Shown here: positions 1-64,000 of the stretch, piece by piece
Layout of the letters: each line of letters begins with the position of its first letter
Position numbering within the stretch: the first letter of the stretch is position 1
NCBI RefSeq assembly: GCF_008041935.1
Contig: NZ_VKAC01000003.1
Span: 186,001-250,000, forward strand
DNA from: Quadrisphaera setariae
Lineage (GTDB): Bacteria > Actinomycetota > Actinomycetes > Actinomycetales > Quadrisphaeraceae
Direction of reading: 5' to 3'
Length of the DNA: 64,000 bases
The notes under the pieces: model-generated
What the model saw: the letters and a program-made list of their open reading frames with translations, nothing else
The model's database searches: none
What the model was told of the DNA's origin: nothing
Program-made: the position numbers and the translations under genes

Positions 1-287
1 CGCAGCACGCCATCACCGTGAACGCGGTCGCCCCGGGCGAGATCGCCACCCCGCTGACCGGCAACGAGGACGCCGACGTGACCTCGGGCGGTGACGACGT
101 CGTCCGTCCGGGGGTGCCGCTCGGGCGCGTCGGCTCCGCCTGGGAGATCGCCGAGGTGGTGGCGTTCCTGTGCCGCGACGCGGCGTCGTACGTGACCGGC
201 GCGAGCATCCCCGTGGACGGCGGGATGCTGCTGCAGGCCGCCATGGGCGCCTCGACGCTCACCGACGACACGTGGCGCGAGGGCTGA
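1..287 (+). CDS. SDR family oxidoreductase, C-terminal fragment
   Basis: The 5' part lies outside the window; the frame is open from base 3 and stops with TGA at 285-287. The visible part reads NAVAPGEIATPLT, the substrate-loop segment after the catalytic YxxxK of classical short-chain dehydrogenases, and ends with YVTGASIPVDGGM, the C-terminal signature of FabG-like SDRs. It should be an NAD(P)-dependent dehydrogenase or reductase. The Rossmann glycine motif and catalytic triad are not in view, so the substrate cannot be guessed. The next gene starts 48 bp downstream from its own promoter. Confidence 0.8.
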   Translation, partial: QHAITVNAVAPGEIATPLTGNEDADVTSGGDDVVRPGVPLGRVGSAWEIAEVVAFLCRDAASYVTGASIPVDGGMLLQAAMGASTLTDDTWREG

Positions 288-322
288 GGGGGTCTCGGCG
301 GGCGCTCACGACCGCTGATCGC

Positions 323-328
323 TAGCGT
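323..328 (+). promoter_or_regulatory. -10 hexamer TAGCGT of the PRC-barrel gene
   Basis: TAGCGT lies 7 nt before the ATG at 336. This spacing would put the transcription start at or next to the start codon, giving a leaderless mRNA. The same arrangement recurs at several other genes in this window. Confidence 0.5.
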
Positions 329-335
329 TCGCGCC

Positions 336-689
336 ATGCCAGTGCGTGTGGGGAACATCCGCGAGTGGAGCGGCGAGGACGTGCTCGACGAGGCCGGCGA
401 CAAGATCGGCAAGCTCGAGTCGATCTACGTCGACACCGCCTCCGACCAGCCGGCCTTCGCCACCGTCGTCGTGGGCGTGATGAGCAAGAAGCTCGTCTTC
501 GTGCCCATCGACGACGCCGTGGTCGGGCCCGGGTACGTCAAGGTGAGCTACCCGAAGAACCGGGTCAAGGACGCGCCCTCCATCGAGACCGACGGGGAGC
601 TGCGCGCCGAGGACGAGGGCGACGTCTTCGCGCACTACGGCCTCACCTACACCGCGGCGCCCTCCGAGCGCCGCCTCGGCCGCCGCTGA
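336..689 (+). CDS. PRC-barrel domain protein
   Basis: A 117-residue soluble protein. Residues 5-75 fit a PRC-barrel fold (NIREWSGEDVLDEAGDKIGK, then alternating strands ending FVPIDDAVVGPGYVKVSYPK). The C-terminus is short and charged. PRC-barrel domains occur in photosynthetic reaction-centre H subunits, in RimM, and in small actinobacterial stress proteins; this one has the stand-alone form. No partner or reaction can be assigned. There is no Shine-Dalgarno in the 10 nt before ATG, and a TAGCGT hexamer sits 7 nt upstream, which suggests leaderless expression. A strong hairpin terminator follows at 721-759. Confidence 0.85.
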   Translation: MPVRVGNIREWSGEDVLDEAGDKIGKLESIYVDTASDQPAFATVVVGVMSKKLVFVPIDDAVVGPGYVKVSYPKNRVKDAPSIETDGELRAEDEGDVFAHYGLTYTAAPSERRLGRR

Positions 690-720
690 CAGCGAGCCGC
701 CCAGCACCGTCTCGACGCGC

Positions 721-759
721 CGCGAGGCCCTCGCCCCCACCGGGGGCGGGGGCCTCGCG
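721..759. terminator. GC-rich hairpin terminator
   Basis: A stem of 17 pairs (one G-U in RNA) at 721-737 and 743-759 encloses a five-base loop. It lies between the PRC-barrel gene and the convergent truncated-haemoglobin gene and could serve both strands. There is no U-tract, as is usual at this GC content. Confidence 0.7.
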
Positions 760-821
760 GCGTCCCCGCCCCTCCTCGTCCGCACACGCGCCGGAAAGTG
801 CGCCACCGGAACTCTCGTTCC

Positions 822-843
822 CGCACTTGCCGCGGAGAGTGCG
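822..843. repeat. Intergenic palindrome, GCACTT/CCGCGG family, degenerate copy
   Basis: CGCACTTGCCGCGGAGAGTGCG is a 22-bp imperfect palindrome with central CCGCGG and outer CGCACT/AGTGCG. Better copies of the same family occur at 13473-13550 and 17969-18080. It lies just beyond the haemoglobin stop codon, in a convergent spacer. A lone half-site (GGAAAGTGCG) is nearby at 793-802. Confidence 0.6.
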
Positions 844-863
844 AGCAGGGGGAGCGGGTGACG

Positions 864-1328
864 TCAGTCCTCGAAGGTGTTGAGCAGGCTGTGCGCCGCG
901 CGCTCCAGGTAGTCCCACAGCACCTCGTGCTGCAGCGGCGGCAGCTCGAGCGAGTCGACCGCGGCGCGCATGTGCGTCAGCCACGCGTCCCGCGCCGCCG
1001 GCCCGATGTGGAACCCCGCGTGCCGCATCCGCAGCCGCGGGTGGCCGCGGGTCTCCGAGTACGTGCCCGGGCCGCCCCAGTACTGCTCCAGGAACAGCGT
1101 CAGGCGCTCGCGGGCTCCGTCCAGCTGCTCCTCGGGGTACATGGGGCGCAGCAGCGGGTCCTCCGCGACGCCCTCGTAGAACGCGTCGACCAGCCGCACG
1201 AACGTCTCGTGGCCACCCACCGCCTCGTAGAAGCTCTGCTGCTCGGCGGGGACGGACCGGCCCACGCGCAGACCCGGGCGGACGCCCTGCGCAGGGCCCT
1301 GCTGGGGAGAGGAAGACGACGACGGCAT
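864..1328 (-). CDS. glbO: Group II truncated haemoglobin (trHbO type)
   Basis: A 2-on-2 truncated globin of 154 residues, binding haem and O2 and probably serving in O2 or reactive-species handling. The sequence [22 protein letters not shown] covers helices A-B with the distal-pocket tyrosine; LEQYWGGP carries the CD1 tyrosine; [12 protein letters not shown] includes the proximal histidine; and RDAWL supplies the tryptophan typical of group II. An N-terminal extension of about 30 residues, rich in Ser, Pro and Gln, precedes the globin. ATG 1328 is preferred; GTG 1331 is adjacent and would add one residue. It ends a three-gene operon: the SDR stop lies 10 bp upstream. Confidence 0.92.
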
Positions 1329-1338
1329 CACCCGTCCA

Positions 1339-2235
1339 TCATCGCCGCTGCCGCAGGCCCTCCTCGTGCGGCTGCGGGGCGAGCACGTTCCCGGGTCCGT
1401 TCGGGCGCTTGCCCAGGCTGAACCCGAGAGCCCGCATCGCCGGCCGTGACAGCAGGTCGAACACCCCCGGCGCGAGCCCGAACGCGGCCTTCATGGCGGG
1501 GTTGGCCCAGCCGGCGTCGAGCTCGCGGTGCCACGCCGCGGACCGGTCGGCCGCGCGCAGCACCTTCTCCGCCACGTGCTCCGGGGAGGAGACGGGGTAC
1601 GGCGGCCGGTTGCGCCGCCCGAGCACCGTGGCCGACTGGTCGTAGATGGGCGTGTCCACGCCTCCCGGCGCGACCAGGCTGATCCTGATCCCCGGCACGT
1701 CCCGGTTCTCCTGCTGCATGGTGCGGACCAGCCCGCGCAGCGCGAACTTCGACGCGTTGTACGCCCCCATCCACGGCACGGTGATCCGCCCGAGCACGGA
1801 CCCGACCACCACGAGGGTGCCCCCGCCCTGGTGCCGGAACGTCCGCACCGCCTCGGACGCCACGAGCGCCGCACCGAGCACGTTGGTGCGCAGCACCCCC
1901 TCGAGCACGTCCGCCGGCACCTCGTCGACGCGGCCGTAGGCCGCCACCCCGGCGTTCTGGACGACGACGTCGAGCCGTCCCCAGCGCTGCGCGGCGCTCG
2001 CGGAGGCGCGGCGGACGGCGTCGTCGTCGGCGATGTCCAGGGGAGCGACGAGCACGTCGGCGGAGCCGAGGGCGCGGCACTGGCGGGCGGCTTCCTGCAG
2101 CGGCGCCTCGGCGCGGCTGCTCAGCAGGAGGCGGTCGCCGCGGCGGGCGCACGCCAGGGCGGTCGCCAGGCCGATGCCGCTGCTCGCGCCGGTGATCCAG
2201 ACGACCCGCGGGCCGCCGGAGGGCTCAGGAGGCAC
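1339..2235 (-). CDS. SDR family NAD(P)-dependent oxidoreductase
   Basis: A 298-residue classical short-chain dehydrogenase. The Rossmann motif TGASSGIG is at residues 15-22, NAG near 90, the catalytic serine in VGSVLGRI, and YNASK supplies Tyr and Lys. A C-terminal extension of about 60 residues, ending basic and proline-rich, is typical of SDRs that act on lipids or large hydrophobic substrates, but the substrate is unknown. The GTG start at 2235 lies inside the 3' end of the upstream NAD-binding/DUF2867 gene (11-bp overlap), which indicates translational coupling. Confidence 0.9.
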
Positions 2236-3871
2236 GGGACGGCTTCCAGCGCTCGTCGCTCTCCTTGACCGCCGCAGCGGCCGTGGCGATGTTGCGCTGC
2301 ATCCCGCCGAACACCACGCCGTGGAAGGGCTTGATGGCCTGCCAGTAGAGGAAGCCGCTCAGCCCCTTGGGGTGGAAGGTCGCGCGCTGGCGGAAGACCG
2401 TGCGGCCGAAGTCGTCGGTCTCCACGCACAGGTCGAGCCACGCCTCACCGGGCAGGCGCATCTCCGCGCGCAGGCGCAGCAGCTCGAGGTCGCGGATCTC
2501 CTCCACGCGCCACCAGTCGAGGGCGTCGCCGACGGTGAGGTCGTACGGGTTGGCGCGACCCCGCCGCAGGCCGGGACCGCCCACGCCGATGTCCATGAGC
2601 CCGCGCACGCGCCAGCCGAGCGACCACGAGTACCACCCGTTGACGCCGCCGATGCCCTCGATGACCGTCCACAGCTGGCGCGGGGTGGCGTCGACGGGGG
2701 AGGACCTGTCGTCGACGTACAGCGCGCCGCCGGACCAGTCCGGGTCGCTGGGGAGCGGGTCCGAGGGCGCGCCGGGGGTGGACGCCGAGCGCCAGGACGT
2801 CTGCACGTCGAAGTCCTGCACCCGGGCCAGGGCGAGCTTCATCGCCTCGTCGACGCCGAGGAGGCCGCCGGGCGGGTCGGGCACGTACGCGGTGATGTCG
2901 CGCTCCTTGACCACCACCTCGTGGACGATCGAGCCGATGAGGGCACCCGCGATGGTGTGCGGCACGGGCGTGACGAGGTTGACCCAGTGGCTCGACAGGT
3001 GCGGCGTGAGCACGGGCACCGGGATGGCGTACCGCTTGGGCAGCCCGGCGACCTTGGCGTAGCGCTGCATGAGCTGCAGGTACGTGACGACGTCGGGGCC
3101 GCCGATGTCGAAGCCGCGGCTCTCCTCGGGCGGCAGGGACGCCGCACCCACGAGGTAGCGCAGGACGTCGCGGACGGCGATCGGCTGGATCCGGTTGGCG
3201 AGCCACTTGGGCCGGATCATGATCGGCAGGCGCTCGGTGAGGTAGCGCAGCATCTCGAAGCTCGCCGAGCCGGACCCGAGGATGACGGCGGCGCGCAGCA
3301 CGGTCACCGAGACGCCGCTGGCCAGGAGGATGTCCTCCACCTCCTTGCGCCCGAGCAGGTGGGGCGAGAGCTCCTCACCGCTCGGGTAGAGGCCGCCGAG
3401 GTAGACGATGCGGCTGACGTGAGCCTCGCGGGCGGCCTTGCCGAAGATCAGCGCGAGGTGCCGGTCGCGGGACTCGAAGGTCCGCCCGCTGCCGAGGGAG
3501 TGCAGCAGGTAGTAGGCGACGTCGACGCCGTCGAGGGCGTTCGCCACCGACTCCGCGTCGGAGGCGTCGCCCTCGACCATCTCGACGTGCTGGGCCCAGG
3601 GCCGGTCGCGCAGCCGCTGGGGGTTGCGGGCGAAGGCGCGCACCCGGTAGCCGGCGGCGAGCAGCTCCGGGACGAGGCGGCCTCCGATGTACCCGGTGAC
3701 GCCCGTGACGAGCGCGAGCCGGCCCTCGCCGCGCGGGAGACCGGCGAGGTCGATGCGGGCGGGGACGGGGGAGTCCGCGAACGAGTCCGGGACGTCGGAC
3801 GAGCCGTCGGCCGCGTCGAGGGCGTCGGACGGTGCGGGCGCAGGCGAGGGGGTGCCGGGCGAGTCGGCCAT
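2225..3871 (-). CDS. NAD(P)-binding epimerase-like protein with DUF2867/SRPBCC-like C-terminus
   Basis: This reads as 548 residues from ATG 3871; in-frame codons further upstream run through a palindrome and look non-coding. Residues 1-45 are acidic and proline-rich. A Rossmann fold of the atypical SDR (NmrA/SDR_a5) type follows, with VTGVTGYIGGRLVPELL and then a YYLLHSLG segment. The C-terminal half (WTVIEGIGGVNGWYSWSLGW to the end) matches the DUF2867 domain usually fused to such reductases in actinobacteria. Its reaction is not established; membrane-quinone or lipid reduction has been proposed for relatives. It leads the operon with the SDR and truncated haemoglobin. Confidence 0.85.
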   Translation of the reverse strand: MADSPGTPSPAPAPSDALDAADGSSDVPDSFADSPVPARIDLAGLPRGEGRLALVTGVTGYIGGRLVPELLAAGYRVRAFARNPQRLRDRPWAQHVEMVEGDASDAESVANALDGVDVAYYLLHSLGSGRTFESRDRHLALIFGKAAREAHVSRIVYLGGLYPSGEELSPHLLGRKEVEDILLASGVSVTVLRAAVILGSGSASFEMLRYLTERLPIMIRPKWLANRIQPIAVRDVLRYLVGAASLPPEESRGFDIGGPDVVTYLQLMQRYAKVAGLPKRYAIPVPVLTPHLSSHWVNLVTPVPHTIAGALIGSIVHEVVVKERDITAYVPDPPGGLLGVDEAMKLALARVQDFDVQTSWRSASTPGAPSDPLPSDPDWSGGALYVDDRSSPVDATPRQLWTVIEGIGGVNGWYSWSLGWRVRGLMDIGVGGPGLRRGRANPYDLTVGDALDWWRVEEIRDLELLRLRAEMRLPGEAWLDLCVETDDFGRTVFRQRATFHPKGLSGFLYWQAIKPFHGVVFGGMQRNIATAAAAVKESDERWKPSRAS

Positions 3872-4239
3872 GCCGAGATCCTCCGCCGCACCACCCCCGC
3901 CCGCGACCCGACCACGGCTCCCCGCCCCACCTCCGCTCGTCGCGGGCCGGCCTGTGCGGCTCGGTTCCGACGTCTGAGGCGGATCGGCGACATCGGGGCG
4001 TGGCGCCGGTGCAGTCCAGGCCCCTTCGCTGCAGTTGACGCCCCTTCGCGGGCACCGATGGGGCGTCGACTGCAACGAAGGGGCGCCTCCTGCAGCTGTC
4101 GGCTGCTCGCAGCGTCCGCGGGCTGCCGCGGAAGCCGCTCGAAGGTCCGCAGGTGGCGCTCAGCTGCGTGATCGTCGCGGGTCTTGCATGCGGACGCTGG
4201 ACCGCCGGCGTGCAGGACCGTCGTGATCGCCGCGGAGCG
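3872..4239. other. 368-bp spacer holding one long inverted repeat
   Basis: Transcription from both sides runs leftward: mscS ends at 4240 and the NAD-binding gene starts at 3871. The only clear structure is the hairpin at 4021-4083. Apart from this I see no coding potential, tRNA or riboswitch. The rest should hold the promoter of the downstream operon, but no convincing -10 could be chosen. Confidence 0.6.
4021..4083. terminator. Long hairpin below mscS
   Basis: Arms 4021-4044 and 4060-4083 are complementary at 22 of 24 positions (one of the two exceptions is a G-T pair) around a 15-base loop. The motif CCCCTTCG occurs twice on the left side (4021 and 4041). Its position after the mscS stop suggests a terminator for the prolyl oligopeptidase-mscS transcript. 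Confidence 0.65.
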
Positions 4240-5445
4240 TCAGCGGTGGGGGGACGGACCGGTCGGGGGACCCTGGTTGCCGGGCGGCAGCGGTGGTCCA
4301 GCGGGCGCGGCGGCTGCGGACGCGGGGGCGGCTGCGGACGCGGGGGCGTCATCGGCGGGCTCGTCGGGATCGTCGACGGGGTGGCCGATGCCCTCGGCGT
4401 CGAAGCGGGCCTTGATGCGCCCCCGCAGCTCGCGCGAGACCGACCACTGCTGCAGCGGCGCGGTCCGCACCGCGATGCGCACCACCACCTTCTCCAGGCT
4501 CAGCGCCTCGATGCCCCACACCTGCGGCTCCTCGAGCAGGTGGCGGCGCCAGTCCTCGTCGGCGTGGAGCTGCTCGCCGACCTCGTCGAGGACCTCCGCC
4601 ACCCGGGCGGCGTCGGCCGTGTACGGCACGTCGATGTCGAGCACGGCCCGCGACCAGCCCTGCGACCGGTTGCCCACCCGCAGCACGTCGCCGTTCCTGA
4701 CGTACCAGACCGTGCCGTCCACGCCGCGCAGCCGCGTCACGCGCAGGCTCACGGCCTCGACGGTCCCCTGGGCGTCCGCGGAGAGGTTCACCGAGTCGCC
4801 GACGCCGAACTGGTCCTCGGCGATGATGAAGATCCCGGCGAGGAAGTCCTTGACCAGCGTCTGCGCGCCGAAGCCGACCGCGACGCCGACCACGCTGACG
4901 CCGGCGAGCAGCGGCGCGAGCGGGATGCCCAGCTGCCCGATGACCAGCAGGGTCACCACGGTCGTGACGACGGCGGTGGTGAGGCTGCGCAGCACCGAGC
5001 CCAGCGTCCGCGCCCGCTGGGAGCGGCGCTCGTAGGCCAGCGTGCCGCCGTGCGGTGCCGTGCTCGACTCCGAGGCGCGCGTCTCACGACCGCGTCCGGC
5101 GCGCCACCAGCGCGACTGGCCGGGCTGCGCCTCGCCGTTGGCGATCCGCTCCGCGAGCGCGCCGATCGCCCGGTGCGCCACGGCCCGCAGGACGACCCCG
5201 GCGATGATCACCAGGGCGATCCGCAGCAGCGGGGTGCCGTAGAGGACGAAGAACTGCGACCAGCGGACGTTGACGCCGATGTCGACGAGGAGTCCGCAGA
5301 ACGTCCCGTTGCCGGGGATGCACGGGACGGACGTGGCCGAGCTGTTGAACTGGTCGAGCTTCTCGACGGCGTCTGCTGTGGCCGACGGGGACGGCGACGC
5401 CGACGCCGACGCCGTCAGGACGTGGGTGAGGGCGGCTGCGATCAC
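4240..5445 (-). CDS. mscS: MscS-family mechanosensitive ion channel
   Basis: A 401-residue inner-membrane channel that opens under hypo-osmotic stress. Predicted order: a Ser/Pro/Ala-rich N-terminal segment, a TM near 68-90 (PLLRIALVIIAGVVLRAVAH), a charged loop, TMs near 150-200, and the pore-lining helix with the small-residue pattern GVSVVGVAVGFGAQTLVKDFLAG. The beta-domain (GDSVNLSADAQGTVEAVSLRVTRLRG) and C-terminal alpha/beta domain follow. The tail is Ala/Pro-rich and disordered. GTG 5445 overlaps the stop of the upstream peptidase gene (GTGA), so the two are coupled. Confidence 0.93.
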   Translation of the reverse strand: MIAAALTHVLTASASASPSPSATADAVEKLDQFNSSATSVPCIPGNGTFCGLLVDIGVNVRWSQFFVLYGTPLLRIALVIIAGVVLRAVAHRAIGALAERIANGEAQPGQSRWWRAGRGRETRASESSTAPHGGTLAYERRSQRARTLGSVLRSLTTAVVTTVVTLLVIGQLGIPLAPLLAGVSVVGVAVGFGAQTLVKDFLAGIFIIAEDQFGVGDSVNLSADAQGTVEAVSLRVTRLRGVDGTVWYVRNGDVLRVGNRSQGWSRAVLDIDVPYTADAARVAEVLDEVGEQLHADEDWRRHLLEEPQVWGIEALSLEKVVVRIAVRTAPLQQWSVSRELRGRIKARFDAEGIGHPVDDPDEPADDAPASAAAPASAAAAPAGPPLPPGNQGPPTGPSPHR

Positions 5446-7694
5446 GCGACCGCCCCGTCGTCGTCCTGGCCCAGCCGCAGACCGGTGTGCGCGGCGGCGA
5501 AGCAGAGCGTGTCAGCGGCCAGCTGCACCGACCGCGAGACGGCCCGGGCGCCGTGGCCGACGCCGGCCTCGCGCCGCAGCAGCGCCGGCCGGGTCGCCGG
5601 GTCGGAGCGGGTGGCGTGCTGCAGCGCCGCGCAGAGCTTGCGGGCGTGCAGCGGGTCGACGCGGGAGTCACCGTCGAAGACGGTGAAGAGCACCGCCGGG
5701 TACTCCACGGACGCCGGGTCGGGCGAGCACGCGTGGTAGGGGGAGTAGGCGAGCAGCCAGCCGAGGTCGTCGGGGTCGTTCGCGTCCCCGTACTCCGGTG
5801 ACCACGTGGCCCCCAGCCCGTGCAGCTGGTACCTGACCATGTCGAGCAGCGGCGCCGAGCACAGCACCGCGGCGAACGCCTGCGGCCTCTGCGTCAGCGC
5901 CGCCCCGACGAGCAGCCCGCCGTTGGAGCCGCCGCTGATGGCCAGCTGGGCGGGCGTGGTCCAGCCGCGCGTCGCCAGGGCGTCGGCCACGGCGAGGAAG
6001 TCGTCGAAGACGTTCTGCTTGGCGGCGAGCATGCCGGCGCGGTGCCAGTCCTCGCCCTCCTCGTTGCCGCCGCGCAGGCCGGCGACGACCCACACGCCAC
6101 CGGCCTCCACCCACGCCAGCGCTGAGGCGGAGTAGCCGGGCGTCATGGTGTGGCCGAAGCCGCCGTAGCCGTAGAGCACGGTCGGGGCGGGCTGGGCCGG
6201 AGCGGCGGCGTCGGGGGAGGAGAAGGCGTCGGCCCGGGCGACGGCGAGGGCGCGCACCACCGTGCCGTCCAGGCTCGTCACCTCCAGCTGGCGGGTGACG
6301 ACGGCGGGCAGCTCGCCCATCGACGCCAGCCCCGGGGCCGTCGACTCCACCACCAGCTCGGACGTGCGCGCGTCCCAGCGCAGCACGCAGGGGAGCTCAG
6401 CGGTCGAGGTCCAGGTGAACCACGCCTCGTGCCCGCCCTCCGGGCGTCCGCGCAGGCCGCCGAGGCTGCCCGCGCCGGGCAGCGCCACCGCGCCGCGCTC
6501 GCCGAGCAGCTGCTCCCCGCTGGCGAGGTCGTGCACGGTGAGCTGGGCGATCGCGTGCTGCGTCCACGCCACGAGCAGCAGCGGCTGGTCGAGCTCGGGG
6601 CCGTCGAGGACGGCGTAGTCCTCCAGCACGGCGTCCTCGCGCTCACCGACGAGGTCGCGCCAGCGGTGCGGGCCGAGGCCCTCAGCGTCGGTGGGGTCGG
6701 CGACGGCGAGCCGCCCGCGCGGCGCACCCAGGTCGGTGCCGACGTACAGGCGGCCGTCGCGGCCGACGCCTGCGCTGGTGTGCGCGTCCAGGCCGACGGC
6801 CACCTCGCGCAGCCGGGGCGCACCGGCTGCGAGGCCGCCGTCGGCGGCCAGGTCCGCGAGGTAGCAGTCCGACCGCGGGGACGTGCCCACCGACGTCGTC
6901 ACCGTCAGCCAGCGACCGTCCAACGAGGTGCCCACGCCGTAGTAGGTGGTGACGGGCAGGCCGGCGCCGAACACCTCGACGTCGCCGCCGTCGCCGGGCT
7001 CCGCGTCGGGGTCGGCGCCGACGCGGTGCAGCCAGACCCGGCGGTGGTACTTCTCCTCGCCCTCCGGGAGCCCCTCGGGGGCCAGGCGTCGGACGTAGAA
7101 GAACCGCGCGCCGTCCTCGTCGGACGCGGGCAGCCAGGACACGGGGGAGTAGCGGACCCGCTCGACCGGGCCGTCGACCACCTCCCCGGTGGCGACGTCG
7201 AGCACCCGCAGCACGCTCTCCTCGCTGCCGCCCTCGGACAGCTGGAACGCCAGCAGGTGGCCCTCCCGCGATGGCTGCCACGCGTCGAGCGTGGTCCTCC
7301 CGCTGGGGTCCCAGACCAGCGGGTCGACGAGGACCCGCTCCACACCGCCCTCGGTGACCAGCAGCTGCGGGTGGTCGCGCCCCGGGTCGCGGCGAGCGCG
7401 GAAGCACCGGTCCCCGCGCCACACCGGCGGCCCGACGGCCCCCGCCGACAGCAGCTGCGCGACCCGCGAGGCGACGGCGTCGCGACCCGGCCACGTCGCC
7501 TGCTGCGCCGCGAACAGCGCGTCCTGCGCGGCGGACCAGGCGCGGGTGCGCTCGTCGTCGGCGTCCTCCAGCCAGCGGTAGGGGTCGGCGACGCGGTAGC
7601 GGGGCGCGGCCGCGGGCAGCTCCTCGACCAGGTCGAGCCGCTCGGCGGGCGGGTACGCCACGGGGTCTGCGGGGGCGGAGGACGACGACGACAC
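5442..7694 (-). CDS. Prolyl oligopeptidase family serine peptidase (S9A)
   Basis: At 750 residues this is the usual length for S9A enzymes that cut short peptides after proline. The N-terminus RVADPYRWLEDADDERTRAW is the family signature. A seven-bladed propeller region follows (about 75-470) and then the alpha/beta-hydrolase domain. The catalytic serine is Ser590 in ISGGSNGGLLVG, the aspartate lies in DGDSRVDP, and the histidine in GVGHGA. There is no signal peptide, so it is cytoplasmic. TAAGGT at 7703-7708 (minus strand) is a probable -10 close to the start, with GGAGGC also near the GTG. Confidence 0.93.
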   Translation of the reverse strand: MSSSSSAPADPVAYPPAERLDLVEELPAAAPRYRVADPYRWLEDADDERTRAWSAAQDALFAAQQATWPGRDAVASRVAQLLSAGAVGPPVWRGDRCFRARRDPGRDHPQLLVTEGGVERVLVDPLVWDPSGRTTLDAWQPSREGHLLAFQLSEGGSEESVLRVLDVATGEVVDGPVERVRYSPVSWLPASDEDGARFFYVRRLAPEGLPEGEEKYHRRVWLHRVGADPDAEPGDGGDVEVFGAGLPVTTYYGVGTSLDGRWLTVTTSVGTSPRSDCYLADLAADGGLAAGAPRLREVAVGLDAHTSAGVGRDGRLYVGTDLGAPRGRLAVADPTDAEGLGPHRWRDLVGEREDAVLEDYAVLDGPELDQPLLLVAWTQHAIAQLTVHDLASGEQLLGERGAVALPGAGSLGGLRGRPEGGHEAWFTWTSTAELPCVLRWDARTSELVVESTAPGLASMGELPAVVTRQLEVTSLDGTVVRALAVARADAFSSPDAAAPAQPAPTVLYGYGGFGHTMTPGYSASALAWVEAGGVWVVAGLRGGNEEGEDWHRAGMLAAKQNVFDDFLAVADALATRGWTTPAQLAISGGSNGGLLVGAALTQRPQAFAAVLCSAPLLDMVRYQLHGLGATWSPEYGDANDPDDLGWLLAYSPYHACSPDPASVEYPAVLFTVFDGDSRVDPLHARKLCAALQHATRSDPATRPALLRREAGVGHGARAVSRSVQLAADTLCFAAAHTGLRLGQDDDGAVA

Positions 7695-7900
7695 GCCTCC
7701 CGACCTTAGGCGCCGGGGCCGACGCCCGGGGCGGGGTCGTGACCGCAGCCCGCTGTCCGTCCGGCCGCGTCCTCCGCTGGGGTCGGGTCGCTCCGGCGCG
7801 CCCGCTCGCGCGGCGCGCCCCCGCCGGGCAGGCTGGCGCCGTACTCTCCCCGACGCCAGACGACGCGCAGCCGCGCCCGCACCACCCCCAGGAGCTCCGC
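7695..7900. promoter_or_regulatory. Divergent promoter region, peptidase/malQ
   Basis: This 206-bp spacer lies between divergent starts. On the minus strand TAAGGT (7708-7703) is 8 nt before the peptidase start. On the plus strand TACTCT (7842-7847) is a candidate -10 for malQ, giving a leader of about 45 nt, with GGAG at 7891-7894 placed to act as Shine-Dalgarno. No operator dyad was recognised. Confidence 0.45.
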
Positions 7901-10189
7901 GTGAGTGACAGCCCGCAGTCCGTGCTGGCCCGCAGCGAGGACCCGGGGCGGGGCGGCACGGCCACCACCTCCGGACCGGACCTGGAGGTCCGCACCACCG
8001 TGCCCGTGAACGACGCCCCCTCGATCGTCATCGACCCCTCCGAGCCGCCGTCGGCCCGCCTCATGGAGCTGGCCGCCGCGAACGGCGTGGCCACGGAGTA
8101 CTGGGACTGGAAGGGCGGCCACATCACGGTCTCCCGCTCCACGATCGTCGCCGTGCTGTCCGCCATGGGCATCGCCTGCGGCAGCGAGGACGACGTCGAG
8201 GCCGCCCTCGCCGCGCGCGAGCTGGCGCCGTGGCGCCGGGCGCTGCCGCCCGTCGTCGTCGTCCGCTCCGGCCGGGACGCCACCGTGCCGGTGCGGGTGC
8301 CCGCCGGCGCGCAGGTGCACGTCTCGGTGGTGCTCGAGGACGGCGGGCAGCGCGAGCTGGAGCGCGACACCTCCGCCGACGCCGCCGCTCCCCGCGAGGT
8401 GGACGGCGTGCGCCGCGAGGAGCAGCTGTTCGCTCTGCCGACCGACCTGCCGCTGGGCTACCACCAGCTGGTGGCCACCACCGGTGGCGGCGAGACCGCC
8501 GCAGCGGAGGCGACCGCGGCGCTGGTGGTCACCCCCGACCGCCTCGAGCTGCCCGCGGCCATCGCCGGTCCAGGCCACCGCTGGGGCTTCATGGCGCAGC
8601 TGTACTCGGTGCGCAGCCGCACCTCCTGGGGCCTGGGGGACCTCGCCGACCTCGGCGAGCTGCTGGACTGGTCGGGGCGCGACCTCGGCGCCGACTTCCT
8701 CCTCATCAACCCGCTGCTCGCCGCTGAGCCGGTCGGCCACCAGCAGGACAGCCCGTACCTGCCCACCACCCGCCGCTTCACCAACCCGATCTACCTGCGG
8801 GTGGAGGACGTGCGGGAGTTCGCCTACCTGCCCGCCACCGACCACGCCTTGGTCGAGTGGCAGGCCGAGCCCCTCATGGCGCGCAACGCCGACCCCGGTC
8901 AGCTCGACCGCGACGCGGTGTGGGCCGCCAAGCGCGCCGCGCTGAAGACCGTCTTCGAGGCCGGGCGCAGCCCCGCCCGCCAGTCGGCCTTCGACGCGTT
9001 CCGCGCCCGCGAGGGCCAGGGCCTCGCCGACTACGCCCTGTGGGCGGCGATGATCGAGCACTTCGGCGACGGCCAGCCGTGGCCCGCCGAGGCCGCCCGC
9101 ATCGGCTCGCCGCTGGTGGAGCGCCTGCGCGAGGAGCTCTCCGGCGCCATCGAGTTCCACGAGTGGCTGCAGTGGCAGTGCGACGAGCAGCTGGCCCGCG
9201 CGCAGGCCACCGCCACCGACGCCGGCATGGCGCTCGGCGTCATGCACGACCTCGCCGTGGGCGTGCACCCCTCCGGCGCCGATGCGTGGGCGCTGCGCGA
9301 CGTGCTCGCCACCGGCGTCTCCGTGGGCGCCCCGCCGGACGCGTTCAACCAGCAGGGCCAGGACTGGTCCCAGCCCCCGTGGCAGCCGGTGGCCCTCGCC
9401 GAGGCCGGCTACGCGCCGTGGCGCGACATGGTCCGCACGATCCTGCGGCACGCCGGCGGCGTGCGCGTCGACCACGTCCTCGGCCTCTTCCGCCTGTGGT
9501 GGGTCCCGAACGGCTCCGGCCCCGGCATGGGCACCTACGTCCGGTACGACCACGACGCGCTCGTCGGCATCCTCTGCCTGGAAGCCGCCCGATCCGGCGC
9601 CGTCGTCGTCGGGGAGGACCTGGGCCTGGTGGAGCCGTGGGTGCGCGGCTACCTCACTGAGCGCGGCGTGCTCGGCACGTCCGTGCTGTGGTTCGAGAAG
9701 GACGGCGAGGGCGAGCCCCTGCCCCCGCAGGCCTGGCGGGAGCTGTGCCTGGCGACGGTCAACACGCACGACCTGCCGCCGACCGCCGGCTACCTCGCGG
9801 GTGAGCACATCGAGCTGCGCGACCGCCTCGGCCTGCTCACGCGGTCCATCGAGGAGGAGCGCGCCGCCGACGAGGCCGACCGCGCCGCCGTGCTGGCGCA
9901 GCTGCGCGACCTCGGCCTGCTGGGCGAGCAGCCCACCGAGCGCGAGGTGGTGGAGGCGCTGCACGCCTTCCTGCTGGCCACCCCGGCCAAGCTCGTCGGC
10001 GTGGCCCTCACCGACGCCGTCGGCGACCGCCGCACGCAGAACCAGCCCGGCACCTCCGACGAGTACCCCAACTGGCGCGTCCCGCTCACGGACGGAGCCG
10101 GCGAGGTGGTGCTCGTCGAGGAGCTGCGCGAGCGCCCGCGGGTGCTCTCGCTGGCCGAGCTGGTGAGCAGCAGCGACCCCGAGGACTGA
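7901..10189 (+). CDS. malQ: 4-alpha-glucanotransferase (amylomaltase)
   Basis: A GH77 enzyme of 762 residues that transfers maltodextrin segments during maltose/glycogen metabolism. The start is GTG 7901 because GGAG lies 6 nt upstream; earlier in-frame codons would add low-complexity sequence. The N-terminal region (1-200) is the extra domain of long actinobacterial MalQ proteins. Catalytic core: SPYLPTTRRFTNPIYLR, the nucleophile Asp in GGVRVDHVLGLFRLWW, the acid/base Glu in VVGEDLG, and the Asp in NTHDLPPTAGYL. These residues are all intact. It stands alone; no other glycogen gene is adjacent. Confidence 0.95.
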   Translation: MSDSPQSVLARSEDPGRGGTATTSGPDLEVRTTVPVNDAPSIVIDPSEPPSARLMELAAANGVATEYWDWKGGHITVSRSTIVAVLSAMGIACGSEDDVEAALAARELAPWRRALPPVVVVRSGRDATVPVRVPAGAQVHVSVVLEDGGQRELERDTSADAAAPREVDGVRREEQLFALPTDLPLGYHQLVATTGGGETAAAEATAALVVTPDRLELPAAIAGPGHRWGFMAQLYSVRSRTSWGLGDLADLGELLDWSGRDLGADFLLINPLLAAEPVGHQQDSPYLPTTRRFTNPIYLRVEDVREFAYLPATDHALVEWQAEPLMARNADPGQLDRDAVWAAKRAALKTVFEAGRSPARQSAFDAFRAREGQGLADYALWAAMIEHFGDGQPWPAEAARIGSPLVERLREELSGAIEFHEWLQWQCDEQLARAQATATDAGMALGVMHDLAVGVHPSGADAWALRDVLATGVSVGAPPDAFNQQGQDWSQPPWQPVALAEAGYAPWRDMVRTILRHAGGVRVDHVLGLFRLWWVPNGSGPGMGTYVRYDHDALVGILCLEAARSGAVVVGEDLGLVEPWVRGYLTERGVLGTSVLWFEKDGEGEPLPPQAWRELCLATVNTHDLPPTAGYLAGEHIELRDRLGLLTRSIEEERAADEADRAAVLAQLRDLGLLGEQPTEREVVEALHAFLLATPAKLVGVALTDAVGDRRTQNQPGTSDEYPNWRVPLTDGAGEVVLVEELRERPRVLSLAELVSSSDPED

Positions 10190-10247
10190 CGGACCGGCGA
10201 CGGGTGACGGGTGCCGCCCAGCGGGGCGCACCTGGCAGCATCGGGGT

Positions 10248-11057
10248 GTGACCCGGTGGACGAGCACGCCCGCGGTGGGTGCGGGCGCGCTCGTCGTCGT
10301 CCTCCTCACCTCCGCGTGCACCGGGGGAACCGGCTCGGGCGGCGCCTCGTCGTCCTCCACCACCGGCAGCACGACGACGAGCAGCGCGACCGCGTCGACC
10401 GGCTCCACGGTCTCGCGCGCCGACGCGACCGACTCCGCGCCGCCGCCCCGTCCCGTCGCGTCCGCCGCGGGCCTGTCCCTGGGTGACGAGGAGCGGTACT
10501 CCGGCGGGGACGGCGGCCTCACGTGGCAGGTCTGGCTCCCGGTCTTCACCAGCGGCCCCGCCGAGGTGGTCAACCGCAAGGTGCGCGCCTCCGCCGACCA
10601 CGCCGTCCGCGCCGCCACCGACGCTGGAGCCCTCACCACCACCGGGGAGGGGGAGGTCGTCACCAACGACGGCCGGACCGTGCAGGTCCGCATCGGGGTG
10701 GCGGGCACGGACACCGGTGCCGTCGACGACGAGCCCGTCGACGTGGTGACGACCGTGGCGCTCACCGCGGACGACGCCACGCCGGTCTTCCTCGAGCAGC
10801 AGCTCGCCGACCCGGCCGCCGCGTGGGGAGTGCTCGCCGACGAGGCCGCGGCGTCCGCGGCGTCGCAGGGGCTCACCGCCACCCGGCCGCTGGCGGCCGA
10901 GGCGGCGGAGTTCGCCGACTGGCAGACCTCCGCCGACGGGCTGGAGCTGAGCTTCCAGCACGGGCAGTTCGGGGCGGGCGCCCCCGTCGTCGTCGTGCCC
11001 TGGAGCTCGGTCCTCCCGCTGCTGACCCCCGAGGGGAAGGCGCTGCTGGCCCCCTAG
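10248..11057 (+). CDS. Lipoprotein with DUF3298/RsiV-like domain (paralogue 1)
   Basis: A 269-residue secreted lipoprotein with a short N-terminus, a hydrophobic stretch (VGAGALVVVLLTSAC) and a lipobox cysteine at about residue 24. A Ser/Thr-rich linker follows. The C-terminal domain (VNRKVRASADHAV, VVTNDGRTVQVRIG, SFQHGQFGAG, WSSVLPLLTPEGKALLAP) matches the DUF3298/RsiV class and closely resembles the gene at 12554. RsiV relatives sense envelope stress or lysozyme, but no sigma gene is adjacent. CAGCAT at 10236-10241 may be a weak -10 for a leaderless GTG. Confidence 0.75.
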   Translation: MTRWTSTPAVGAGALVVVLLTSACTGGTGSGGASSSSTTGSTTTSSATASTGSTVSRADATDSAPPPRPVASAAGLSLGDEERYSGGDGGLTWQVWLPVFTSGPAEVVNRKVRASADHAVRAATDAGALTTTGEGEVVTNDGRTVQVRIGVAGTDTGAVDDEPVDVVTTVALTADDATPVFLEQQLADPAAAWGVLADEAAASAASQGLTATRPLAAEAAEFADWQTSADGLELSFQHGQFGAGAPVVVVPWSSVLPLLTPEGKALLAP

Positions 11058-11067
11058 CGTGGAGGCC

Positions 11068-12327
11068 GTGAACGCAGGGGAGCACCTCGAGGTCAGGGCT
11101 GTCGAGCCGGACGACCAGCTGGCGTGGCTGCGCGCGTCGCGCCGCACGTTCCTCCACCCCAAGACCGTCACGCCCGAGCACGTCGAGCACCGGCGCACCG
11201 CGTGGGCCGGGCAGCGGCTGACCGGCGCCTTCGACGGCGACCGCGTGGTGGGCACGTACCGCTCGTGGGACTGGCCGCTGCCGGTGCCCGGCGGGCCCGG
11301 CCACGAGCTGCTCACCGACCACGTCAGCTCCGTCACCGTGGCGCCCACCCACCGCCGGCGCGGGCTGCTGACGCGGATGATCACGGCCGACCTGCGCGCC
11401 GCGAAGGACCGCGGGGTCCCGATGGCCCACCTCGTGGCCGGGGAGGCGCCGATCTACGGGCGCTACGGGTTCGGTCCCGCCGTGAGCGGGCAGACGCTCG
11501 AGGTGCGCCTGCCCGCGCCGCTGGCGCACCTGCCGGCGGGCGCGCAGGACGTGCGCGTGGAGCTGGTGGAGGACGCCGACCTGCGGGCCGAGGCGCCGGG
11601 CCTCTTCGCCGCCGTCGCCGTCTCCCGCCCTGGCGCGGTGCGGCGCCCCGAGCGGTACTGGGACGAGGTGCTCGGCCTCGCGCCCGCACCCGGCGAGGAC
11701 GGCACCGACCTCCGCCCCGCGCTGCTCGCCCGCGACGCCACCGGCGCCGCGGTGGGCGTGGCCCGCTACCGGACCCGGGAGAAGTGGGAGGGCATGCGCC
11801 ACGACACGACCCTCGAGGTCAGCGACCTCTTCGCCGCCACCCCCGCGGCGCAGGCGGCGCTCTGGCAGCACCTCGTGTCGCTGGACATCGTCGACAGGCT
11901 GCGCGTCACCGAGCGCCCCCTCGACGACCCGCTGCCCCACCTCCTGGCTGACCCCCGCCGCGCGCTGGCCGGCGAGGGCAGCGACCACTTCTGGGCCCGG
12001 CTGCTCGACGTGCCGGCGGCGCTCGCGGCGCGCGGCTGGCTCGGGCCGCCCGGGGCGTGCGTGCTCGAGGTGCACGACGCGCTCGGGCTGGCCGGCGGTC
12101 GCTGGCGCCTGGAGGTGGCGGACGGGCGCGCGTCCGTCGAGGCGTCGACGGCGACCGCCGGCGTGGCCTGCGACCTCGGCGCGCTGTCCGCGGCCTACCT
12201 GGGGGAGACGCCGCTCGTGGCGCTCGCGGCGGCCGGGCGCGTGCGCGGCGAGCCGGCCTCGGTGGCGCGGCTGTCGGCGCAGCTCGCCTGGCAGCCGACC
12301 ACCTGGCCCACGCACACCGGCTTCTGA
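11068..12327 (+). CDS. eis: Eis-like GNAT N-acetyltransferase
   Basis: This protein of 419 residues is typical of Eis-family acetyltransferases, which move acetyl from acetyl-CoA to amines, including aminoglycosides in some species. The N-terminal GNAT domain has the acetyl-CoA loop VTVAPTHRRRGLLTRM and YGRYGFGPA; a second GNAT-like lobe and a C-terminal sterol-carrier-like domain (WRLEVADGRASVEAST) follow. The chain ends THTGF, consistent with the free C-terminal carboxylate that acts in catalysis in Eis. GTG 11068 is preferred over GTG 11059 because TAGCGT sits exactly 7 nt before it, a leaderless pattern seen elsewhere here. Confidence 0.88.
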   Translation: MNAGEHLEVRAVEPDDQLAWLRASRRTFLHPKTVTPEHVEHRRTAWAGQRLTGAFDGDRVVGTYRSWDWPLPVPGGPGHELLTDHVSSVTVAPTHRRRGLLTRMITADLRAAKDRGVPMAHLVAGEAPIYGRYGFGPAVSGQTLEVRLPAPLAHLPAGAQDVRVELVEDADLRAEAPGLFAAVAVSRPGAVRRPERYWDEVLGLAPAPGEDGTDLRPALLARDATGAAVGVARYRTREKWEGMRHDTTLEVSDLFAATPAAQAALWQHLVSLDIVDRLRVTERPLDDPLPHLLADPRRALAGEGSDHFWARLLDVPAALAARGWLGPPGACVLEVHDALGLAGGRWRLEVADGRASVEASTATAGVACDLGALSAAYLGETPLVALAAAGRVRGEPASVARLSAQLAWQPTTWPTHTGF

Positions 12328-12553
12328 CCTTCCCACCCGCCCCCCGTGATCATGGACGTTGCGCACGACTCCGGTCGTGATCATGGGAGGTGCCGACACG
12401 TGCGGCGGGTGCTGCCAGGTCGGGAGTCGGCGGCGCCCATGATCACGAGGGGTCTTGTCGGTGACTCTCATGATCACGGAGGTGTCCGCCGTGGGGAGGG
12501 CCTGCGGCGTGTCGCGGCTGGCTTCCCAGGTCGCCGCCCTAGCGTCCGCCCTC
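12328..12553. repeat. Spacer with four CGTGATCATG copies in both orientations
   Basis: CGTGATCATG occurs at 12345-12354 and 12376-12385, and its complement CATGATCACG at 12438-12447 and 12469-12478. The first pair can fold against the second pair across the spacer. The same word lies inside the palindromes at 21566-21616 and 26975-27017. The end of the spacer holds TAGCGT (12540-12545), the likely -10 of the next lipoprotein. Confidence 0.7.
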
Positions 12554-13432
12554 GTGCGACCACGCCCGACCCACGGCTCGACGCCCGCCCGCGCGCTGAT
12601 CGCCGCGGGAGCGGTGACCTCGGTGCTGCTGCTCGCCGCGTGCGGCGGCGGCTCCGCTGACGCTGCCAGCGCGTCCTCCACGGCTCCGCTGTCGACGGCG
12701 ACCCCCGCCGCCTCGACCGCATCCCCGTCAGCCTCGGCGACGGCCCGCGCGACGAGCGCGTCGCCGTCGTCGTCCTCCGCGGCGAAGGGCGGGACGGTCA
12801 CGGCGGTCGCGCCGCTCACCGCGGGCCCCGCGAAGCGCCTGCAGGGCAGCAAGGGCGGCTTCACCTGGGACATCACCGTGCCCGCGTTCACCGGGTCCGG
12901 GGCGGCGGTCGCCGAGGTGAACCGGCGCATCCAGGCGTCGGCCCAGAGCGCCATCAGCGCCACGGCCACCCAGAACGGCGACGACCCCGAGTCGAAGCAC
13001 GAGCTCGCTGGAGAGGCGTCGCTGACCACCAACGACGGTCGCACCGTGCAGGTCGACATCCCCATGAGCGACTACTACGAGGGTGCGGCGCACCCCACCG
13101 ACGTCGACAACACGGTGGTGCTCGTGGCCGCGACCGGTGCGCCGGTGACGCTGGACCAGGTGTTCACCGACCAGGAGGAGGCGCTGCGGTCGTTCGCGCC
13201 GCTGGTGCGGCAGCAGGCGAAGGCCGACGGCTACGAGATCACCAGCGACGAGGGTCTGGAGCCCACGACGGCGAACTGGTCGGCGTGGCAGACCGACGCC
13301 GACGGCATGACCTTCACCTTCCAGGACTACCAGCTGGGCATGCACGGCATGCCGAGCTGCACGATCCCGTGGAAGAGCGTCACGCCGCTGCTGACGCCCT
13401 ACGCGAAGGCGCTGCTGGCACCCACCTCCTGA
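12554..13432 (+). CDS. Lipoprotein with DUF3298/RsiV-like domain (paralogue 2)
   Basis: This is 292 residues from GTG 12554, chosen because TAGCGT lies 8 nt upstream and because an upstream ATG would run through the repeat spacer and spoil the signal peptide. The signal is ARALIAAGAVTSVLLLAAC with a lipobox cysteine, then a Ser/Ala/Thr linker of about 60 residues. The folded domain GGFTWDITVPAF, SLTTNDGRTVQVDIPM and FTFQDYQLGMHG is the DUF3298/RsiV type. It shares NDGRTVQV, the WSAWQT-type segment and the LLTP..KALLAP ending with the gene at 10248, so the two are paralogues flanking eis. Confidence 0.78.
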   Translation: MRPRPTHGSTPARALIAAGAVTSVLLLAACGGGSADAASASSTAPLSTATPAASTASPSASATARATSASPSSSSAAKGGTVTAVAPLTAGPAKRLQGSKGGFTWDITVPAFTGSGAAVAEVNRRIQASAQSAISATATQNGDDPESKHELAGEASLTTNDGRTVQVDIPMSDYYEGAAHPTDVDNTVVLVAATGAPVTLDQVFTDQEEALRSFAPLVRQQAKADGYEITSDEGLEPTTANWSAWQTDADGMTFTFQDYQLGMHGMPSCTIPWKSVTPLLTPYAKALLAPTS

Positions 13433-13472
13433 CGGCGAGGCGGAGGCGAGCCCCTGGTCGCCCCGCTCTCTC

Positions 13473-13504
13473 CTTGCCGCACTTTCCGCGGCAAGTGCGG
13501 CAAG
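13473..13504. repeat. Palindrome, GCACTT/CCGCGG family, copy with CTTGCC outer stem
   Basis: Twelve-base perfect arms (13473-13484 and 13493-13504) enclose TCCGCGGC. It sits in the convergent spacer between the lipoprotein and the anti-sigma gene and can form a hairpin on either strand. Confidence 0.75.
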
Positions 13505-13510
13505 AAGGGG

Positions 13511-13550
13511 CGTCCTTCTCGCACTTGCCGCGGAAAGTGCGAGAAGGACG
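13511..13550. repeat. Palindrome, GCACTT/CCGCGG family, copy with CGTCCTTCTC outer stem
   Basis: Sixteen-base perfect arms (13511-13526 and 13535-13550) enclose GCCGCGGA. The inner six bases GCACTT/AAGTGC match the neighbouring copy, while the outer stem is different but fully complementary. It is a likely bidirectional terminator. Confidence 0.75.
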
Positions 13551-13567
13551 GGAGGTCGGAAGGGGTG

Positions 13568-14626
13568 TCAGTGGTCCTTGCCGTGGCCGTTCGAGGAGCC
13601 CTTGCCGGAGCCTGAGCCCGCGCCCTTGCCGCTGCTCTTCGAGCCGGAGCCGTCCCCGCCCTCGGCGTCGGAGGACGACGACGAGGTGCTCGGGGCGGTC
13701 GAGGGCGCGCTCGTCGAGCGCTCCGGCGTGCTGCTCGGCGCGGTGCTGGGCGCAGGGGCGGCGCTGCCTTCGGCGCGCGCTGCCTTGCGCGCGTCGTTGC
13801 GGGCGTGCGCCGCGTCGCTGACGGCCTTCCCGTCCACGCCGCCGGAGCGCGCCTGGCTGCTGACCCACCCGCCCATGCCGCCGCTGGTCGGCGGGGCGAC
13901 GGGGACGGACGTGGGGGTGGTGGACGGGCTCGGGGCGTCCTGGTCGTCGTCCTCGGCGGGCTCGCCGGTGGACGGTGTTCCCGCGGGGGCGGGCGCCGGG
14001 GCGCCGGTGGACGTCCCGGTCGGGTCGTCGGTGGCTGTGCTGGTCGGGCTGTCGGTCGGAGTGCTCGTCGGGGTGTCGGACGGAGTGCCGGTCGGCTGGT
14101 CGCTCGGGTCCGCGCTCGGGTCCGCGGTCGGGGCCGCGGTCGGGTCCGCGCTGGTGGGCGCCTCCAGCGGCGTCACCGCGGAGACGGTCGCCGCGAAGCC
14201 GTCCTGCACCGGACCCGGCAGGGCACCGGCAGCACCGGCCCCGACCACGGTGACGACGAGCACGGCACCGGCCGCCGTGCCGACGCGGGCGGCACCGGCG
14301 GCGGCCACGCGGCGGCCAGCGGCGGCGAGGGACTGGCGGGTCAGGGTCACGGGGTGCCTCCACGAGAGCACGGGCCGCTGCAGCTGCGCTGCGGCCGGGT
14401 GAGCGCCGCCAGCCCGGGTGGGCGTCGCGGCGGTGTCGGTGAGGCGACCGGTGGCCAGGAGGACGGCGAGGTCGGCGCTGGGGCGGTGCGGCTCGCGGGC
14501 CACCGCGCGCACGTCGCGCGCGAAGGCCTCCAGCCGCGCCGCCGACGGCGCGTCACCGCCCGCGCGCAGCGCGCGGACGTCCTCGTCGAAGGAGCAGCTG
14601 CTCGCGCGCCCCGGGTCGTCGGTCAT
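13568..14626 (-). CDS. Putative membrane anti-sigma factor with long Pro/Thr/Ser-rich exterior
   Basis: The protein is 352 residues. Its ATG overlaps the stop of the sigma gene (ATGA, 14623-14626). Residues 1-115 are cytoplasmic and include short helical segments with Arg/Ala/Asp (PSAARLEAFARDVRAVA). One TM helix follows (AGAVLVVTVVGAGAAGAL). About 200 residues of low-complexity Pro/Thr/Ser/Asp sequence come next, then a Ser/Gly/Lys tail. No HxxxCxxC zinc anti-sigma motif is visible, so the anti-sigma role rests on position and topology. The exterior resembles a cell-wall-spanning stalk. Confidence 0.65.
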   Translation of the reverse strand: MTDDPGRASSCSFDEDVRALRAGGDAPSAARLEAFARDVRAVAREPHRPSADLAVLLATGRLTDTAATPTRAGGAHPAAAQLQRPVLSWRHPVTLTRQSLAAAGRRVAAAGAARVGTAAGAVLVVTVVGAGAAGALPGPVQDGFAATVSAVTPLEAPTSADPTAAPTADPSADPSDQPTGTPSDTPTSTPTDSPTSTATDDPTGTSTGAPAPAPAGTPSTGEPAEDDDQDAPSPSTTPTSVPVAPPTSGGMGGWVSSQARSGGVDGKAVSDAAHARNDARKAARAEGSAAPAPSTAPSSTPERSTSAPSTAPSTSSSSSDAEGGDGSGSKSSGKGAGSGSGKGSSNGHGKDH

Positions 14627-15216
14627 CTCGTCTCCGTCATCGCCGGGGAACCTCCGGGGGTTGCGCGGTCGTCGCGGCACTGGGCCGACAGGGTGAGCAG
14701 GCCCCGGCGCTGCAGGGCCTTGACGGACGCCGGCGTCTTCCCCAGCACCCGCGCGACCTCGTCGACGGAGAGGTCGCCGAGCACGCGCAACAGGACGACG
14801 GCGCGCTGGTCGCGGGGGAGCCGCGCGCACAGGTCGTGCACCCGCGAGGTGCCGAGGGACGCCAGCGCCTCGTCCTCCGCGTCACCGCCGGGCAGGGCGG
14901 TGGTGGCGGGGTCGTCGTGGACGTCTGCGTCGGCCAGCGAGGGCCGGCGCGAGGCGCGCCGCCAGGAATCGGCCAGGCGGCGGTGAGCGATGGTGAAGAC
15001 CCACGCGCGGAAGCCCGCCTCGTCGCCCGTGAACCCACCGACGCCGGTGAGCACGCCGATGAACACCTCGCTGGCGAGGTCGTCGGGCTCGGCAGCGCCG
15101 TGCAGGCGCAGGTAGCCGGTGACGGGACCCACGAGCTCGCGGTAGAGGACCTCGAAGGCCCACGGCGCTCCCGCCCGCGCGGCGTCGAGCACCTGCGGGA
15201 AGGCCGGCCCGATCAC
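14623..15216 (-). CDS. ECF-type RNA polymerase sigma factor
   Basis: This is 197 residues from GTG 15216, with GGAG about 8 nt before it. Region 2 spans DAARAGAPWAFEVLYRELVGPVTGYLRLH, PDDLASEVFIGVLTGV and FRAWVFTIAHRRLADSWRR; region 4 spans LPRDQRAVVLLRVLGDLSVDEVARVLGKTPASVKALQRRGLLTL, ending in a helix-turn-helix. It should direct RNA polymerase to stress or envelope genes. The anti-sigma partner is translationally coupled. The divergent neighbour is a class A penicillin-binding protein, so a cell-wall role is plausible but unproven. The next acidic residues (ADADVHDDPATTALPGGDAED) form the linker. Confidence 0.92.
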   Translation of the reverse strand: MIGPAFPQVLDAARAGAPWAFEVLYRELVGPVTGYLRLHGAAEPDDLASEVFIGVLTGVGGFTGDEAGFRAWVFTIAHRRLADSWRRASRRPSLADADVHDDPATTALPGGDAEDEALASLGTSRVHDLCARLPRDQRAVVLLRVLGDLSVDEVARVLGKTPASVKALQRRGLLTLSAQCRDDRATPGGSPAMTETR

Positions 15217-15377
15217 CGGGCGACTCCGGGCGCAGTGACCGGTGGCGCGGGGTGGAGCACGCCGCAGCATCGGCGCCGGCGCCCTGACCCTTGAGCGGGA
15301 CGTCGGCGAGCAGGCACCCACCTCCCGCCCAGGGTTCGCCCAGTGAGCGCTCGGCCGCCCTTCCTAGCCTGCGCCGC

Positions 15378-17951
15378 ATGCCGCTACGCACCTCAGGCTC
15401 CCGAGCCCGGCGCGGTGGGGCGAGCGGCCGGCAGCGGCGGCGCGGCACCCCGGCGGGGCGCGCCACCAGGCTGCTGGCGGGCTTCCTCGCCGTCAGCACC
15501 GGCGCCGGCGCGCTCGTGGCGGGCCTCGCCGCGCCCGCCGTCATCGCTGCGGGCAGGACCAGCAACGACGTCGTGGCGTCCCTCGACGCCCTGCCCGCCT
15601 CGCTCGAGCAGCCGACGCTCAGCCAGCAGTCGCGCATCCTCTACGCCGACGGCACGCCGATGGCCACCTTCTACTACGAGAACCGCATCTCGGTGCCCCT
15701 GGCCCAGGTCGCGCCCGTGATGCAGAAGGCGCTCGTCGACATCGAGGACAGCAGGTTCTACGAGCACGGCGGGGTCGACCCGCGCGGCGTGGTCCGCGCG
15801 CTCGTCACCGACCTGGGCGGTGGTGACGAGCAGGGCGCGTCCACCCTCACCCAGCAGTGGATCAAGAACCTCGAGGTGGAGCAGGCGCTGGCCGCACTGC
15901 CGCCGAACGCCACCGCGGAGCAGCGGGCGGAGGTCTTCGACCAGGTCACCGTCAGGTCCGGGCTCGACGGGGTCCTGCGCAAGGTGCGCGAGATGCGCCT
16001 GGCGATCGCCGCGGAGAAGAAGTACTCCAAGCAGCAGATCCTCGAGGACTACCTCAACATCGCGAACTTCGGCGGCGGCCAGTACGGCATCGAGGCCGCC
16101 AGCGAGCACTGGTTCGACGCGCCCGCCTCCCAGCTCGACCTGCCGCAGGCGGCGCTGATGGCGGGCGTCGTGCAGAACCCCACCGGCGACGACCCGGTGC
16201 TCCACCCGCAGGCCGCGCAAGCGCGCCGGGACACGGTGCTGGACCGCATGCTGCAGCTGGGCGACATCACCCAGGCCCAGCACGACGCCGCCGTCGCCGT
16301 CCCGATCGCCGCGATGCTCCACGTGCAGCCGACCCCCGACGGGTGCGCGCAGGCCGGCTCGGCGGCGTACTTCTGCGACGACGTGGTGGGCCAGTTCCTC
16401 GACGACGACGCCTTCGGCGGCACCAGGGACGACCGCCTCGCTGAGCTCTACCGCGGTGGACTGACCATCACCACCACGCTCGACCCGCACGCGCAGCAGG
16501 CGGCGGCGCAGGAGGTCGAGACCGCCGTCCCCGCCGGCGACTCCACCGTGCGCAACAACAAGATCGTGAACGGTCAGGTGGTGCAGCTCCCCGGGACGTC
16601 CGGCGTCGGAGCCGCCATCGTGTCCGTGCAGCCGGGCACCGGAAAGATCATCGCGATGGCCCAGAACCGGACCTACAGCACGGCCGACGACGCACCGCCC
16701 ACGGACACCTCGATCAACTACAGCACCGATTCCAGCGACGGTGGCTCCGGAGGCTTCCAGCCGGGCTCGAACTTCAAGCCGTTCGTGCTGGCGACCTGGC
16801 TCGCGGCCGGCCACTCGCTGTACGACACGGTCGACGGGACGCCGCGCGCCTTCCCGAACAGCAGCTGGCAGTACGGCAGCTGCGAGCCCGCCGGCACGCA
16901 GTACACGGGCAAGCCCTGGGCCCCCAAGAACGCCGGCGACGGCGAGGGGACCTCGTCGATGACGGTGCTGCACGCCACTGCTGACTCCGTCAACACCGGC
17001 TACGCGGCCATGGAGGACCAGCTGCCGCTGTGCGACGTCGCCGCCACCGCGCAGGCCCTCGGCATGCACAAGGCCCAGCCCGACAAGAACAACCCGACCG
17101 GGAAGAAGAGCACCGACCTCACGGTCACGCCGTCCATGACGCTCGGCATCGACAGCGTCTCGCCGCTCACCGTGGCCAGCGCGTACGCGGCGTTCGCCGC
17201 CGAGGGGAAGTACTGCACCCCGACGGCCATCGCCTCCATCACCGGGCCCGACGGCAAGGCGCTGCCGGTACCGGCCTCCACGTGCACGCAGGCGATCCCC
17301 CAGGACGTCGCCGACGGCGTCACGTACGCCCTCCAGCGCGTGCTCACGCAGGGGACGGCGGCCGGCGACGGCCTCGCCGGCGGGCGCGAGGCCGCCGGCA
17401 AGACGGGGACGACGAACAACTCGGTGGCCGCGTGGTTCACCGGGTACACCCCGCAGCTGTCGACGGCGGTGTGGATCGGCGTGCCGAGCGGGAGCATGTC
17501 CGTCAACGGCGCGGTGATCGCCGGGCACCGGTACCCGCAGATGTACGGCGGGACGCTCGCCGCGCCGATGTGGCGGGCGTACACGGACCAGGCCCTGGCG
17601 GGGCAGCCCCAGCAGGACTTCACGGCGCCCCCGCAGAGCGTCATCGGAACTCCGCCCGCACCTCCGGCGCCTTCCGCGTCGGCGGCGGGACCCAGCCAGA
17701 CCGGCGGGGGAGACGGGTCTGGCACTGCACAGACGCCGGGTGCCGACCAGAGCGGGCAGGACGCTCCCGGTGGCCAGACCGGTGGCCAGACCGGTGGCCA
17801 GACCGGTGGCCAGGCCGGTGGCGGTACCGCTCAGCAGGGAGGTGCCGACAAGGCCGCCGGCGGTGGTCAGCCCGCCGGAGACCAGCGCGCCGGTGGGGCC
17901 GGAGCCGCGGGCGACCAGCCCGCACCCGGCGGCGACGCAACCCAGGGCTGA
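15378..17951 (+). CDS. Class A penicillin-binding protein (transglycosylase/transpeptidase)
   Basis: A bifunctional peptidoglycan synthase of 857 residues. A basic cytoplasmic N-terminus precedes one TM helix (LLAGFLAVSTGAGALVAGLAAP). The GT51 domain shows EDSRFYEHGGVD with the catalytic Glu, and GASTLTQQWIKN. The transpeptidase has the SxxK serine in PGSNFKPF, the SVN-type motif (DSVNTGYAAM) and KTGT in AAGKTGTTNNS. The tail after about residue 750 is Gly/Gln/Thr/Pro-rich and includes a 12-bp tandem repeat. TAGCCT (15365-15370) lies 7 nt before ATG, so a leaderless start is likely. Confidence 0.95.
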   Translation: MPLRTSGSRARRGGASGRQRRRGTPAGRATRLLAGFLAVSTGAGALVAGLAAPAVIAAGRTSNDVVASLDALPASLEQPTLSQQSRILYADGTPMATFYYENRISVPLAQVAPVMQKALVDIEDSRFYEHGGVDPRGVVRALVTDLGGGDEQGASTLTQQWIKNLEVEQALAALPPNATAEQRAEVFDQVTVRSGLDGVLRKVREMRLAIAAEKKYSKQQILEDYLNIANFGGGQYGIEAASEHWFDAPASQLDLPQAALMAGVVQNPTGDDPVLHPQAAQARRDTVLDRMLQLGDITQAQHDAAVAVPIAAMLHVQPTPDGCAQAGSAAYFCDDVVGQFLDDDAFGGTRDDRLAELYRGGLTITTTLDPHAQQAAAQEVETAVPAGDSTVRNNKIVNGQVVQLPGTSGVGAAIVSVQPGTGKIIAMAQNRTYSTADDAPPTDTSINYSTDSSDGGSGGFQPGSNFKPFVLATWLAAGHSLYDTVDGTPRAFPNSSWQYGSCEPAGTQYTGKPWAPKNAGDGEGTSSMTVLHATADSVNTGYAAMEDQLPLCDVAATAQALGMHKAQPDKNNPTGKKSTDLTVTPSMTLGIDSVSPLTVASAYAAFAAEGKYCTPTAIASITGPDGKALPVPASTCTQAIPQDVADGVTYALQRVLTQGTAAGDGLAGGREAAGKTGTTNNSVAAWFTGYTPQLSTAVWIGVPSGSMSVNGAVIAGHRYPQMYGGTLAAPMWRAYTDQALAGQPQQDFTAPPQSVIGTPPAPPAPSASAAGPSQTGGGDGSGTAQTPGADQSGQDAPGGQTGGQTGGQTGGQAGGGTAQQGGADKAAGGGQPAGDQRAGGAGAAGDQPAPGGDATQG
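17769..17824 (+). repeat. 12-bp tandem repeat in the PBP tail
   Basis: A unit reading GGTGGCCAGACC is repeated about four times with a final variant, coding for GGQT repeats. It keeps frame and lengthens a disordered extracellular tail, so copy number could vary between strains. Confidence 0.75.
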
Positions 17952-17968
17952 CCTCCGACCCCACAGTC

Positions 17969-18080
17969 CGCACTTTCCGCGGCACGTGCGATAACGCCCC
18001 CTCTCTTGTCGCACGTGCCGCGGAAAGTGCGACAAGGGGGTTCTCCTTCTCGCACTTTCCGCGGAAAGTGCGAGGAGGAG
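17969..18080. repeat. Cluster of three GCACTT/CCGCGG-family palindromes
   Basis: Copies lie at 17969-17990 (short arms CGCAC/GTGCG), 18005-18036 (10-base arms with outer stem CTTGTC) and 18043-18080 (15-base arms with one G-T pair, outer stem CTCCTTCT). All have central CCGCGG. They fill the convergent spacer between the PBP gene and pepN, next to the stronger hairpin at 18079-18136. Confidence 0.75.
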
Positions 18081-18136
18081 GACGAACGGCAGGGCCCTTC
18101 CTCGCGGGTGCGAGGAAGGGCCCTGCCGTTCGTCCT
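18079..18136. terminator. Perfect 27-bp hairpin between PBP gene and pepN
   Basis: Arms 18079-18105 and 18110-18136 are fully complementary around the loop GGGT. It lies 7 bp from the pepN stop codon, between convergent genes, and is expected to terminate both transcripts. Confidence 0.85.
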
Positions 18137-18142
18137 GCGCCG

Positions 18143-20782
<2,640 letters not shown>

Positions 20783-20903
20783 GCCCTGCTGGTGGTCCGC
20801 CGGCTGCCCGGCGCCGTCTTCGTGGTGGCTGGTCCGCACCCCTGTGATGCTGCCACGCAGGGGGGCCGGGCAGAGGAGCCGGGCCAGTGGTGTTATCGGT
20901 GGC

Positions 20904-21548
20904 ATGACTGACGCAGCGCAGAGCGCCTCGAAGAGCCCCGTCGACTTCTGGTTCGACCCCATCTGCCCGTGGGCGTGGATGACGTCCCGCTGGATCCTCG
21001 AGGCCGCGAAGGTCCGCGACATCGACGTCACCTTCCGGGTGATGAGCCTGGCGGTGCTCAACGACGGGCGCGACCTGCCCGAGGAGTACGCCGAGATGAT
21101 GAAGAAGGCGTGGGGCCCGGTGCGCGTGGTGACCGCCGCGAAGGAGCTGCACGGCCAGGAGGTCGTCGAGCCGCTCTACACGGCCATCGGCACCCGCATC
21201 CACCCCGGCGGCGAGAAGGACTTCCACGCCGCGGTGGTCGGCGGGCTCGCCGACGCGGGCCTGCCGGCGGACCTCGTCCGCTTCGCTGACAGCACCGAGT
21301 ACGACGACGCCCTCAAGGCCTCGCACCACGAGGCGATCAGCCGCGTCGGGGACGACGTCGGCACCCCGGTCATCGGGGTGGCCGGGAAGGACGGCGAGCA
21401 GGGTCCGGCGTTCTTCGGCCCCGTCATCACCCCCGCCCCCAAGGGCGAGGAGGCCGGGAGGCTGTGGGACGGCGTCACCGCCGTGGCCGCCTACCCGGGC
21501 TTCTACGAGCTGAAGCGCACCCGCGCCCAGGGGCCGGTCTTCGACTGA
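20904..21548 (+). CDS. DsbA-fold protein, mycothiol-dependent nitroreductase (Rv2466c) family
   Basis: This 214-residue thioredoxin-fold protein has an inserted helical domain. The N-terminus [19 protein letters not shown] matches the Rv2466c group, which uses mycothiol to reduce electrophiles or nitro compounds. The active-site motif here reads CPWA rather than CPWC: the second cysteine is replaced by alanine, which suggests a monothiol mechanism with mycothiol. GTPVIGVAG holds the cis-proline loop. TATCGG lies just upstream of the ATG and may be part of a leaderless promoter. It lies divergently from pepN. Confidence 0.85.
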
Positions 21549-21565
21549 CCCGCCCTTCCCGACCC

Positions 21566-21616
21566 TGGTCATGGGCGGTCGGCCACCTCGCCCGAGTGGC
21601 CGATCGCCCATGATCA
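21566..21616. terminator. Hairpin, TGATCATGGG family, copy 1
   Basis: Arms 21566-21586 and 21596-21616 (21 bases, two G-T pairs) close a nine-base loop. It lies after the DsbA-fold gene and 24 bp before rpiB. The outer word TGATCATGGG is shared with 12345-12479 and 26975-27017. Confidence 0.8.
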
Positions 21617-21640
21617 CACGGGAGTGGGAGGATCGGCGCC

Positions 21641-22114
21641 GTGCGCGTCCACATCGCCAGCGACCACGCCGCCTTCGAGCTCAAGCAGCACCTGGTGCAG
21701 CACCTGAGCGCCACGGAGCACGAGGTGGTCGACCACGGCCCAGCGGCCTACGACGCCCTCGACGACTACCCCGACTTCTGCATCCCCGCCGCTCTCGGCG
21801 TCCGCGCTGACGTCCGCGCCGGCGTTCCCGCGCTCGGCATCGTCCTGGGCGGCTCCGGCAACGGCGAGCAGCTGGCCGCCAACCGCGTCCCCGGCATCCG
21901 CGCGGCGCTCGCGTGGAGCCTCGAGACCGCGCAGCTGGCCCGCCAGCACAACGACGCGCACATCGTCAGCGTGGGCGCGCGCATGCACTCCCTCGAGGAC
22001 GCCACCGCCATCGTCGACGCGTTCCTCGCCACGCCCTTCAGCGGCGACGAGCGCCACCAGCGCCGCCTCGACCTCATGACCGCCTGGGAGGCCGAGCACC
22101 TCACGGAGCGCTGA
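21641..22114 (+). CDS. rpiB: Ribose-5-phosphate isomerase B
   Basis: A sugar-phosphate isomerase of 157 residues that interconverts ribose-5-phosphate and ribulose-5-phosphate in the pentose phosphate pathway. MRVHIASDHAAFELK is the RpiB N-terminus with the substrate-binding Asp-His; GIVLGGSGNGEQLAANRVPGIRAAL is the anion-hole loop with SGNG; NDAHIVSVGARM carries conserved Asn and Arg. The motif GGSGNGE, without the proton-transferring cysteine of the E. coli-like enzymes, is the actinobacterial form that uses a Glu. GTG 21641 is the start. Confidence 0.95.
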   Translation: MRVHIASDHAAFELKQHLVQHLSATEHEVVDHGPAAYDALDDYPDFCIPAALGVRADVRAGVPALGIVLGGSGNGEQLAANRVPGIRAALAWSLETAQLARQHNDAHIVSVGARMHSLEDATAIVDAFLATPFSGDERHQRRLDLMTAWEAEHLTER

Positions 22115-22147
22115 CCGGGCGCTGACCGGGCGCTGACCCGGCGCTGA
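22109..22147. repeat. Direct repeat of GCGCTGACCGG after rpiB
   Basis: The word GCTGACC(G/C)GGC is repeated three times with a degenerate fourth (CGCTGATCG) from the rpiB stop codon into the spacer, with a spacing of about 11-12 bp. It is short and may be replication slippage; no function is clear. Confidence 0.5.
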
Positions 22148-22186
22148 TCGCGCGCGATCGGTCCGAGGGGGGCAGGCTCTCTCCTC

Positions 22187-23152
22187 GTGCCTGAAGGTCA
22201 CACCCTCCACCGCCTCGCCCGGTCCGTGCGCGACGCCTTCGGCGGACGCGTCGTCGAGGCGAGCAGCCCGCAGGGCCGCTTCGCCGACGGCGCCGCCCTG
22301 CTCGACGGCCACCGCGTGGTGCGCTCCGACGCCGTCGGCAAGCACCTCCTCGTGGGGTTCTCACCGGCCGCGGCCAGCGCCCGCCGGGAGCCGCAGCGAT
22401 GGCTGCACGTGCACCTGGGCCTCTACGGCAAGGTCTTCTTCGGCGCTGCTGACGCTGGTGTCGACGCTGCGGTCGACCGCGGAGAGCGGGACGACGGCGA
22501 GCGCGGCGGCGCGGTCGCCGGGCCTCCGGCCCCCGTCGGCCAGGTGCGGCTGAGGCTCGTCACGCTCGACGCCGCCGAGGGCGCCGGCCCGCTGCGCTGG
22601 GCCGACCTGCGCGGCCCGACGGCCTGCCAGGTCATGGTGCGCCCGGAGGTCGACGCGCTCCGCGCTCGGCTCGGCCCGGACCCGCTGCGCGCCGACGACG
22701 GCCCCGAGCGCTTCGTGGAGCGGGCCGGGCGCTCGCGGGTGACCGTCGGCGCGCTGCTCATGCACCAGGACGTGCTGGCCGGCGTGGGCAACATCTACCG
22801 CGCCGAGGCGCTGTTCCGGGCGGGTGTCGACCCCTTCGCGGCCGGGCGCGACGTCGAGCCGGAGCGGCTGGAGGGCGTCTACGAGGACCTGCGGGTGCTC
22901 ATGCGCGCCGGCGTGCGGTCCGGCCGGATCGTCACCACGCGCCCCGTCGACCGCGGGAAGCGCGACGACGAGGTGGACGGCACGCCCGTGCGCCGCGGCC
23001 AGGCCGGCGCCCACTACGTCTACCGGCGCACGGGCCTGCCGTGCCGGCTGTGCTCCACGCCGGTGTCGACCACCGTGGTGGAGGGCCGCAACCTCTTCTG
23101 GTGCCCGTCGTGCCAGGCGCCCGGCACGCAGGTCTCGCCCTTCGAGGCCTGA
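22187..23152 (+). CDS. nei: Fpg/Nei family DNA glycosylase-AP lyase
   Basis: A base-excision repair enzyme of 321 residues. The N-terminus PEGHTLHRLAR gives the catalytic Pro2 and Glu3. The H2TH segment is GVGNIYRAEALFRAGVDPF. The C-terminal zinc finger is CRLC and, after 16 residues, CPSC. PEGHT, rather than PELPE, points to the Nei (endonuclease VIII) branch that removes oxidised pyrimidines. A charged insert rich in Asp/Glu/Arg near residues 85-110 (DRGERDDGERGG) is unusual. GTG 22187 is forced by the need for Pro2. Confidence 0.93.
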   Translation: MPEGHTLHRLARSVRDAFGGRVVEASSPQGRFADGAALLDGHRVVRSDAVGKHLLVGFSPAAASARREPQRWLHVHLGLYGKVFFGAADAGVDAAVDRGERDDGERGGAVAGPPAPVGQVRLRLVTLDAAEGAGPLRWADLRGPTACQVMVRPEVDALRARLGPDPLRADDGPERFVERAGRSRVTVGALLMHQDVLAGVGNIYRAEALFRAGVDPFAAGRDVEPERLEGVYEDLRVLMRAGVRSGRIVTTRPVDRGKRDDEVDGTPVRRGQAGAHYVYRRTGLPCRLCSTPVSTTVVEGRNLFWCPSCQAPGTQVSPFEA

Positions 23153-23167
23153 CCCTCGGACCCGTCC

Positions 23168-23220
23168 GCGCCCTTCGGCCGCGCCCTTCGGCCGCGCCCT
23201 TCGGCCGAGCCCCTCGGTCG
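23168..23220. repeat. 13-bp tandem repeat GCGCCCTTCGGCC
   Basis: Three near-exact copies plus a diverged fourth (GAGCCCCTCGGTC) begin about 15 bp after the nei stop. The unit is self-complementary in part (GGCC) and may fold. The rest of the 230-bp spacer to the PP2C gene shows only the TAGGGT promoter element. Confidence 0.6.
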
Positions 23221-23382
23221 GCAGCCCCCGGCCCCGCGACGATCATGCACCTCCGCGCCACCTCCTGCCGTGGTCGTCGCGGTGGGGGAGGGCTCCGGCG
23301 AGCGGGGGACGCGGGTGGGGGACGCGCCCGGGAGTCGGCGAACGCCGCAGGGGCGTCGTGCGCCCCTACTAGGGTCGGTGGG

Positions 23383-24516
23383 ATGCGCCTGCGCCTCCAC
23401 CGCGCCGCGCGCTGGTTGGACCGGCGCCGCCGACGTCTGACCCGCCGACTGGCCGCGCGCTTCCGACCCCGCACGATGCCGCGCCAGGCGTGGCTGCTGC
23501 TGTGGCTGACCGCGCTCGCCGTCGTCGTCGCCGTCACCGGCGCCCTCGCGCCGCAGTGGGCCCCGACCAGCGCCATGGTGTTCGTGCTGCTCCTGGGCGG
23601 GTTCTTCCTGCGGATGCGCACGATGGTGCTGCTGTACCTCGTGGCGGCCGCGGGGGCCGCGCTGACCGTGTCGGTGCCCGGGGAGGGCGGCCTGAGCACC
23701 CGCCCGGGAGACCTGGTGCTGCTCGCCGCGACCGCCGTGCTCGTGGCGATCTTCGTGCGCAGCCGCGAGCGCCTGGGCGTGCAGGGCACCCTGGGCGACA
23801 CGATGCTCGTGGACCTGCGTGACAGGCTGCGCAGCCAGGGGCGGGTCCCGCCGCTGCCGCCCCAGTGGCACGTCGAGACGGAGCTGCGGCCGGCGTTCGG
23901 CGACGCGTTCAGCGGCGACTTCGTGGTGGCCACGCGCACCCCGGGCGAGCAGGGGGACCTGCTCGAGGTGGTGCTGGTGGACGTCTCCGGCAAGGGCCAG
24001 GGGGCGGGCACGCGCGCCCTGCTGCTGTCGGGGGCGTTCGGCGGGCTGCTGGGCGCGATGCCGGTGGAGGGCTTCCTGCCCGCCGCCAACGCCTACCTGC
24101 TCCGGCAGGACTGGCCGGAGGGCTTCGCCACGGCCGTGCACCTGGCGGTCGACCTCGGCACGGGGCGCTTCCGCGTGGGCTGCGCGGGACACCCGCCGCC
24201 GGGCACGGGCGGTGCCGGTGAGCCGTGGCGCCTCCTCGACGACGACGGCGGCCCGGCGCTCGGGCTGGTGCCCGACGTCGACTTCCCCGCGGTCCACGGG
24301 CAGCTGCTGCCGGGGCAGGCGCTGTACCTGTGCACGGACGGGATGGTGGAGCTGCCGGGGGAGGACCTGTCGGTGGGCACCGAGACGCTGCTGCGCCTGG
24401 CCGCGGAGGCCGGCCGGTCCGGGTGGCGCGAGGGCGCCGCGGTGCGCCTGGTGGACGCCGCGGCGGTGGAGGAGTCCGACGACAGGGCGCTCGTCCTGGT
24501 GTGGCGCAGCGCCTGA
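23383..24516 (+). CDS. Membrane-anchored PP2C/SpoIIE-type serine/threonine phosphatase
   Basis: This protein is 377 residues. A very basic N-terminus precedes three or four TM helices (about 35-125: AWLLLWLTALAVVVAVTGAL, AMVFVLLLGGFFL, MVLLYLVAAAGAAL, LVLLAATAVLVAIF). The cytoplasmic SpoIIE domain shows AFGDAFSGDFVVA, VLVDVSGKGQGAG (metal-binding Asp, GKG) and LYLCTDGMVEL, matching RsbU/SpoIIE-type phosphatases that often act on anti-sigma-factor antagonists. No partner-switch gene is adjacent. TAGGGT (23370-23375) lies 7 nt before ATG. The gene converges on the MFS gene with an 18-bp gap. Confidence 0.9.
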   Translation: MRLRLHRAARWLDRRRRRLTRRLAARFRPRTMPRQAWLLLWLTALAVVVAVTGALAPQWAPTSAMVFVLLLGGFFLRMRTMVLLYLVAAAGAALTVSVPGEGGLSTRPGDLVLLAATAVLVAIFVRSRERLGVQGTLGDTMLVDLRDRLRSQGRVPPLPPQWHVETELRPAFGDAFSGDFVVATRTPGEQGDLLEVVLVDVSGKGQGAGTRALLLSGAFGGLLGAMPVEGFLPAANAYLLRQDWPEGFATAVHLAVDLGTGRFRVGCAGHPPPGTGGAGEPWRLLDDDGGPALGLVPDVDFPAVHGQLLPGQALYLCTDGMVELPGEDLSVGTETLLRLAAEAGRSGWREGAAVRLVDAAAVEESDDRALVLVWRSA

Positions 24517-24534
24517 GCGCTTGAGACGTCGTCC

Positions 24535-25824
24535 TCAGGCTGTCTCTGGCGCGGACGGTGGGGACGGCGGGGACGACGACGGTGGGGGCAGCAGCGAGCG
24601 CGTGCGGGCCAGCAGGCCCGTGAGCAGCAGCGCCACGAGCGCCGCCCCGCCCGCGAGGAGCACCACCGAGCTCCACCCCCCTGCCGACCACGCAGCTCCC
24701 CCGGCCGTGCCGCCCAGGGACGACCCGACGTAGTAGGCGAACAGGTACGTGGACGCCGCCTGCGCGGTGGCGCGGCCGCCGGCGCCGGCGCGCGCCGCGA
24801 CCCAGCCGCTGGCCACGCCGTGGGCGGCGAAGAACCCTGCGGTGAACACCGCCATCCCCGCCACCACGGCCCACAGCGGCGACGCGGCGGTGGCGGCCAG
24901 CCCGGCGCCCATCACGAGCACCGCCACCGGGACGACGACGCGACGGCCGAGCCCGTCCGCGAGCCGACCGCCCTGCGCCGAGGCGACCGACCCGAGCGCG
25001 TAGACGGTGAAGACCAGTCCTGCGGCGGCCGGCCCCAGAGAGTACGGGGACGCCTCCAGGCGGAAGCCGATGGCGTTCCAGACGGCCACGAAGGAGCCCA
25101 TCAGCGCCAGCGACAGCCCGTACAGCCCCAGCAGAGCGGGATCGGTGACCACGCCGCGCGTGCGCCGCCCGAGCGCCCGCAGCCCCGCCGGTGCCGGGGT
25201 GAAGCGGCGCGAGCGCGGCAGCAGCCACCACACGAGCGCCGCGCAGACCAGGCCCAGCACGGCCACGCCCCCCTGCGCGGCCTTCCACCCGCCCAGCTCC
25301 GCCAGTCCCGACGACAGCAGCCGCCCGAGCATGCCGCCGATGGCGTTGCCGCCGACGTACAGGCCCGTGGCGCGGCCCGCGGCCAGCGGGTGCACCTCCT
25401 CGCGCAGGTAGGCGACGGCGACGGCGGGCAGTCCCGCCAGCGCCAGCCCCTGCACGGCGCGCAGCACCACCAGCCAGTCCCACGTGGGCGCCAGCACCGC
25501 CACCAGCCCCAGGGCGCTGGAGGCCACCAGCGAGGCGTGCACGAGGCGCGTCCGCCCGAACCGCTCCGAGAGCGGGCCGGCCACGAGCAGGCCCACCGCC
25601 AGCGAGGCCGTGGTGGCCGAGACCGCGAGGGTGGCGGCCGCCGGCGTCTGGGAGAAGTCCGACGCCAGCAGGGGCAGCAGCGGCTGCGGGGCGTAGAGCA
25701 GCGCGAACACCGCCACCCCGGCGAGGAACAGCGCCCACGAGGCCCGGCGGAGCCCGTCCGATCCGGGGAGGTACCCCCCGTCGTCGTCGTCCGGTGCAGA
25801 GCCGGCGCCGGGGACGGGGGTCAC
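24535..25824 (-). CDS. MFS transporter (12-TM, YnfM/arabinose-efflux-like)
   Basis: A 429-residue major facilitator. About 12 hydrophobic segments are visible, with the MFS motif A-like loop GPLSERFGRTRLVH between TM2 and TM3, and GGNAIGGMLGRLL in TM5. The C-terminal tail is Ser/Pro-rich. It resembles drug/proton antiporters of the YnfM type, but the substrate is not predictable. TAGCGT on the minus strand (25836-25831) lies 6 nt before the GTG start, so the transcript is probably leaderless. The zinc alcohol dehydrogenase gene is divergent, 89 bp away. Confidence 0.88.
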   Translation of the reverse strand: MTPVPGAGSAPDDDDGGYLPGSDGLRRASWALFLAGVAVFALLYAPQPLLPLLASDFSQTPAAATLAVSATTASLAVGLLVAGPLSERFGRTRLVHASLVASSALGLVAVLAPTWDWLVVLRAVQGLALAGLPAVAVAYLREEVHPLAAGRATGLYVGGNAIGGMLGRLLSSGLAELGGWKAAQGGVAVLGLVCAALVWWLLPRSRRFTPAPAGLRALGRRTRGVVTDPALLGLYGLSLALMGSFVAVWNAIGFRLEASPYSLGPAAAGLVFTVYALGSVASAQGGRLADGLGRRVVVPVAVLVMGAGLAATAASPLWAVVAGMAVFTAGFFAAHGVASGWVAARAGAGGRATAQAASTYLFAYYVGSSLGGTAGGAAWSAGGWSSVVLLAGGAALVALLLTGLLARTRSLLPPPSSSPPSPPSAPETA

Positions 25825-25913
25825 GGCACCACGCTAGGGACCCGTCGTGCACGACCGCGGAGGCGCCCTCAGGATGGACGGGTACCCACCTTCACGACTG
25901 ACGGAGGAGATCC

Positions 25914-26969
25914 GTGCCCACCACCGTGCACGCCCGCAGCACCGCCGGCCCCGGCGAGCCGTTCGAGGCGACCACCATCGAGCGCCGCGACCTCGGCCCG
26001 AAGGACGTCCTCATCGACATCGCCTACGCGGGCATCTGCCACTCCGACATCCACACCGGCCGCGGCGAGTGGGGCGAGACGCTCTTCCCGCTGACCCCCG
26101 GTCACGAGATCGCCGGGACCGTCGCCGAGGTCGGCTCCGAGGTCACCAAGCACGCCGTGGGCGACCGCGTGGGCGTTGGCTGCATGGTCGACTCCTGCCG
26201 CGAGTGCTCCGAGTGCACCGCCGGCCGGGAGCAGAACTGCCAGAAGGGCAACGTCGGCACCTACAACGCCATCGGCAAGGACGGGCGCCCCACCGAGGGC
26301 GGCTACAGCGAGAAGATCGTCGTCGACGAGGGCTTCGTGCTGCGGATCCCCGAGGGCGTCGACCTCGACGTCGCCGCGCCGCTGCTGTGCGCCGGCATCA
26401 CGCTGTACTCCCCGCTGAGCTTCTGGAAGGCCGGCCCGGGCAAGCAGGTCGCCATCGTGGGCATGGGCGGCCTGGGCCACATGGGCGTGAAGATCGCGCA
26501 CGCCATGGGCGCCGAGGTCACCGTGCTCTCCCAGTCGCTGAAGAAGCAGGAGGACGGCCTGCGCCTCGGGGCCGACCACTACGTCGCCACTGGTGACGAG
26601 GGTGCGCTCGAGTCCCTCAGGGGCACGTTCGACCTCATCATCACGACGATCTCCGCCGACGTCGACATCAAGCCCTACATCGCGGCGCTCAAGCCCGAGG
26701 GCGTGCTGTGCACCGTCGGCCTGCCGAGCAAGCCGTTCCAGGTGCCCGCCGGCGCGCTCATCATGGGGCGCAAGAGCCTGGCCGGGTCGAACATCGGCTC
26801 CATCGCCGAGACCCAGGAGATGCTCGACTTCTGCGCCGAGCACCACATCGGCGCCGAGGTCGAGGTCATCAGCGGTGACCAGATCGACGAGGCGTGGGAG
26901 CGCGTCGTGAACTCCGACGTCCGCTACCGCTTCGTCATCGACACGAAGACGCTGGCGCCCTCCGCCTGA
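25914..26969 (+). CDS. Zinc-dependent NAD(P) alcohol dehydrogenase
   Basis: A medium-chain alcohol/aldehyde reductase of 351 residues. The catalytic zinc Cys is in [13 protein letters not shown], with GHEIAGTV next. The structural zinc cysteines lie in [19 protein letters not shown]. The nucleotide fold shows [14 protein letters not shown], the GLGH pattern of the cinnamyl-alcohol dehydrogenase-like (YahK/AdhC) group that prefers NADPH. The GTG start is preceded by GGAGGAG 7 nt upstream, one of the clearest Shine-Dalgarno sites here. It probably reduces aldehydes broadly. Confidence 0.93.
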
Positions 26970-26974
26970 GATCC

Positions 26975-27017
26975 GCTCGGGAGGCCCATGATCACCGTGA
27001 TCATGGGCCTCCCGAGC
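26975..27017. terminator. Hairpin, TGATCATGGG family, copy 2
   Basis: Perfect 20-base arms (26975-26994 and 26998-27017) flank CCG, so the DNA is almost a continuous 43-bp palindrome. It lies between convergent adh and the Rieske/FAD reductase gene, six bases past the adh stop. It should act as a two-way terminator. Confidence 0.85.
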
Positions 27018-27021
27018 ACTT

Positions 27022-28668
27022 TCAGGGGCGCAGGAGCTCCTCCTCCAGGCGGAGCACCTCCAGGTCGCGCCCCACGCCGGCCACCGCGGTGACGCGGCCG
27101 TGGGCGTCGCGGTAGCGGACCACGGCGTCACCGTCGGCCAACGAGCCGTCGACCTCCGCCGAGCCGCTGCCTTCACCGCCGGAGAGGTCCGGCACGTCGC
27201 CGGCGAGCCGGTACTGCCTGCTGAACTGCTTGGTCCAGAAGAACGCCGGCTCCGCCAGGCCCTCCTCCCCGCTGCGCCCGAGGACGGCCAGGGCGGCCGC
27301 TGCGCCCTGGCGCTGCGCCTGCGCCCAGTGCTCCACCCGACGACGACGGCCCGTGGTCGCGTCCGGCCAGGAGGCCACGTCACCGGCTGCCCACACGCCG
27401 GGGGCCGAGGTGCGTCCGCAGGCGTCGACGAGCACACCACCGCCCTGCTCGTCGTCGGCGAGCTCCAGGTCGGCGCTCTTCGCCAGGTCGAGGCGGGGGG
27501 CGACTCCGGTGCCGACCACGAGGAGGTCGGCGCGGCCGTCGGCCGGGGCGCGCGTGCCGTCCTCGAGCTCGAGCACCCCGTCGTTCCACCGGGCCGCACG
27601 ACCGGTGACGAAGGCGACCCCCTCCGCCTCGTGCGCGGCACGGACCGCCCGGCCGACGTCCTCGCCCATCTGGCGGCGCAGCGGCACCTCGGAGGTGGCC
27701 ACCACGGAGACGTCCACGCCCTTCTCGCGCAGCACCGCGGCGGCCTCCAGGCCGATGAACCCGGCGCCCAGCACGACCGCGCGCCGGGACCCGGGGGAGT
27801 CGCCGACGGCAGCGAGGAGGGCGTCGGCGTCGGCGAGGGTGCGCAGCACGTGCACCTCGTCGCGGCCGAAGCCCGGCAGGTCCGGACGCACCGGCTCCGA
27901 GCCGGGGGCGAGCACCAGTGCGTCGTAGCCCAGCACCGTCGTGGCACCGTCGGCCGCGCGCACGGTGAGGCGCTTCTGCGCGGTGTCGAGGACCGTGGCC
28001 TCGCTGCCCAGGCGCAGCTCGACGCCGTGCTCGGCGTACCAGTCCTCCGCGAGCAGCGGCAGGGCGTCCTTCGGCTTGGCCCCGGCCAGGTAGAACTTGC
28101 TCAGCTGGGTCCTGTCGACGGGCACGTGCGGCTCGGCGGAGACGAGCACCAGCTCGCCGTCGTAGCCCTCCCGGCGCAGCCGCTCCACCGCCGCGAACCC
28201 CGCGGCCCCACCCCCCACGACGACGACGCGGTGCAGCGCCCCGCTGGCTGCGCCCGTCGCGGCGTCCGGTCCGGGTGCGGGCTCCTCGGACGGACCGGTC
28301 ACGCGGACGACGGCGTCCTCGCCCTGCCCGCTGACCTCGACGTCGTACCGCGTGAGCGGCTCGTAGGCCGGGGCCAGGAGCGCCTCGCCGGAGCGGAGGT
28401 CGAAGCAGGCGTGGTGGAACGGGCAGCGCACGAGGTTCCCCGTGCGCAGGCCCTTCGCCAGCGGCGCCCCGACGTGAGTGCACGTCCCGGAGAGGGCGGA
28501 GAGGCGGGTCTCGCCGTCGTCGTCGAGGTAGCGGGTGAGCAGCACCTGCTCGGCGTCGTCGCCGGTGCCGAGGGCACCGGCGAGCACGCCGTCGAGGGGG
28601 AGGTCGCCCAGGCGCACGCCGCGGGTGAGGTCGGGGGTCGTGTCGGTGTCTTCAGCCACGGCGATCAC
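27022..28668 (-). CDS. Rieske [2Fe-2S]/FAD-dependent oxidoreductase fusion
   Basis: This 548-residue protein combines two modules. Residues 15-115 form a Rieske domain with ligands CTH (GTCTHVGAPLAKG) and CPFHHACF. The remainder is a pyridine-nucleotide disulphide-type reductase: FAD motif VVVGGGAAGFAAVERL, NAD motif VVLGAGFIGLEAAAVL, and WAAGDVA. It resembles the AIF/ferredoxin-reductase class that passes electrons from NADH to a ferredoxin or a P450. GTG 28668 is taken; GTG 28659 is also possible. It lies downstream of the amino-acid importer, 54 bp after its stop, so it could be co-transcribed. Confidence 0.9.
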   Translation of the reverse strand: MIAVAEDTDTTPDLTRGVRLGDLPLDGVLAGALGTGDDAEQVLLTRYLDDDGETRLSALSGTCTHVGAPLAKGLRTGNLVRCPFHHACFDLRSGEALLAPAYEPLTRYDVEVSGQGEDAVVRVTGPSEEPAPGPDAATGAASGALHRVVVVGGGAAGFAAVERLRREGYDGELVLVSAEPHVPVDRTQLSKFYLAGAKPKDALPLLAEDWYAEHGVELRLGSEATVLDTAQKRLTVRAADGATTVLGYDALVLAPGSEPVRPDLPGFGRDEVHVLRTLADADALLAAVGDSPGSRRAVVLGAGFIGLEAAAVLREKGVDVSVVATSEVPLRRQMGEDVGRAVRAAHEAEGVAFVTGRAARWNDGVLELEDGTRAPADGRADLLVVGTGVAPRLDLAKSADLELADDEQGGGVLVDACGRTSAPGVWAAGDVASWPDATTGRRRRVEHWAQAQRQGAAAALAVLGRSGEEGLAEPAFFWTKQFSRQYRLAGDVPDLSGGEGSGSAEVDGSLADGDAVVRYRDAHGRVTAVAGVGRDLEVLRLEEELLRP

Positions 28669-28722
28669 CTACCCCGGCGGAGCGCTCCTCAAGCGCGCAC
28701 GACCGACCGCCCCGCCTCCGGC

Positions 28723-29508
28723 TCAGAGCGGGTCGAGCAGGCGCCGCAGGAAGCGGCGCGTGCGCTCCTCGCGCGGGTCGGCGATCACCTGCGCCGCCGG
28801 GCCGCGCTCGACCACCACGCCGCCGTCGAGGAAGAGCACCTGGTCGGCCACCTGCTGGGCGAAGCGGATCTCGTGGGTGACCACCACCATCGTGGTGCCG
28901 CCCTCGGCGAGGTCGCGCATGACCGCGAGCACCTCGCCCACCAGCTCCGGGTCGAGCGCGGAGGTCGGCTCGTCGAAGAGCACCACCTGCGGGCGGATCG
29001 CGAGCGCCCGGGCGATGCCCACGCGCTGCTGCTGCCCTCCCGACAGCTGCGAGGGCAGGGAGTCCTCGCGGCCCTTGAGGCCCACGCGCTCGAGCAGCAC
29101 CAGCGCCTCCGCGCGGGCCTCCTCCCGCGGGCGGCCCTGGACGACGACGGGCCCCTCGAGGAGGTTCTCCAGGGCCGAGCGGTGGGGGAAGAGGTGGTGG
29201 GCCTGGAAGACCATGCCGCTCTGGGCCCGCAGCCGGGTCTCGGCGCGCAGGGCGGCGCGGCGTCCCTGCTGCGGCAGTGCGGCGAAGTCGACGGACACGT
29301 CACCGATGCGCACCAGGCCCGCTTCCGGGCGCTCGAGGGCGTTGAGGCAGCGCAGCACCGTCGTCTTGCCCGAGCCCGACGGGCCGATGAGCACGCTCAC
29401 GGTGCCGGCCGGCACGGCGAGGTCGACGCCGCGCAGGACGCGGGTCTCGCCGAAGGACTTCACCAGGCCGGCGGCCTCCAGCAGGGGCTTCCCGTCCACC
29501 CCGGTCAC
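28723..29508 (-). CDS. Amino-acid ABC transporter ATP-binding protein
   Basis: This is 261 residues from GTG 29508, which overlaps the permease stop by four bases. Walker A is GPSGSGKTT, Q-loop VFQAHHLFPHRSALENLL, signature LSGGQQQRVGIARALA, Walker B VVLFDEPTSALDP and the H-loop VVTHE. The sequence around the Q-loop and signature is typical of the GlnQ/HisP polar amino-acid group. It powers the import system of the next two genes. A longer reading of the frame over the permease gene is a shadow. Confidence 0.95.
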   Translation of the reverse strand: MTGVDGKPLLEAAGLVKSFGETRVLRGVDLAVPAGTVSVLIGPSGSGKTTVLRCLNALERPEAGLVRIGDVSVDFAALPQQGRRAALRAETRLRAQSGMVFQAHHLFPHRSALENLLEGPVVVQGRPREEARAEALVLLERVGLKGREDSLPSQLSGGQQQRVGIARALAIRPQVVLFDEPTSALDPELVGEVLAVMRDLAEGGTTMVVVTHEIRFAQQVADQVLFLDGGVVVERGPAAQVIADPREERTRRFLRRLLDPL

Positions 29509-30167
29509 GCGGTCACGTACCTGTTCAGCCGGCCTTCGAGCCGGTCCTGCACGGCCGACAGCACCACGCACACCACCCAGTAGTAGACGGCGGCCAGGCC
29601 GTACAGCGTGAAGAACTGGTAGGTGGGAGCGGCGATCTGCTGCGCCACCCGGAACATCTCGGTCACGAGGACCGTCGAGGCCAGCGAGGTGTCCTTCACC
29701 AGCGAGATGAGCGTGTTGCTCAGCGGGGGCACGGCCAGGCGGGCCGCCTGCGGCATGACGACCCTGCGCAGGGTCGTGCCGTAGCCCATGCCGACGGTGG
29801 CCGCGGCCTCCCACTGGCCCCGCGGCACCGAGAGGACGGCGCTGCGCACCACCTCGGCCGCGTAGCCGCCCACGTTCAGGCTGAACGCGATGATCGCGCT
29901 CGGCCAGGGGTCGATGGTCACGCCGAGCGAGGGAAGCGCGTAGAACACGATGAAGAGCTGCACCAGCAGCGGCGTGCCGCGGATGGCGGAGACGTACACC
30001 CTCCCCAGGCCCGAGACGAGCTTCACCGGCGAGAGCCGCATCAGGGCGACGACGACGGCGATGGCGAGCCCGAGCACGAAGGACAGCGCCGTCAGCGGGA
30101 TGGTGCCCAGCACCAGCCCCTGCAGCAGCGGCCACGCCGACGTGCGCAGCAGCTCCCAGTCGATCAC
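29505..30167 (-). CDS. Amino-acid ABC transporter permease
   Basis: A 220-residue membrane protein with about five TM helices (LVLGTIPLTALSFVLGLAIAVVVAL first). SAIRGTPLLVQLFIVFYALP and the EAA loop EAAATVGMGYGTTLRRVVMPQAARLAVPPLSN identify the HisM/GlnP family. The short length and single permease mean it probably works as a homodimer. It starts 7 bp after the binding-protein stop and its stop overlaps the ATPase start, so the three genes form one tight operon. Confidence 0.95.
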   Translation of the reverse strand: MIDWELLRTSAWPLLQGLVLGTIPLTALSFVLGLAIAVVVALMRLSPVKLVSGLGRVYVSAIRGTPLLVQLFIVFYALPSLGVTIDPWPSAIIAFSLNVGGYAAEVVRSAVLSVPRGQWEAAATVGMGYGTTLRRVVMPQAARLAVPPLSNTLISLVKDTSLASTVLVTEMFRVAQQIAAPTYQFFTLYGLAAVYYWVVCVVLSAVQDRLEGRLNRYVTA

Positions 30168-30174
30168 CGTGCGG

Positions 30175-30993
30175 TCACCGGGAGACGTCCTCGCCGAAGT
30201 ACTTCTGCGAGATCTGGGCCAGCGTCCCGTCGGCCTCGAGCTCGGCGAGGGCCTCGTCGACCTTCGGCGTCAGCTCCGAGCCCTTGCCGAGGGCGAACGC
30301 CTGCTCGCTGGTGTCGTCGGTCTTGGCAGCGATCTTCACCGAGGTGTCGCCGGTGGTCTTGAGGTAGTCCAGGGCGGCGAGGTCGTCGTTGACGGTCGCG
30401 TCGACGCGCCCCTGCTTGAGCAGGGTGACCGCCTGGGTGAAGCCCTCCACCGCCTCGACCTCCGCTCCGGCGCCGGAGGCGACCTGCGCCCAGTTGCTCG
30501 TGGACGACTGCGCCGTGGTCTTGCCGGCCAGAGACTGAAGCGACGTGATGGAGGTGTCGTCAGCGCGGGTGATGATCGCGCCGGTGGACGTCGTGTACGG
30601 GGTGGAGAAGTCGTAGAGCGCCTGGCGCTCGGGGTTCACCGTGACCTGGTTGGCGATGACGTCGTAGCGGCCCGCCTCGAGGCCGGCGAAGATCGCGTCC
30701 CAGGTGACGTCGGTGAACTCGACCTGCATGCCCATCTTCTGGCCGACCGCGGTGATGACGTCGACGTCGTAGCCGGTGAGCTTCCCGCCGTCCTTCTGGT
30801 CGTGGTACGTGAACGGGGAGTAGGTGCCCTCGGAGGCCACGCGCAGCACCCCGCCGGTGCCGGAGGCCGAGCCCGAGGGCGCAGCGCTGGAGCTGCCGCC
30901 GACGATGCCGTCAGCGGGGGAGCCACCGCTGCAGGCGGACAGGGCCAGCGCGGCGGCGGCGGCGAGCAGGACGAAGGGGGAGCGGCGGAGCAC
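30175..30993 (-). CDS. Amino-acid ABC transporter substrate-binding lipoprotein
   Basis: This is 272 residues from GTG 30993, with GGAGG 6 nt before it. The signal peptide RRSPFVLLAAAAALALSAC has a lipobox cysteine. The mature part is a family 3 solute-binding protein: LRVASEGTYSPFTYHD, LTGYDVDVITAVGQKMG, FTDVTWDAIFAGLEAGRYDVIAN and QAFALGKGSELTPKVDEAL. Ligand residues suggest a polar or sulphur amino acid (cystine, methionine or glutamine types look alike). The adjacent metY makes a sulphur amino acid attractive, but this is inference. Confidence 0.92.
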   Translation of the reverse strand: MLRRSPFVLLAAAAALALSACSGGSPADGIVGGSSSAAPSGSASGTGGVLRVASEGTYSPFTYHDQKDGGKLTGYDVDVITAVGQKMGMQVEFTDVTWDAIFAGLEAGRYDVIANQVTVNPERQALYDFSTPYTTSTGAIITRADDTSITSLQSLAGKTTAQSSTSNWAQVASGAGAEVEAVEGFTQAVTLLKQGRVDATVNDDLAALDYLKTTGDTSVKIAAKTDDTSEQAFALGKGSELTPKVDEALAELEADGTLAQISQKYFGEDVSR

Positions 30994-31043
30994 GGGTGAC
31001 CTCCGGGGTCGGGGGTGGAGCGAGGGCCCGGGGTCCCCGGGGC

Positions 31044-31076
31044 GGGGGCGGTGCGTCGCTGCTGAGCACCGCCCCC
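31044..31076 (-). terminator. Hairpin between metY operon and importer
   Basis: Eleven-base perfect arms GGGGGCGGTGC and GCACCGCCCCC (31044-31054, 31066-31076) close an 11-base loop. It lies 16 bp below the stop of the CoA-binding gene and ends the acs-metY transcript before the importer promoter. Confidence 0.75.
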
Positions 31077-31091
31077 TGCTGCAACACCGGA

Positions 31092-31619
31092 TCAGGCGCG
31101 GATCTGCCGCCGGCTGGAGATGACTCCGGTGTCGAAGCCCGCGAGGTGGAGGCCGCCGTGGAAGCGGGCGTGCTCGATCTTCACGCAGCGGTCCATGACC
31201 ACCGAGACGCCGGCGGCCTCGGCGCGCCGGGCGACCTCCTCGTGCCACGAGCCCAGCTGCAGCCAGAGCACGGACGGTGAGGTGCCACCGCCCTTCGTCT
31301 CGCGCAGCTCGAGGACCTCGTCGAGCACGCTCGGCAGGTCGTCGTGGCGGCGGAAGACGTCCACCACGTCGGGCACCACGGGCAGGTCGGCCAGGGTCGG
31401 GTAGACCGGGTGGCCGAGGATCTCCTTCGCCCGCGGGTTGATGAAGCAGACGTCGTACGGGGAGCTGGAGAGCAGGTAGGTCGCCACGAAGAAGCTGGCC
31501 CGGGCCTGGTTCTCCGACGCGCCGACGATCGCGATGCTCTTCGCCTCGCGCAGCAGCGCGAGGCGCTCGGGGGCGGTCGGCCCCACCCAGGTGCGGGTGT
31601 TGTCCACGGTGAGCGTCAT
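31092..31619 (-). CDS. CoA-binding domain protein (YccU/succinyl-CoA-ligase-like fold)
   Basis: A 175-residue protein with a single Rossmann-like CoA-binding domain: SIAIVGASENQARASFFVATYLL, VCFINPRAKEILGHPVYPTLADLP, VVDVFRR and VSVVMDRCVKIEH. It matches small stand-alone CoA-binding proteins whose biochemical role is unsettled. The gene follows metY with 4 bp between them, a pairing often seen in actinobacteria and pointing to a link with sulphur or homoserine metabolism. C-terminus: RRQIRA. Confidence 0.88.
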   Translation of the reverse strand: MTLTVDNTRTWVGPTAPERLALLREAKSIAIVGASENQARASFFVATYLLSSSPYDVCFINPRAKEILGHPVYPTLADLPVVPDVVDVFRRHDDLPSVLDEVLELRETKGGGTSPSVLWLQLGSWHEEVARRAEAAGVSVVMDRCVKIEHARFHGGLHLAGFDTGVISSRRQIRA

Positions 31620-31623
31620 CGCG

Positions 31624-33042
31624 TCAGCCCTCCTTCACGGCGGCGGTCAGGGCCTGGTCGAGGTCCCAGAGGATGTCGTCGAGGTCTTCCAGCCCGACGG
31701 AGATGCGGACCAGCTCCGGCTTCACGCCGCCGGCCTCGAGCTGCTCGGCGCTCAGCTGCTGGTGCGTGGTCGACGCCGGGTGGATGACGAGGGTGCGGGT
31801 GTCGCCCACGTTGGCCAGGTGGGACGCGAGCTGCACCGACTCGATGAAGCGGCGCCCGGCCTCGCGGTCGCCCTCGACGCCGAAGGAGAACACCGAGCTC
31901 GGCCCCAGCGGCAGGTACTTCTTCGCCCGCTCGAAGTGCACGTGCGAGGGGAGCCCGGCCCAGTTGACCCACGCGACGCGGGGGTCGCGGTCGAGCCACT
32001 CGGCCACGCCGCGGGCGTTGCGCAGGTGCTCCTCCATCCGCGGGGCGAGGGTCTCGACGCCCTGCAGCAGCTGGAACGCCGACTGCGCGGACAGCGACGG
32101 GCCGGTGTCGCGCAGCTGCTCGGAGCGCAGCTTGGTGAGGAAGCCGTACTCGCCGAAGTTCTGCCACCAGCGGATGCCGTTGTAGCTGGGCACCGGCTCG
32201 GTCATCTGCGGGAAGCGGCCGCTGCCCCAGTCGAAGCGCCCGCTCTCGACGACCACACCGCCGAGGGTGGTGCCGTGGCCGCCGAGGAACTTGGTGGCGG
32301 AGTGGATGACGATGTCGGCGCCGTGCTCGATCGGGCGGACGAGGTAGGGCGGGGTGAGCGTCGCGTCGACGACCAGCGGCACCCCCGCGGCGTGAGCGAC
32401 CTCGGCCAGCCCGGCCAGGTCGGCCACCTCGCCGGAGGGGTTGGCCACCACCTCGGTGTAGACGGCCTTGGTCCTGTCGGTGATGGCGGCGGCGTAGTCG
32501 GCGGGGTCGGTGCCGGCGACGAACGTCGTCTCGACGCCGAACCGGCGCAGCGTCACGTCGAGCAGCGTCACCGTGCCGCCGTACAGCTGTGAGCTCGCGA
32601 CGACGTGGTCACCAGCTCCGGCGAGCGCGGCCAGGGTGATGAACTCCGCGCTCATGCCCGAGGCGGTGGCCACCGCGCCGATGCCGCCCTCGAGGGAGGC
32701 GATGCGCTCCTCGAACGCCGCGACCGTGGGGTTGGCCAGCCGGCTGTAGATGTTGCCGTACTTCTGCAGGCTGAAGAGGTTGGCGGCGTCGGCGGTGTCC
32801 TCGAACACGAACGACGTCGACTGGTAGATCGGGACGGCGCGGGCGCCGGTCGCCGAGTCGGGGGTGCCGCCGGCGTGAAGCGACCGGGTGCGGAAGCCCC
32901 ACGTGCGCTCACCGCTGGGCCGCTGGGCGAGCGGGTCGGGGGAGACCGCACCGGGAACGGCCTGCGGGCTGGCGTCCTCGGTGCTGACCTGGCCGGCGGT
33001 CTCCGGGTCGACGGCGGCGCCGCCGGGGGTGTCCTGGCTCAT
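31624..33042 (-). CDS. metY: O-acetylhomoserine sulfhydrylase/aminocarboxypropyltransferase
   Basis: This PLP enzyme of 472 residues makes homocysteine from O-acetylhomoserine and sulphide in methionine synthesis. It shows [20 protein letters not shown] near the start, YSRLANPT, and the PLP lysine in [27 protein letters not shown] and [13 protein letters not shown] at the C-terminus are classic for the Cys/Met metabolism family. A 40-residue Ala/Pro N-terminal extension is longer than usual. It sits between acs and the CoA-binding gene on one transcript. Confidence 0.94.
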
Positions 33043-33073
33043 GCGTCCATCCTCTCTCTGCGTCTCAGGGGGG

Positions 33074-35188
33074 TCAGCGGGCTGCGGTGCTGGTCGTCGT
33101 CCTGGCGCGGCGGGCTGCGATGCCGTCGCGGACGGCGTCGACGGCGCGCTCGTCGGACAGGGACGTCGTGTCGCCCGGTGCCCTGCCCTCGAGCAGGTCG
33201 CCGAGGATGCGCCGCATGATCTTGCCGCTGCGGGTCTTGGGGAGGTCGCGGACCACCACCACGTGCTTGGGCTTGGCCACCGGACCGATGACGGTCGCGA
33301 CCTGCTGGCGCAGCGCGGCCTCCAGCGCGGGGTGCGCGTCGTCGTCGTCGAGCACCGACCGGCGAGAGGGGATGACGAAGGCCGCCACCGCCTGGCCGGT
33401 CAGCTCGTCGCCGACGCCCACCACGCCGGCCTCAGCGACGTCGGGGTGCGCCACCAGCGCCGACTCCACCTCGGTGGTCGACAGGCGGTGCCCGGAGACG
33501 TTGACGACGTCGTCCAGGCGCCCGAGCAGCCACAGGTAGCGGTCGGCGTCGTAGCGGGCGCCGTCGCCGGCGGCGTAGTAGCCCTGCACGGCGAACTGGC
33601 GCCAGTAGGCGTCGCGGTAGCGTTCGGGGTTCCCCCACACCGTGCGGGCCATCCCCGGCCACGGCCTGCGGACCACGAGCCAGCCGCCCTGGCTGGGCTG
33701 CACCTCGGCGCCGGTGTCGTCGACGACGGCGGCGTCCAGGCCCGGGAGCGGGCGGGTGGCCGACCCCGGCTTGAGGGTGGTCGCGCCCGGCAGCGGCGCC
33801 ACGACGGTCGCGCCGGTCTCGGACTGCCACCACGTGTCGACGACGGGCGCGGTGCCGCCGCCCACGTTCTCGCGGAACCACATCCACACCTCGGGGTTGA
33901 TGGGCTCCCCGACGCTGCCGAGCAGCTTGAGGCTCGACAGGTCGTACCGGGCGGGCACGTCGTCGCCCCACGTCATGCAGGCCCGGACCAGCGTCGGCGC
34001 GGTGTAGTACGTCGTCGCGCGGTACTTCTCGATGATCTCGAAGTGCCGGCCCGGGGCGGGGAAGTCGGGCACGCCCTCGTACATGACCTGCGTGACGCCG
34101 TTGAGCAGCGGCCCGTAGATGGCGAAGGAGTGCGCCGTCACCCAGGCGAGGTCGGCGGTGCACCAGTGGACGTCGGTCTCGGGGTGGGCGTCGAAGTGCG
34201 CCCAGTGCGCGTACCGCGCGTGCGTGAGGTAGCCGCCGGTGGTGTGCAGCAGGCCCTTCGGCCTACCGGTCGAGCCGGACGTGTAGATGATGAAGAGCGG
34301 GTGCTCCGCGGGGAAGGCCACGGCCTCGTGGGCGGTGTCCGCGGTGTCGACGACGTCGTGCCACCACACGTCACGGCCCTCGGTCCACGGGATGGGCTCT
34401 CCGGCGAAGGCCTCCTCGCCGGTGCGCCGCACCACGAGCACGTGCTCGACGTGGTCGAGCCCGGCGACCGCCTCGTCGACGGCGGCCTTCACGGGGACCG
34501 CCCTGCCGCGGCGGAACTGCCCGTCAGTGGCGACGACCACCTTCGCCGTCGTGTCCGCCACCCGGAAGCGCAGCGCCTCCGCCGAGAAGCCGCCGAAGAC
34601 GAGGGAGTGCACCGCGCCGATGCGCGCGCACGCCAGCACCGTGATGAGCGTCTCGGGGATGACCGGCAGGTAGAGCACCACGCGGTCGCCCGGCTCCACG
34701 CCGAGCGCCGAGAGCGCGTTCGCGGCCCGGCTGACCTCGGCGAGCAGGTCGGCGTACGTGATCGTGCGGGTGTCCCCGCGCTCGCCCTCGAAGTGCGTGG
34801 CCACCCGGTCGCCGTGGCCCGCTGCCACGTGCCGGTCCAGGCAGTTCACCGCCGCGTTGAGGGTGCCGCCGTCGAACCACCGCGCCGACGGCACGGACAG
34901 CTCCGCCAGCGGGTCGGTGACGTCAGCCCCTTCGGCGAAGGTCGGCGGAGACCACTGCAGCACCGTGTTCCACGGCGTCTCCCAGTCCAGGTGCGCCGCC
35001 TGCTCCGCCCAGAAGCCCTCCGGGTCCTCCACGCCGCGCTGGCGCCACGCCTCGGCCGCGGCGGCGTCGAGGTTGGCCACCTGCGCGACGGCCTCGGGAG
35101 CGGGGAACGTGCGCTCCTCGGCGAGCAGGGTGGTGAGGGTGGCGCTCGAGGGCTGCGCTGACAGAGGAGCGGTGAGGGGGCGGGACAT
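33074..35188 (-). CDS. acs: Acetyl-CoA synthetase (AMP-forming)
   Basis: This protein, 704 residues from ATG 35188, converts acetate, ATP and CoA to acetyl-CoA. It shows the N-terminal SSATLTTLLAEERTFPAP and WAEQAAHLDWETPW, the P-loop YTSGSTGRPKGLLHTTGGYL, the VDTWWQSETGA segment whose tryptophan limits the pocket to acetate, and the C-terminal GKIMRRILGDL with the lysine that is acetylated in Acs regulation. It is about 50 residues longer than many homologues. The coupling of acetyl-CoA supply with metY (acetylated substrate) is suggestive. The divergent membrane-protein gene is 64 bp away. Confidence 0.94.
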   Translation of the reverse strand: MSRPLTAPLSAQPSSATLTTLLAEERTFPAPEAVAQVANLDAAAAEAWRQRGVEDPEGFWAEQAAHLDWETPWNTVLQWSPPTFAEGADVTDPLAELSVPSARWFDGGTLNAAVNCLDRHVAAGHGDRVATHFEGERGDTRTITYADLLAEVSRAANALSALGVEPGDRVVLYLPVIPETLITVLACARIGAVHSLVFGGFSAEALRFRVADTTAKVVVATDGQFRRGRAVPVKAAVDEAVAGLDHVEHVLVVRRTGEEAFAGEPIPWTEGRDVWWHDVVDTADTAHEAVAFPAEHPLFIIYTSGSTGRPKGLLHTTGGYLTHARYAHWAHFDAHPETDVHWCTADLAWVTAHSFAIYGPLLNGVTQVMYEGVPDFPAPGRHFEIIEKYRATTYYTAPTLVRACMTWGDDVPARYDLSSLKLLGSVGEPINPEVWMWFRENVGGGTAPVVDTWWQSETGATVVAPLPGATTLKPGSATRPLPGLDAAVVDDTGAEVQPSQGGWLVVRRPWPGMARTVWGNPERYRDAYWRQFAVQGYYAAGDGARYDADRYLWLLGRLDDVVNVSGHRLSTTEVESALVAHPDVAEAGVVGVGDELTGQAVAAFVIPSRRSVLDDDDAHPALEAALRQQVATVIGPVAKPKHVVVVRDLPKTRSGKIMRRILGDLLEGRAPGDTTSLSDERAVDAVRDGIAARRARTTTSTAAR

Positions 35189-35252
35189 CGGGACGGGTCC
35201 TCCGGGTGGGGGTCGGGGGGCGGGAGAGGGGCCGGCGAGCCAGGGTGTCGGA

Positions 35253-35717
35253 GTGGAGACTGCCGGGCCGGTGCTGCTCGTGGGGGCCACGGCGCTGCAC
35301 CTGGGGTTCCAGCTGGTGGTGACCGCGCTGGTCTACCCGGTCCTCCTGGCGAACGGGGCGGCGCACGACGACGGCGGCGACGGCCGGGCCCAGGACCGCT
35401 GGAGCCGGGCGCACGAGCTCCACCGGCGGCGGATCACGCCCGTGGTCGGCCTCGTGTACGGCCTGCTGGCGCTCGCCTGCGCTGCGGTGCTGGTCAGCGG
35501 GCTGCCCGCCGGGTGGCGCGGCGCAGCAGCGCTGGCGTCGGTGGCCGCGGTCGTCGTCGTCGTGGTGGTGACGGCGACGACGGCCGGCCCGGCCCACGGG
35601 CGGCTCGCCAGCAGCGGCCGGTCCGAGGCGCTGGTGCGCAGGCTGCGCCGCGCCGACGCCGTGCGGCTGGCGGGCGCCGCCGTCGCCGCGGTGGCGGCGG
35701 TGCTCGCGGCGGTGTGA
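35253..35717 (+). CDS. Small four-TM membrane protein of unknown function
   Basis: This reads as 154 residues from GTG 35253 and is not recognised. Four hydrophobic helices are visible (VLLVGATALHLGFQLVVTALVYPVL, ITPVVGLVYGLLALACAAVLV, AALASVAAVVVVVVVTATTA, LAGAAVAAVAAVLAAV), with an Arg/Asp/His-rich cytoplasmic loop between TM1 and TM2 (DRWSRAHELHRRR). It resembles DUF-type four-helix membrane proteins that sit beside dehydrogenases, but I cannot name a family. It ends 4 bp before the convergent permease gene. Confidence 0.65.
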   Translation: METAGPVLLVGATALHLGFQLVVTALVYPVLLANGAAHDDGGDGRAQDRWSRAHELHRRRITPVVGLVYGLLALACAAVLVSGLPAGWRGAAALASVAAVVVVVVVTATTAGPAHGRLASSGRSEALVRRLRRADAVRLAGAAVAAVAAVLAAV

Positions 35718-35721
35718 CGCC

Positions 35722-36612
35722 TCACGCCCACCGCCGCAGCGCCCAGCGCTCGAACAGCCCGACGACCGCGTCGCTGAGCTTGCCCAGCACCGCCAGCGTG
35801 ATGATCGCCAGGAAGATCCGGTCGGTGCGGCCGTTGTTGACGCTCTCGGTGAGCAGGTAGCCCAGGCCGATCGAGGAGGCCAGCAGCTCCGCCGCCACGA
35901 GGAACAGCCACGACTGCGCCAGCGCGAGCCGCAGGCCGGCGATGACCGCGGGCACGGCGGCGGGGAGCTGCACCTGGGTGAGCAGCGAGATCCCGCGCAG
36001 GCCGTAGGCGCGGCCGGCCTCCACGAGCCCGGCGTCGACGTGGCGCAGCGCCGAGGCGGTGGTGGTGAACACCGGGAAGAAGGCGCCGATGGCCACGAGC
36101 GTCAGCTTGGGCGGCTCGCCCAGGCCGATCCACAGCAGCAGCAGCGGCACCCACGCCAGCGACGGGACGGCGCGCAGGGCGCCGATCGTCGAGCCGAGCA
36201 GGGCGTCGGCCCAGCGCGACAGGCCGACCAGCGAGCCGACCACGAGCCCGGTGGCGGCCCCGAGGGCGAAGCCCACGAAGACGCGCTGGGCGGAGATGGC
36301 GATGTGCTGCTGCAGGAGCCCGCGCTCCCAGAGGTCGCCCGCCGCGCGCACCACGGCGGCGGGGGAGGGCAGCTGCGAGGCCGGGTAGTTCCCCGTGCTC
36401 GTGGCCAGCTGCCACGCGCCGAGGAGCACCAGCGGCAGCAGCGCTCCCCACCACGGCGAGAGCCGCTTGCGGGCCCCGGCGGCCCCGGCCGCGGGGGGCC
36501 TGCGCGGACCCCGGCCGGCGCGGCTGCCGCGCGGCGACGACGGGTCGTGCACGCCGCCGAGGCCCTGCGCCTCAGCGCTGCGACCGCTCAGCGGCACTGC
36601 GTCCGTGCTCAC
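35722..36612 (-). CDS. ssuC: ABC transporter permease, SsuC/TauC family
   Basis: A permease of 296 residues. A proline/arginine-rich N-terminus is followed by six TM helices; the first is WGALLPLVLLGAWQLATSTG. SLAWVPLLLLWIGLGEPPKLTLVAIGAFFPVFTTT and EAGRAYGLRGISLLTQVQLPAAVPAVIAGLRLAL (the EAA loop) are hallmarks of sulphonate/nitrate/taurine-type permeases. The GTG start overlaps the binding-protein stop (GTGA). It ends the operon whose first gene carries the SAM riboswitch. The substrate within the sulphonate/nitrate class is not certain. Confidence 0.92.
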   Translation of the reverse strand: MSTDAVPLSGRSAEAQGLGGVHDPSSPRGSRAGRGPRRPPAAGAAGARKRLSPWWGALLPLVLLGAWQLATSTGNYPASQLPSPAAVVRAAGDLWERGLLQQHIAISAQRVFVGFALGAATGLVVGSLVGLSRWADALLGSTIGALRAVPSLAWVPLLLLWIGLGEPPKLTLVAIGAFFPVFTTTASALRHVDAGLVEAGRAYGLRGISLLTQVQLPAAVPAVIAGLRLALAQSWLFLVAAELLASSIGLGYLLTESVNNGRTDRIFLAIITLAVLGKLSDAVVGLFERWALRRWA

Positions 36613-37673
36613 GAGGGGTCGGCCTTCTGCGCGTAGGCGGGCTCGAAGAGGGTCGAGAGCGCCTCGTCGACGGTGCCCTGGTCGGCGACGTCGCCGTTGG
36701 CCACGAACAGCGGGCCGATCTCCTCCAGCACCGCGGCCTGGGTGGCGCCCGGAACGGGGGAGATGTCGAGCTTGGTGCGACCGAGCGTGGTGGCGGCCAC
36801 CTGGGGGTCGATGCCGGCGACCTGCGCCAGCAGCGCGGTGGCCGCCTCGAGGTTGGCGGGAACCCACGCGCGGGCCTTCTCGTAGGCGTTGACCACGGCC
36901 TGCGCGAGGTCGGGGTGCTCGGCCAGGAAGTCCTCGCGGGCGTTGAGCACGCCGTAGGAGTTGAAGGCGATGTTGTCGTAGACGATCTTCGCGCCCCCCT
37001 CGGCCTGGGCGGCCGCCATGATCGGGTCGAGCCCGGCCCAGGCGTCGACGTTGCCGGCGTCCAGCGCGGCGCGGCCGTCGGCGTGCTGGAGGTTCTCCAG
37101 GGTGATGTCCGCCGTGGTCAGCCCCGCGGTGCCGAGGGCCTGGACCAGGAAGAAGTACGGGTCGGTGCCGGTGGTGGCGGCCACGCGCCTGCCGCGCAGG
37201 TCGGCGACGCCGGTGATGGGGGAGTCCTTCCCGACCACCACGCCCGACCAGTTCGGCTGGCTGAACACGTCGACCACCTTGATGGGCGAGCCGTTGGAGC
37301 GGGCCAGCAGCGCGGCGGCGCCTGCGGTGGAGCCGATCTGGATGTTGCCGTTGCGGAGGAACTCGTTCGCCTTGTTGGACCCCGCGGACTGCACCCACTC
37401 CACCGTGACGCCCTGGCCTCCGAGGTCGGTCTCGAGCCACTCCTGGTCCTTGATGACCAGGCTGAGGGGGTTGTAGGTGGCGAAGTCGAGGGTGAGCTTC
37501 CGCGCCTGCTGCCCGGCGGAGCTGGAACCGCTGCCGGCGGCCGCCGGGGCGGCGCCGGAGGCGTCCTCGCCCTGCGCGCACGCGGACAGCCCGGCAGCGC
37601 CGAGCGGTCCGAGGGCGAGCAGGCCGAGCAGCGAGCGGCGGGAGGGGTGGCTGGGCAGGCGGGCGCTGGTCAC
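36609..37673 (-). CDS. ssuA: ABC transporter substrate-binding lipoprotein, SsuA-like
   Basis: This is 354 residues from GTG 37673, chosen for GGAGG 6 nt upstream. The twin-arginine-like signal RRSLLGLLALGPLGAAGLSAC ends in a lipobox. The mature domain is the NMT1/SsuA type: LTLDFATYNPLSLVIKDQEWLE, VTVEWVQSAGSNKANEFL, LRGRRVAATTGTDPYFFLVQAL and DAWAGLDPIMAAAQ. This class binds sulphonates, taurine, nitrate or thiamine precursors. Here SAM-riboswitch control favours an organic sulphur compound. The ATPase gene ends 105 bp upstream. Confidence 0.9.
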   Translation of the reverse strand: MTSARLPSHPSRRSLLGLLALGPLGAAGLSACAQGEDASGAAPAAAGSGSSSAGQQARKLTLDFATYNPLSLVIKDQEWLETDLGGQGVTVEWVQSAGSNKANEFLRNGNIQIGSTAGAAALLARSNGSPIKVVDVFSQPNWSGVVVGKDSPITGVADLRGRRVAATTGTDPYFFLVQALGTAGLTTADITLENLQHADGRAALDAGNVDAWAGLDPIMAAAQAEGGAKIVYDNIAFNSYGVLNAREDFLAEHPDLAQAVVNAYEKARAWVPANLEAATALLAQVAGIDPQVAATTLGRTKLDISPVPGATQAAVLEEIGPLFVANGDVADQGTVDEALSTLFEPAYAQKADPS

Positions 37674-37778
37674 GGTGGGCCTCCGGAGGTCCGTCGAGGT
37701 GCGGGCGGGCACGGGGTCGGGCGGGTGGCGCGGGTCGCGCGGGGTGCGGCGGGGCCGCGGTGGGGTGGGGGCGCGCCG

Positions 37779-38615
37779 TCAGGCGCGCGGGACGCCGAGC
37801 AGCTCGAGCAGCTCGGCGCGCAGCGAGGCGAGGTGCGCGTCGCCGCGGTCGCGGGGGTGCGCGAGGTCGACGGTGGTGGTGCGCAGCACGCCGGCTCCGA
37901 CGTCGGTCGCCGCTCGCGCGGGGCGTCCGAGGACGACGACGCGGTCGGCCAGGTGGAGCGCCTCGTCGACGTCGTGGGTGACCAGCAGCACGGTGGTGGG
38001 CGTGGCGGCGAGCACGTCGAGCAGGAGGTCCTGCATGGACAGCCGCGTCAGCGCGTCCAGCGCCGCGAACGGCTCGTCCAGCACGAGGACCCCGGGGCGG
38101 CGGGCCAGCGCCCGGGCCAGGGCGGCCCGCTGGGCCATGCCCCCCGAGACGCTGCGCGGGCGGTGGTCGGCGAAGCGCGCCAGCCCGACGAGGTCGAGGA
38201 GGTCGGCCACGCGCTCGCGGCCCCGGGCCCGCGGGGTGCCGCGCGGCAGGCCGAGGGCGGTGTTCCCGGCCAGCGTGCGCCAGGGCAGCAGGCGCGGCTC
38301 CTGGAAGGCGACGGCGCAGCGGGGGTCGTGGTCGCGGACGGGCTGGCCGTCCAGCAGCACGCGGCCGGAGTCGGGGGAGTCGAGCCCGGCGACCGCCCTC
38401 AGCAGCGTCGACTTGCCGCAGCCGGAGGCGCCCAGCAGGGCGACCACCTCCCCGGGGGCGACGTCGAGGTCGACGCCGTCGAGGACGACGTGGTCGCCGA
38501 AGCGGCGGCCCACGCCCTCCAGCCGCACCGGGACCGGGGCGGCGTCGCCGTGGGACGCCCCGGTGGGGACCGAGCTGGTGGGGGTGTGCGCGGGTGCGCT
38601 GACGACGCTGGACAC
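37779..38615 (-). CDS. ssuB: ABC transporter ATP-binding protein, SsuB/TauB family
   Basis: The first gene of the importer operon. GTG 38615 is chosen because GGAGG lies five bases before it; ATG 38627 is the alternative. It is 278 residues with Walker A LLGASGCGKSTLLRAVAG, Q-loop VAFQEPRLLPWRTLAGN, signature VSGGMAQRAALARALARRPG, Walker B VLVLDEPFAALD and LVTHDVDEAL. The Q-loop sequence EPRLLPW is diagnostic for sulphonate/nitrate/taurine ATPases. Its Shine-Dalgarno is adjacent to the closing stem of the SAM riboswitch, so translation should stop when SAM is abundant. Confidence 0.92.
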   Translation of the reverse strand: MSSVVSAPAHTPTSSVPTGASHGDAAPVPVRLEGVGRRFGDHVVLDGVDLDVAPGEVVALLGASGCGKSTLLRAVAGLDSPDSGRVLLDGQPVRDHDPRCAVAFQEPRLLPWRTLAGNTALGLPRGTPRARGRERVADLLDLVGLARFADHRPRSVSGGMAQRAALARALARRPGVLVLDEPFAALDALTRLSMQDLLLDVLAATPTTVLLVTHDVDEALHLADRVVVLGRPARAATDVGAGVLRTTTVDLAHPRDRGDAHLASLRAELLELLGVPRA

Positions 38616-38623
38616 GACGGCCT

Positions 38624-38714
38624 CCATCGGTCCTGGCGGTAGCACCGGTCCGCGGGGGCGCGCGGGTGGTTGCTGCGGCGTCGCTGAGCCAGGTCTCTCG
38701 GCCGCTCGGGATGG
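38624..38714 (-). ncRNA. SAM riboswitch (SAM-I/SAM-IV superfamily) upstream of the SsuB-like gene
   Basis: Reading the minus strand from 38714: CCATC (P1 5'), then GAGCGGCCGAGAGACCTGGC, then GCCGCAGCAACC, a P3 stem CCGCG/CGCGG, GGTGCTA (38646-38640), a short CCAGG segment and GATGG (P1 3', 38628-38624). This order of GAGxGGC.GAG, GCAACC and GGUGCUA is the S-box binding core. P4 is short, as in the actinobacterial SAM-I/IV variant. P1 3' abuts and partly covers the GGAGG used by GTG 38615, which indicates translational repression by SAM. Confidence 0.82.
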
Positions 38715-38723
38715 TCGAGCCCG

Positions 38724-38729
38724 ATCCTA
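38724..38729 (-). promoter_or_regulatory. -10 hexamer TAGGAT of the riboswitch transcript
   Basis: TAGGAT on the minus strand shares its TAG with the stop codon of the upstream MFS gene. Start of transcription about 7 nt later would fall just before the riboswitch P1 stem, so the leader begins with the aptamer. Confidence 0.6.
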
Positions 38730-40013
38730 CGGCGTCTGCGCCTGTGAGCAGGTCGGGGAGGTGCGCAGCGCTGGTCCTGCCGGCGCCGGGGCCCTGCCCG
38801 CCACCAGTGCCGCCGCGGCGGCGAGGACGACGACGGCGCCGGTGTAGACGGCCACCACGGGCAGCAGCCCCACCCTCCCCGACAGCTCGCCGGCGGCCAG
38901 CGCGGGCAGGCTGAAGGCGAGGTAGCTGACCACGTAGACGCTGGTCAGGAGGCTCCCCCTCCGGTCGGCCGCCGCTGTGGCCGCCACAGCGCGCAGAGCG
39001 CCGGCGAAGGCGGCCCCGAAGCCCGCTCCCGCGAGGACCGTCCCGGTGGCGTAGGCCGGCAGGGAGGCGGTGAGCAGGCCCGCCGTGCTGACCAGGCTGC
39101 CGCCGCCGAGGGCCAGGGCGCCCCTCAGCTCCAGCGCGCGGCTGCTGGCGCGGGCGCCGAGGAGGGCGGCGGTGCCGCCCGCCACGCTGAAGGACGCCAC
39201 CAGCGCGGCACCGGCGAGCGGGTGCTCGACGTGCAGCACCTCGCGGGCCACCGACGGCCCCAGCGAGAGCTGCAGGGCGCCCAGCGCCCAGGTGGCGACG
39301 AAGACGGGCACGGCCGCGGCGAAGCGCCGCCGGGACGCGGCCGGCACGGCGGCGCTGGGTCGCAGCGAGCGCAGGAGCGCGGCGCGGCGGTCTGGGCCGG
39401 GGCCCTCGCCGGCCGTCTCCGGCAGGGCGACCAGCGCCACGAGCACGACGGCCACCAGGGTCGCCAGGGCCCCGAAGACCAGGCCTGCCGGGCCGGCCGC
39501 GAGCTCCACGACCGCGCCCGACCCCAGCGCCCCCAGCCCCAGGCCGAACGTCGGTGCGGCGCTGTTCACCAAGGCGCCGAGCGCCGGACGCTGCGGTGGG
39601 GCGAGGTCGAGCAGCGCGGCGCCGGCGGTGCCGATGGCCAGGCCGGTGGCGACGCCCTGGACCGCGCGGGCCAGGAGCAGCAGCGCCACGTCCGAGGCGG
39701 TCAGGAAGACCAGCAGGCTGACGAGCTCCAGCGCGGTGGCGACCAGCAGCACCGGCCGGCGGCCCACCACGTCGGAGGCGCGCCCGAAGACCAGCAGCGC
39801 GGCGAGCAGGGTGAGGGCGTAGACCGCGAAGACGGCCGTGAGCGCCCCCGGGGTCGCCCCCCACTGCGCCGCCCAGACCGGGTAGAGCGGCGAGGGGGCC
39901 GCCGACGCTGCGAGGAACAGCAGGACCAGCACGCCGACGAGGGCGAAGGCGGGGCCCCGGCCCCACCGCGGTCCGCGTGACCGGGTCCGGCTCGGGTGCG
40001 GCTGGGTGTCCAC
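38727..40013 (-). CDS. MFS transporter controlled by adjacent ArsR-type regulator
   Basis: This is 428 residues from GTG 40013, with GGAGG 5 nt before it. Twelve TM helices are visible; the N-terminus GPAFALVGVLVLLFLAASAAPSPLYPVWAAQW and the loop VFGRASDVVGRRPVLLVATAL place it among actinobacterial drug-efflux-like MFS proteins. The substrate is unknown. The divergent ArsR-like gene starts 121 bp away, and a perfect dyad lies just downstream of this gene's likely -10, so repression is expected. Confidence 0.88.
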   Translation of the reverse strand: MDTQPHPSRTRSRGPRWGRGPAFALVGVLVLLFLAASAAPSPLYPVWAAQWGATPGALTAVFAVYALTLLAALLVFGRASDVVGRRPVLLVATALELVSLLVFLTASDVALLLLARAVQGVATGLAIGTAGAALLDLAPPQRPALGALVNSAAPTFGLGLGALGSGAVVELAAGPAGLVFGALATLVAVVLVALVALPETAGEGPGPDRRAALLRSLRPSAAVPAASRRRFAAAVPVFVATWALGALQLSLGPSVAREVLHVEHPLAGAALVASFSVAGGTAALLGARASSRALELRGALALGGGSLVSTAGLLTASLPAYATGTVLAGAGFGAAFAGALRAVAATAAADRRGSLLTSVYVVSYLAFSLPALAAGELSGRVGLLPVVAVYTGAVVVLAAAAALVAGRAPAPAGPALRTSPTCSQAQTP

Positions 40014-40037
40014 GCGGTCCTCCGGGGCGAGTCGTCG

Positions 40038-40055
40038 GTTCGACGTGCATCGAAC
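40038..40055. promoter_or_regulatory. Dyad operator GTTCGA-N6-TCGAAC
   Basis: A perfect six-base inverted repeat with a six-base spacer lies in the MFS/ArsR divergent spacer. On the minus strand TACGCT (40068-40063) would be the -10 of the MFS gene, so the dyad falls at about +1 to +18. It fits an ArsR-type repressor site. Confidence 0.65.
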
Positions 40056-40122
40056 AGAGGCGAGCGTAGACCGGAGCGGGTGACAGTTCCACAACCGTCG
40101 GACCGTCCCGCCGCCCGCCGCC

Positions 40123-40128
40123 TACCCT
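40123..40128 (+). promoter_or_regulatory. -10 hexamer TACCCT of the ArsR-like gene
   Basis: TACCCT lies 6 nt before GTG 40135, a leaderless arrangement. It is about 70 bp from the dyad at 40038-40055. Confidence 0.45.
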
Positions 40129-40134
40129 GGGGAC

Positions 40135-40503
40135 GTGGACGACAGCCAGGGCGGGCGCTCCGCAAGGCGCGACCTGCCCCACCCCGACGTGGAGGAGATC
40201 GACCTGACGGGGGTCCTGGCAGCCCTGGCCGACCCGGCGCGGCTGGCCATCGTGCGCGCCGTGGCGCAGGCCCCGCCCCACGGGCTCGCCTGCGAGGCGG
40301 TGGGCGGCGCCGCGGCCAAGTCCACCCGGTCCCACCAGCTGAAGGTCCTCCGGGAGGCCGGCGTGGTGCGCACCACCCCCACCGGGAGGCACCGCATGGT
40401 CACGCTGCGCAGTGGCGACCTCGAGCAGCGCTTCCCCGGCCTCCTCCGCGCCGTGCTGGCGGCGGACCCTCCGCGCGCCGTCGACGACGCCTCGCACGGG
40501 TGA
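40135..40503 (+). CDS. ArsR-family helix-turn-helix repressor
   Basis: A winged-helix regulator of 122 residues. DLTGVLAALADPARLAIVRAVAQ is the ArsR start, KSTRSHQLKVLREAGVVRTTPTGRHRMVTLR holds the recognition helix and wing. There are no cysteine or histidine metal sites (the CxC of ArsR/SmtB is missing), so it probably senses an organic ligand or something else. It is divergent from an MFS pump and likely represses it. GTG 40135 has no Shine-Dalgarno, in keeping with a leaderless transcript. Confidence 0.85.
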   Translation: MDDSQGGRSARRDLPHPDVEEIDLTGVLAALADPARLAIVRAVAQAPPHGLACEAVGGAAAKSTRSHQLKVLREAGVVRTTPTGRHRMVTLRSGDLEQRFPGLLRAVLAADPPRAVDDASHG

Positions 40504-40611
40504 GGGTCCGGTCGCCGGGGGCGTCCGCTCGGGGGAGTGCGGCGCCCGGGCCGGTGACCGCATCGCCCGGTCGGAGTGCTGCTCGGTGGACAGCCCTCGG
40601 GCGGCCCGTCG

Positions 40612-40743
40612 ATGCTCGCCGACGTGGACACCGTGACGGAGCAGCTGATCGCCTCGCTCGAGGCGCTGCTCGAGGCCGCCAGCCTGGACGGGCCGACCGC
40701 CCAGGTCGTCCCCCTGGAGGACTGGGCCGCTGAGCAGGCATGA
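40612..40743 (+). CDS. Small conserved-looking ORF upstream of blaI (43 aa)
   Basis: ATG 40612 opens 43 codons ending in TGA 40741-40743, seven bases before the BlaI start. Almost every codon ends in G or C (two exceptions, near the end), which matches the bias of real genes here. The peptide starts MLADVDTVTEQLIASLEALL and ends EDWAAEQA: acidic, probably one amphipathic helix, no TM. No family recognised. It may be coupled to blaI or be a leader peptide. No clear Shine-Dalgarno. Confidence 0.45.
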   Translation: MLADVDTVTEQLIASLEALLEAASLDGPTAQVVPLEDWAAEQA

Positions 40744-40750
40744 TGGGTCG

Positions 40751-41122
40751 GTGGCGACGGACGGAGCGCGGCGTGCGCGAGGCGACCTCGAGCGGGAGGT
40801 GCTCGCGGCGCTGACCGCCGCGGGCAGTCCCTGCACCCCGGCGCAGGTGCGGGAGCGGCTCGGTGCGGAGCTGGCCTACACCACCGTGATGACCACGCTG
40901 GTGCGCCTGCACGACAAGGGCCTCGTGGCGCGCGAGCGCGACGGGCGCGCCCACCGCTACTGGGTGGCGGACGCCGCTGACGTGGCGGCCGCGCGGATGC
41001 GGCAGGCGCTGGAGGCCAGCGACCGGCGGGACGCCGTGCTCGCCCGCTTCGTCGGTGACCTGTCACCCGACGACGTGCCGCTGCTCGAGCGGCTCCTGCG
41101 TGACGCCGAGCGTCGCGGCTGA
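40751..41122 (+). CDS. blaI: BlaI/MecI/CopY-family transcriptional repressor
   Basis: A winged-helix repressor of 123 residues. GDLEREVLAALTAAGSPCTPAQVRERLGAELAYTTVMTTLVRLHDKGLVARERDGRAHRYWVAD contains the family signature (YTTVMTTLxRL.DKGLV). The C-terminal helices ARMRQALEASDRRDAVLARFVGDL form the dimer domain. The M56 peptidase gene follows after 10 bp. In the BlaI/BlaR systems the peptidase cleaves the repressor upon a cell-wall signal. Target genes here are unproven; an acyltransferase with a CTACTAC/GTAGTAG dyad lies next. Confidence 0.93.
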   Translation: MATDGARRARGDLEREVLAALTAAGSPCTPAQVRERLGAELAYTTVMTTLVRLHDKGLVARERDGRAHRYWVADAADVAAARMRQALEASDRRDAVLARFVGDLSPDDVPLLERLLRDAERRG

Positions 41123-41132
41123 GGCGGCGGAC

Positions 41133-42134
41133 GTGCTCTACGCGCTGCAGGCGCCCCTGGTGGCCAGCGTCCTGCTCGCCCTCGGCGCCCCGCTGGTGGC
41201 GCGCCGGTGCCCTCCGCGGGCGGCGACCCTCGTGCTCGCGGCGTGCGCCGTCGTCAGCTCCGCGGTGACGGCGCTCGTGCTCGTGCTGCACCTGGTGGTG
41301 CTCCTGGCGCGGCTGCCCGTGGTCGCCGGCCTCGTGGGCTACGACGCCGAGCGGCTCGCCCACCACGTCCCCGTGCCCCCTGCGGCGTCGGCGCTGGCGG
41401 TGGCGCTCCTGGCCGCCGGGGTGGTGCGCGCGCTCGCGCTGAGCCGTCGCAGGCGGCAGGCGCTGCGCGCCGCCGACGACCTCTGCTCGCGCCTGGGCGG
41501 CCCTGCCGGCGGGGTGATCGTGGTGGACGACGGTGCGGAGGCGTTCGCACTGCCCAGTCGCGGCGGGCGTGTGGTGGTCTCCCGCGCGCTCATGGACGCC
41601 CTGCCCGGCCCCGAGCAGGCTGCGCTCCTGGCCCACGAGCGGGCCCACCTGCGCGACCACCACGACGTGCTGCGGGCCGCGACCGCCTGGTCGGCCGCGC
41701 TGGACCCGCTGCTCGTCGGTCTGCCGCGCTCGGTGCGCTACGCCAGCGAGCGCTGGGCGGACGAGTCCGCGGTCGCCGCTCTCGGCGGGGACCGTCCTCT
41801 GGTGGCCCGCGCCGTCGCGCGCGCGGGGCTGGTGCGCACCTCCCTGGCGGGCCGGACGGCCTGGCGCAGCGTGGCCCTGGCGGGCGGTGAGGGCGACGTC
41901 GTCCAGCGGGTCCGGGCCCTGCTCGCCCGGCGCCCCGGCAGCGGCCGGCCGCTCGTGGCCGCCGGAGCGCTGTGCCTCGCCGTGCTGCTCGCGGCGGGCG
42001 GGCACGCCGTGGAGGACACCGCGGAGGTGCTCCAGCACGTGCTCAGCGGTGGGAACGAGCCCGACAGCGGCCTCGCGACCGTGGACCTCGTCCACGAGGC
42101 GGGGCACCGCGCCCTGGAGGTGCTGGCCCGCTAG
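41133..42134 (+). CDS. M56-family membrane metallopeptidase (BlaR1-like, no sensor domain)
   Basis: This is 333 residues from GTG 41133. TM helices flank the peptidase: ALQAPLVASVLLALGAPLVA, AATLVLAACAVVSSAVTALVLVLHLVVLLA, AASALAVALLAAGVVRALAL and a late LVAAGALCLAVLLAAGGHAV. The zinc motif is LLAHERAHLRDHHD (HExxH), with YASERWADESAV providing a downstream ligand. There is no penicillin-binding sensor domain, which is the usual actinobacterial form. It is expected to cleave the adjacent BlaI repressor. Confidence 0.9.
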   Translation: MLYALQAPLVASVLLALGAPLVARRCPPRAATLVLAACAVVSSAVTALVLVLHLVVLLARLPVVAGLVGYDAERLAHHVPVPPAASALAVALLAAGVVRALALSRRRRQALRAADDLCSRLGGPAGGVIVVDDGAEAFALPSRGGRVVVSRALMDALPGPEQAALLAHERAHLRDHHDVLRAATAWSAALDPLLVGLPRSVRYASERWADESAVAALGGDRPLVARAVARAGLVRTSLAGRTAWRSVALAGGEGDVVQRVRALLARRPGSGRPLVAAGALCLAVLLAAGGHAVEDTAEVLQHVLSGGNEPDSGLATVDLVHEAGHRALEVLAR

Positions 42135-42212
42135 CAGTCCTGCCCGGGGACGGCTTCCCGTCACCCGTTCGGCCCAGCGACCCCGGGTCGCGCGTGAGGC
42201 GCACCCGCTCGT

Positions 42213-42233
42213 CTACTACTTTCTCGGTAGTAG
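42213..42233. promoter_or_regulatory. Dyad CTACTAC-N7-GTAGTAG upstream of the acyltransferase
   Basis: A perfect seven-base inverted repeat lies 20 bp before the acyltransferase start, in the only AT-richer patch of the spacer. TACTAC/GTAGTA half-sites resemble BlaI operators of other actinobacteria as I remember them. With blaI two genes upstream, it is a candidate BlaI site; a simple hairpin is the alternative. Confidence 0.45.
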
Positions 42234-42252
42234 TCGATCGGGGGGGAACGAC

Positions 42253-43578
42253 GTGGCACGACCGCCGGCGCCGGTGGCGCCGACCAGAGCACGCACTGCG
42301 GCCCAACGGGCGGGAGCCCCGTCCGGGAAGGCGCCGGGCGGCTTCCGTCCCGACGTCGAGGGCCTGCGGGCCGTCGCCCTGGGCCTGGTCCTGCTCTTCC
42401 ACGCCGGCGTCCCGGGCTCGGGCGGGGGTCGGCTCGGCGTGGACGTCTTCTTCGTCATCTCGGGCTTCCTCATCACCGGGCTGCTCGTGCGCGAGGTCGA
42501 GCGGACCGGTCGCATGGGCCTGGCCGCCTTCTACGCGCGCCGCGCGCGGCGGATCCTGCCGGCCGCCGTCGTCGTCCTGGTGGTCACCCTGGCCGCCACC
42601 GCGGCGCTCGCCCCGCGGATGCTCGGCGAGACGGGTCGCGACGGCCTCGCCGCGGCCCTGCAGGTGGCCAACTGGCGCTCGGCCCTGGCCGACCCCGTCG
42701 ACCTGCACCCCGACGCCGCGGCGAGCCCGCTGCTCCACTACTGGTCACTGGCGGTGGAGGAGCAGTTCTACCTGCTGTGGCCCGCTCTCGTGCTCCTCGT
42801 CGTGGCGGTCGCGAGACGGCGCGGGACCTCCCTGCGCCGCAGCCTCGCGGTCGCCGCGGGAGCGGTGGCGGTGGTGTCACTGGCGTGCTCCGTGCTGCTC
42901 ACGCCGCTGCTGCCGACGCTCGCCTACCTGTCCTCGCCCACCCGGGCGTGGCAGCTCGCCGCAGGAGCCCTGCTCGCCCTGGCGACGCCGCGCCTCGAGG
43001 AGCTCGCCGGCAGCGGCCGGCTGGGCGATCGGCTGGGCGGTCGGCTGGGCGGTCGGCTGGGCGGTCGGCTGGGCGGTCGGCTGGGCGGTCGGCTGGGCGG
43101 TCTGCGGCGCGGGGTGCCCGCGCTCGGCTGGCTGGCGCTGGCGGTGGTCCTCAGCAGCTCCCTGTGGACCGACGACGTGCCCTACCCCGGGTGGGCGGCG
43201 CTCGTGCCGACCCTCGGCACCGTCGCGCTCATCGCCGTCGGCACCCCGGGCCTGGCCCGGGGCGCAGGCCCGAGCGGGGTGGGGCGCCTCCTCGCGGCAC
43301 GGCCCGTGCGCTGGGCCGGGCGCGCCTCGTACTCCTGGTACCTCTGGCACGTGCCGGTGGTCTTCGCCGGCGAGCGGCTGGGGCTCTCCGGGTGGCCCGC
43401 CCTCCTGGCGCTGGAGCTGCTCGTGGCCGGTCCGCTGGCCGCACTGACGCTCGTGGCCGTCGAGCAGCCGTTCCGCACCTCGCCGCGGTTCGCCGGCGCG
43501 CGCCGCGGGCTGCTCCTCGGTGCGGTCGCGACCGCCGTGGCCGTGGGGGCCTCGCTGGTGGCGGTGGCCGCGGCCTGA
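42253..43578 (+). CDS. Acyltransferase 3 family membrane protein (OafA-like, no SGNH domain)
   Basis: This membrane O-acyltransferase has 441 residues. It shows FRPDVEGLRAVALGLVLLFHAGVP with the catalytic His, LGVDVFFVISGFLITGLL, FYARRARRILPA and YWSLAVEEQFYLLWPALVLL, all hallmarks of the OafA/YrhL group that acetylates surface polysaccharide or peptidoglycan. About ten TM helices are predicted. The chain ends after the last TM, without the extracellular SGNH domain found in many relatives. A Gly-Arg-Leu repeat from 12-bp units lies near residues 255-285. GGGGGG precedes the GTG start. Confidence 0.9.
   Translation: MARPPAPVAPTRARTAAQRAGAPSGKAPGGFRPDVEGLRAVALGLVLLFHAGVPGSGGGRLGVDVFFVISGFLITGLLVREVERTGRMGLAAFYARRARRILPAAVVVLVVTLAATAALAPRMLGETGRDGLAAALQVANWRSALADPVDLHPDAAASPLLHYWSLAVEEQFYLLWPALVLLVVAVARRRGTSLRRSLAVAAGAVAVVSLACSVLLTPLLPTLAYLSSPTRAWQLAAGALLALATPRLEELAGSGRLGDRLGGRLGGRLGGRLGGRLGGRLGGLRRGVPALGWLALAVVLSSSLWTDDVPYPGWAALVPTLGTVALIAVGTPGLARGAGPSGVGRLLAARPVRWAGRASYSWYLWHVPVVFAGERLGLSGWPALLALELLVAGPLAALTLVAVEQPFRTSPRFAGARRGLLLGAVATAVAVGASLVAVAAA
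43018..43104 (+). repeat. 12-bp tandem repeat CTGGGCGGTCGG inside the acyltransferase
   Basis: About seven in-frame copies (first one a variant, CTGGGCGATCGG) code for LGGR units in a cytoplasmic loop between TM helices. Copies are nearly identical, so they look recent and slippage-prone. Confidence 0.85.
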
Positions 43579-43596
43579 CGGCTGGCGGCCGGGGGC

Positions 43597-44106
43597 TCAG
43601 AGCCGCGGCGGGGTGTGACTGCCCTTGATGACGAAGAACGAGCCGCGGATCGTGCCGGCCAGCTTGGAGCGCTGGCGGGCGAACTTGAACCGGTCCGCCA
43701 GCTCCGCCGGGACCTCCATGCCGTCGGAGAGCTTGAAGCCGACGGCGCGCTTGGAGCCGTCCTCCAGGCCGTGGAGGACGTTGACGGACAGGCCGGACTC
43801 GTAGAAGACGTAGGTCCAGCTGGTGCTCTCGACGACGAAGGTCGTGGCTTCGAGGGGACGGGAGCCGATGACGAGGTCGCGCTCGGAGGCCAGCAGGGCC
43901 GCCACCCATTCGGCCAGGTCGGCACCCGGCTCGCCGGGGGCGGCGGGCTCGGTGGTGAAGGCGTGGCCGAACTTCGTGTGGAAGTAGCGGGCCTCGTTGG
44001 CGCGCAGGCCCGCGAGGGCGTCGGCGACGGGGGAGGACTCGAGGCCGACGGTCGAGACGTCGCGGAAGTCGACGACGTGAGGAGCGGGGACGGACATGCG
44101 CGGCAT
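43597..44106 (-). CDS. Protein of unknown function, 169 residues
   Basis: A soluble alpha/beta protein with no recognised family. It reads PHVVDFRDVSTVGLESSPVADALAGLRANEARYF, FGHAFTTEP, TSWTYVFYESGLSVNVLHGLEDGSKRAVGFKLSDGMEVPAELADRF and ends GSFFVIKGSHTPPRL. No signal peptide, TM helix or metal motif. ATG 44106 follows GGGCAGG; an ATG at 44097 is also possible. It converges on the acyltransferase gene with 18 bp between stops, and the tRNA-Gly gene lies upstream. Confidence 0.7.
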   Translation of the reverse strand: MPRMSVPAPHVVDFRDVSTVGLESSPVADALAGLRANEARYFHTKFGHAFTTEPAAPGEPGADLAEWVAALLASERDLVIGSRPLEATTFVVESTSWTYVFYESGLSVNVLHGLEDGSKRAVGFKLSDGMEVPAELADRFKFARQRSKLAGTIRGSFFVIKGSHTPPRL

Positions 44107-44169
44107 CCTGCCCGCGTCCGGCGCGTCGCGTCATGGGCCGCAGGTCCGACCGGGCCCCTGAGGGCCCTG

Positions 44170-44243
44170 TGGAGCGGATGACGGGAATCGAACCCGCGTA
44201 ATCAGTTTGGAAGACTGAGGCTCTACCATTGAGCTACATCCGC
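44170..44243 (-). tRNA. tRNA-Gly (anticodon TCC), CCA encoded
   Basis: The minus strand folds as a full cloverleaf: acceptor GCGGATG/CATCCGC, anticodon loop CTTCCAA with anticodon TCC at positions 34-36, T arm GCGGGTTCGATTCCCGT, discriminator T and genomic CCA (44172-44170). TACTCT on the minus strand (44304-44299) is a possible -10, giving a leader of about 50 nt. Confidence 0.95.
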
Positions 44244-44330
44244 ATCACCGTCAGTCACCACCCCCGGAGACCGGGGGGCGGCGGACGGCGCGGACACGAG
44301 AGTACCGGCACGGCGCACGGCGCGGGCGCG

Positions 44331-44336
44331 TAGCCT
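44331..44336 (+). promoter_or_regulatory. -10 hexamer TAGCCT of tRNA-Pro
   Basis: TAGCCT lies 19 bp before the tRNA-Pro 5' end, a normal distance for a tRNA promoter. Confidence 0.45.
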
Positions 44337-44355
44337 TCACACCGCCCGCTGGGCA

Positions 44356-44429
44356 CGGGGTGTGGCGCAGCCAGGTAGCGCGTCCGCTTTGGGAGCGGAA
44401 GGCCCCCGGTTCGAATCCGGGTACCCCGA
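44356..44429 (+). tRNA. tRNA-Pro (anticodon TGG), CCA not encoded
   Basis: Acceptor CGGGGTG pairs with TACCCCG (one G-T), D arm GCGCAGCCAGGTAGCGC, anticodon stem TCCGC/GCGGA around TTTGGGA (anticodon TGG), T arm CCCGGTTCGAATCCGGG, discriminator A. The next bases are CGA, so CCA must be added. It lies directly upstream of tig, the usual actinobacterial location. Confidence 0.95.
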
Positions 44430-44439
44430 CGAGCGGCGA

Positions 44440-44445
44440 TAAGGT
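44440..44445 (+). promoter_or_regulatory. Candidate -10 hexamer TAAGGT of tig
   Basis: GATAAGGT, just after tRNA-Pro, is a probable -10 for tig with a leader of about 125 nt. Read-through from the tRNA promoter is also possible. Confidence 0.4.
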
Positions 44446-44574
44446 GGCCGGCAGTGCCCGGCGCGGTTCGGTGCTGCCCGCGCGAGCCTGCACCACCTCG
44501 TCGCCGGCGCGCGGAAGCCCGCCGCACCAGAACGCTGACTGACCGACCGTCTCAAGACCTGGAGAACCCCTGCC

Positions 44575-46173
44575 GTGAAGAGCGACGTCGAGACCCTCAA
44601 CCCGACGCGGGTCAAGCTCACCGTCGAGGTGCCCTTCGCCGAGCTGAAGCCGAGCCTCGACAAGGCCTACAAGTCGATCGCCGGCCAGGTCTCGGTGCCG
44701 GGCTTCCGCCGCGGCAAGGTGCCTGCGCGCGTCATCGACCAGCGCTTCGGCCGCGGCATGGTCATCCAGGAAGCCGTCAACGACGCGCTTCCCGGCTTCT
44801 ACCAGCAGGCCGTGCAGGAGTCCTCGGTCCGGCCGCTGGGCCAGCCCGAGGTCGAGATCACCGAGGTGCCGGTCGGCGAGGGCAAGGACGCCGGTGACCT
44901 GAAGTTCACCGCCGAGGTGGACGTCCGCCCGACGATCGACCTGCCCGACTTCTCCACCATCTCCGTCTCCGTGGACGACGTCGAGGTCACCGACGCCGAC
45001 GTCGACGCCAAGCTCGAGGAGCTGCGCGTCCGCTTCGGCACCCTCGTGCCCGTCGAGCGCGCCGTGCAGACCGACGACTCCGTCACCCTCGACCTCACGG
45101 CTGAGATCGACGGCGAGCAGATCGACTCCGCCGAGGGCATCAGCTACGTCGTGGGCCGCGGGACCATGCTCGAGGGCATGGACGACGCCCTCGAGGGCGC
45201 CTCGGTCGACGAGGAGCGCTCCTTCACCACCACGCTCGCCGGCGGCGAGCACGCCGGTGAGTCCGCCGAGGTCACCGTCGTCGTCAAGTCCGTCAAGGTG
45301 CGCGAGCTCCCCGAGCTCGACGACGACTTCGCCCAGCTCGCCAGCGAGTTCGACACCGTCGACGAGCTCCGCGCCGACCTGCGCTCCAAGGCGCAGGACG
45401 AGGCGGAGTTCCGCCAGGGCGTCCAGGCGCGCGACAAGGTCCTCGAGGCCCTGCTGGAGCAGGTCGAGATCCCCGTGCCGGACGGCGTCGTCGAGGACGA
45501 GGTGCACCGCCACCTCGAGAACGAGTCGCGTCTCGAGGACGACGAGCACCGCGCCGAGGTGACCGAGGAGACCCGCCGCGTGCTGCGCACGCAGTTCCTC
45601 CTCGACGCCGTGGCCGAGGCCGAAGAGGTCACGGTCGCCCAGCAGGAGCTGGTCGAGTACATCGTCGCCCAGGCCCCCGCCTACGGCATGGACCCCAACT
45701 CCTTCGCCCAGGCGATGGACCAGGCCGGCCAGGTGCCGGCGCTCGTCCAGGAGGTCGCTCGCCGCAAGGCGCTGGCCGCGGTGCTCGAGAAGGCGACCGT
45801 GACGGACGCCTCCGGCAACAAGGTCGACCTCGGCGACGAGGACGAGGACGACGCCGAGGGCGGCTCCTCCGAGGGTTCCGAGGCCGCTGAGGTCCTCGCG
45901 GCCGAGGAGAAGCCGAAGCGCACCCGCGCCAAGAAGCCGGCTGCTGACGCCGAGGCCTCCGAGGGTGAGGCCGCTGAGGCCGAGGAGAAGCCGAAGCGCA
46001 CCCGCGCCAAGAAGCCGGCAGCTGACGCCGAGGGCACCGAGGGTGAGGCCGCTGAGGCCGCCGAGGCCGAGGAGAAGCCGAAGCGCACCCGCAAGCCGAA
46101 GGCCGAGGCCGCTGAGGCCGCCGGCTCGGCTGAGGCCGCCGAGGGCGCTGAGGGCTCCGGCACCCAGAGCTGA
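44575..46173 (+). CDS. tig: Trigger factor with long Lys/Arg/Ala/Glu tail
   Basis: This is the ribosome-bound peptidyl-prolyl isomerase chaperone. Residues 1-115 form the ribosome-binding domain with [14 protein letters not shown] (the GFRxGKxP motif). Residues about 155-240 are the FKBP-type isomerase domain, and about 250-430 the C-terminal cradle. The protein is 532 residues, some 80-100 longer than the usual 430-470. The excess is a repeated tail from about 430: [15 protein letters not shown] occurs twice and [11 protein letters not shown] once, separated by Glu/Ala runs. GTG 44575 gives the family N-terminus [15 protein letters not shown]. Confidence 0.95.
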
Positions 46174-46230
46174 GGACGCGCTCCGCCCTGAGGCGGAGCC
46201 GCCACCGCCGCCGGTCGGGTCCGTCCCGAC

Positions 46231-46282
46231 TGGCACGGGGCGCCCCTGTGCCAGTCCTTCTGGCACAGGGGCGCCCCGTGCC
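46231..46282. terminator. Perfect 22-bp hairpin after tig
   Basis: Arms 46232-46253 and 46261-46282 are fully complementary around GTCCTTC. It lies about 60 bp after the tig stop and ends that transcript before clpP1. It carries no clear core of the other palindrome families. Confidence 0.85.
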
Positions 46283-46501
46283 GTTCGCGGGACTGGTGCG
46301 GCGCCACCCGGCGGACGCCGTCAGCGTCCTGGTCTGCGACGGGGTCCCGGTGGCGTGCGCTCGCAGCGAACAGGAGCGGGGACCGGGACTGCCGCGCCCG
46401 TGCCCGGCGCTAGTGTCGACAGGGTCGCCAACCCGTCACCGGGGGCGACCACGACGGTGGCCGGAGAGCGATCCCGGCCCAGATGGATGGAGACCGACCC
46501 C
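46283..46501 (+). promoter_or_regulatory. clpP1 promoter region
   Basis: In this spacer TAGTGT (46411-46416) is the best -10, giving a leader of about 70-80 nt. I see no ClgR-like site with confidence and no other gene. GGAG at 46489-46492 serves GTG 46502. Confidence 0.45.
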
Positions 46502-47155
46502 GTGAGCGATTCCCGGCCGCGCGGACCCGAGGCCGCCGACGTGACGGCCCGCAGCCAGCCGTCGTCCCCGATGGGGCTCGACGAGCACATCTACCAGCGC
46601 CTCCTGCGCGAGCGCATCATCTGGCTCGGCTCGGACGTGCGCGACGACAACGCGAACGCGATCTGCGCCCAGCTGATGCTGCTCGCCGCCGAGGACCCGG
46701 ACCGCGACATCTGGCTGTACATCAACAGCCCCGGCGGCTCGGTGACCGCGGGCATGGCCATCTACGACACCATGCAGTACGTCAAGCCCGACGTCGCCAC
46801 GGTGGCGATGGGCCTGGCCGCTTCGATGGGCCAGTTCCTGCTGGCCAGCGGCGCGAAGGGCAAGCGCTACGCCACCCCGCACGCGCGGATCATGATGCAC
46901 CAGCCCTCGGGCGGCATCGGTGGCACGGCCAGCGACATCGCCATCCAGGCCGAGCTGATCCTCGACATGAAGCGCACCCTGTCCCAGCTCACCGCTGACC
47001 AGACCGGCCAGACGATCGAGCAGATCAACAAGGACAACGACCGCGACCGGTGGTTCACCGCGGCGCAGGCCAAGGAGTACGGCTTCATCGACCACGTCAT
47101 CACCAGCGCCGCCGACGTGCCCGAGGGTGGCGGCACCGGCTCGGCCGGGTCCTGA
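46502..47155 (+). CDS. clpP1: ATP-dependent Clp protease proteolytic subunit 1
   Basis: A 217-residue serine peptidase subunit of the Clp proteolytic chamber. The core runs from [23 protein letters not shown]; the serine is in [19 protein letters not shown], the histidine in [12 protein letters not shown], and the aspartate in [25 protein letters not shown] 46502 (with GGAG 9 nt before it) is chosen; ATG 46487 is the alternative. The N-terminal propeptide-like segment of about 30 residues is probably processed. It precedes clpP2 by 31 bp, as in other actinobacteria where the two form a mixed tetradecamer. Confidence 0.95.
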
Positions 47156-47186
47156 GCACGCCGACGAGCAGAGTCAGGAGACTCCC

Positions 47187-47837
47187 ATGAACACCCCGGC
47201 CTTCCCCCACGGCGCCCCGACGTCGCGGTACGTCCTCCCGCAGTTCGAGGAGCGCACGGCGTACGGCTTCAAGCGCCAGGACCCGTACACGCGCCTCTTC
47301 GAGGACCGCGTCATCTTCCTCGGCGTCCAGGTCGACGACGCCTCCGCCGACGACGTCATGGCCCAGCTCCTCGTCCTCGAGGCGCAGGACCCGGACCGTG
47401 ACATCACGCTGTACATCAACAGCCCCGGTGGCTCGATGACCGCGCTGACCGCGATCTACGACACCATGCAGTACATCCGCCCCGACATCCAGACCGTCTG
47501 CCTCGGGCAGGCGGCCTCCGCGGCGGCCGTGCTGCTCGCGGCGGGCAGCCCCGGCAAGCGCCTGGCGCTGCCGAACGCCCGCGTGCTCATCCACCAGCCG
47601 GCGAGCCCCGGTGGCGACTACGGCCAGGCCTCCGACATCGAGATCCAGGCCGCCGAGGTGCTGCGGATGCGCTCCTGGCTCGAGACGACGCTGGCGCACC
47701 ACACCGGCCGGACCCCTGAGCAGGTCAAGGTCGACATCGAGCGCGACAAGATCCTCACCGCGGCCCAGGCCAAGGACTACGGCCTCGTCGACCAGGTGCT
47801 CGAGAGCCGCAAGGCCTCCGCTCTCACCACCGCCTGA
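47187..47837 (+). CDS. clpP2: ATP-dependent Clp protease proteolytic subunit 2
   Basis: This 216-residue subunit shows [55 protein letters not shown], catalytic serine in [16 protein letters not shown], histidine in RVLIHQPA and a conserved [23 protein letters not shown] end. The AASAAAV active-site context and the Tyr-rich N-terminus are typical of ClpP2, which docks ClpX and ClpC. Its ATG 47187 has CAGGAG 8-9 nt upstream. It forms an operon with clpP1; a hairpin follows at 47841-47883. Confidence 0.95.
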
Positions 47838-47840
47838 GAG

Positions 47841-47883
47841 TGCGGGCGGTGCCCGGCGGACACGCCGCCGAGCACCGCCCGCA
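47841..47883 (+). terminator. Hairpin between clpP2 and clpX
   Basis: Perfect 12-base arms (47841-47852 and 47872-47883) enclose an inner GGCGG/CCGCC stem. It starts 3 bp after the clpP2 stop, so clpX has its own promoter, perhaps using CTATCC near 47932. Confidence 0.75.
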
Positions 47884-47974
47884 ACTCCGCTCGTCCCGCT
47901 GACACAGCGTCGTCAGTGGTGTTCCATGGACCTATCCGCGCGGGTGCGCGGGACGACTCGAGGAGGCCCCCCAC

Positions 47975-49258
47975 GTGGCACGGATCGGCGATGGTGCGGA
48001 CCTGCTCAAGTGCTCGTTCTGCGGCAAGAGCCAGAAGCAGGTCAAGAAGCTGATCGCGGGCCCCGGGGTCTACATCTGCGACGAGTGCATCGACCTGTGC
48101 AACGAGATCATCGAGGAGGAGCTGGCCGAGGCGAGCGAGCTCGGTCTCGTCGAGCTGCCCAAGCCGCGCGAGATCTTCGGCTTCCTCGAGCAGTACATCA
48201 TCGGCCAGGACGACGCCAAGCGGGCGCTCAGCGTGGCCGTCTACAACCACTACAAGCGGATCCAGGCGTCCGACCCGGCCAAGAAGGTCGAGGAGCCCGT
48301 CGACATCGCCAAGTCGAACATCCTGCTCATCGGCCCCACGGGCTGCGGCAAGACGTACCTGGCGCAGACGCTCGCGAAGATGCTGAACGTGCCGTTCGCC
48401 ATCGCGGACGCCACGGCCCTCACCGAGGCGGGCTACGTCGGCGAGGACGTCGAGAACATCCTCCTCAAGCTCATCCAGGCCGCTGACTACGACGTCAAGA
48501 AGGCCGAGACGGGCATCATCTACATCGACGAGGTCGACAAGATCGCCCGCAAGAGCGAGAACCCGTCGATCACGCGCGACGTCTCCGGCGAGGGCGTGCA
48601 GCAGGCGCTGCTGAAGATCCTCGAGGGGACCACCGCGTCGGTGCCCCCGCAGGGCGGGCGCAAGCACCCGCACCAGGAGTTCATCCAGATCGACACGACG
48701 AACGTGCTGTTCATCGTGGGCGGCGCCTTCGCCGGCCTGGAGGAGATGATCCAGGGCCGCATGGGCAAGAAGGGCATCGGCTTCGGCGCCCCGCTGCACG
48801 CCGCGTCGGACCTGCCCAGCATGTTCGGCAAGGTCATGCCGGAGGACCTGCTGAAGTTCGGGCTCATCCCCGAGTTCATCGGCCGTCTGCCCGTCATCAC
48901 CACCGTGCGCGAGCTCGATGCGGACGCCCTCGTCCGCATCCTCACCGAGCCCCGCAACGCGCTGGTGAAGCAGTACCAGCGGATGTTCGAGATCGACGGC
49001 GTGGAGCTGGAGTTCTCCGACGAGGCGCTCGTCGCCGTCGCCGAGCAGGCGATCCTGCGCGGCACCGGCGCCCGCGGTCTCCGCGCGATCATGGAGGAGG
49101 TCCTGCTCCCCGTGATGTTCGACCTGCCCAGTCGCGACGACGTCGCCCGGGTCGTCGTCGACCGCGACGTCGTGCTGAAGAACGTCAACCCGACGCTGGT
49201 GCCCAAGGACAAGGCGTCCGAGGCCCGCAAGCGCGAGCGCCGCGACAAGTCCGCCTGA
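47975..49258 (+). CDS. clpX: ATP-dependent Clp protease ATP-binding subunit ClpX
   Basis: An AAA+ unfoldase of 427 residues that feeds ClpP1P2. The N-terminal zinc finger is [13 protein letters not shown] with ICDECIDLC. Walker A is [15 protein letters not shown], Walker [12 protein letters not shown]; the pore loop is GYVG; the ClpP-docking loop is KKGIGF; sensor 2 is [10 protein letters not shown]. Its length and order are standard. GTG 47975 follows AGGAGG by eight to nine bases. The usual neighbour valS is present but lies on the opposite strand after an inserted DUF559 gene. Confidence 0.97.
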
Positions 49259-49537
49259 CCTCGCAGCGCGCACCGCGCCGGTCGAGGCGGCCGGAGCGCG
49301 CGCCAGCTCGGACCGAGGACGCTGTGCTCCGGTGTGGATGTCTGCACCGGAGCACAGCGTCCTCGGTCGGTCTGGGCAGCTCGGCCGCTCGGCCGCTCGG
49401 CCGCCCACAGGGCCCGTCAGGGCCGGTGCTGTCCACAGGTGAGTGGGTGGTCCGCACCCTGCGCCGTGCTCCCGCGCCACGCTCGGCGACGTGCTTCCCT
49501 CACTGGTCCCCCCCCGGCGCTCGCCCAGCTCAGCGGA
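49259..49537. other. Spacer after clpX: 24-bp palindrome and short tandem repeats
   Basis: Besides the hairpin at 49311-49368, the unit GGCCGCTC is repeated three times at about 49383-49405. There is no ORF with convincing bias until 49538 and no confident promoter for the DUF559 gene. Confidence 0.5.
49311..49368. terminator. Hairpin, GGACGCTGTGCTCCGG family, left copy
   Basis: Perfect 24-base arms (49311-49334 and 49345-49368) flank a 10-base loop. It is 52 bp after clpX and before the DUF559 gene. The inner 16 bases GGACGCTGTGCTCCGG are identical to those of the right-hand copy at 50431-50490. Confidence 0.85.
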
Positions 49538-50422
49538 GTGGCCACGTGGTCGGACCTGAGCGGTGCGACCAGCTCGGGCGCGGTGGCGCGTGCTGTGGCG
49601 TCCGGAGCCGTGGTCCAGGCACTGCCACGGGTGCTGCTGCTGCCCGAGCTCCTCTCAGACGCGGACGCGCGTGACCTGGCGGCCCTCCTGCATGCCGGCC
49701 CACCCGCTCAGCCCAGCCACCTCAGCGCCCTGCGCCGGTGGGGACTGCTGCTCGCGCCCGCTCGGCCGGACGATCCGGTGCACGTCGTCGTCGCGGCTGC
49801 TCGCCGACGACGGGCGGGGGGCGCGCACCCCGTGACGGTGCAGGTCCACCGGACGCGGGTCGAGTCACCGGGGCGGCGGCGGGACGGCATGCCCGTGGTC
49901 TCGCTGGAGGGGGCCGTCGTGGAGGGCTGGCCGCTGCTGACCGGGTCGGACCAGCGTGCGCCCGCCATCGTGGCGGTGCGCCGCCGCACGACGACGGCGG
50001 CTCGCGTGCGCGAGGAGCTCGCGCGGCACCCGCGTCTGCCCGGACGTGCCGGGCTGGAGGACCTGCTGGCGAAGGTCGACGCCGGGTGCCGCAGCGAGCT
50101 GGAGCTGTGGGGCTACGAGCGCGTGTTCACGGGGCAGCCGTTCGCCGACCTCGAGCGGCAGGTCCCGGTGGTGGTGGACGGGTCGGCCTTCGTGCTCGAC
50201 TGCTCCGACCGGCGGGCGATGCTCGCCGTCGAGCTGGACGGCCGCCAGTACCACGACGGCCCGTGGCAGCGTGAGCGCGACCTGGCACGGGACGCGGCCG
50301 TCGCCGAGCTGGGCATCCTCACCGTGCGGTACGCGCACCGCCGGCTCACGAGGGAGCCGGCGGTCTGCCGCGAGCAGGTGCTGCGCCTCGTCGCCGTGCG
50401 GCGCCAGCAGCTCGGCACCTGA
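49538..50422 (+). CDS. AbiEi-like winged helix plus DUF559 endonuclease-like protein
   Basis: This is 294 residues from GTG 49538, the first codon that gives a good N-terminal domain; earlier in-frame sequence is repetitive spacer. Residues 1-40 (WSDLSGATSSGAVARAVASGAVVQALPRVLLLP) resemble the winged-helix start of AbiEi-type and DUF559 actinobacterial proteins. The C-terminus has the Vsr-like DUF559 nuclease fold: SELELWGYERVF, LAVELDGRQYHDGPWQRERDLARDAAVAELGILTVRYAHRRLT, with E, D and QxxH-like residues. Such proteins are common and variable in actinobacteria; function is unknown. Two matching hairpins bracket the gene. Confidence 0.8.
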   Translation: MATWSDLSGATSSGAVARAVASGAVVQALPRVLLLPELLSDADARDLAALLHAGPPAQPSHLSALRRWGLLLAPARPDDPVHVVVAAARRRRAGGAHPVTVQVHRTRVESPGRRRDGMPVVSLEGAVVEGWPLLTGSDQRAPAIVAVRRRTTTAARVREELARHPRLPGRAGLEDLLAKVDAGCRSELELWGYERVFTGQPFADLERQVPVVVDGSAFVLDCSDRRAMLAVELDGRQYHDGPWQRERDLARDAAVAELGILTVRYAHRRLTREPAVCREQVLRLVAVRRQQLGT

Positions 50423-50430
50423 TCACAGGG

Positions 50431-50490
50431 CGACCGTGGACGCTGTGCTCCGGCCTGGAGCTCCACACCGGAGCACAGCGTCCACGGTCG
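50431..50490. terminator. Hairpin, GGACGCTGTGCTCCGG family, right copy
   Basis: Perfect 23-base arms (50431-50453 and 50468-50490) enclose a 14-base loop. It shares the core of the left copy; outside the core the bases CCGA become CCGT with the matching change on the other arm. It lies between the convergent DUF559 and valS genes. Confidence 0.85.
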
Positions 50491-50518
50491 GGCCCGGGTG
50501 GTCGGGTCCGACCGTCCG

Positions 50519-53191
50519 TCAGGCGGTGGGGGCGGGGGGCGCCAGCTCCACGTCGGTCACCGCGATCGCCTCGGCGCCCCCGGCGGCGGAGGCGCCGGCG
50601 GTGATGCGCAGGTCGCGCACGCGGCCGGCGGCGGCCAGGTCGGCGGCTCCGGCCTCGAGCAGCGGCACCAGCGCGGCGGGTGCCGAGACCGTCGCGGTGA
50701 CCACCTCGGTGCGCATCGACGCCTTCGCCTCGCTCTTGGCCTTGCGGACCCCGGCCAGGGCGCGACCGACGGCGGACAGCAGCGCCGGGTCGGCGTCGCC
50801 GGCCACCTCCGAGAGCGGCTCCGCGCTCGGCCAGGGCGCGGTGTGCACCGAGCCCTCCTCCGCGCGCCACCAGCTCCAGACCTCCTCGGTGGCGAAGGGC
50901 AGGAACGGCGCGAACAGCCGCAGCATGGTGTCGAGCGAGCGCGCCAGCGCCGCCCGCGCCGACGCCGCGGCCTCCTCGCCCTGGGCGCCGTAGGCGCGGT
51001 CCTTGACGAGCTCGACGTAGTCGTCGCAGAACGCCCAGAAGAACGCCTCGGCCGCCTGCAGGGCCGCGGTGTGCTCGTAGCGCTCGAGCGCGTCCGTCGC
51101 CGTCCTCACCACGGAGGCCAGCCCGGCCAGCACCGACCTGTCAATCGCCTCGGTGACCGGGGCCGTCGGGTCGGTGGCGCCCATGGACAGGGCGAACTTG
51201 GAGACGTTGAGCAGCTTGAGCGCCAGGCGGCGCCCGATCTTCATCTGCCCGACCTCGAAGGCGGCGTCGGTGCCCAGGCGCGCGGACGCCGCCCAGTAGC
51301 GGACGCCGTCGGCGCCGTGCTCCTCCAGCAGGCCCAGGGGCGTGACGACGTTGCCCTTCGACTTGCTCATCTTCTTGCGGTCCGGGTCGAGGATCCAGCC
51401 GCTGATGGCGGCGTCCGACCACGGCAGCGACCCGTGCTCGTGGTGGGCGCGGACCACGGTGGAGAACAGCCAGGTGCGGATGATGTCCTGGCCCTGCGGG
51501 CGCAGGTCGAAGGGGAACACCGCGGAGAACAGCTCCGGGTCGCGCTCCCACCCGCCGGCGATCTGCGGGGTCAGCGACGAGGTGGCCCAGGTGTCGAAGA
51601 CGTCGGTCTCACCGACGAACCCGCCGGCGACCCCGCGCTGGGACTCGGTGAAGCCCGGGGGCACGTCGGTGGAGGGGTCCACCGGCAGGGCGGCCTCGTC
51701 CGGCACGAGCACGTCGTCGTAGGAGACCTCACCGGACTCCCCGACCCGGTACCAGACCGGGATCGGCACGCCGAAGAAGCGCTGGCGGGAGACCAGCCAG
51801 TCACCGGTGAGCCCGCCGACCCAGTTCTCGTAGCGCACCCGCATGAAGTCGGGGTGGAAGCCGAGCTCCCTGCCGCGGGCCAGCAGCTGCTCGCGCAGGT
51901 CCTCGAAACCGGCCGCGGAGCGGCCGCCGTTGCGCAGGTACCACTGGCGCGAGGTGACGATCTCGAGGGGCTTGTCGCCCTTCTCGAAGAAGTTGGCCTT
52001 GCGCTGGGTGGGCTTCGGCTCCGCCTTGAGCGCCCTGGAGGCCTTCAGGGCGTCGACGGCGGCGATGCGCGCCGAGTGCGTGGTCTTGCCGGCGAGCTCG
52101 CCGTAGGCCTGCGCACCGGAGCCGGACAGCCACGACGGCACCTCGCGGACGAGGCGGCCGTCACGGGCGACGACGGGTCGGGTCGGCAGGTCGAGGTCGC
52201 GCCACCACGTGACGTCGGTCAGGTCTCCGAAGGTGCAGCACATCGCGATGCCCGCGCCCTTGTCGGGCTCGGCGGCGGGGTGCGCGAGCACCGGCAGCTC
52301 CACCCCGAAGACGGGGGAGACCACCGTGGTGCCGAACAGCGGCTGGTAGCGCTCGTCGTCGGGGTGGGCGATGAGCGCGACGCACGCGGGCAGCAGCTCG
52401 GGGCGGGTGGTCTCGATGACCACCTCACCACTCCCGTCGGCCTTCGTGAAGGCGACCTCGTGGTAGGCGCCCGGGTAGTCACGGGCCTCCAGCTCGGCCT
52501 GGGCGACGGCGGTCTGGAACGTGACGTCCCACAGGCCCGGGGCCTGCGCCTGGTAGGCGGCGCCGCGGGTGAGGTCGCGCAGGAACATGCGCTGCGAGGC
52601 GGCGCGGGCCGGCCCGCCGATGGTCGAGTAGGTCAGCGACCAGTCGACCGAGAGGCCCAGGCGGCGCCACAGCGCCTCGAACTCCTTCTCGTCCTCCGCG
52701 GTGAGCTGCTCGCACAGGGCGACGAAGGTGCGCCGCGAGACCGGCACCTGGTCGGCGGCCTTGACCGAGCCGGCGTCACCCGAGTGCGGCGGCGTGAAGC
52801 CCTCGCCCTCGTAGGGCAGGGACGGGTCGCAGCGGACGCCGTAGTAGTTCTGCACCCGGCGCTCGGTGGGGAGCCCGTTGTCGTCCCAGCCCATCGGGTA
52901 GAAGACGGTGCGACCGCGCATCCGCTGGAACCTGGCGACGACGTCGGTGTGCGTGTAGCTGAAGACGTGCCCGACGTGCAGCGAGCCCGACACGGTCGGC
53001 GGCGGGGTGTCGACGGCGTACACCCCGGCGGGGGCGGCCAGCGCCGCCTGGCGGGGGAAGGCGTGGGTGGCGCCCTCCTCCCACGCCGCGTCCCACTTCT
53101 GCTCCAGGCCCTCCAGGGCCGGGCGGTCGGGGACGCCGGTCGCGGGGCCGCGGGCGCCGGTGGGGGAGGTGGGGCGGTCAGTCAGGGACAC
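50519..53191 (-). CDS. valS: Valine--tRNA ligase, alternative type without C-terminal coiled coil
   Basis: A class I synthetase of 890 residues that charges tRNA-Val and edits Thr. The HIGH motif is SGSLHVGHVFSYTHTD; GWDDNGLPTERRVQNYYGVRCDP and the KMSKS loop KKMSKSKGNV (near residue 600) follow. The editing domain contains ETTRPELLPACVALIAHPDD. It ends soon after the anticodon-binding domain (RVRDLRITAGAS), without the long coiled coil of canonical bacterial ValS. The DNGLPTERRVQNYYGVRCDP block marks the alternative ValS group found in some actinobacteria. GTG 53191 is the start. Confidence 0.93.
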   Translation of the reverse strand: MSLTDRPTSPTGARGPATGVPDRPALEGLEQKWDAAWEEGATHAFPRQAALAAPAGVYAVDTPPPTVSGSLHVGHVFSYTHTDVVARFQRMRGRTVFYPMGWDDNGLPTERRVQNYYGVRCDPSLPYEGEGFTPPHSGDAGSVKAADQVPVSRRTFVALCEQLTAEDEKEFEALWRRLGLSVDWSLTYSTIGGPARAASQRMFLRDLTRGAAYQAQAPGLWDVTFQTAVAQAELEARDYPGAYHEVAFTKADGSGEVVIETTRPELLPACVALIAHPDDERYQPLFGTTVVSPVFGVELPVLAHPAAEPDKGAGIAMCCTFGDLTDVTWWRDLDLPTRPVVARDGRLVREVPSWLSGSGAQAYGELAGKTTHSARIAAVDALKASRALKAEPKPTQRKANFFEKGDKPLEIVTSRQWYLRNGGRSAAGFEDLREQLLARGRELGFHPDFMRVRYENWVGGLTGDWLVSRQRFFGVPIPVWYRVGESGEVSYDDVLVPDEAALPVDPSTDVPPGFTESQRGVAGGFVGETDVFDTWATSSLTPQIAGGWERDPELFSAVFPFDLRPQGQDIIRTWLFSTVVRAHHEHGSLPWSDAAISGWILDPDRKKMSKSKGNVVTPLGLLEEHGADGVRYWAASARLGTDAAFEVGQMKIGRRLALKLLNVSKFALSMGATDPTAPVTEAIDRSVLAGLASVVRTATDALERYEHTAALQAAEAFFWAFCDDYVELVKDRAYGAQGEEAAASARAALARSLDTMLRLFAPFLPFATEEVWSWWRAEEGSVHTAPWPSAEPLSEVAGDADPALLSAVGRALAGVRKAKSEAKASMRTEVVTATVSAPAALVPLLEAGAADLAAAGRVRDLRITAGASAAGGAEAIAVTDVELAPPAPTA

Positions 53192-53306
53192 GCGGCCATC
53201 CTCCCAGACCCCGCCGGACCAGCGGCGCCACCAGCGACCCGGCGGAGACCCGGTGGAGACCCGGCCCCCCGCGCGGGCCGCGGAGGCCCGGTGGTGGGAT
53301 CGGGCC

Positions 53307-54077
53307 ATGAGCCAGGACGCCACCACCCGCACCGCCGTCGTCACCGGGGCCAGCTCGGGCATCGGCGCCGCCACCGTGCGGCGGCTGCGCGCGGAGGGCT
53401 TCGAGGTGCTGGCCGTGGCGCGGCGCGCCGACCGCCTGGCGGCCCTGGCGGAGGAGACCGGCTGCTCCACCCACGTCGCCGACCTCACCGCCCAGGCCGA
53501 CGTCGACGCCCTGCGCGAGGTCGTGCGGGAGCGCTTCGGCGGTGACCTCACCGCGCTGGTCAACAACGCCGGCGGTGCCTTCGGCACGGACACCGTCGAG
53601 GGCGGGAAGGTGGAGGACTGGCAGCGCATGTTCGACGTCAACGTCCTCGCCACGCTGCGCGTCACGCAGGCGCTGCTGCCGGCGCTGCGCGCGGGCACCG
53701 GCGGTGACGTGCTGGTGATGAGCTCGACGGCCGCGCGGATCGCGTACGAGGGCGGCGGCGGGTACACCGCCGCCAAGCACGCGGAGTCGGTCATGGCCGA
53801 GACGCTGCGCCTGGAGCTGGCCGGCGATCCGGTCCGGGTGCTCGAGGTGGCGCCCGGGATGGTGAGGACCGAGGAGTTCTCCCTCAACCGCACCGGCGGT
53901 GACGCCGCTCGCGCCGACGCCGTCTACGCCGGGGTGCGCGAGCCCCTGGTGGCCGAGGACGTCGCCGACTGCGTCGCGTGGATGCTCACGCGCCCGCGCC
54001 ACGTCAACGTCGACCTGCTCGTGGTGCGGCCGCTGGCGCAGGCCGCCCAGCACAAGGTGGTGCGCGAGCAGGTGTAG
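53307..54077 (+). CDS. SDR family NAD(P)-dependent oxidoreductase
   Basis: A 256-residue classical SDR with [26 protein letters not shown], serine in VMSSTAARIAY and the YTAAK catalytic pair. VLEVAPGMVRTEEF and the C-terminal CVAWMLTRPRHVNVDLLVVRPLAQ match the YdfG/serine-dehydrogenase-like branch (3-hydroxy acid or serine oxidation). The start ATG 53307 is 115 bp from the divergent valS start. It may belong with the NRPS-like locus next door, but convergent orientation leaves this open. Confidence 0.9.
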   Translation: MSQDATTRTAVVTGASSGIGAATVRRLRAEGFEVLAVARRADRLAALAEETGCSTHVADLTAQADVDALREVVRERFGGDLTALVNNAGGAFGTDTVEGGKVEDWQRMFDVNVLATLRVTQALLPALRAGTGGDVLVMSSTAARIAYEGGGGYTAAKHAESVMAETLRLELAGDPVRVLEVAPGMVRTEEFSLNRTGGDAARADAVYAGVREPLVAEDVADCVAWMLTRPRHVNVDLLVVRPLAQAAQHKVVREQV

Positions 54078-54163
54078 CGCTGCGTGCGCCCGCTGCTCCG
54101 AACGGGTGAACCTGCGGCGAAGGGCGGCAGGAACCCCGCCGGATCCCCCGGGGGTGCGGCGCG

Positions 54164-55048
54164 TCAGCGCCGGGGTGCTCCCCGCCCGTCGACGAACGCC
54201 TCGAGCACCCGTCGGCCGGCGTCGAAGGTGAGGCGGCACGCCTCGCCGGCGCCGTCGGCCACCACGGCGTCGGAGAGCACCTCGGTGGCCACCGTGGCCG
54301 CCGGCCCCGACGCGGAGCCGTCCAGCGCGGGGGCCAGCGCGTCCAGCCACGCCTGGAGGTCCACCGATCCCTCGCCGGGCAGCTGGCGGTGGTGCCGGCC
54401 CTCCTGGCGCAGGTCGGGCAGCGGCTCGGGGAGCGCGTCGCACAGCTGCACGGAGACGACCAGCCCGTCCTCGGCGGCCGCGGCGACCTCCTCCAGGGAG
54501 CCGCCGGAGCGGTGCCAGTGCCACGCGTCGAGGATCAGCCCGGAGTTCGGGGCGCCGACGTCCTCGACCAGCGCGCGGGCCGCGGCGAGCGTCCGCAGCT
54601 CGGCGTAGGGCATGAACTCCACCCCGATGCGCAGCCCGTGGCGCGCAGCGCGGGTGCACAGCCGCTCGAAGCCGCGGCGCACCACGTCGTCGGGGACGAC
54701 GTCGAACAGGCCCACGTTGATCTGCTGCGCCCCGGTGAGGTCGGCCAGGTGCAGGAGGATGTCCTCCTCCAGCCGGGTGCCGCGCACGTCGGCGTCGGTC
54801 CACCAGTCGCGCAGGAACTCCAGCTCCACCACCTCCAGCCCGGCGCGGGCGAGGTAGCCGCGGATGTCGTCCTCGGCGATGCCGCTGCGGCGGGCGGACA
54901 GGTAGTCGGCGGCCCCGAGGCCGATCCCGGCGTACCCGGCCGAGGCCGCGGCGCGCACGCGCTGGGCGAAACCGGTCGTCTTGAGCGTCAGCGCCGACAG
55001 GTGCAGCGGCGGGACGCGGTCGGGGGCGGACGTCTGTGTCTGGATCAC
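54164..55048 (-). CDS. Sugar phosphate isomerase/epimerase-type TIM-barrel protein
   Basis: This 294-residue AP-endonuclease-2-like TIM barrel reads LHLSALTLKTTGFAQRVRAAASAGYAGIGLGAADY at the first strand, then VVELEFLRDWW, GLRIGVEFMPYAELRTL, SGLILDAWHWHRSGG and VSVQLCDALPEP. Conserved Glu (VEFMP), Asp and His (LDAWHWHRSG) are metal-binding in this superfamily, which includes sugar isomerases, inosose dehydratase and 3-dehydroshikimate dehydratase. Its promoter region is shared with the divergent A-T-TE gene (81 bp), hinting at a joint pathway. GTG 55048 is the start. Confidence 0.85.
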   Translation of the reverse strand: MIQTQTSAPDRVPPLHLSALTLKTTGFAQRVRAAASAGYAGIGLGAADYLSARRSGIAEDDIRGYLARAGLEVVELEFLRDWWTDADVRGTRLEEDILLHLADLTGAQQINVGLFDVVPDDVVRRGFERLCTRAARHGLRIGVEFMPYAELRTLAAARALVEDVGAPNSGLILDAWHWHRSGGSLEEVAAAAEDGLVVSVQLCDALPEPLPDLRQEGRHHRQLPGEGSVDLQAWLDALAPALDGSASGPAATVATEVLSDAVVADGAGEACRLTFDAGRRVLEAFVDGRGAPRR

Positions 55049-55097
55049 GGCGTACTCCGAGCGGTCGACGAGACCTGGCGTGTTCTTTTCAGGACCG

Positions 55098-55103
55098 TAG
55101 GGT
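55098..55103 (+). promoter_or_regulatory. -10 hexamer TAGGGT of the A-T-TE gene
   Basis: TAGGGT lies 26 nt before ATG 55130. GAGGGGGG at 55116-55123 follows as Shine-Dalgarno, so this gene has a short leader rather than a leaderless start. Confidence 0.5.
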
Positions 55104-55129
55104 TGGTCGCGGACCGAGGGGGGCCGCAG

Positions 55130-57736
55130 ATGAGCAGGTCGGGGGCTGATGGGGTGAGCGACGGAGGGTTCGTCGCCCTGACGGCGCAAGGGGTTTTCCA
55201 GCACGTCGTCACACGGGTCCGCAGCGTCGCCGCTGCCCTCCCGCAGGCGCTCGCCGTTGACGACGGCGCGGTCCGGTACGACTACGCCGAGCTCGACCGG
55301 CGAGCCGGTGCGCTCTCGTCGAGGATCGCTGCGACGGCGCCCGCCGGCCAGCCGGTGGCGGTGCTGCTGGGCCACGGCGCCCCGGCCGCCGTGGCGGTGC
55401 TCGCGGTGCTGGGGACGGGCGCGCCCGTCGTCGTCCTCGACCCCACCACGCCGGTGGAGCGGCTGCGGCACTACGTGGAGCAGTCCGGTGCCACGACCGT
55501 GGTCACCGACGCCACCCGCGCCGACGACGCGGCGCAGCTCTGCCCGCGGGTCGTGCGCACCGACAGGGCGCTCGTGGCACTCGGAGCCGGAGGCGCTACC
55601 GCCGGGACCTGGCCGCTCGCCGAGGACCAGCTGGTGAGCCGCGCGCCCGCGGTCATCGTCTACACCTCCGGCTCCACCGGACGGCCCAAGGGCGTGGTGG
55701 CCCACTCGGAGTCCGTCCTCCACGACGCCACCACCAACGGCAAGGACTGCTACGGGCCCGGCGCCGTCATCGCCAACCTGCTGCCGATGGCCTTCAGCGC
55801 CGGGATCGGCCTGCTGCTCGCGGGCATGGCCACGGGGTCGGCGCAGGTGCTCTTCGACCCGCGCACCCGCGCCGTCTCCGAGCTGCCCGCGTGGCTCCTC
55901 GAGACCGGCGCCACCGTGCTGGCGGCGAGCCCCGCCATCCTGCGCGGTGCCGTCGCGGCGCTCGCGCCCGGCGAGCAGCTGGGCCGGCTGCGCGCGGTGA
56001 CGACGGCGGGGGAGACCATCCACGCCGTCGAGATGGCGCGCCTGCGCGCCGCCCTCGGCAGCAGCTGCACCGTGCACAACCGGTACGGGTCCTCCGAGAC
56101 GTGGCTCATCGCCGAGCACGTCATCGCGCCCGAGCACGAGGGACCCTCCGGCGCCGTGCCGGTGGGGCGACCCGTCGAGGGCGTCTCGCTGCAGGTGGTC
56201 GACGAGACCGGGGTCCGCCGCGACTCCGGCACGGGTCGCCTCGTGGTGACCTCCCGCTGGCTGACCGACGGGTACTGGCGGGCGCCGGAGGCGACCGCCG
56301 CCGTGTTCACGCACCACCCCGACGGGTCGACCTCGTACCTCACGAGCGACACCGCCGCGATCGACGACGACGGCGTGGTGCGGCTGCTGGGCCGCGTCGA
56401 CCACAGCGTGAAGATCCGCGGCCACCTGGTCGAGCCGGGCGAGGTCGACGCCGTGCTGCACGCCCTGCCGCAGGTCCGCGAGGCCGTCGTGGTGGGCGTC
56501 GTCCCCGGCGACGACGAGGAGGGCGGCCGCGCCCGCCTCGTGGCGTACGTGGTGCCCGAGGGTCCCGCGGTGCAGGTCCCGGAGCTGCGGCGGGCAGTGC
56601 GCGCGGCGCTGCCGGCGTTCATGGTCCCCGAGCAGGTGGTGCTGCTCGAGGCGCTGCCGCGCACCGAGCGCGGCAAGCTGGACAGGTCCGCCCTGCCCAC
56701 CCCGCCGGCGGTGGAGGTGGGTGGCGTGGCGCCGCGCACCGACTGGGAGCGGGTGGTGGCCGCCTTCGTGGCGCGCGCCCTGGACCTGGACGCCGTCGGC
56801 GCCCACGACGACTTCTTCGAGCTGGGCGGCGACTCGCTGGCCGCTGAGGCTCTGCTGGCCTCGATGGCCTCCTCCCTGGACGTGCCCTCCGACGTCCTCA
56901 CCACCCGGCTCATCGCCGAGAACCCCACCGTGGCCGAGCTGGCGGAGGCGCTGCGCCGCCGTCGCCGCTCCGGCCGCGACGCGGCCGTGGTGACCTTCAA
57001 CGGCTCCGGTGCACGCCGCCCGCTCTTCGTGGTGGCCGGTGCCGGCGGGGTCGCCCTGGCGTTCCGCCGGCTGGCCGAGCGCCTCGGCCGGGAGCAGCCG
57101 CTCGTCGCGCTGCAGGCCAGGGGTCTGGAGGGTGGTGGCCGTCCCGAGTGGTCGGTGCACACCCGCGCCCGCCACCACCTCGCGCAGCTGCGCCAGGTGC
57201 AGCCGCACGGTCCCTACCGCCTGGCCGGGCACTCCCTCGGCGCGCTGGTGGCCCTCGACATGGCGCAGCAGCTGCGCGAGGCCGGGGAGGTGGTGGAGTC
57301 GCTCGTGGTGATCGACTCCTTCCCGCCCGACCCGCAGCTGGCGCCGCCGGCGCTGGAGGGGTCGCTGCCGCAGCGCGCCAAGACCCTGGCGTCCATCCTC
57401 CTCACGGGCGTGGTGCAGAGCCGCGGCCTGGGCCACTACGACAGGTTCCACCTGCAGGGCAAGTTGCTGCAGCGGCGCTACCGCACGCAGCCGTGGGACG
57501 GGCGCGCGCTCGTGCTCGTGGCCGCCGACGACCCCGACGCCGAGGCCCGCTCCCGCTGGGCGGACCACCTCCGCGGCCCGTGGTCGCTGCACCGCACCAG
57601 CGGTGACCACACCGGTGTGCTCCAGGAGCCGCACGTCGGCCCCCTGGCCGACCTCGTCCGGGCCGAGCTCGACGCCCTCGACACCGCGAGCGCGACGGGA
57701 GCGGCGGGGCCCCGGCGCTCGGTCGGCGCCGCCTGA
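55130..57736 (+). CDS. NRPS-like A-T-TE tridomain enzyme
   Basis: This is 868 residues with no condensation domain. Adenylation domain (about 20-535): A3 YTSGSTGRPKGV, A5 NRYGSSETW, A7 YLTSDTAAIDDDG, A8 LLGRVDHSVKIRGHLVEPGEVD and A10 PRTERGKLDRSALP with the catalytic Lys. At core A4, where amino-acid-activating domains have FDASVWEMF, it reads FSAGIGLLL, so the amino-group-binding Asp is Ser. The carrier domain has DDFFELGGDSLAAE (Ser568). The thioesterase (about 625-868) has RLAGHSLGALVA, VVIDSF and SGDHTGVL. A non-amino (keto, aryl or hydroxy) acid substrate is likely. Confidence 0.9.
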   Translation: MSRSGADGVSDGGFVALTAQGVFQHVVTRVRSVAAALPQALAVDDGAVRYDYAELDRRAGALSSRIAATAPAGQPVAVLLGHGAPAAVAVLAVLGTGAPVVVLDPTTPVERLRHYVEQSGATTVVTDATRADDAAQLCPRVVRTDRALVALGAGGATAGTWPLAEDQLVSRAPAVIVYTSGSTGRPKGVVAHSESVLHDATTNGKDCYGPGAVIANLLPMAFSAGIGLLLAGMATGSAQVLFDPRTRAVSELPAWLLETGATVLAASPAILRGAVAALAPGEQLGRLRAVTTAGETIHAVEMARLRAALGSSCTVHNRYGSSETWLIAEHVIAPEHEGPSGAVPVGRPVEGVSLQVVDETGVRRDSGTGRLVVTSRWLTDGYWRAPEATAAVFTHHPDGSTSYLTSDTAAIDDDGVVRLLGRVDHSVKIRGHLVEPGEVDAVLHALPQVREAVVVGVVPGDDEEGGRARLVAYVVPEGPAVQVPELRRAVRAALPAFMVPEQVVLLEALPRTERGKLDRSALPTPPAVEVGGVAPRTDWERVVAAFVARALDLDAVGAHDDFFELGGDSLAAEALLASMASSLDVPSDVLTTRLIAENPTVAELAEALRRRRRSGRDAAVVTFNGSGARRPLFVVAGAGGVALAFRRLAERLGREQPLVALQARGLEGGGRPEWSVHTRARHHLAQLRQVQPHGPYRLAGHSLGALVALDMAQQLREAGEVVESLVVIDSFPPDPQLAPPALEGSLPQRAKTLASILLTGVVQSRGLGHYDRFHLQGKLLQRRYRTQPWDGRALVLVAADDPDAEARSRWADHLRGPWSLHRTSGDHTGVLQEPHVGPLADLVRAELDALDTASATGAAGPRRSVGAA

Positions 57737-57751
57737 CAGGCGTCCGGGAGC

Positions 57752-57782
57752 CGTCCTCCTCCTCCGGGGGCGGAGGAGGACG
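57752..57782. terminator. Hairpin after the A-T-TE gene
   Basis: Eleven-base arms CGTCCTCCTCC and GGAGGAGGACG (57752-57762, 57772-57782) enclose a nine-base loop in the convergent spacer. Confidence 0.7.
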
Positions 57783-57799
57783 ACGACCCGGGGCAGCGC

Positions 57800-58690
57800 T
57801 CAGCGGGGCGCGCGGAAGGTGGCGGCGAGGTCCGCGCCGCCCTGGCCGGCCTCGACGGCGGCGGCGAAGCGCCGCTGCACGGCCTCGGCCACGGCCAGCT
57901 CCACGCCTGCGGCCCGAGCCGCCTCGACGATGAGCCCCGTGTCCTTGGCGGCGCCGGCCAGCGGGAACGAGGGCTCGTCGAGGGCGTCCTCGAGCATCGC
58001 GGTGCCCTTCAGCTGCACGTAGGGGGAGTCCATCGCGCCCCCGCGGACCGCCTCGAGCACGAGCTGCGGGTCCACCCCGAGCGCCCGGGCCAGCACCAGC
58101 GACTCGGCGACCGACTCCACCAGGGTGGCGACGAGGTTGTTGCACGCCAGCTTGAGGGCGCTGCCGGCGCCGACCTCGTCCTGCTCGACGGTGCGGGCGC
58201 CGACGGCGTCGAAGACCGGCCGGGCCGCCTGGCGCGCCGCCGCCGGCCCGGAGGCCAGGACGACCAGCTTCCCCTGTTCAGCGGGCCCCTTGGTGCCGAG
58301 CACCGGGGCGTCGAGCAGGCGGGCGCCGTGCTCGGCGGCCCACGCCGCGACGCGCCGCGCGCCCTCCGGCCCGATGGTGCTGGTCTGGACGACGACGACC
58401 CCGTCGCGCAGCCCCGGCTCCGCCTGCGCGAGCACGTCGAGGACGGCGTCGGCGTCCATGAGCATGACCACCACCACGTCGGCGCCGCGGACCGCGTCGG
58501 CGGGGGAGTCCGCGACGGCCGCCACGTCGGCGAGGGGTTCGGCGCGCTCGCGGGTGCGGTTCCACACGGTCAGCGGGAGCCCGGCGGCGGCGATGTTCCG
58601 GGCCATGCCGGTGCCCATGATCCCCGTGCCCAGCAGGGCGACGGTCGGTCGGGCGGTGTTCTCAGCGGTGTTCTCAGCCACGTGGGCCAC
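57800..58690 (-). CDS. NAD(P)-dependent beta-hydroxyacid dehydrogenase (3-hydroxyisobutyrate type)
   Basis: This protein of about 296 residues shows VALLGTGIMGTGMARNIAAAGLPLTVWNRTRERAE (Rossmann GxGxMG with Arg for NADP), VVVQTSTIGPEGARRVA, DAPVLGTKGPAEQGKLVVLASG (substrate loop) and GSALKLACNNLV with the catalytic Lys. This is the 6-phosphogluconate-dehydrogenase-like family: tartronate semialdehyde, 3-hydroxyisobutyrate and imine reductases. GTG 58690 is chosen from several closely spaced GTGs. A duplicated nine-base unit codes AENTAENTA at the start. The neighbouring A-T-TE gene and exporter make a role in one pathway possible. Confidence 0.88.
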   Translation of the reverse strand: MAHVAENTAENTARPTVALLGTGIMGTGMARNIAAAGLPLTVWNRTRERAEPLADVAAVADSPADAVRGADVVVVMLMDADAVLDVLAQAEPGLRDGVVVVQTSTIGPEGARRVAAWAAEHGARLLDAPVLGTKGPAEQGKLVVLASGPAAARQAARPVFDAVGARTVEQDEVGAGSALKLACNNLVATLVESVAESLVLARALGVDPQLVLEAVRGGAMDSPYVQLKGTAMLEDALDEPSFPLAGAAKDTGLIVEAARAAGVELAVAEAVQRRFAAAVEAGQGGADLAATFRAPR

Positions 58691-58740
58691 CCTCGCCCGC
58701 CGCCACCGCCCGCGCACCCGCTCTCGCGGGGGCGGTCAGG

Positions 58741-64000
<5,260 letters not shown>

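Follow-up and report, generated by a model that had tools for sequence, protein, structure and literature searches.

The window, by which we mean the whole stretch of 64,000 nucleotides of Quadrisphaera setariae DNA that was analysed, contains a gene for a synthetase with adenylation, thiolation and thioesterase domains (A-T-TE), which is arranged divergently to a gene for a TIM-barrel enzyme. The features of the locus are the following.

53307..54077, plus strand: SDR oxidoreductase, a neighbour in Quadrisphaera-type loci
54164..55048, minus strand: xylose-isomerase-like TIM barrel gene with GTG start, adjoining A-T-TE genes in two genera
55049..55129, no strand: divergent intergenic region of 81 bp between the TIM-barrel and A-T-TE genes
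55130..57736, plus strand: A-T-TE synthetase gene, 868 aa, from the likely start ATG (MSRSGADG) to the stop; based on Pfam, relatives and a G-rich site
55226..56278, plus strand: AMP-binding, adenylation core (Pfam and alignment)
55664 and 55793, plus strand: motifs A3 (TSGSTG) and A4 (FSAGIG, Ser at 235)
56084, plus strand: motif A5 (YGSSET, Ser replacing the Pro of YGPTE)
56441..56677, plus strand: AMP-binding_C, C-terminal adenylation subdomain (Pfam)
56669, plus strand: start of motif RGKLDR with the A10 Lys
56756..56953, plus strand: PP-binding, thiolation (carrier) domain, GGDSL at 56825, Ser569
57017..57640, plus strand: thioesterase domain, GHSLG at 57227 (Ser702), Asp729, His827
57800..58717, minus strand: NAD_binding_2 protein, 3-hydroxyisobutyrate-dehydrogenase-like, an inconstant neighbour

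A preliminary description of the locus had placed the synthetase gene at 55049-57736. The end of that span stands, whereas the start has to be moved and is likely the ATG at 55130. The GTG at 55049 abuts position 55048, where the divergent TIM-barrel gene has its start codon. We prefer the ATG because the frame is closed in the relatives L005 and L006 by a stop six codons ahead of its counterpart, because similarity sets in about three codons or fewer from it in three of four genus-mates (about ten codons earlier in the remaining one), and because a G-rich site lies upstream.

The intergenic region was also scanned for an iron box with the IdeR consensus. None was found in the 81 bp, where the best match has 10 mismatches of 19, and across 11 divergent promoter sequences the best matches have 6-10 mismatches of 19. 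A role in catechol siderophore formation thus gains no support from an iron box.

Pfam assigns the order AMP-binding, AMP-binding_C, PP-binding and Thioesterase to the protein and no condensation domain; PF00668 has no match at E<=0.001 across the whole genome, which is 99.95% complete. The domain order and the missing condensation domain had been described correctly before. None of the three domains has lost its catalytic residues, which are the A7 Asp, A8 Arg and A10 Lys, the Ser of the carrier, and the Ser-Asp-His of the thioesterase. Comparison with two relatives gave dN/dS values of 0.21 and 0.28 (NG86), so the gene is under purifying selection. PF01648, the phosphopantetheinyl transferase family, has a single match in the genome, an AcpS-sized frame of 158 residues.

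The columns of the specificity code were taken from an L-INS-i alignment with EntF of E. coli, anchored at the residues D648, V649, H691, S722 and D754 named in PMC11253843. Full extraction of the code gave S-A-G-A-T-A-R-L-I-K, with the Ser at 235 and the Gly at 239 that had been read earlier from the sequence. The second mark of amino-acid activation, the Pro of YGPTE, is also gone (YGSSET). Asp235 is retained in none of the 46 family rows versus 14 of 15 NRPS A domains, and the Pro in none of the 46 versus 13 of 15. All 46 rows keep the A7 Asp, A8 Arg, A10 Lys, carrier Ser, thioesterase Ser and thioesterase Asp, and 44 keep the thioesterase His. The loss of Asp235 is not a sequencing slip, because four other Quadrisphaera-type copies in the same alignment have the identical code and the Asp separates the family so clearly from the NRPS rows.

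Judged from both lost marks, the substrate is probably a non-amino acid and not an ordinary alpha-amino acid, as the preliminary description had suggested. The missing Asp235 alone is no proof of that, because McyG activates Phe with a Val at this position (PMC11253843). On this precedent an ordinary or beta-amino acid might be activated through an unusual pocket, and in a midpoint-rooted tree CoA ligases and EntE are indeed more distant from the A domain of the window than the NRPS domains are. With both marks absent from every one of the 46 members we regard such a substrate as highly improbable. VinN-type domains carry an Asp five residues before position 235, where the A domain of the window has a Leu.

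The family comprises actinobacterial A-T-TE proteins, mostly stand-alone, from several actinobacterial families. The A-domain tree was built from 65 rows picked from fetched loci, leaving out L169 and several near-copies; RalA and EchA are not among the rows. The 46 family members form one clade (support 99/92), apart from the 15 NRPS A domains, which fall on the other side (94/98), so that the grouping with amino-acid-activating domains that would have spoken against the earlier proposal did not occur. The clade is also apart from the CoA ligases and EntE. EntE joins the CoA-ligase-like rows (99/98), a join that the program flagged as long branches meeting.

Of the 297 genomes sampled from the order, 26 have an A-T-TE match, the own genome counted; the sister clade of Quadrisphaera (g17) is among them. 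The samples of order, class and phylum overlap, and the own genome is present in each. Matches also occur in 2626 plasmid records, every one below 60% identity. The literature matches listed for A-T-TE enzymes, Quadrisphaera, Kineococcus and Frankia with 3-amino-5-hydroxybenzoate (AHBA) contain no description of the family, which agrees with the earlier expectation, and it is apparently undescribed so far.

Codes of known enzymes without Asp235 allow a closer look at the substrate. In a table of PMC5238615 four of five alpha-keto-acid codes begin with Val and one with Gly, Val being the usual first residue for both aliphatic and aromatic keto acids, and the quinone synthetases treated in PMC10316625 have Ile/Val or Asn at code position 5. 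SAGATARLIK begins with Ser and has Thr at position 5. The particular resemblance to enzymes that dimerise aryl-keto acids, as proposed earlier, is not borne out by these residues, nor by the neighbourhood, as no arylpyruvate-forming gene was seen among the annotated neighbours. A synthetase of the RalA/AtrA/EchA kind, which would share the A-T-TE order and the loss of Asp235 and for which RalA and EchA set a bacterial precedent as counterparts of the fungal quinone synthetases (PMC10316625), is therefore very unlikely.

Another possibility is that an aliphatic or simple alpha-hydroxy or alpha-keto acid is activated and that the thioesterase makes an ester or a lactone. StsA, the single solved keto-acid domain, has Ile for Asp235 and Met for the Pro of YGP, which matches the double loss seen here, and hydroxy-acid A domains carry Ala or Gly at 235 (both PMC11253843). 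Within the family, the relatives L128, L130 and L132 have Ile at 235 and adjoin a gene for an FMN-dependent alpha-hydroxy-acid dehydrogenase. However, these members form a separate long branch in the A-domain tree, no such dehydrogenase is found among the annotated neighbours of the window, and the steady partner there is the TIM barrel. We consider this possibility unlikely for the enzyme of the window.

The TIM barrel is the one partner found beside the A-T-TE gene in two genera, which are non-sister clades in the A-domain tree. At E<=1e-30, 11 of the 297 genomes from the order have a close homologue, the own genome counted, and all 11 lie among the 26 with an A-T-TE match; 11 of the 12 close copies stand divergently beside the A-T-TE gene with 96-395 bp between match ends. 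The corresponding co-occurrence figure of 2e-13 assumes independent genomes and is not used as a probability, as only two genera are involved. The other 15 A-T-TE genomes of the order, g17 included, are without a close TIM barrel. A wider check covered 38 genomes, namely these 15, 22 outside the order with an A-T-TE match, and G003 without one. Homologues at E<=1e-8 were present in 20 of them (best 1.9e-32), and linkage in none except two loose cases 1-2 kb off (G615 and G401). A trio of A-T-TE, TIM barrel and NAD_binding_2 genes initially seemed conserved and was dropped: the last is nearby in only two (L139, L155) of six TIM-linked loci of genus g42, one of the six (L156) being incomplete, and no copy turned up in the Q. 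granulorum locus.

Of the QuiC active-site residues listed in PMC7442255, the TIM barrel retains Glu134, Asp165, His168, Gln191, Arg210 and Glu239 in the alignment. The counterpart of Arg64 is kept in Quadrisphaera only, Leu136 is replaced by Met and Ser206 by Gly, and Leu97 is not clearly alignable. The retained residues are not diagnostic, because the three metal acids are common to quite different dehydratases (PMC9324987) and the Arg210 counterpart is also present in IolI and 3u0h. Against the dehydratase model NF042435 the TIM barrel scores 45 bits and does not reach the curated score of 1200; this is a two-domain model, for which even a full-length match in the own genome scores 496 bits. 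The TIM barrel ranks third there, behind that match and another protein at 51 bits, and as a dehydratase it would be redundant beside the full-length match. Of 14 control genomes, 7 also contain a match to the model at E<=0.01, and E. coli is one of these.

A Foldseek search with a structural model of the TIM barrel did not separate a dehydratase from a sugar isomerase. Lmo2234, IolI and 3u0h rank above QuiC, and AsbF is 15th. Lmo2234, the nearest solved relative, is a putative sugar isomerase, and it is absent from a set of eight literature matches listed in connection with the dehydratase and code questions. The ranking would fit a sugar or cyclitol isomerase or dehydratase next to an A-T-TE enzyme that activates a sugar-acid-like metabolite, as would the inconstant NAD_binding_2 neighbour, which resembles tartronate-semialdehyde and hydroxyisobutyrate reductases. 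But the search model is of middling confidence (pLDDT 67.6), and the TIM barrel, like QuiC, carries a Gln as its third metal-site residue and an RH in the RHxR motif; in IolI and 3u0h that residue is a His and the RH is missing. This makes a sugar-acid substrate quite unlikely, and we take the TIM barrel for a distant relative of 3-dehydroshikimate dehydratase with a putative activity of that kind.

A second link to the shikimate pathway is seen in the cousin genus g139. In each of its six genomes with an A-T-TE match, 0.3-4.9 kb separate the A-T-TE gene from TIGR01454, the AHBA marker, and seven AHBA-type genes are present at five of seven loci; no PKS-length frame was found among the called genes of four of these loci (L134, L137, L166, L167). 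AHBA cannot be transferred as a substrate to the enzyme of the window, because the pockets differ between the clades (AATHTSWSLK versus SAGATARLIK). TIGR01454 was found in none of the 11 TIM-linked genomes, the own included, while the same search matched in 13 of 24 others. Taken together, the gene context, i.e. the TIM barrel and the AHBA genes of g139, suggests aromatic acids.

We therefore favour, with a probability of roughly 40%, an intact stand-alone A-T-TE synthetase that adenylates a shikimate-derived aromatic acid supplied by the TIM-barrel enzyme and releases it through the thioesterase without a condensation domain. The TIM-barrel enzyme would make or shape the aromatic carboxylic acid, the A domain would adenylate it, a protocatechuate-like 3,4-dihydroxybenzoate being the first candidate, and the acid would be loaded onto the synthetase's own carrier domain. 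Release by the thioesterase may then yield an ester or amide with a second molecule or, by self-condensation, an oligomer.

A wider proposal, tentative and somewhat unlikely as a whole, is a new actinobacterial family of synthetases without condensation domains that take benzoic acids diverted from the shikimate pathway by adjoining genes (a dehydroshikimate-dehydratase-like TIM barrel or the full AHBA set), the thioesterase alone building an ester, depside or aryl-amide oligomer. If true, an assembly-line family spread over several actinobacterial families would use no amino acids and join aromatic acids by its thioesterase alone. Two substrate guesses follow that can be tested, a protocatechuate-like acid in the window and AHBA in g139. 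Tools that predict specificity on the assumption of an Asp235 could go wrong throughout the family.

Among known systems, RalA, AtrA, TdiA and EchA are similar as single A-T-TE modules without condensation domain and Asp235, in which the thioesterase is expected to do the joining. They differ by their Val-led codes, as opposed to Ser-Ala-Gly, and by their neighbours; the comparison with RalA and EchA draws on published codes. EntF, the Ser-activating C-A-T-TE enzyme, is the best fold-search match and its A, T and TE folds are alike, but it has a condensation domain, Asp235 and YGPTE, and it works with a separate aryl-acid ligase, EntE. EntE and DhbE resemble the window enzyme in the proposed kind of substrate, a benzoate. 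EntE, however, belongs to another clade, is a stand-alone A domain without T or TE, and reads QQVFGMAEG at A5 where the window has NRYGSSETW, which does not fit the aryl-acid-ligase motif QQVxFMAEGL. The TIM barrel differs from QuiC by an identity of 18-20% (Foldseek), by the changed Ser206 and Leu136 and by an Arg64 that is not kept in all copies, and it shares with QuiC and AsbF the TIM fold and the metal ligands Glu/Asp/Gln/Glu, together with His168 and Arg210 of QuiC. The AHBA-linked members of g139 are distinguished by their pocket and by a marker that was not found in the genome of the window; they are A-T-TE enzymes of the same clade with shikimate-type supply genes adjoining.

The adenylation-thiolation-thioesterase (A-T-TE) gene most likely starts at ATG 55130, which would give a protein of 868 aa. 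This start replaces the one at 55049 proposed in the preliminary description, because in two relatives a stop codon lies six codons upstream of the counterpart of ATG 55130, a G-rich site is found 5' of this ATG, and GTG 55049 would leave no gap to the start codon of the divergently transcribed gene. Besides an adenylation, a thiolation and a thioesterase domain Pfam recognizes no known domain in the protein, and the order is the one described before. A condensation domain was also not found at E<=0.001 in the whole genome (99.95% complete), while the same search was positive in four of 14 control genomes. Elsewhere in the genome the protein has six weak matches (26-34% identity, E 3e-20 to 7e-9), and only one phosphopantetheinyl transferase (PF01648) was found, in an AcpS-sized frame.

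The region is flanked by valS and ileS and contains in between SDR, TIM-barrel, hydroxyacid-dehydrogenase-like, MFS exporter and TetR regulator genes:

54164-55048, minus strand: xylose-isomerase-like TIM-barrel gene
55130-57736, plus strand: A-T-TE gene
58741-61088, minus strand: DHA2-type MFS exporter and TetR regulator genes, between the hydroxyacid-dehydrogenase-like gene and ileS

The MFS/TetR pair looks like a strain-specific insertion, since it has no match at the loci compared in four relatives (L005, L006, L007 and L071). The A-T-TE copy of a genus-mate taken for Q. granulorum DSM 44889 is 82% identical to that of the window, and the copy in the record named Streptomyces sp. NP160 (L005) is closer, at 90%. 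The NP160 locus lacks the MFS/TetR pair, otherwise shares the gene order and looks like that of a Quadrisphaera-type genome.

Aligned to EntF, the adenylation domain has the code SAGATARLIK, and the Ser noticed earlier in place of GrsA Asp235, which binds the alpha-amino group, is indeed present. In the A5 motif YGPTE, Pro is replaced by Ser. The keto-acid domain of StsA has Met at this position, and a Met to Pro change abolished adenylation (PMC11253843). Asp235 and the YGPTE Pro are both replaced, no catalytic residue is missing among those checked, and dN/dS is 0.21 and 0.28 against two relatives; the sequence is thus that of an active-looking enzyme which lost two marks of alpha-amino acid binding. 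We estimate a probability of roughly 85% that the substrate is not an ordinary alpha-amino acid.

Matches to the A-T-TE protein were found in 26 of 297 genomes sampled from the order (E<=1e-90), 38 of 394 from the class and seven of 396 from the phylum (both E<=1e-85); the samples overlap and each counts the own genome. For the stand-alone family these numbers are maxima, because some of the weaker class-level matches (G381, G333) lie in long NRPS frames. The alignment comprised 46 family rows, 15 NRPS adenylation domains (EntF and 14 retrieved by the searches themselves, thus no survey), EntE and three same-genome matches taken for acyl-CoA ligases. Asp at position 235 occurs in none of the 46 family rows (Ser 14, Ala 12, His 10, Tyr 3, Gly 3, Ile 3, Thr 1) versus 14 of the 15 NRPS rows, and the Pro of YGP in none versus 13. 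In the tree the 46 family rows are a clade of their own (99/92), separate from that of the NRPS rows (94/98). A separation from amino-acid-activating domains thus holds for the NRPS domains aligned here; RalA and EchA are not among the rows. EntE joins the CoA-ligase-like rows, a join flagged as doubtful by the program, and EntE, L142, L136 and L138 are among the long branches. The Q. granulorum-type genome (G002) encodes a second, distant A-T-TE protein (L070, about 39% identity, code AMTWVGCHTK).

The TIM-barrel gene lies on the opposite strand, 81 bp from the A-T-TE gene. Close homologues (E<=1e-30) occur in 11 of the 297 genomes of the order, from two genera, and all 11 contain an A-T-TE gene; in 15 other genomes of the order the A-T-TE gene comes without a close TIM barrel at this threshold. 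Eleven of the 12 copies are divergent to and adjoin the A-T-TE gene, the matches lying 96-395 bp apart. The remaining copy, the second one in genome G200, lies in a 20-kb stretch without A-T-TE. In genus g42, three further copies of the A-T-TE gene lack a TIM barrel within their 20-kb stretches, and the sixth Quadrisphaera genome (91% complete) has neither gene. Because the two TIM-linked genera do not group as sisters in the adenylation domain tree, the pairing would be either old and later lost in g17, f17, f10 and g18, or gained twice.

A function as 3-dehydroshikimate dehydratase was considered for the TIM barrel. By the residue list in PMC7442255, the barrel keeps QuiC Glu134, Asp165, His168, Gln191, Arg210 and Glu239 and differs at Leu136 and Ser206; Arg64 is retained in Quadrisphaera only. 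The third metal site is Gln versus His in IolI and 3u0h, both of which also have the Arg210 counterpart. This reading is weakened by the dehydratase model score of 45 bits (third in the own genome, behind a full-length match with 496 bits and another protein with 51 bits), by matches of the model in seven of 14 control genomes, and by the nearest solved relative, the putative sugar isomerase Lmo2234. The full-length match (G000:C5:254500-256338) is a two-domain QuiC/QsuB-like dehydroshikimate dehydratase, under the model cut-off of 1200.

In genus g139 the phosphatase marker TIGR01454, associated with 3-amino-5-hydroxybenzoate (AHBA), lies 0.3-4.9 kb from the A-T-TE match in all six genomes having that match, which is listed as partial in G365 and G429. 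At the g139 loci L134, L137 and L165-L169 a compact AHBA gene set surrounds the A-T-TE gene. Seven AHBA-type genes (aminoDHQ-synthase-like, shikimate-dehydrogenase-like, ROK kinase, HAD phosphatase, Gfo/Idh oxidoreductase, DegT aminotransferase and type II dehydroquinase) are present at five of the seven loci, and the remaining two stop at contig edges. At one locus Pfam and NCBIfam confirmed the families, and TIGR01454 scores there above its curated cut-off; at the others the assignment is by tblastn. An MsbA-like ABC transporter gene comes next at five of the seven. No PKS-length frame is among the called genes of four loci. These loci are candidates for a pathway to a non-ansamycin AHBA product. 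Two g139 genomes contain a second, smaller AHBA set followed by what, as read by eye, would be a PKS with a CoA-ligase-like loading domain, and G365 and G429 have second AHBA markers.

Of the 24 genomes tried, 11 lack TIGR01454. In seven g128 genomes it lies on other contigs (four) or at least about 0.9 Mb from the matched A-T-TE genes (three), and no A-T-TE gene is near the single g128 AHBA locus read. Since neither the window genome nor the other ten TIM-linked genomes have the marker, AHBA is not put forward for the window enzyme. Two clades of the family adjoin genes that draw, or may draw, benzoic acids from the shikimate pathway. Substrates probably differ across the family, because the clade of L128, L130 and L132 (code ISNVLVSTAK or close to it) instead adjoins an FMN-dependent lactate/mandelate-type alpha-hydroxy-acid dehydrogenase.

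For the window enzyme we propose, at somewhat less than even odds for the whole chain, that an aromatic acid coming from, or altered by, the TIM-barrel enzyme would be activated with ATP and transferred to the carrier domain, from which the thioesterase would release it when a second molecule attacks through a hydroxyl or amino group.

Among the literature matches listed, with subscription journals mostly outside the search, no description of this family, its pocket or its gene partners was found. The A-T-TE architecture is already known from RalA, AtrA, TdiA and EchA.
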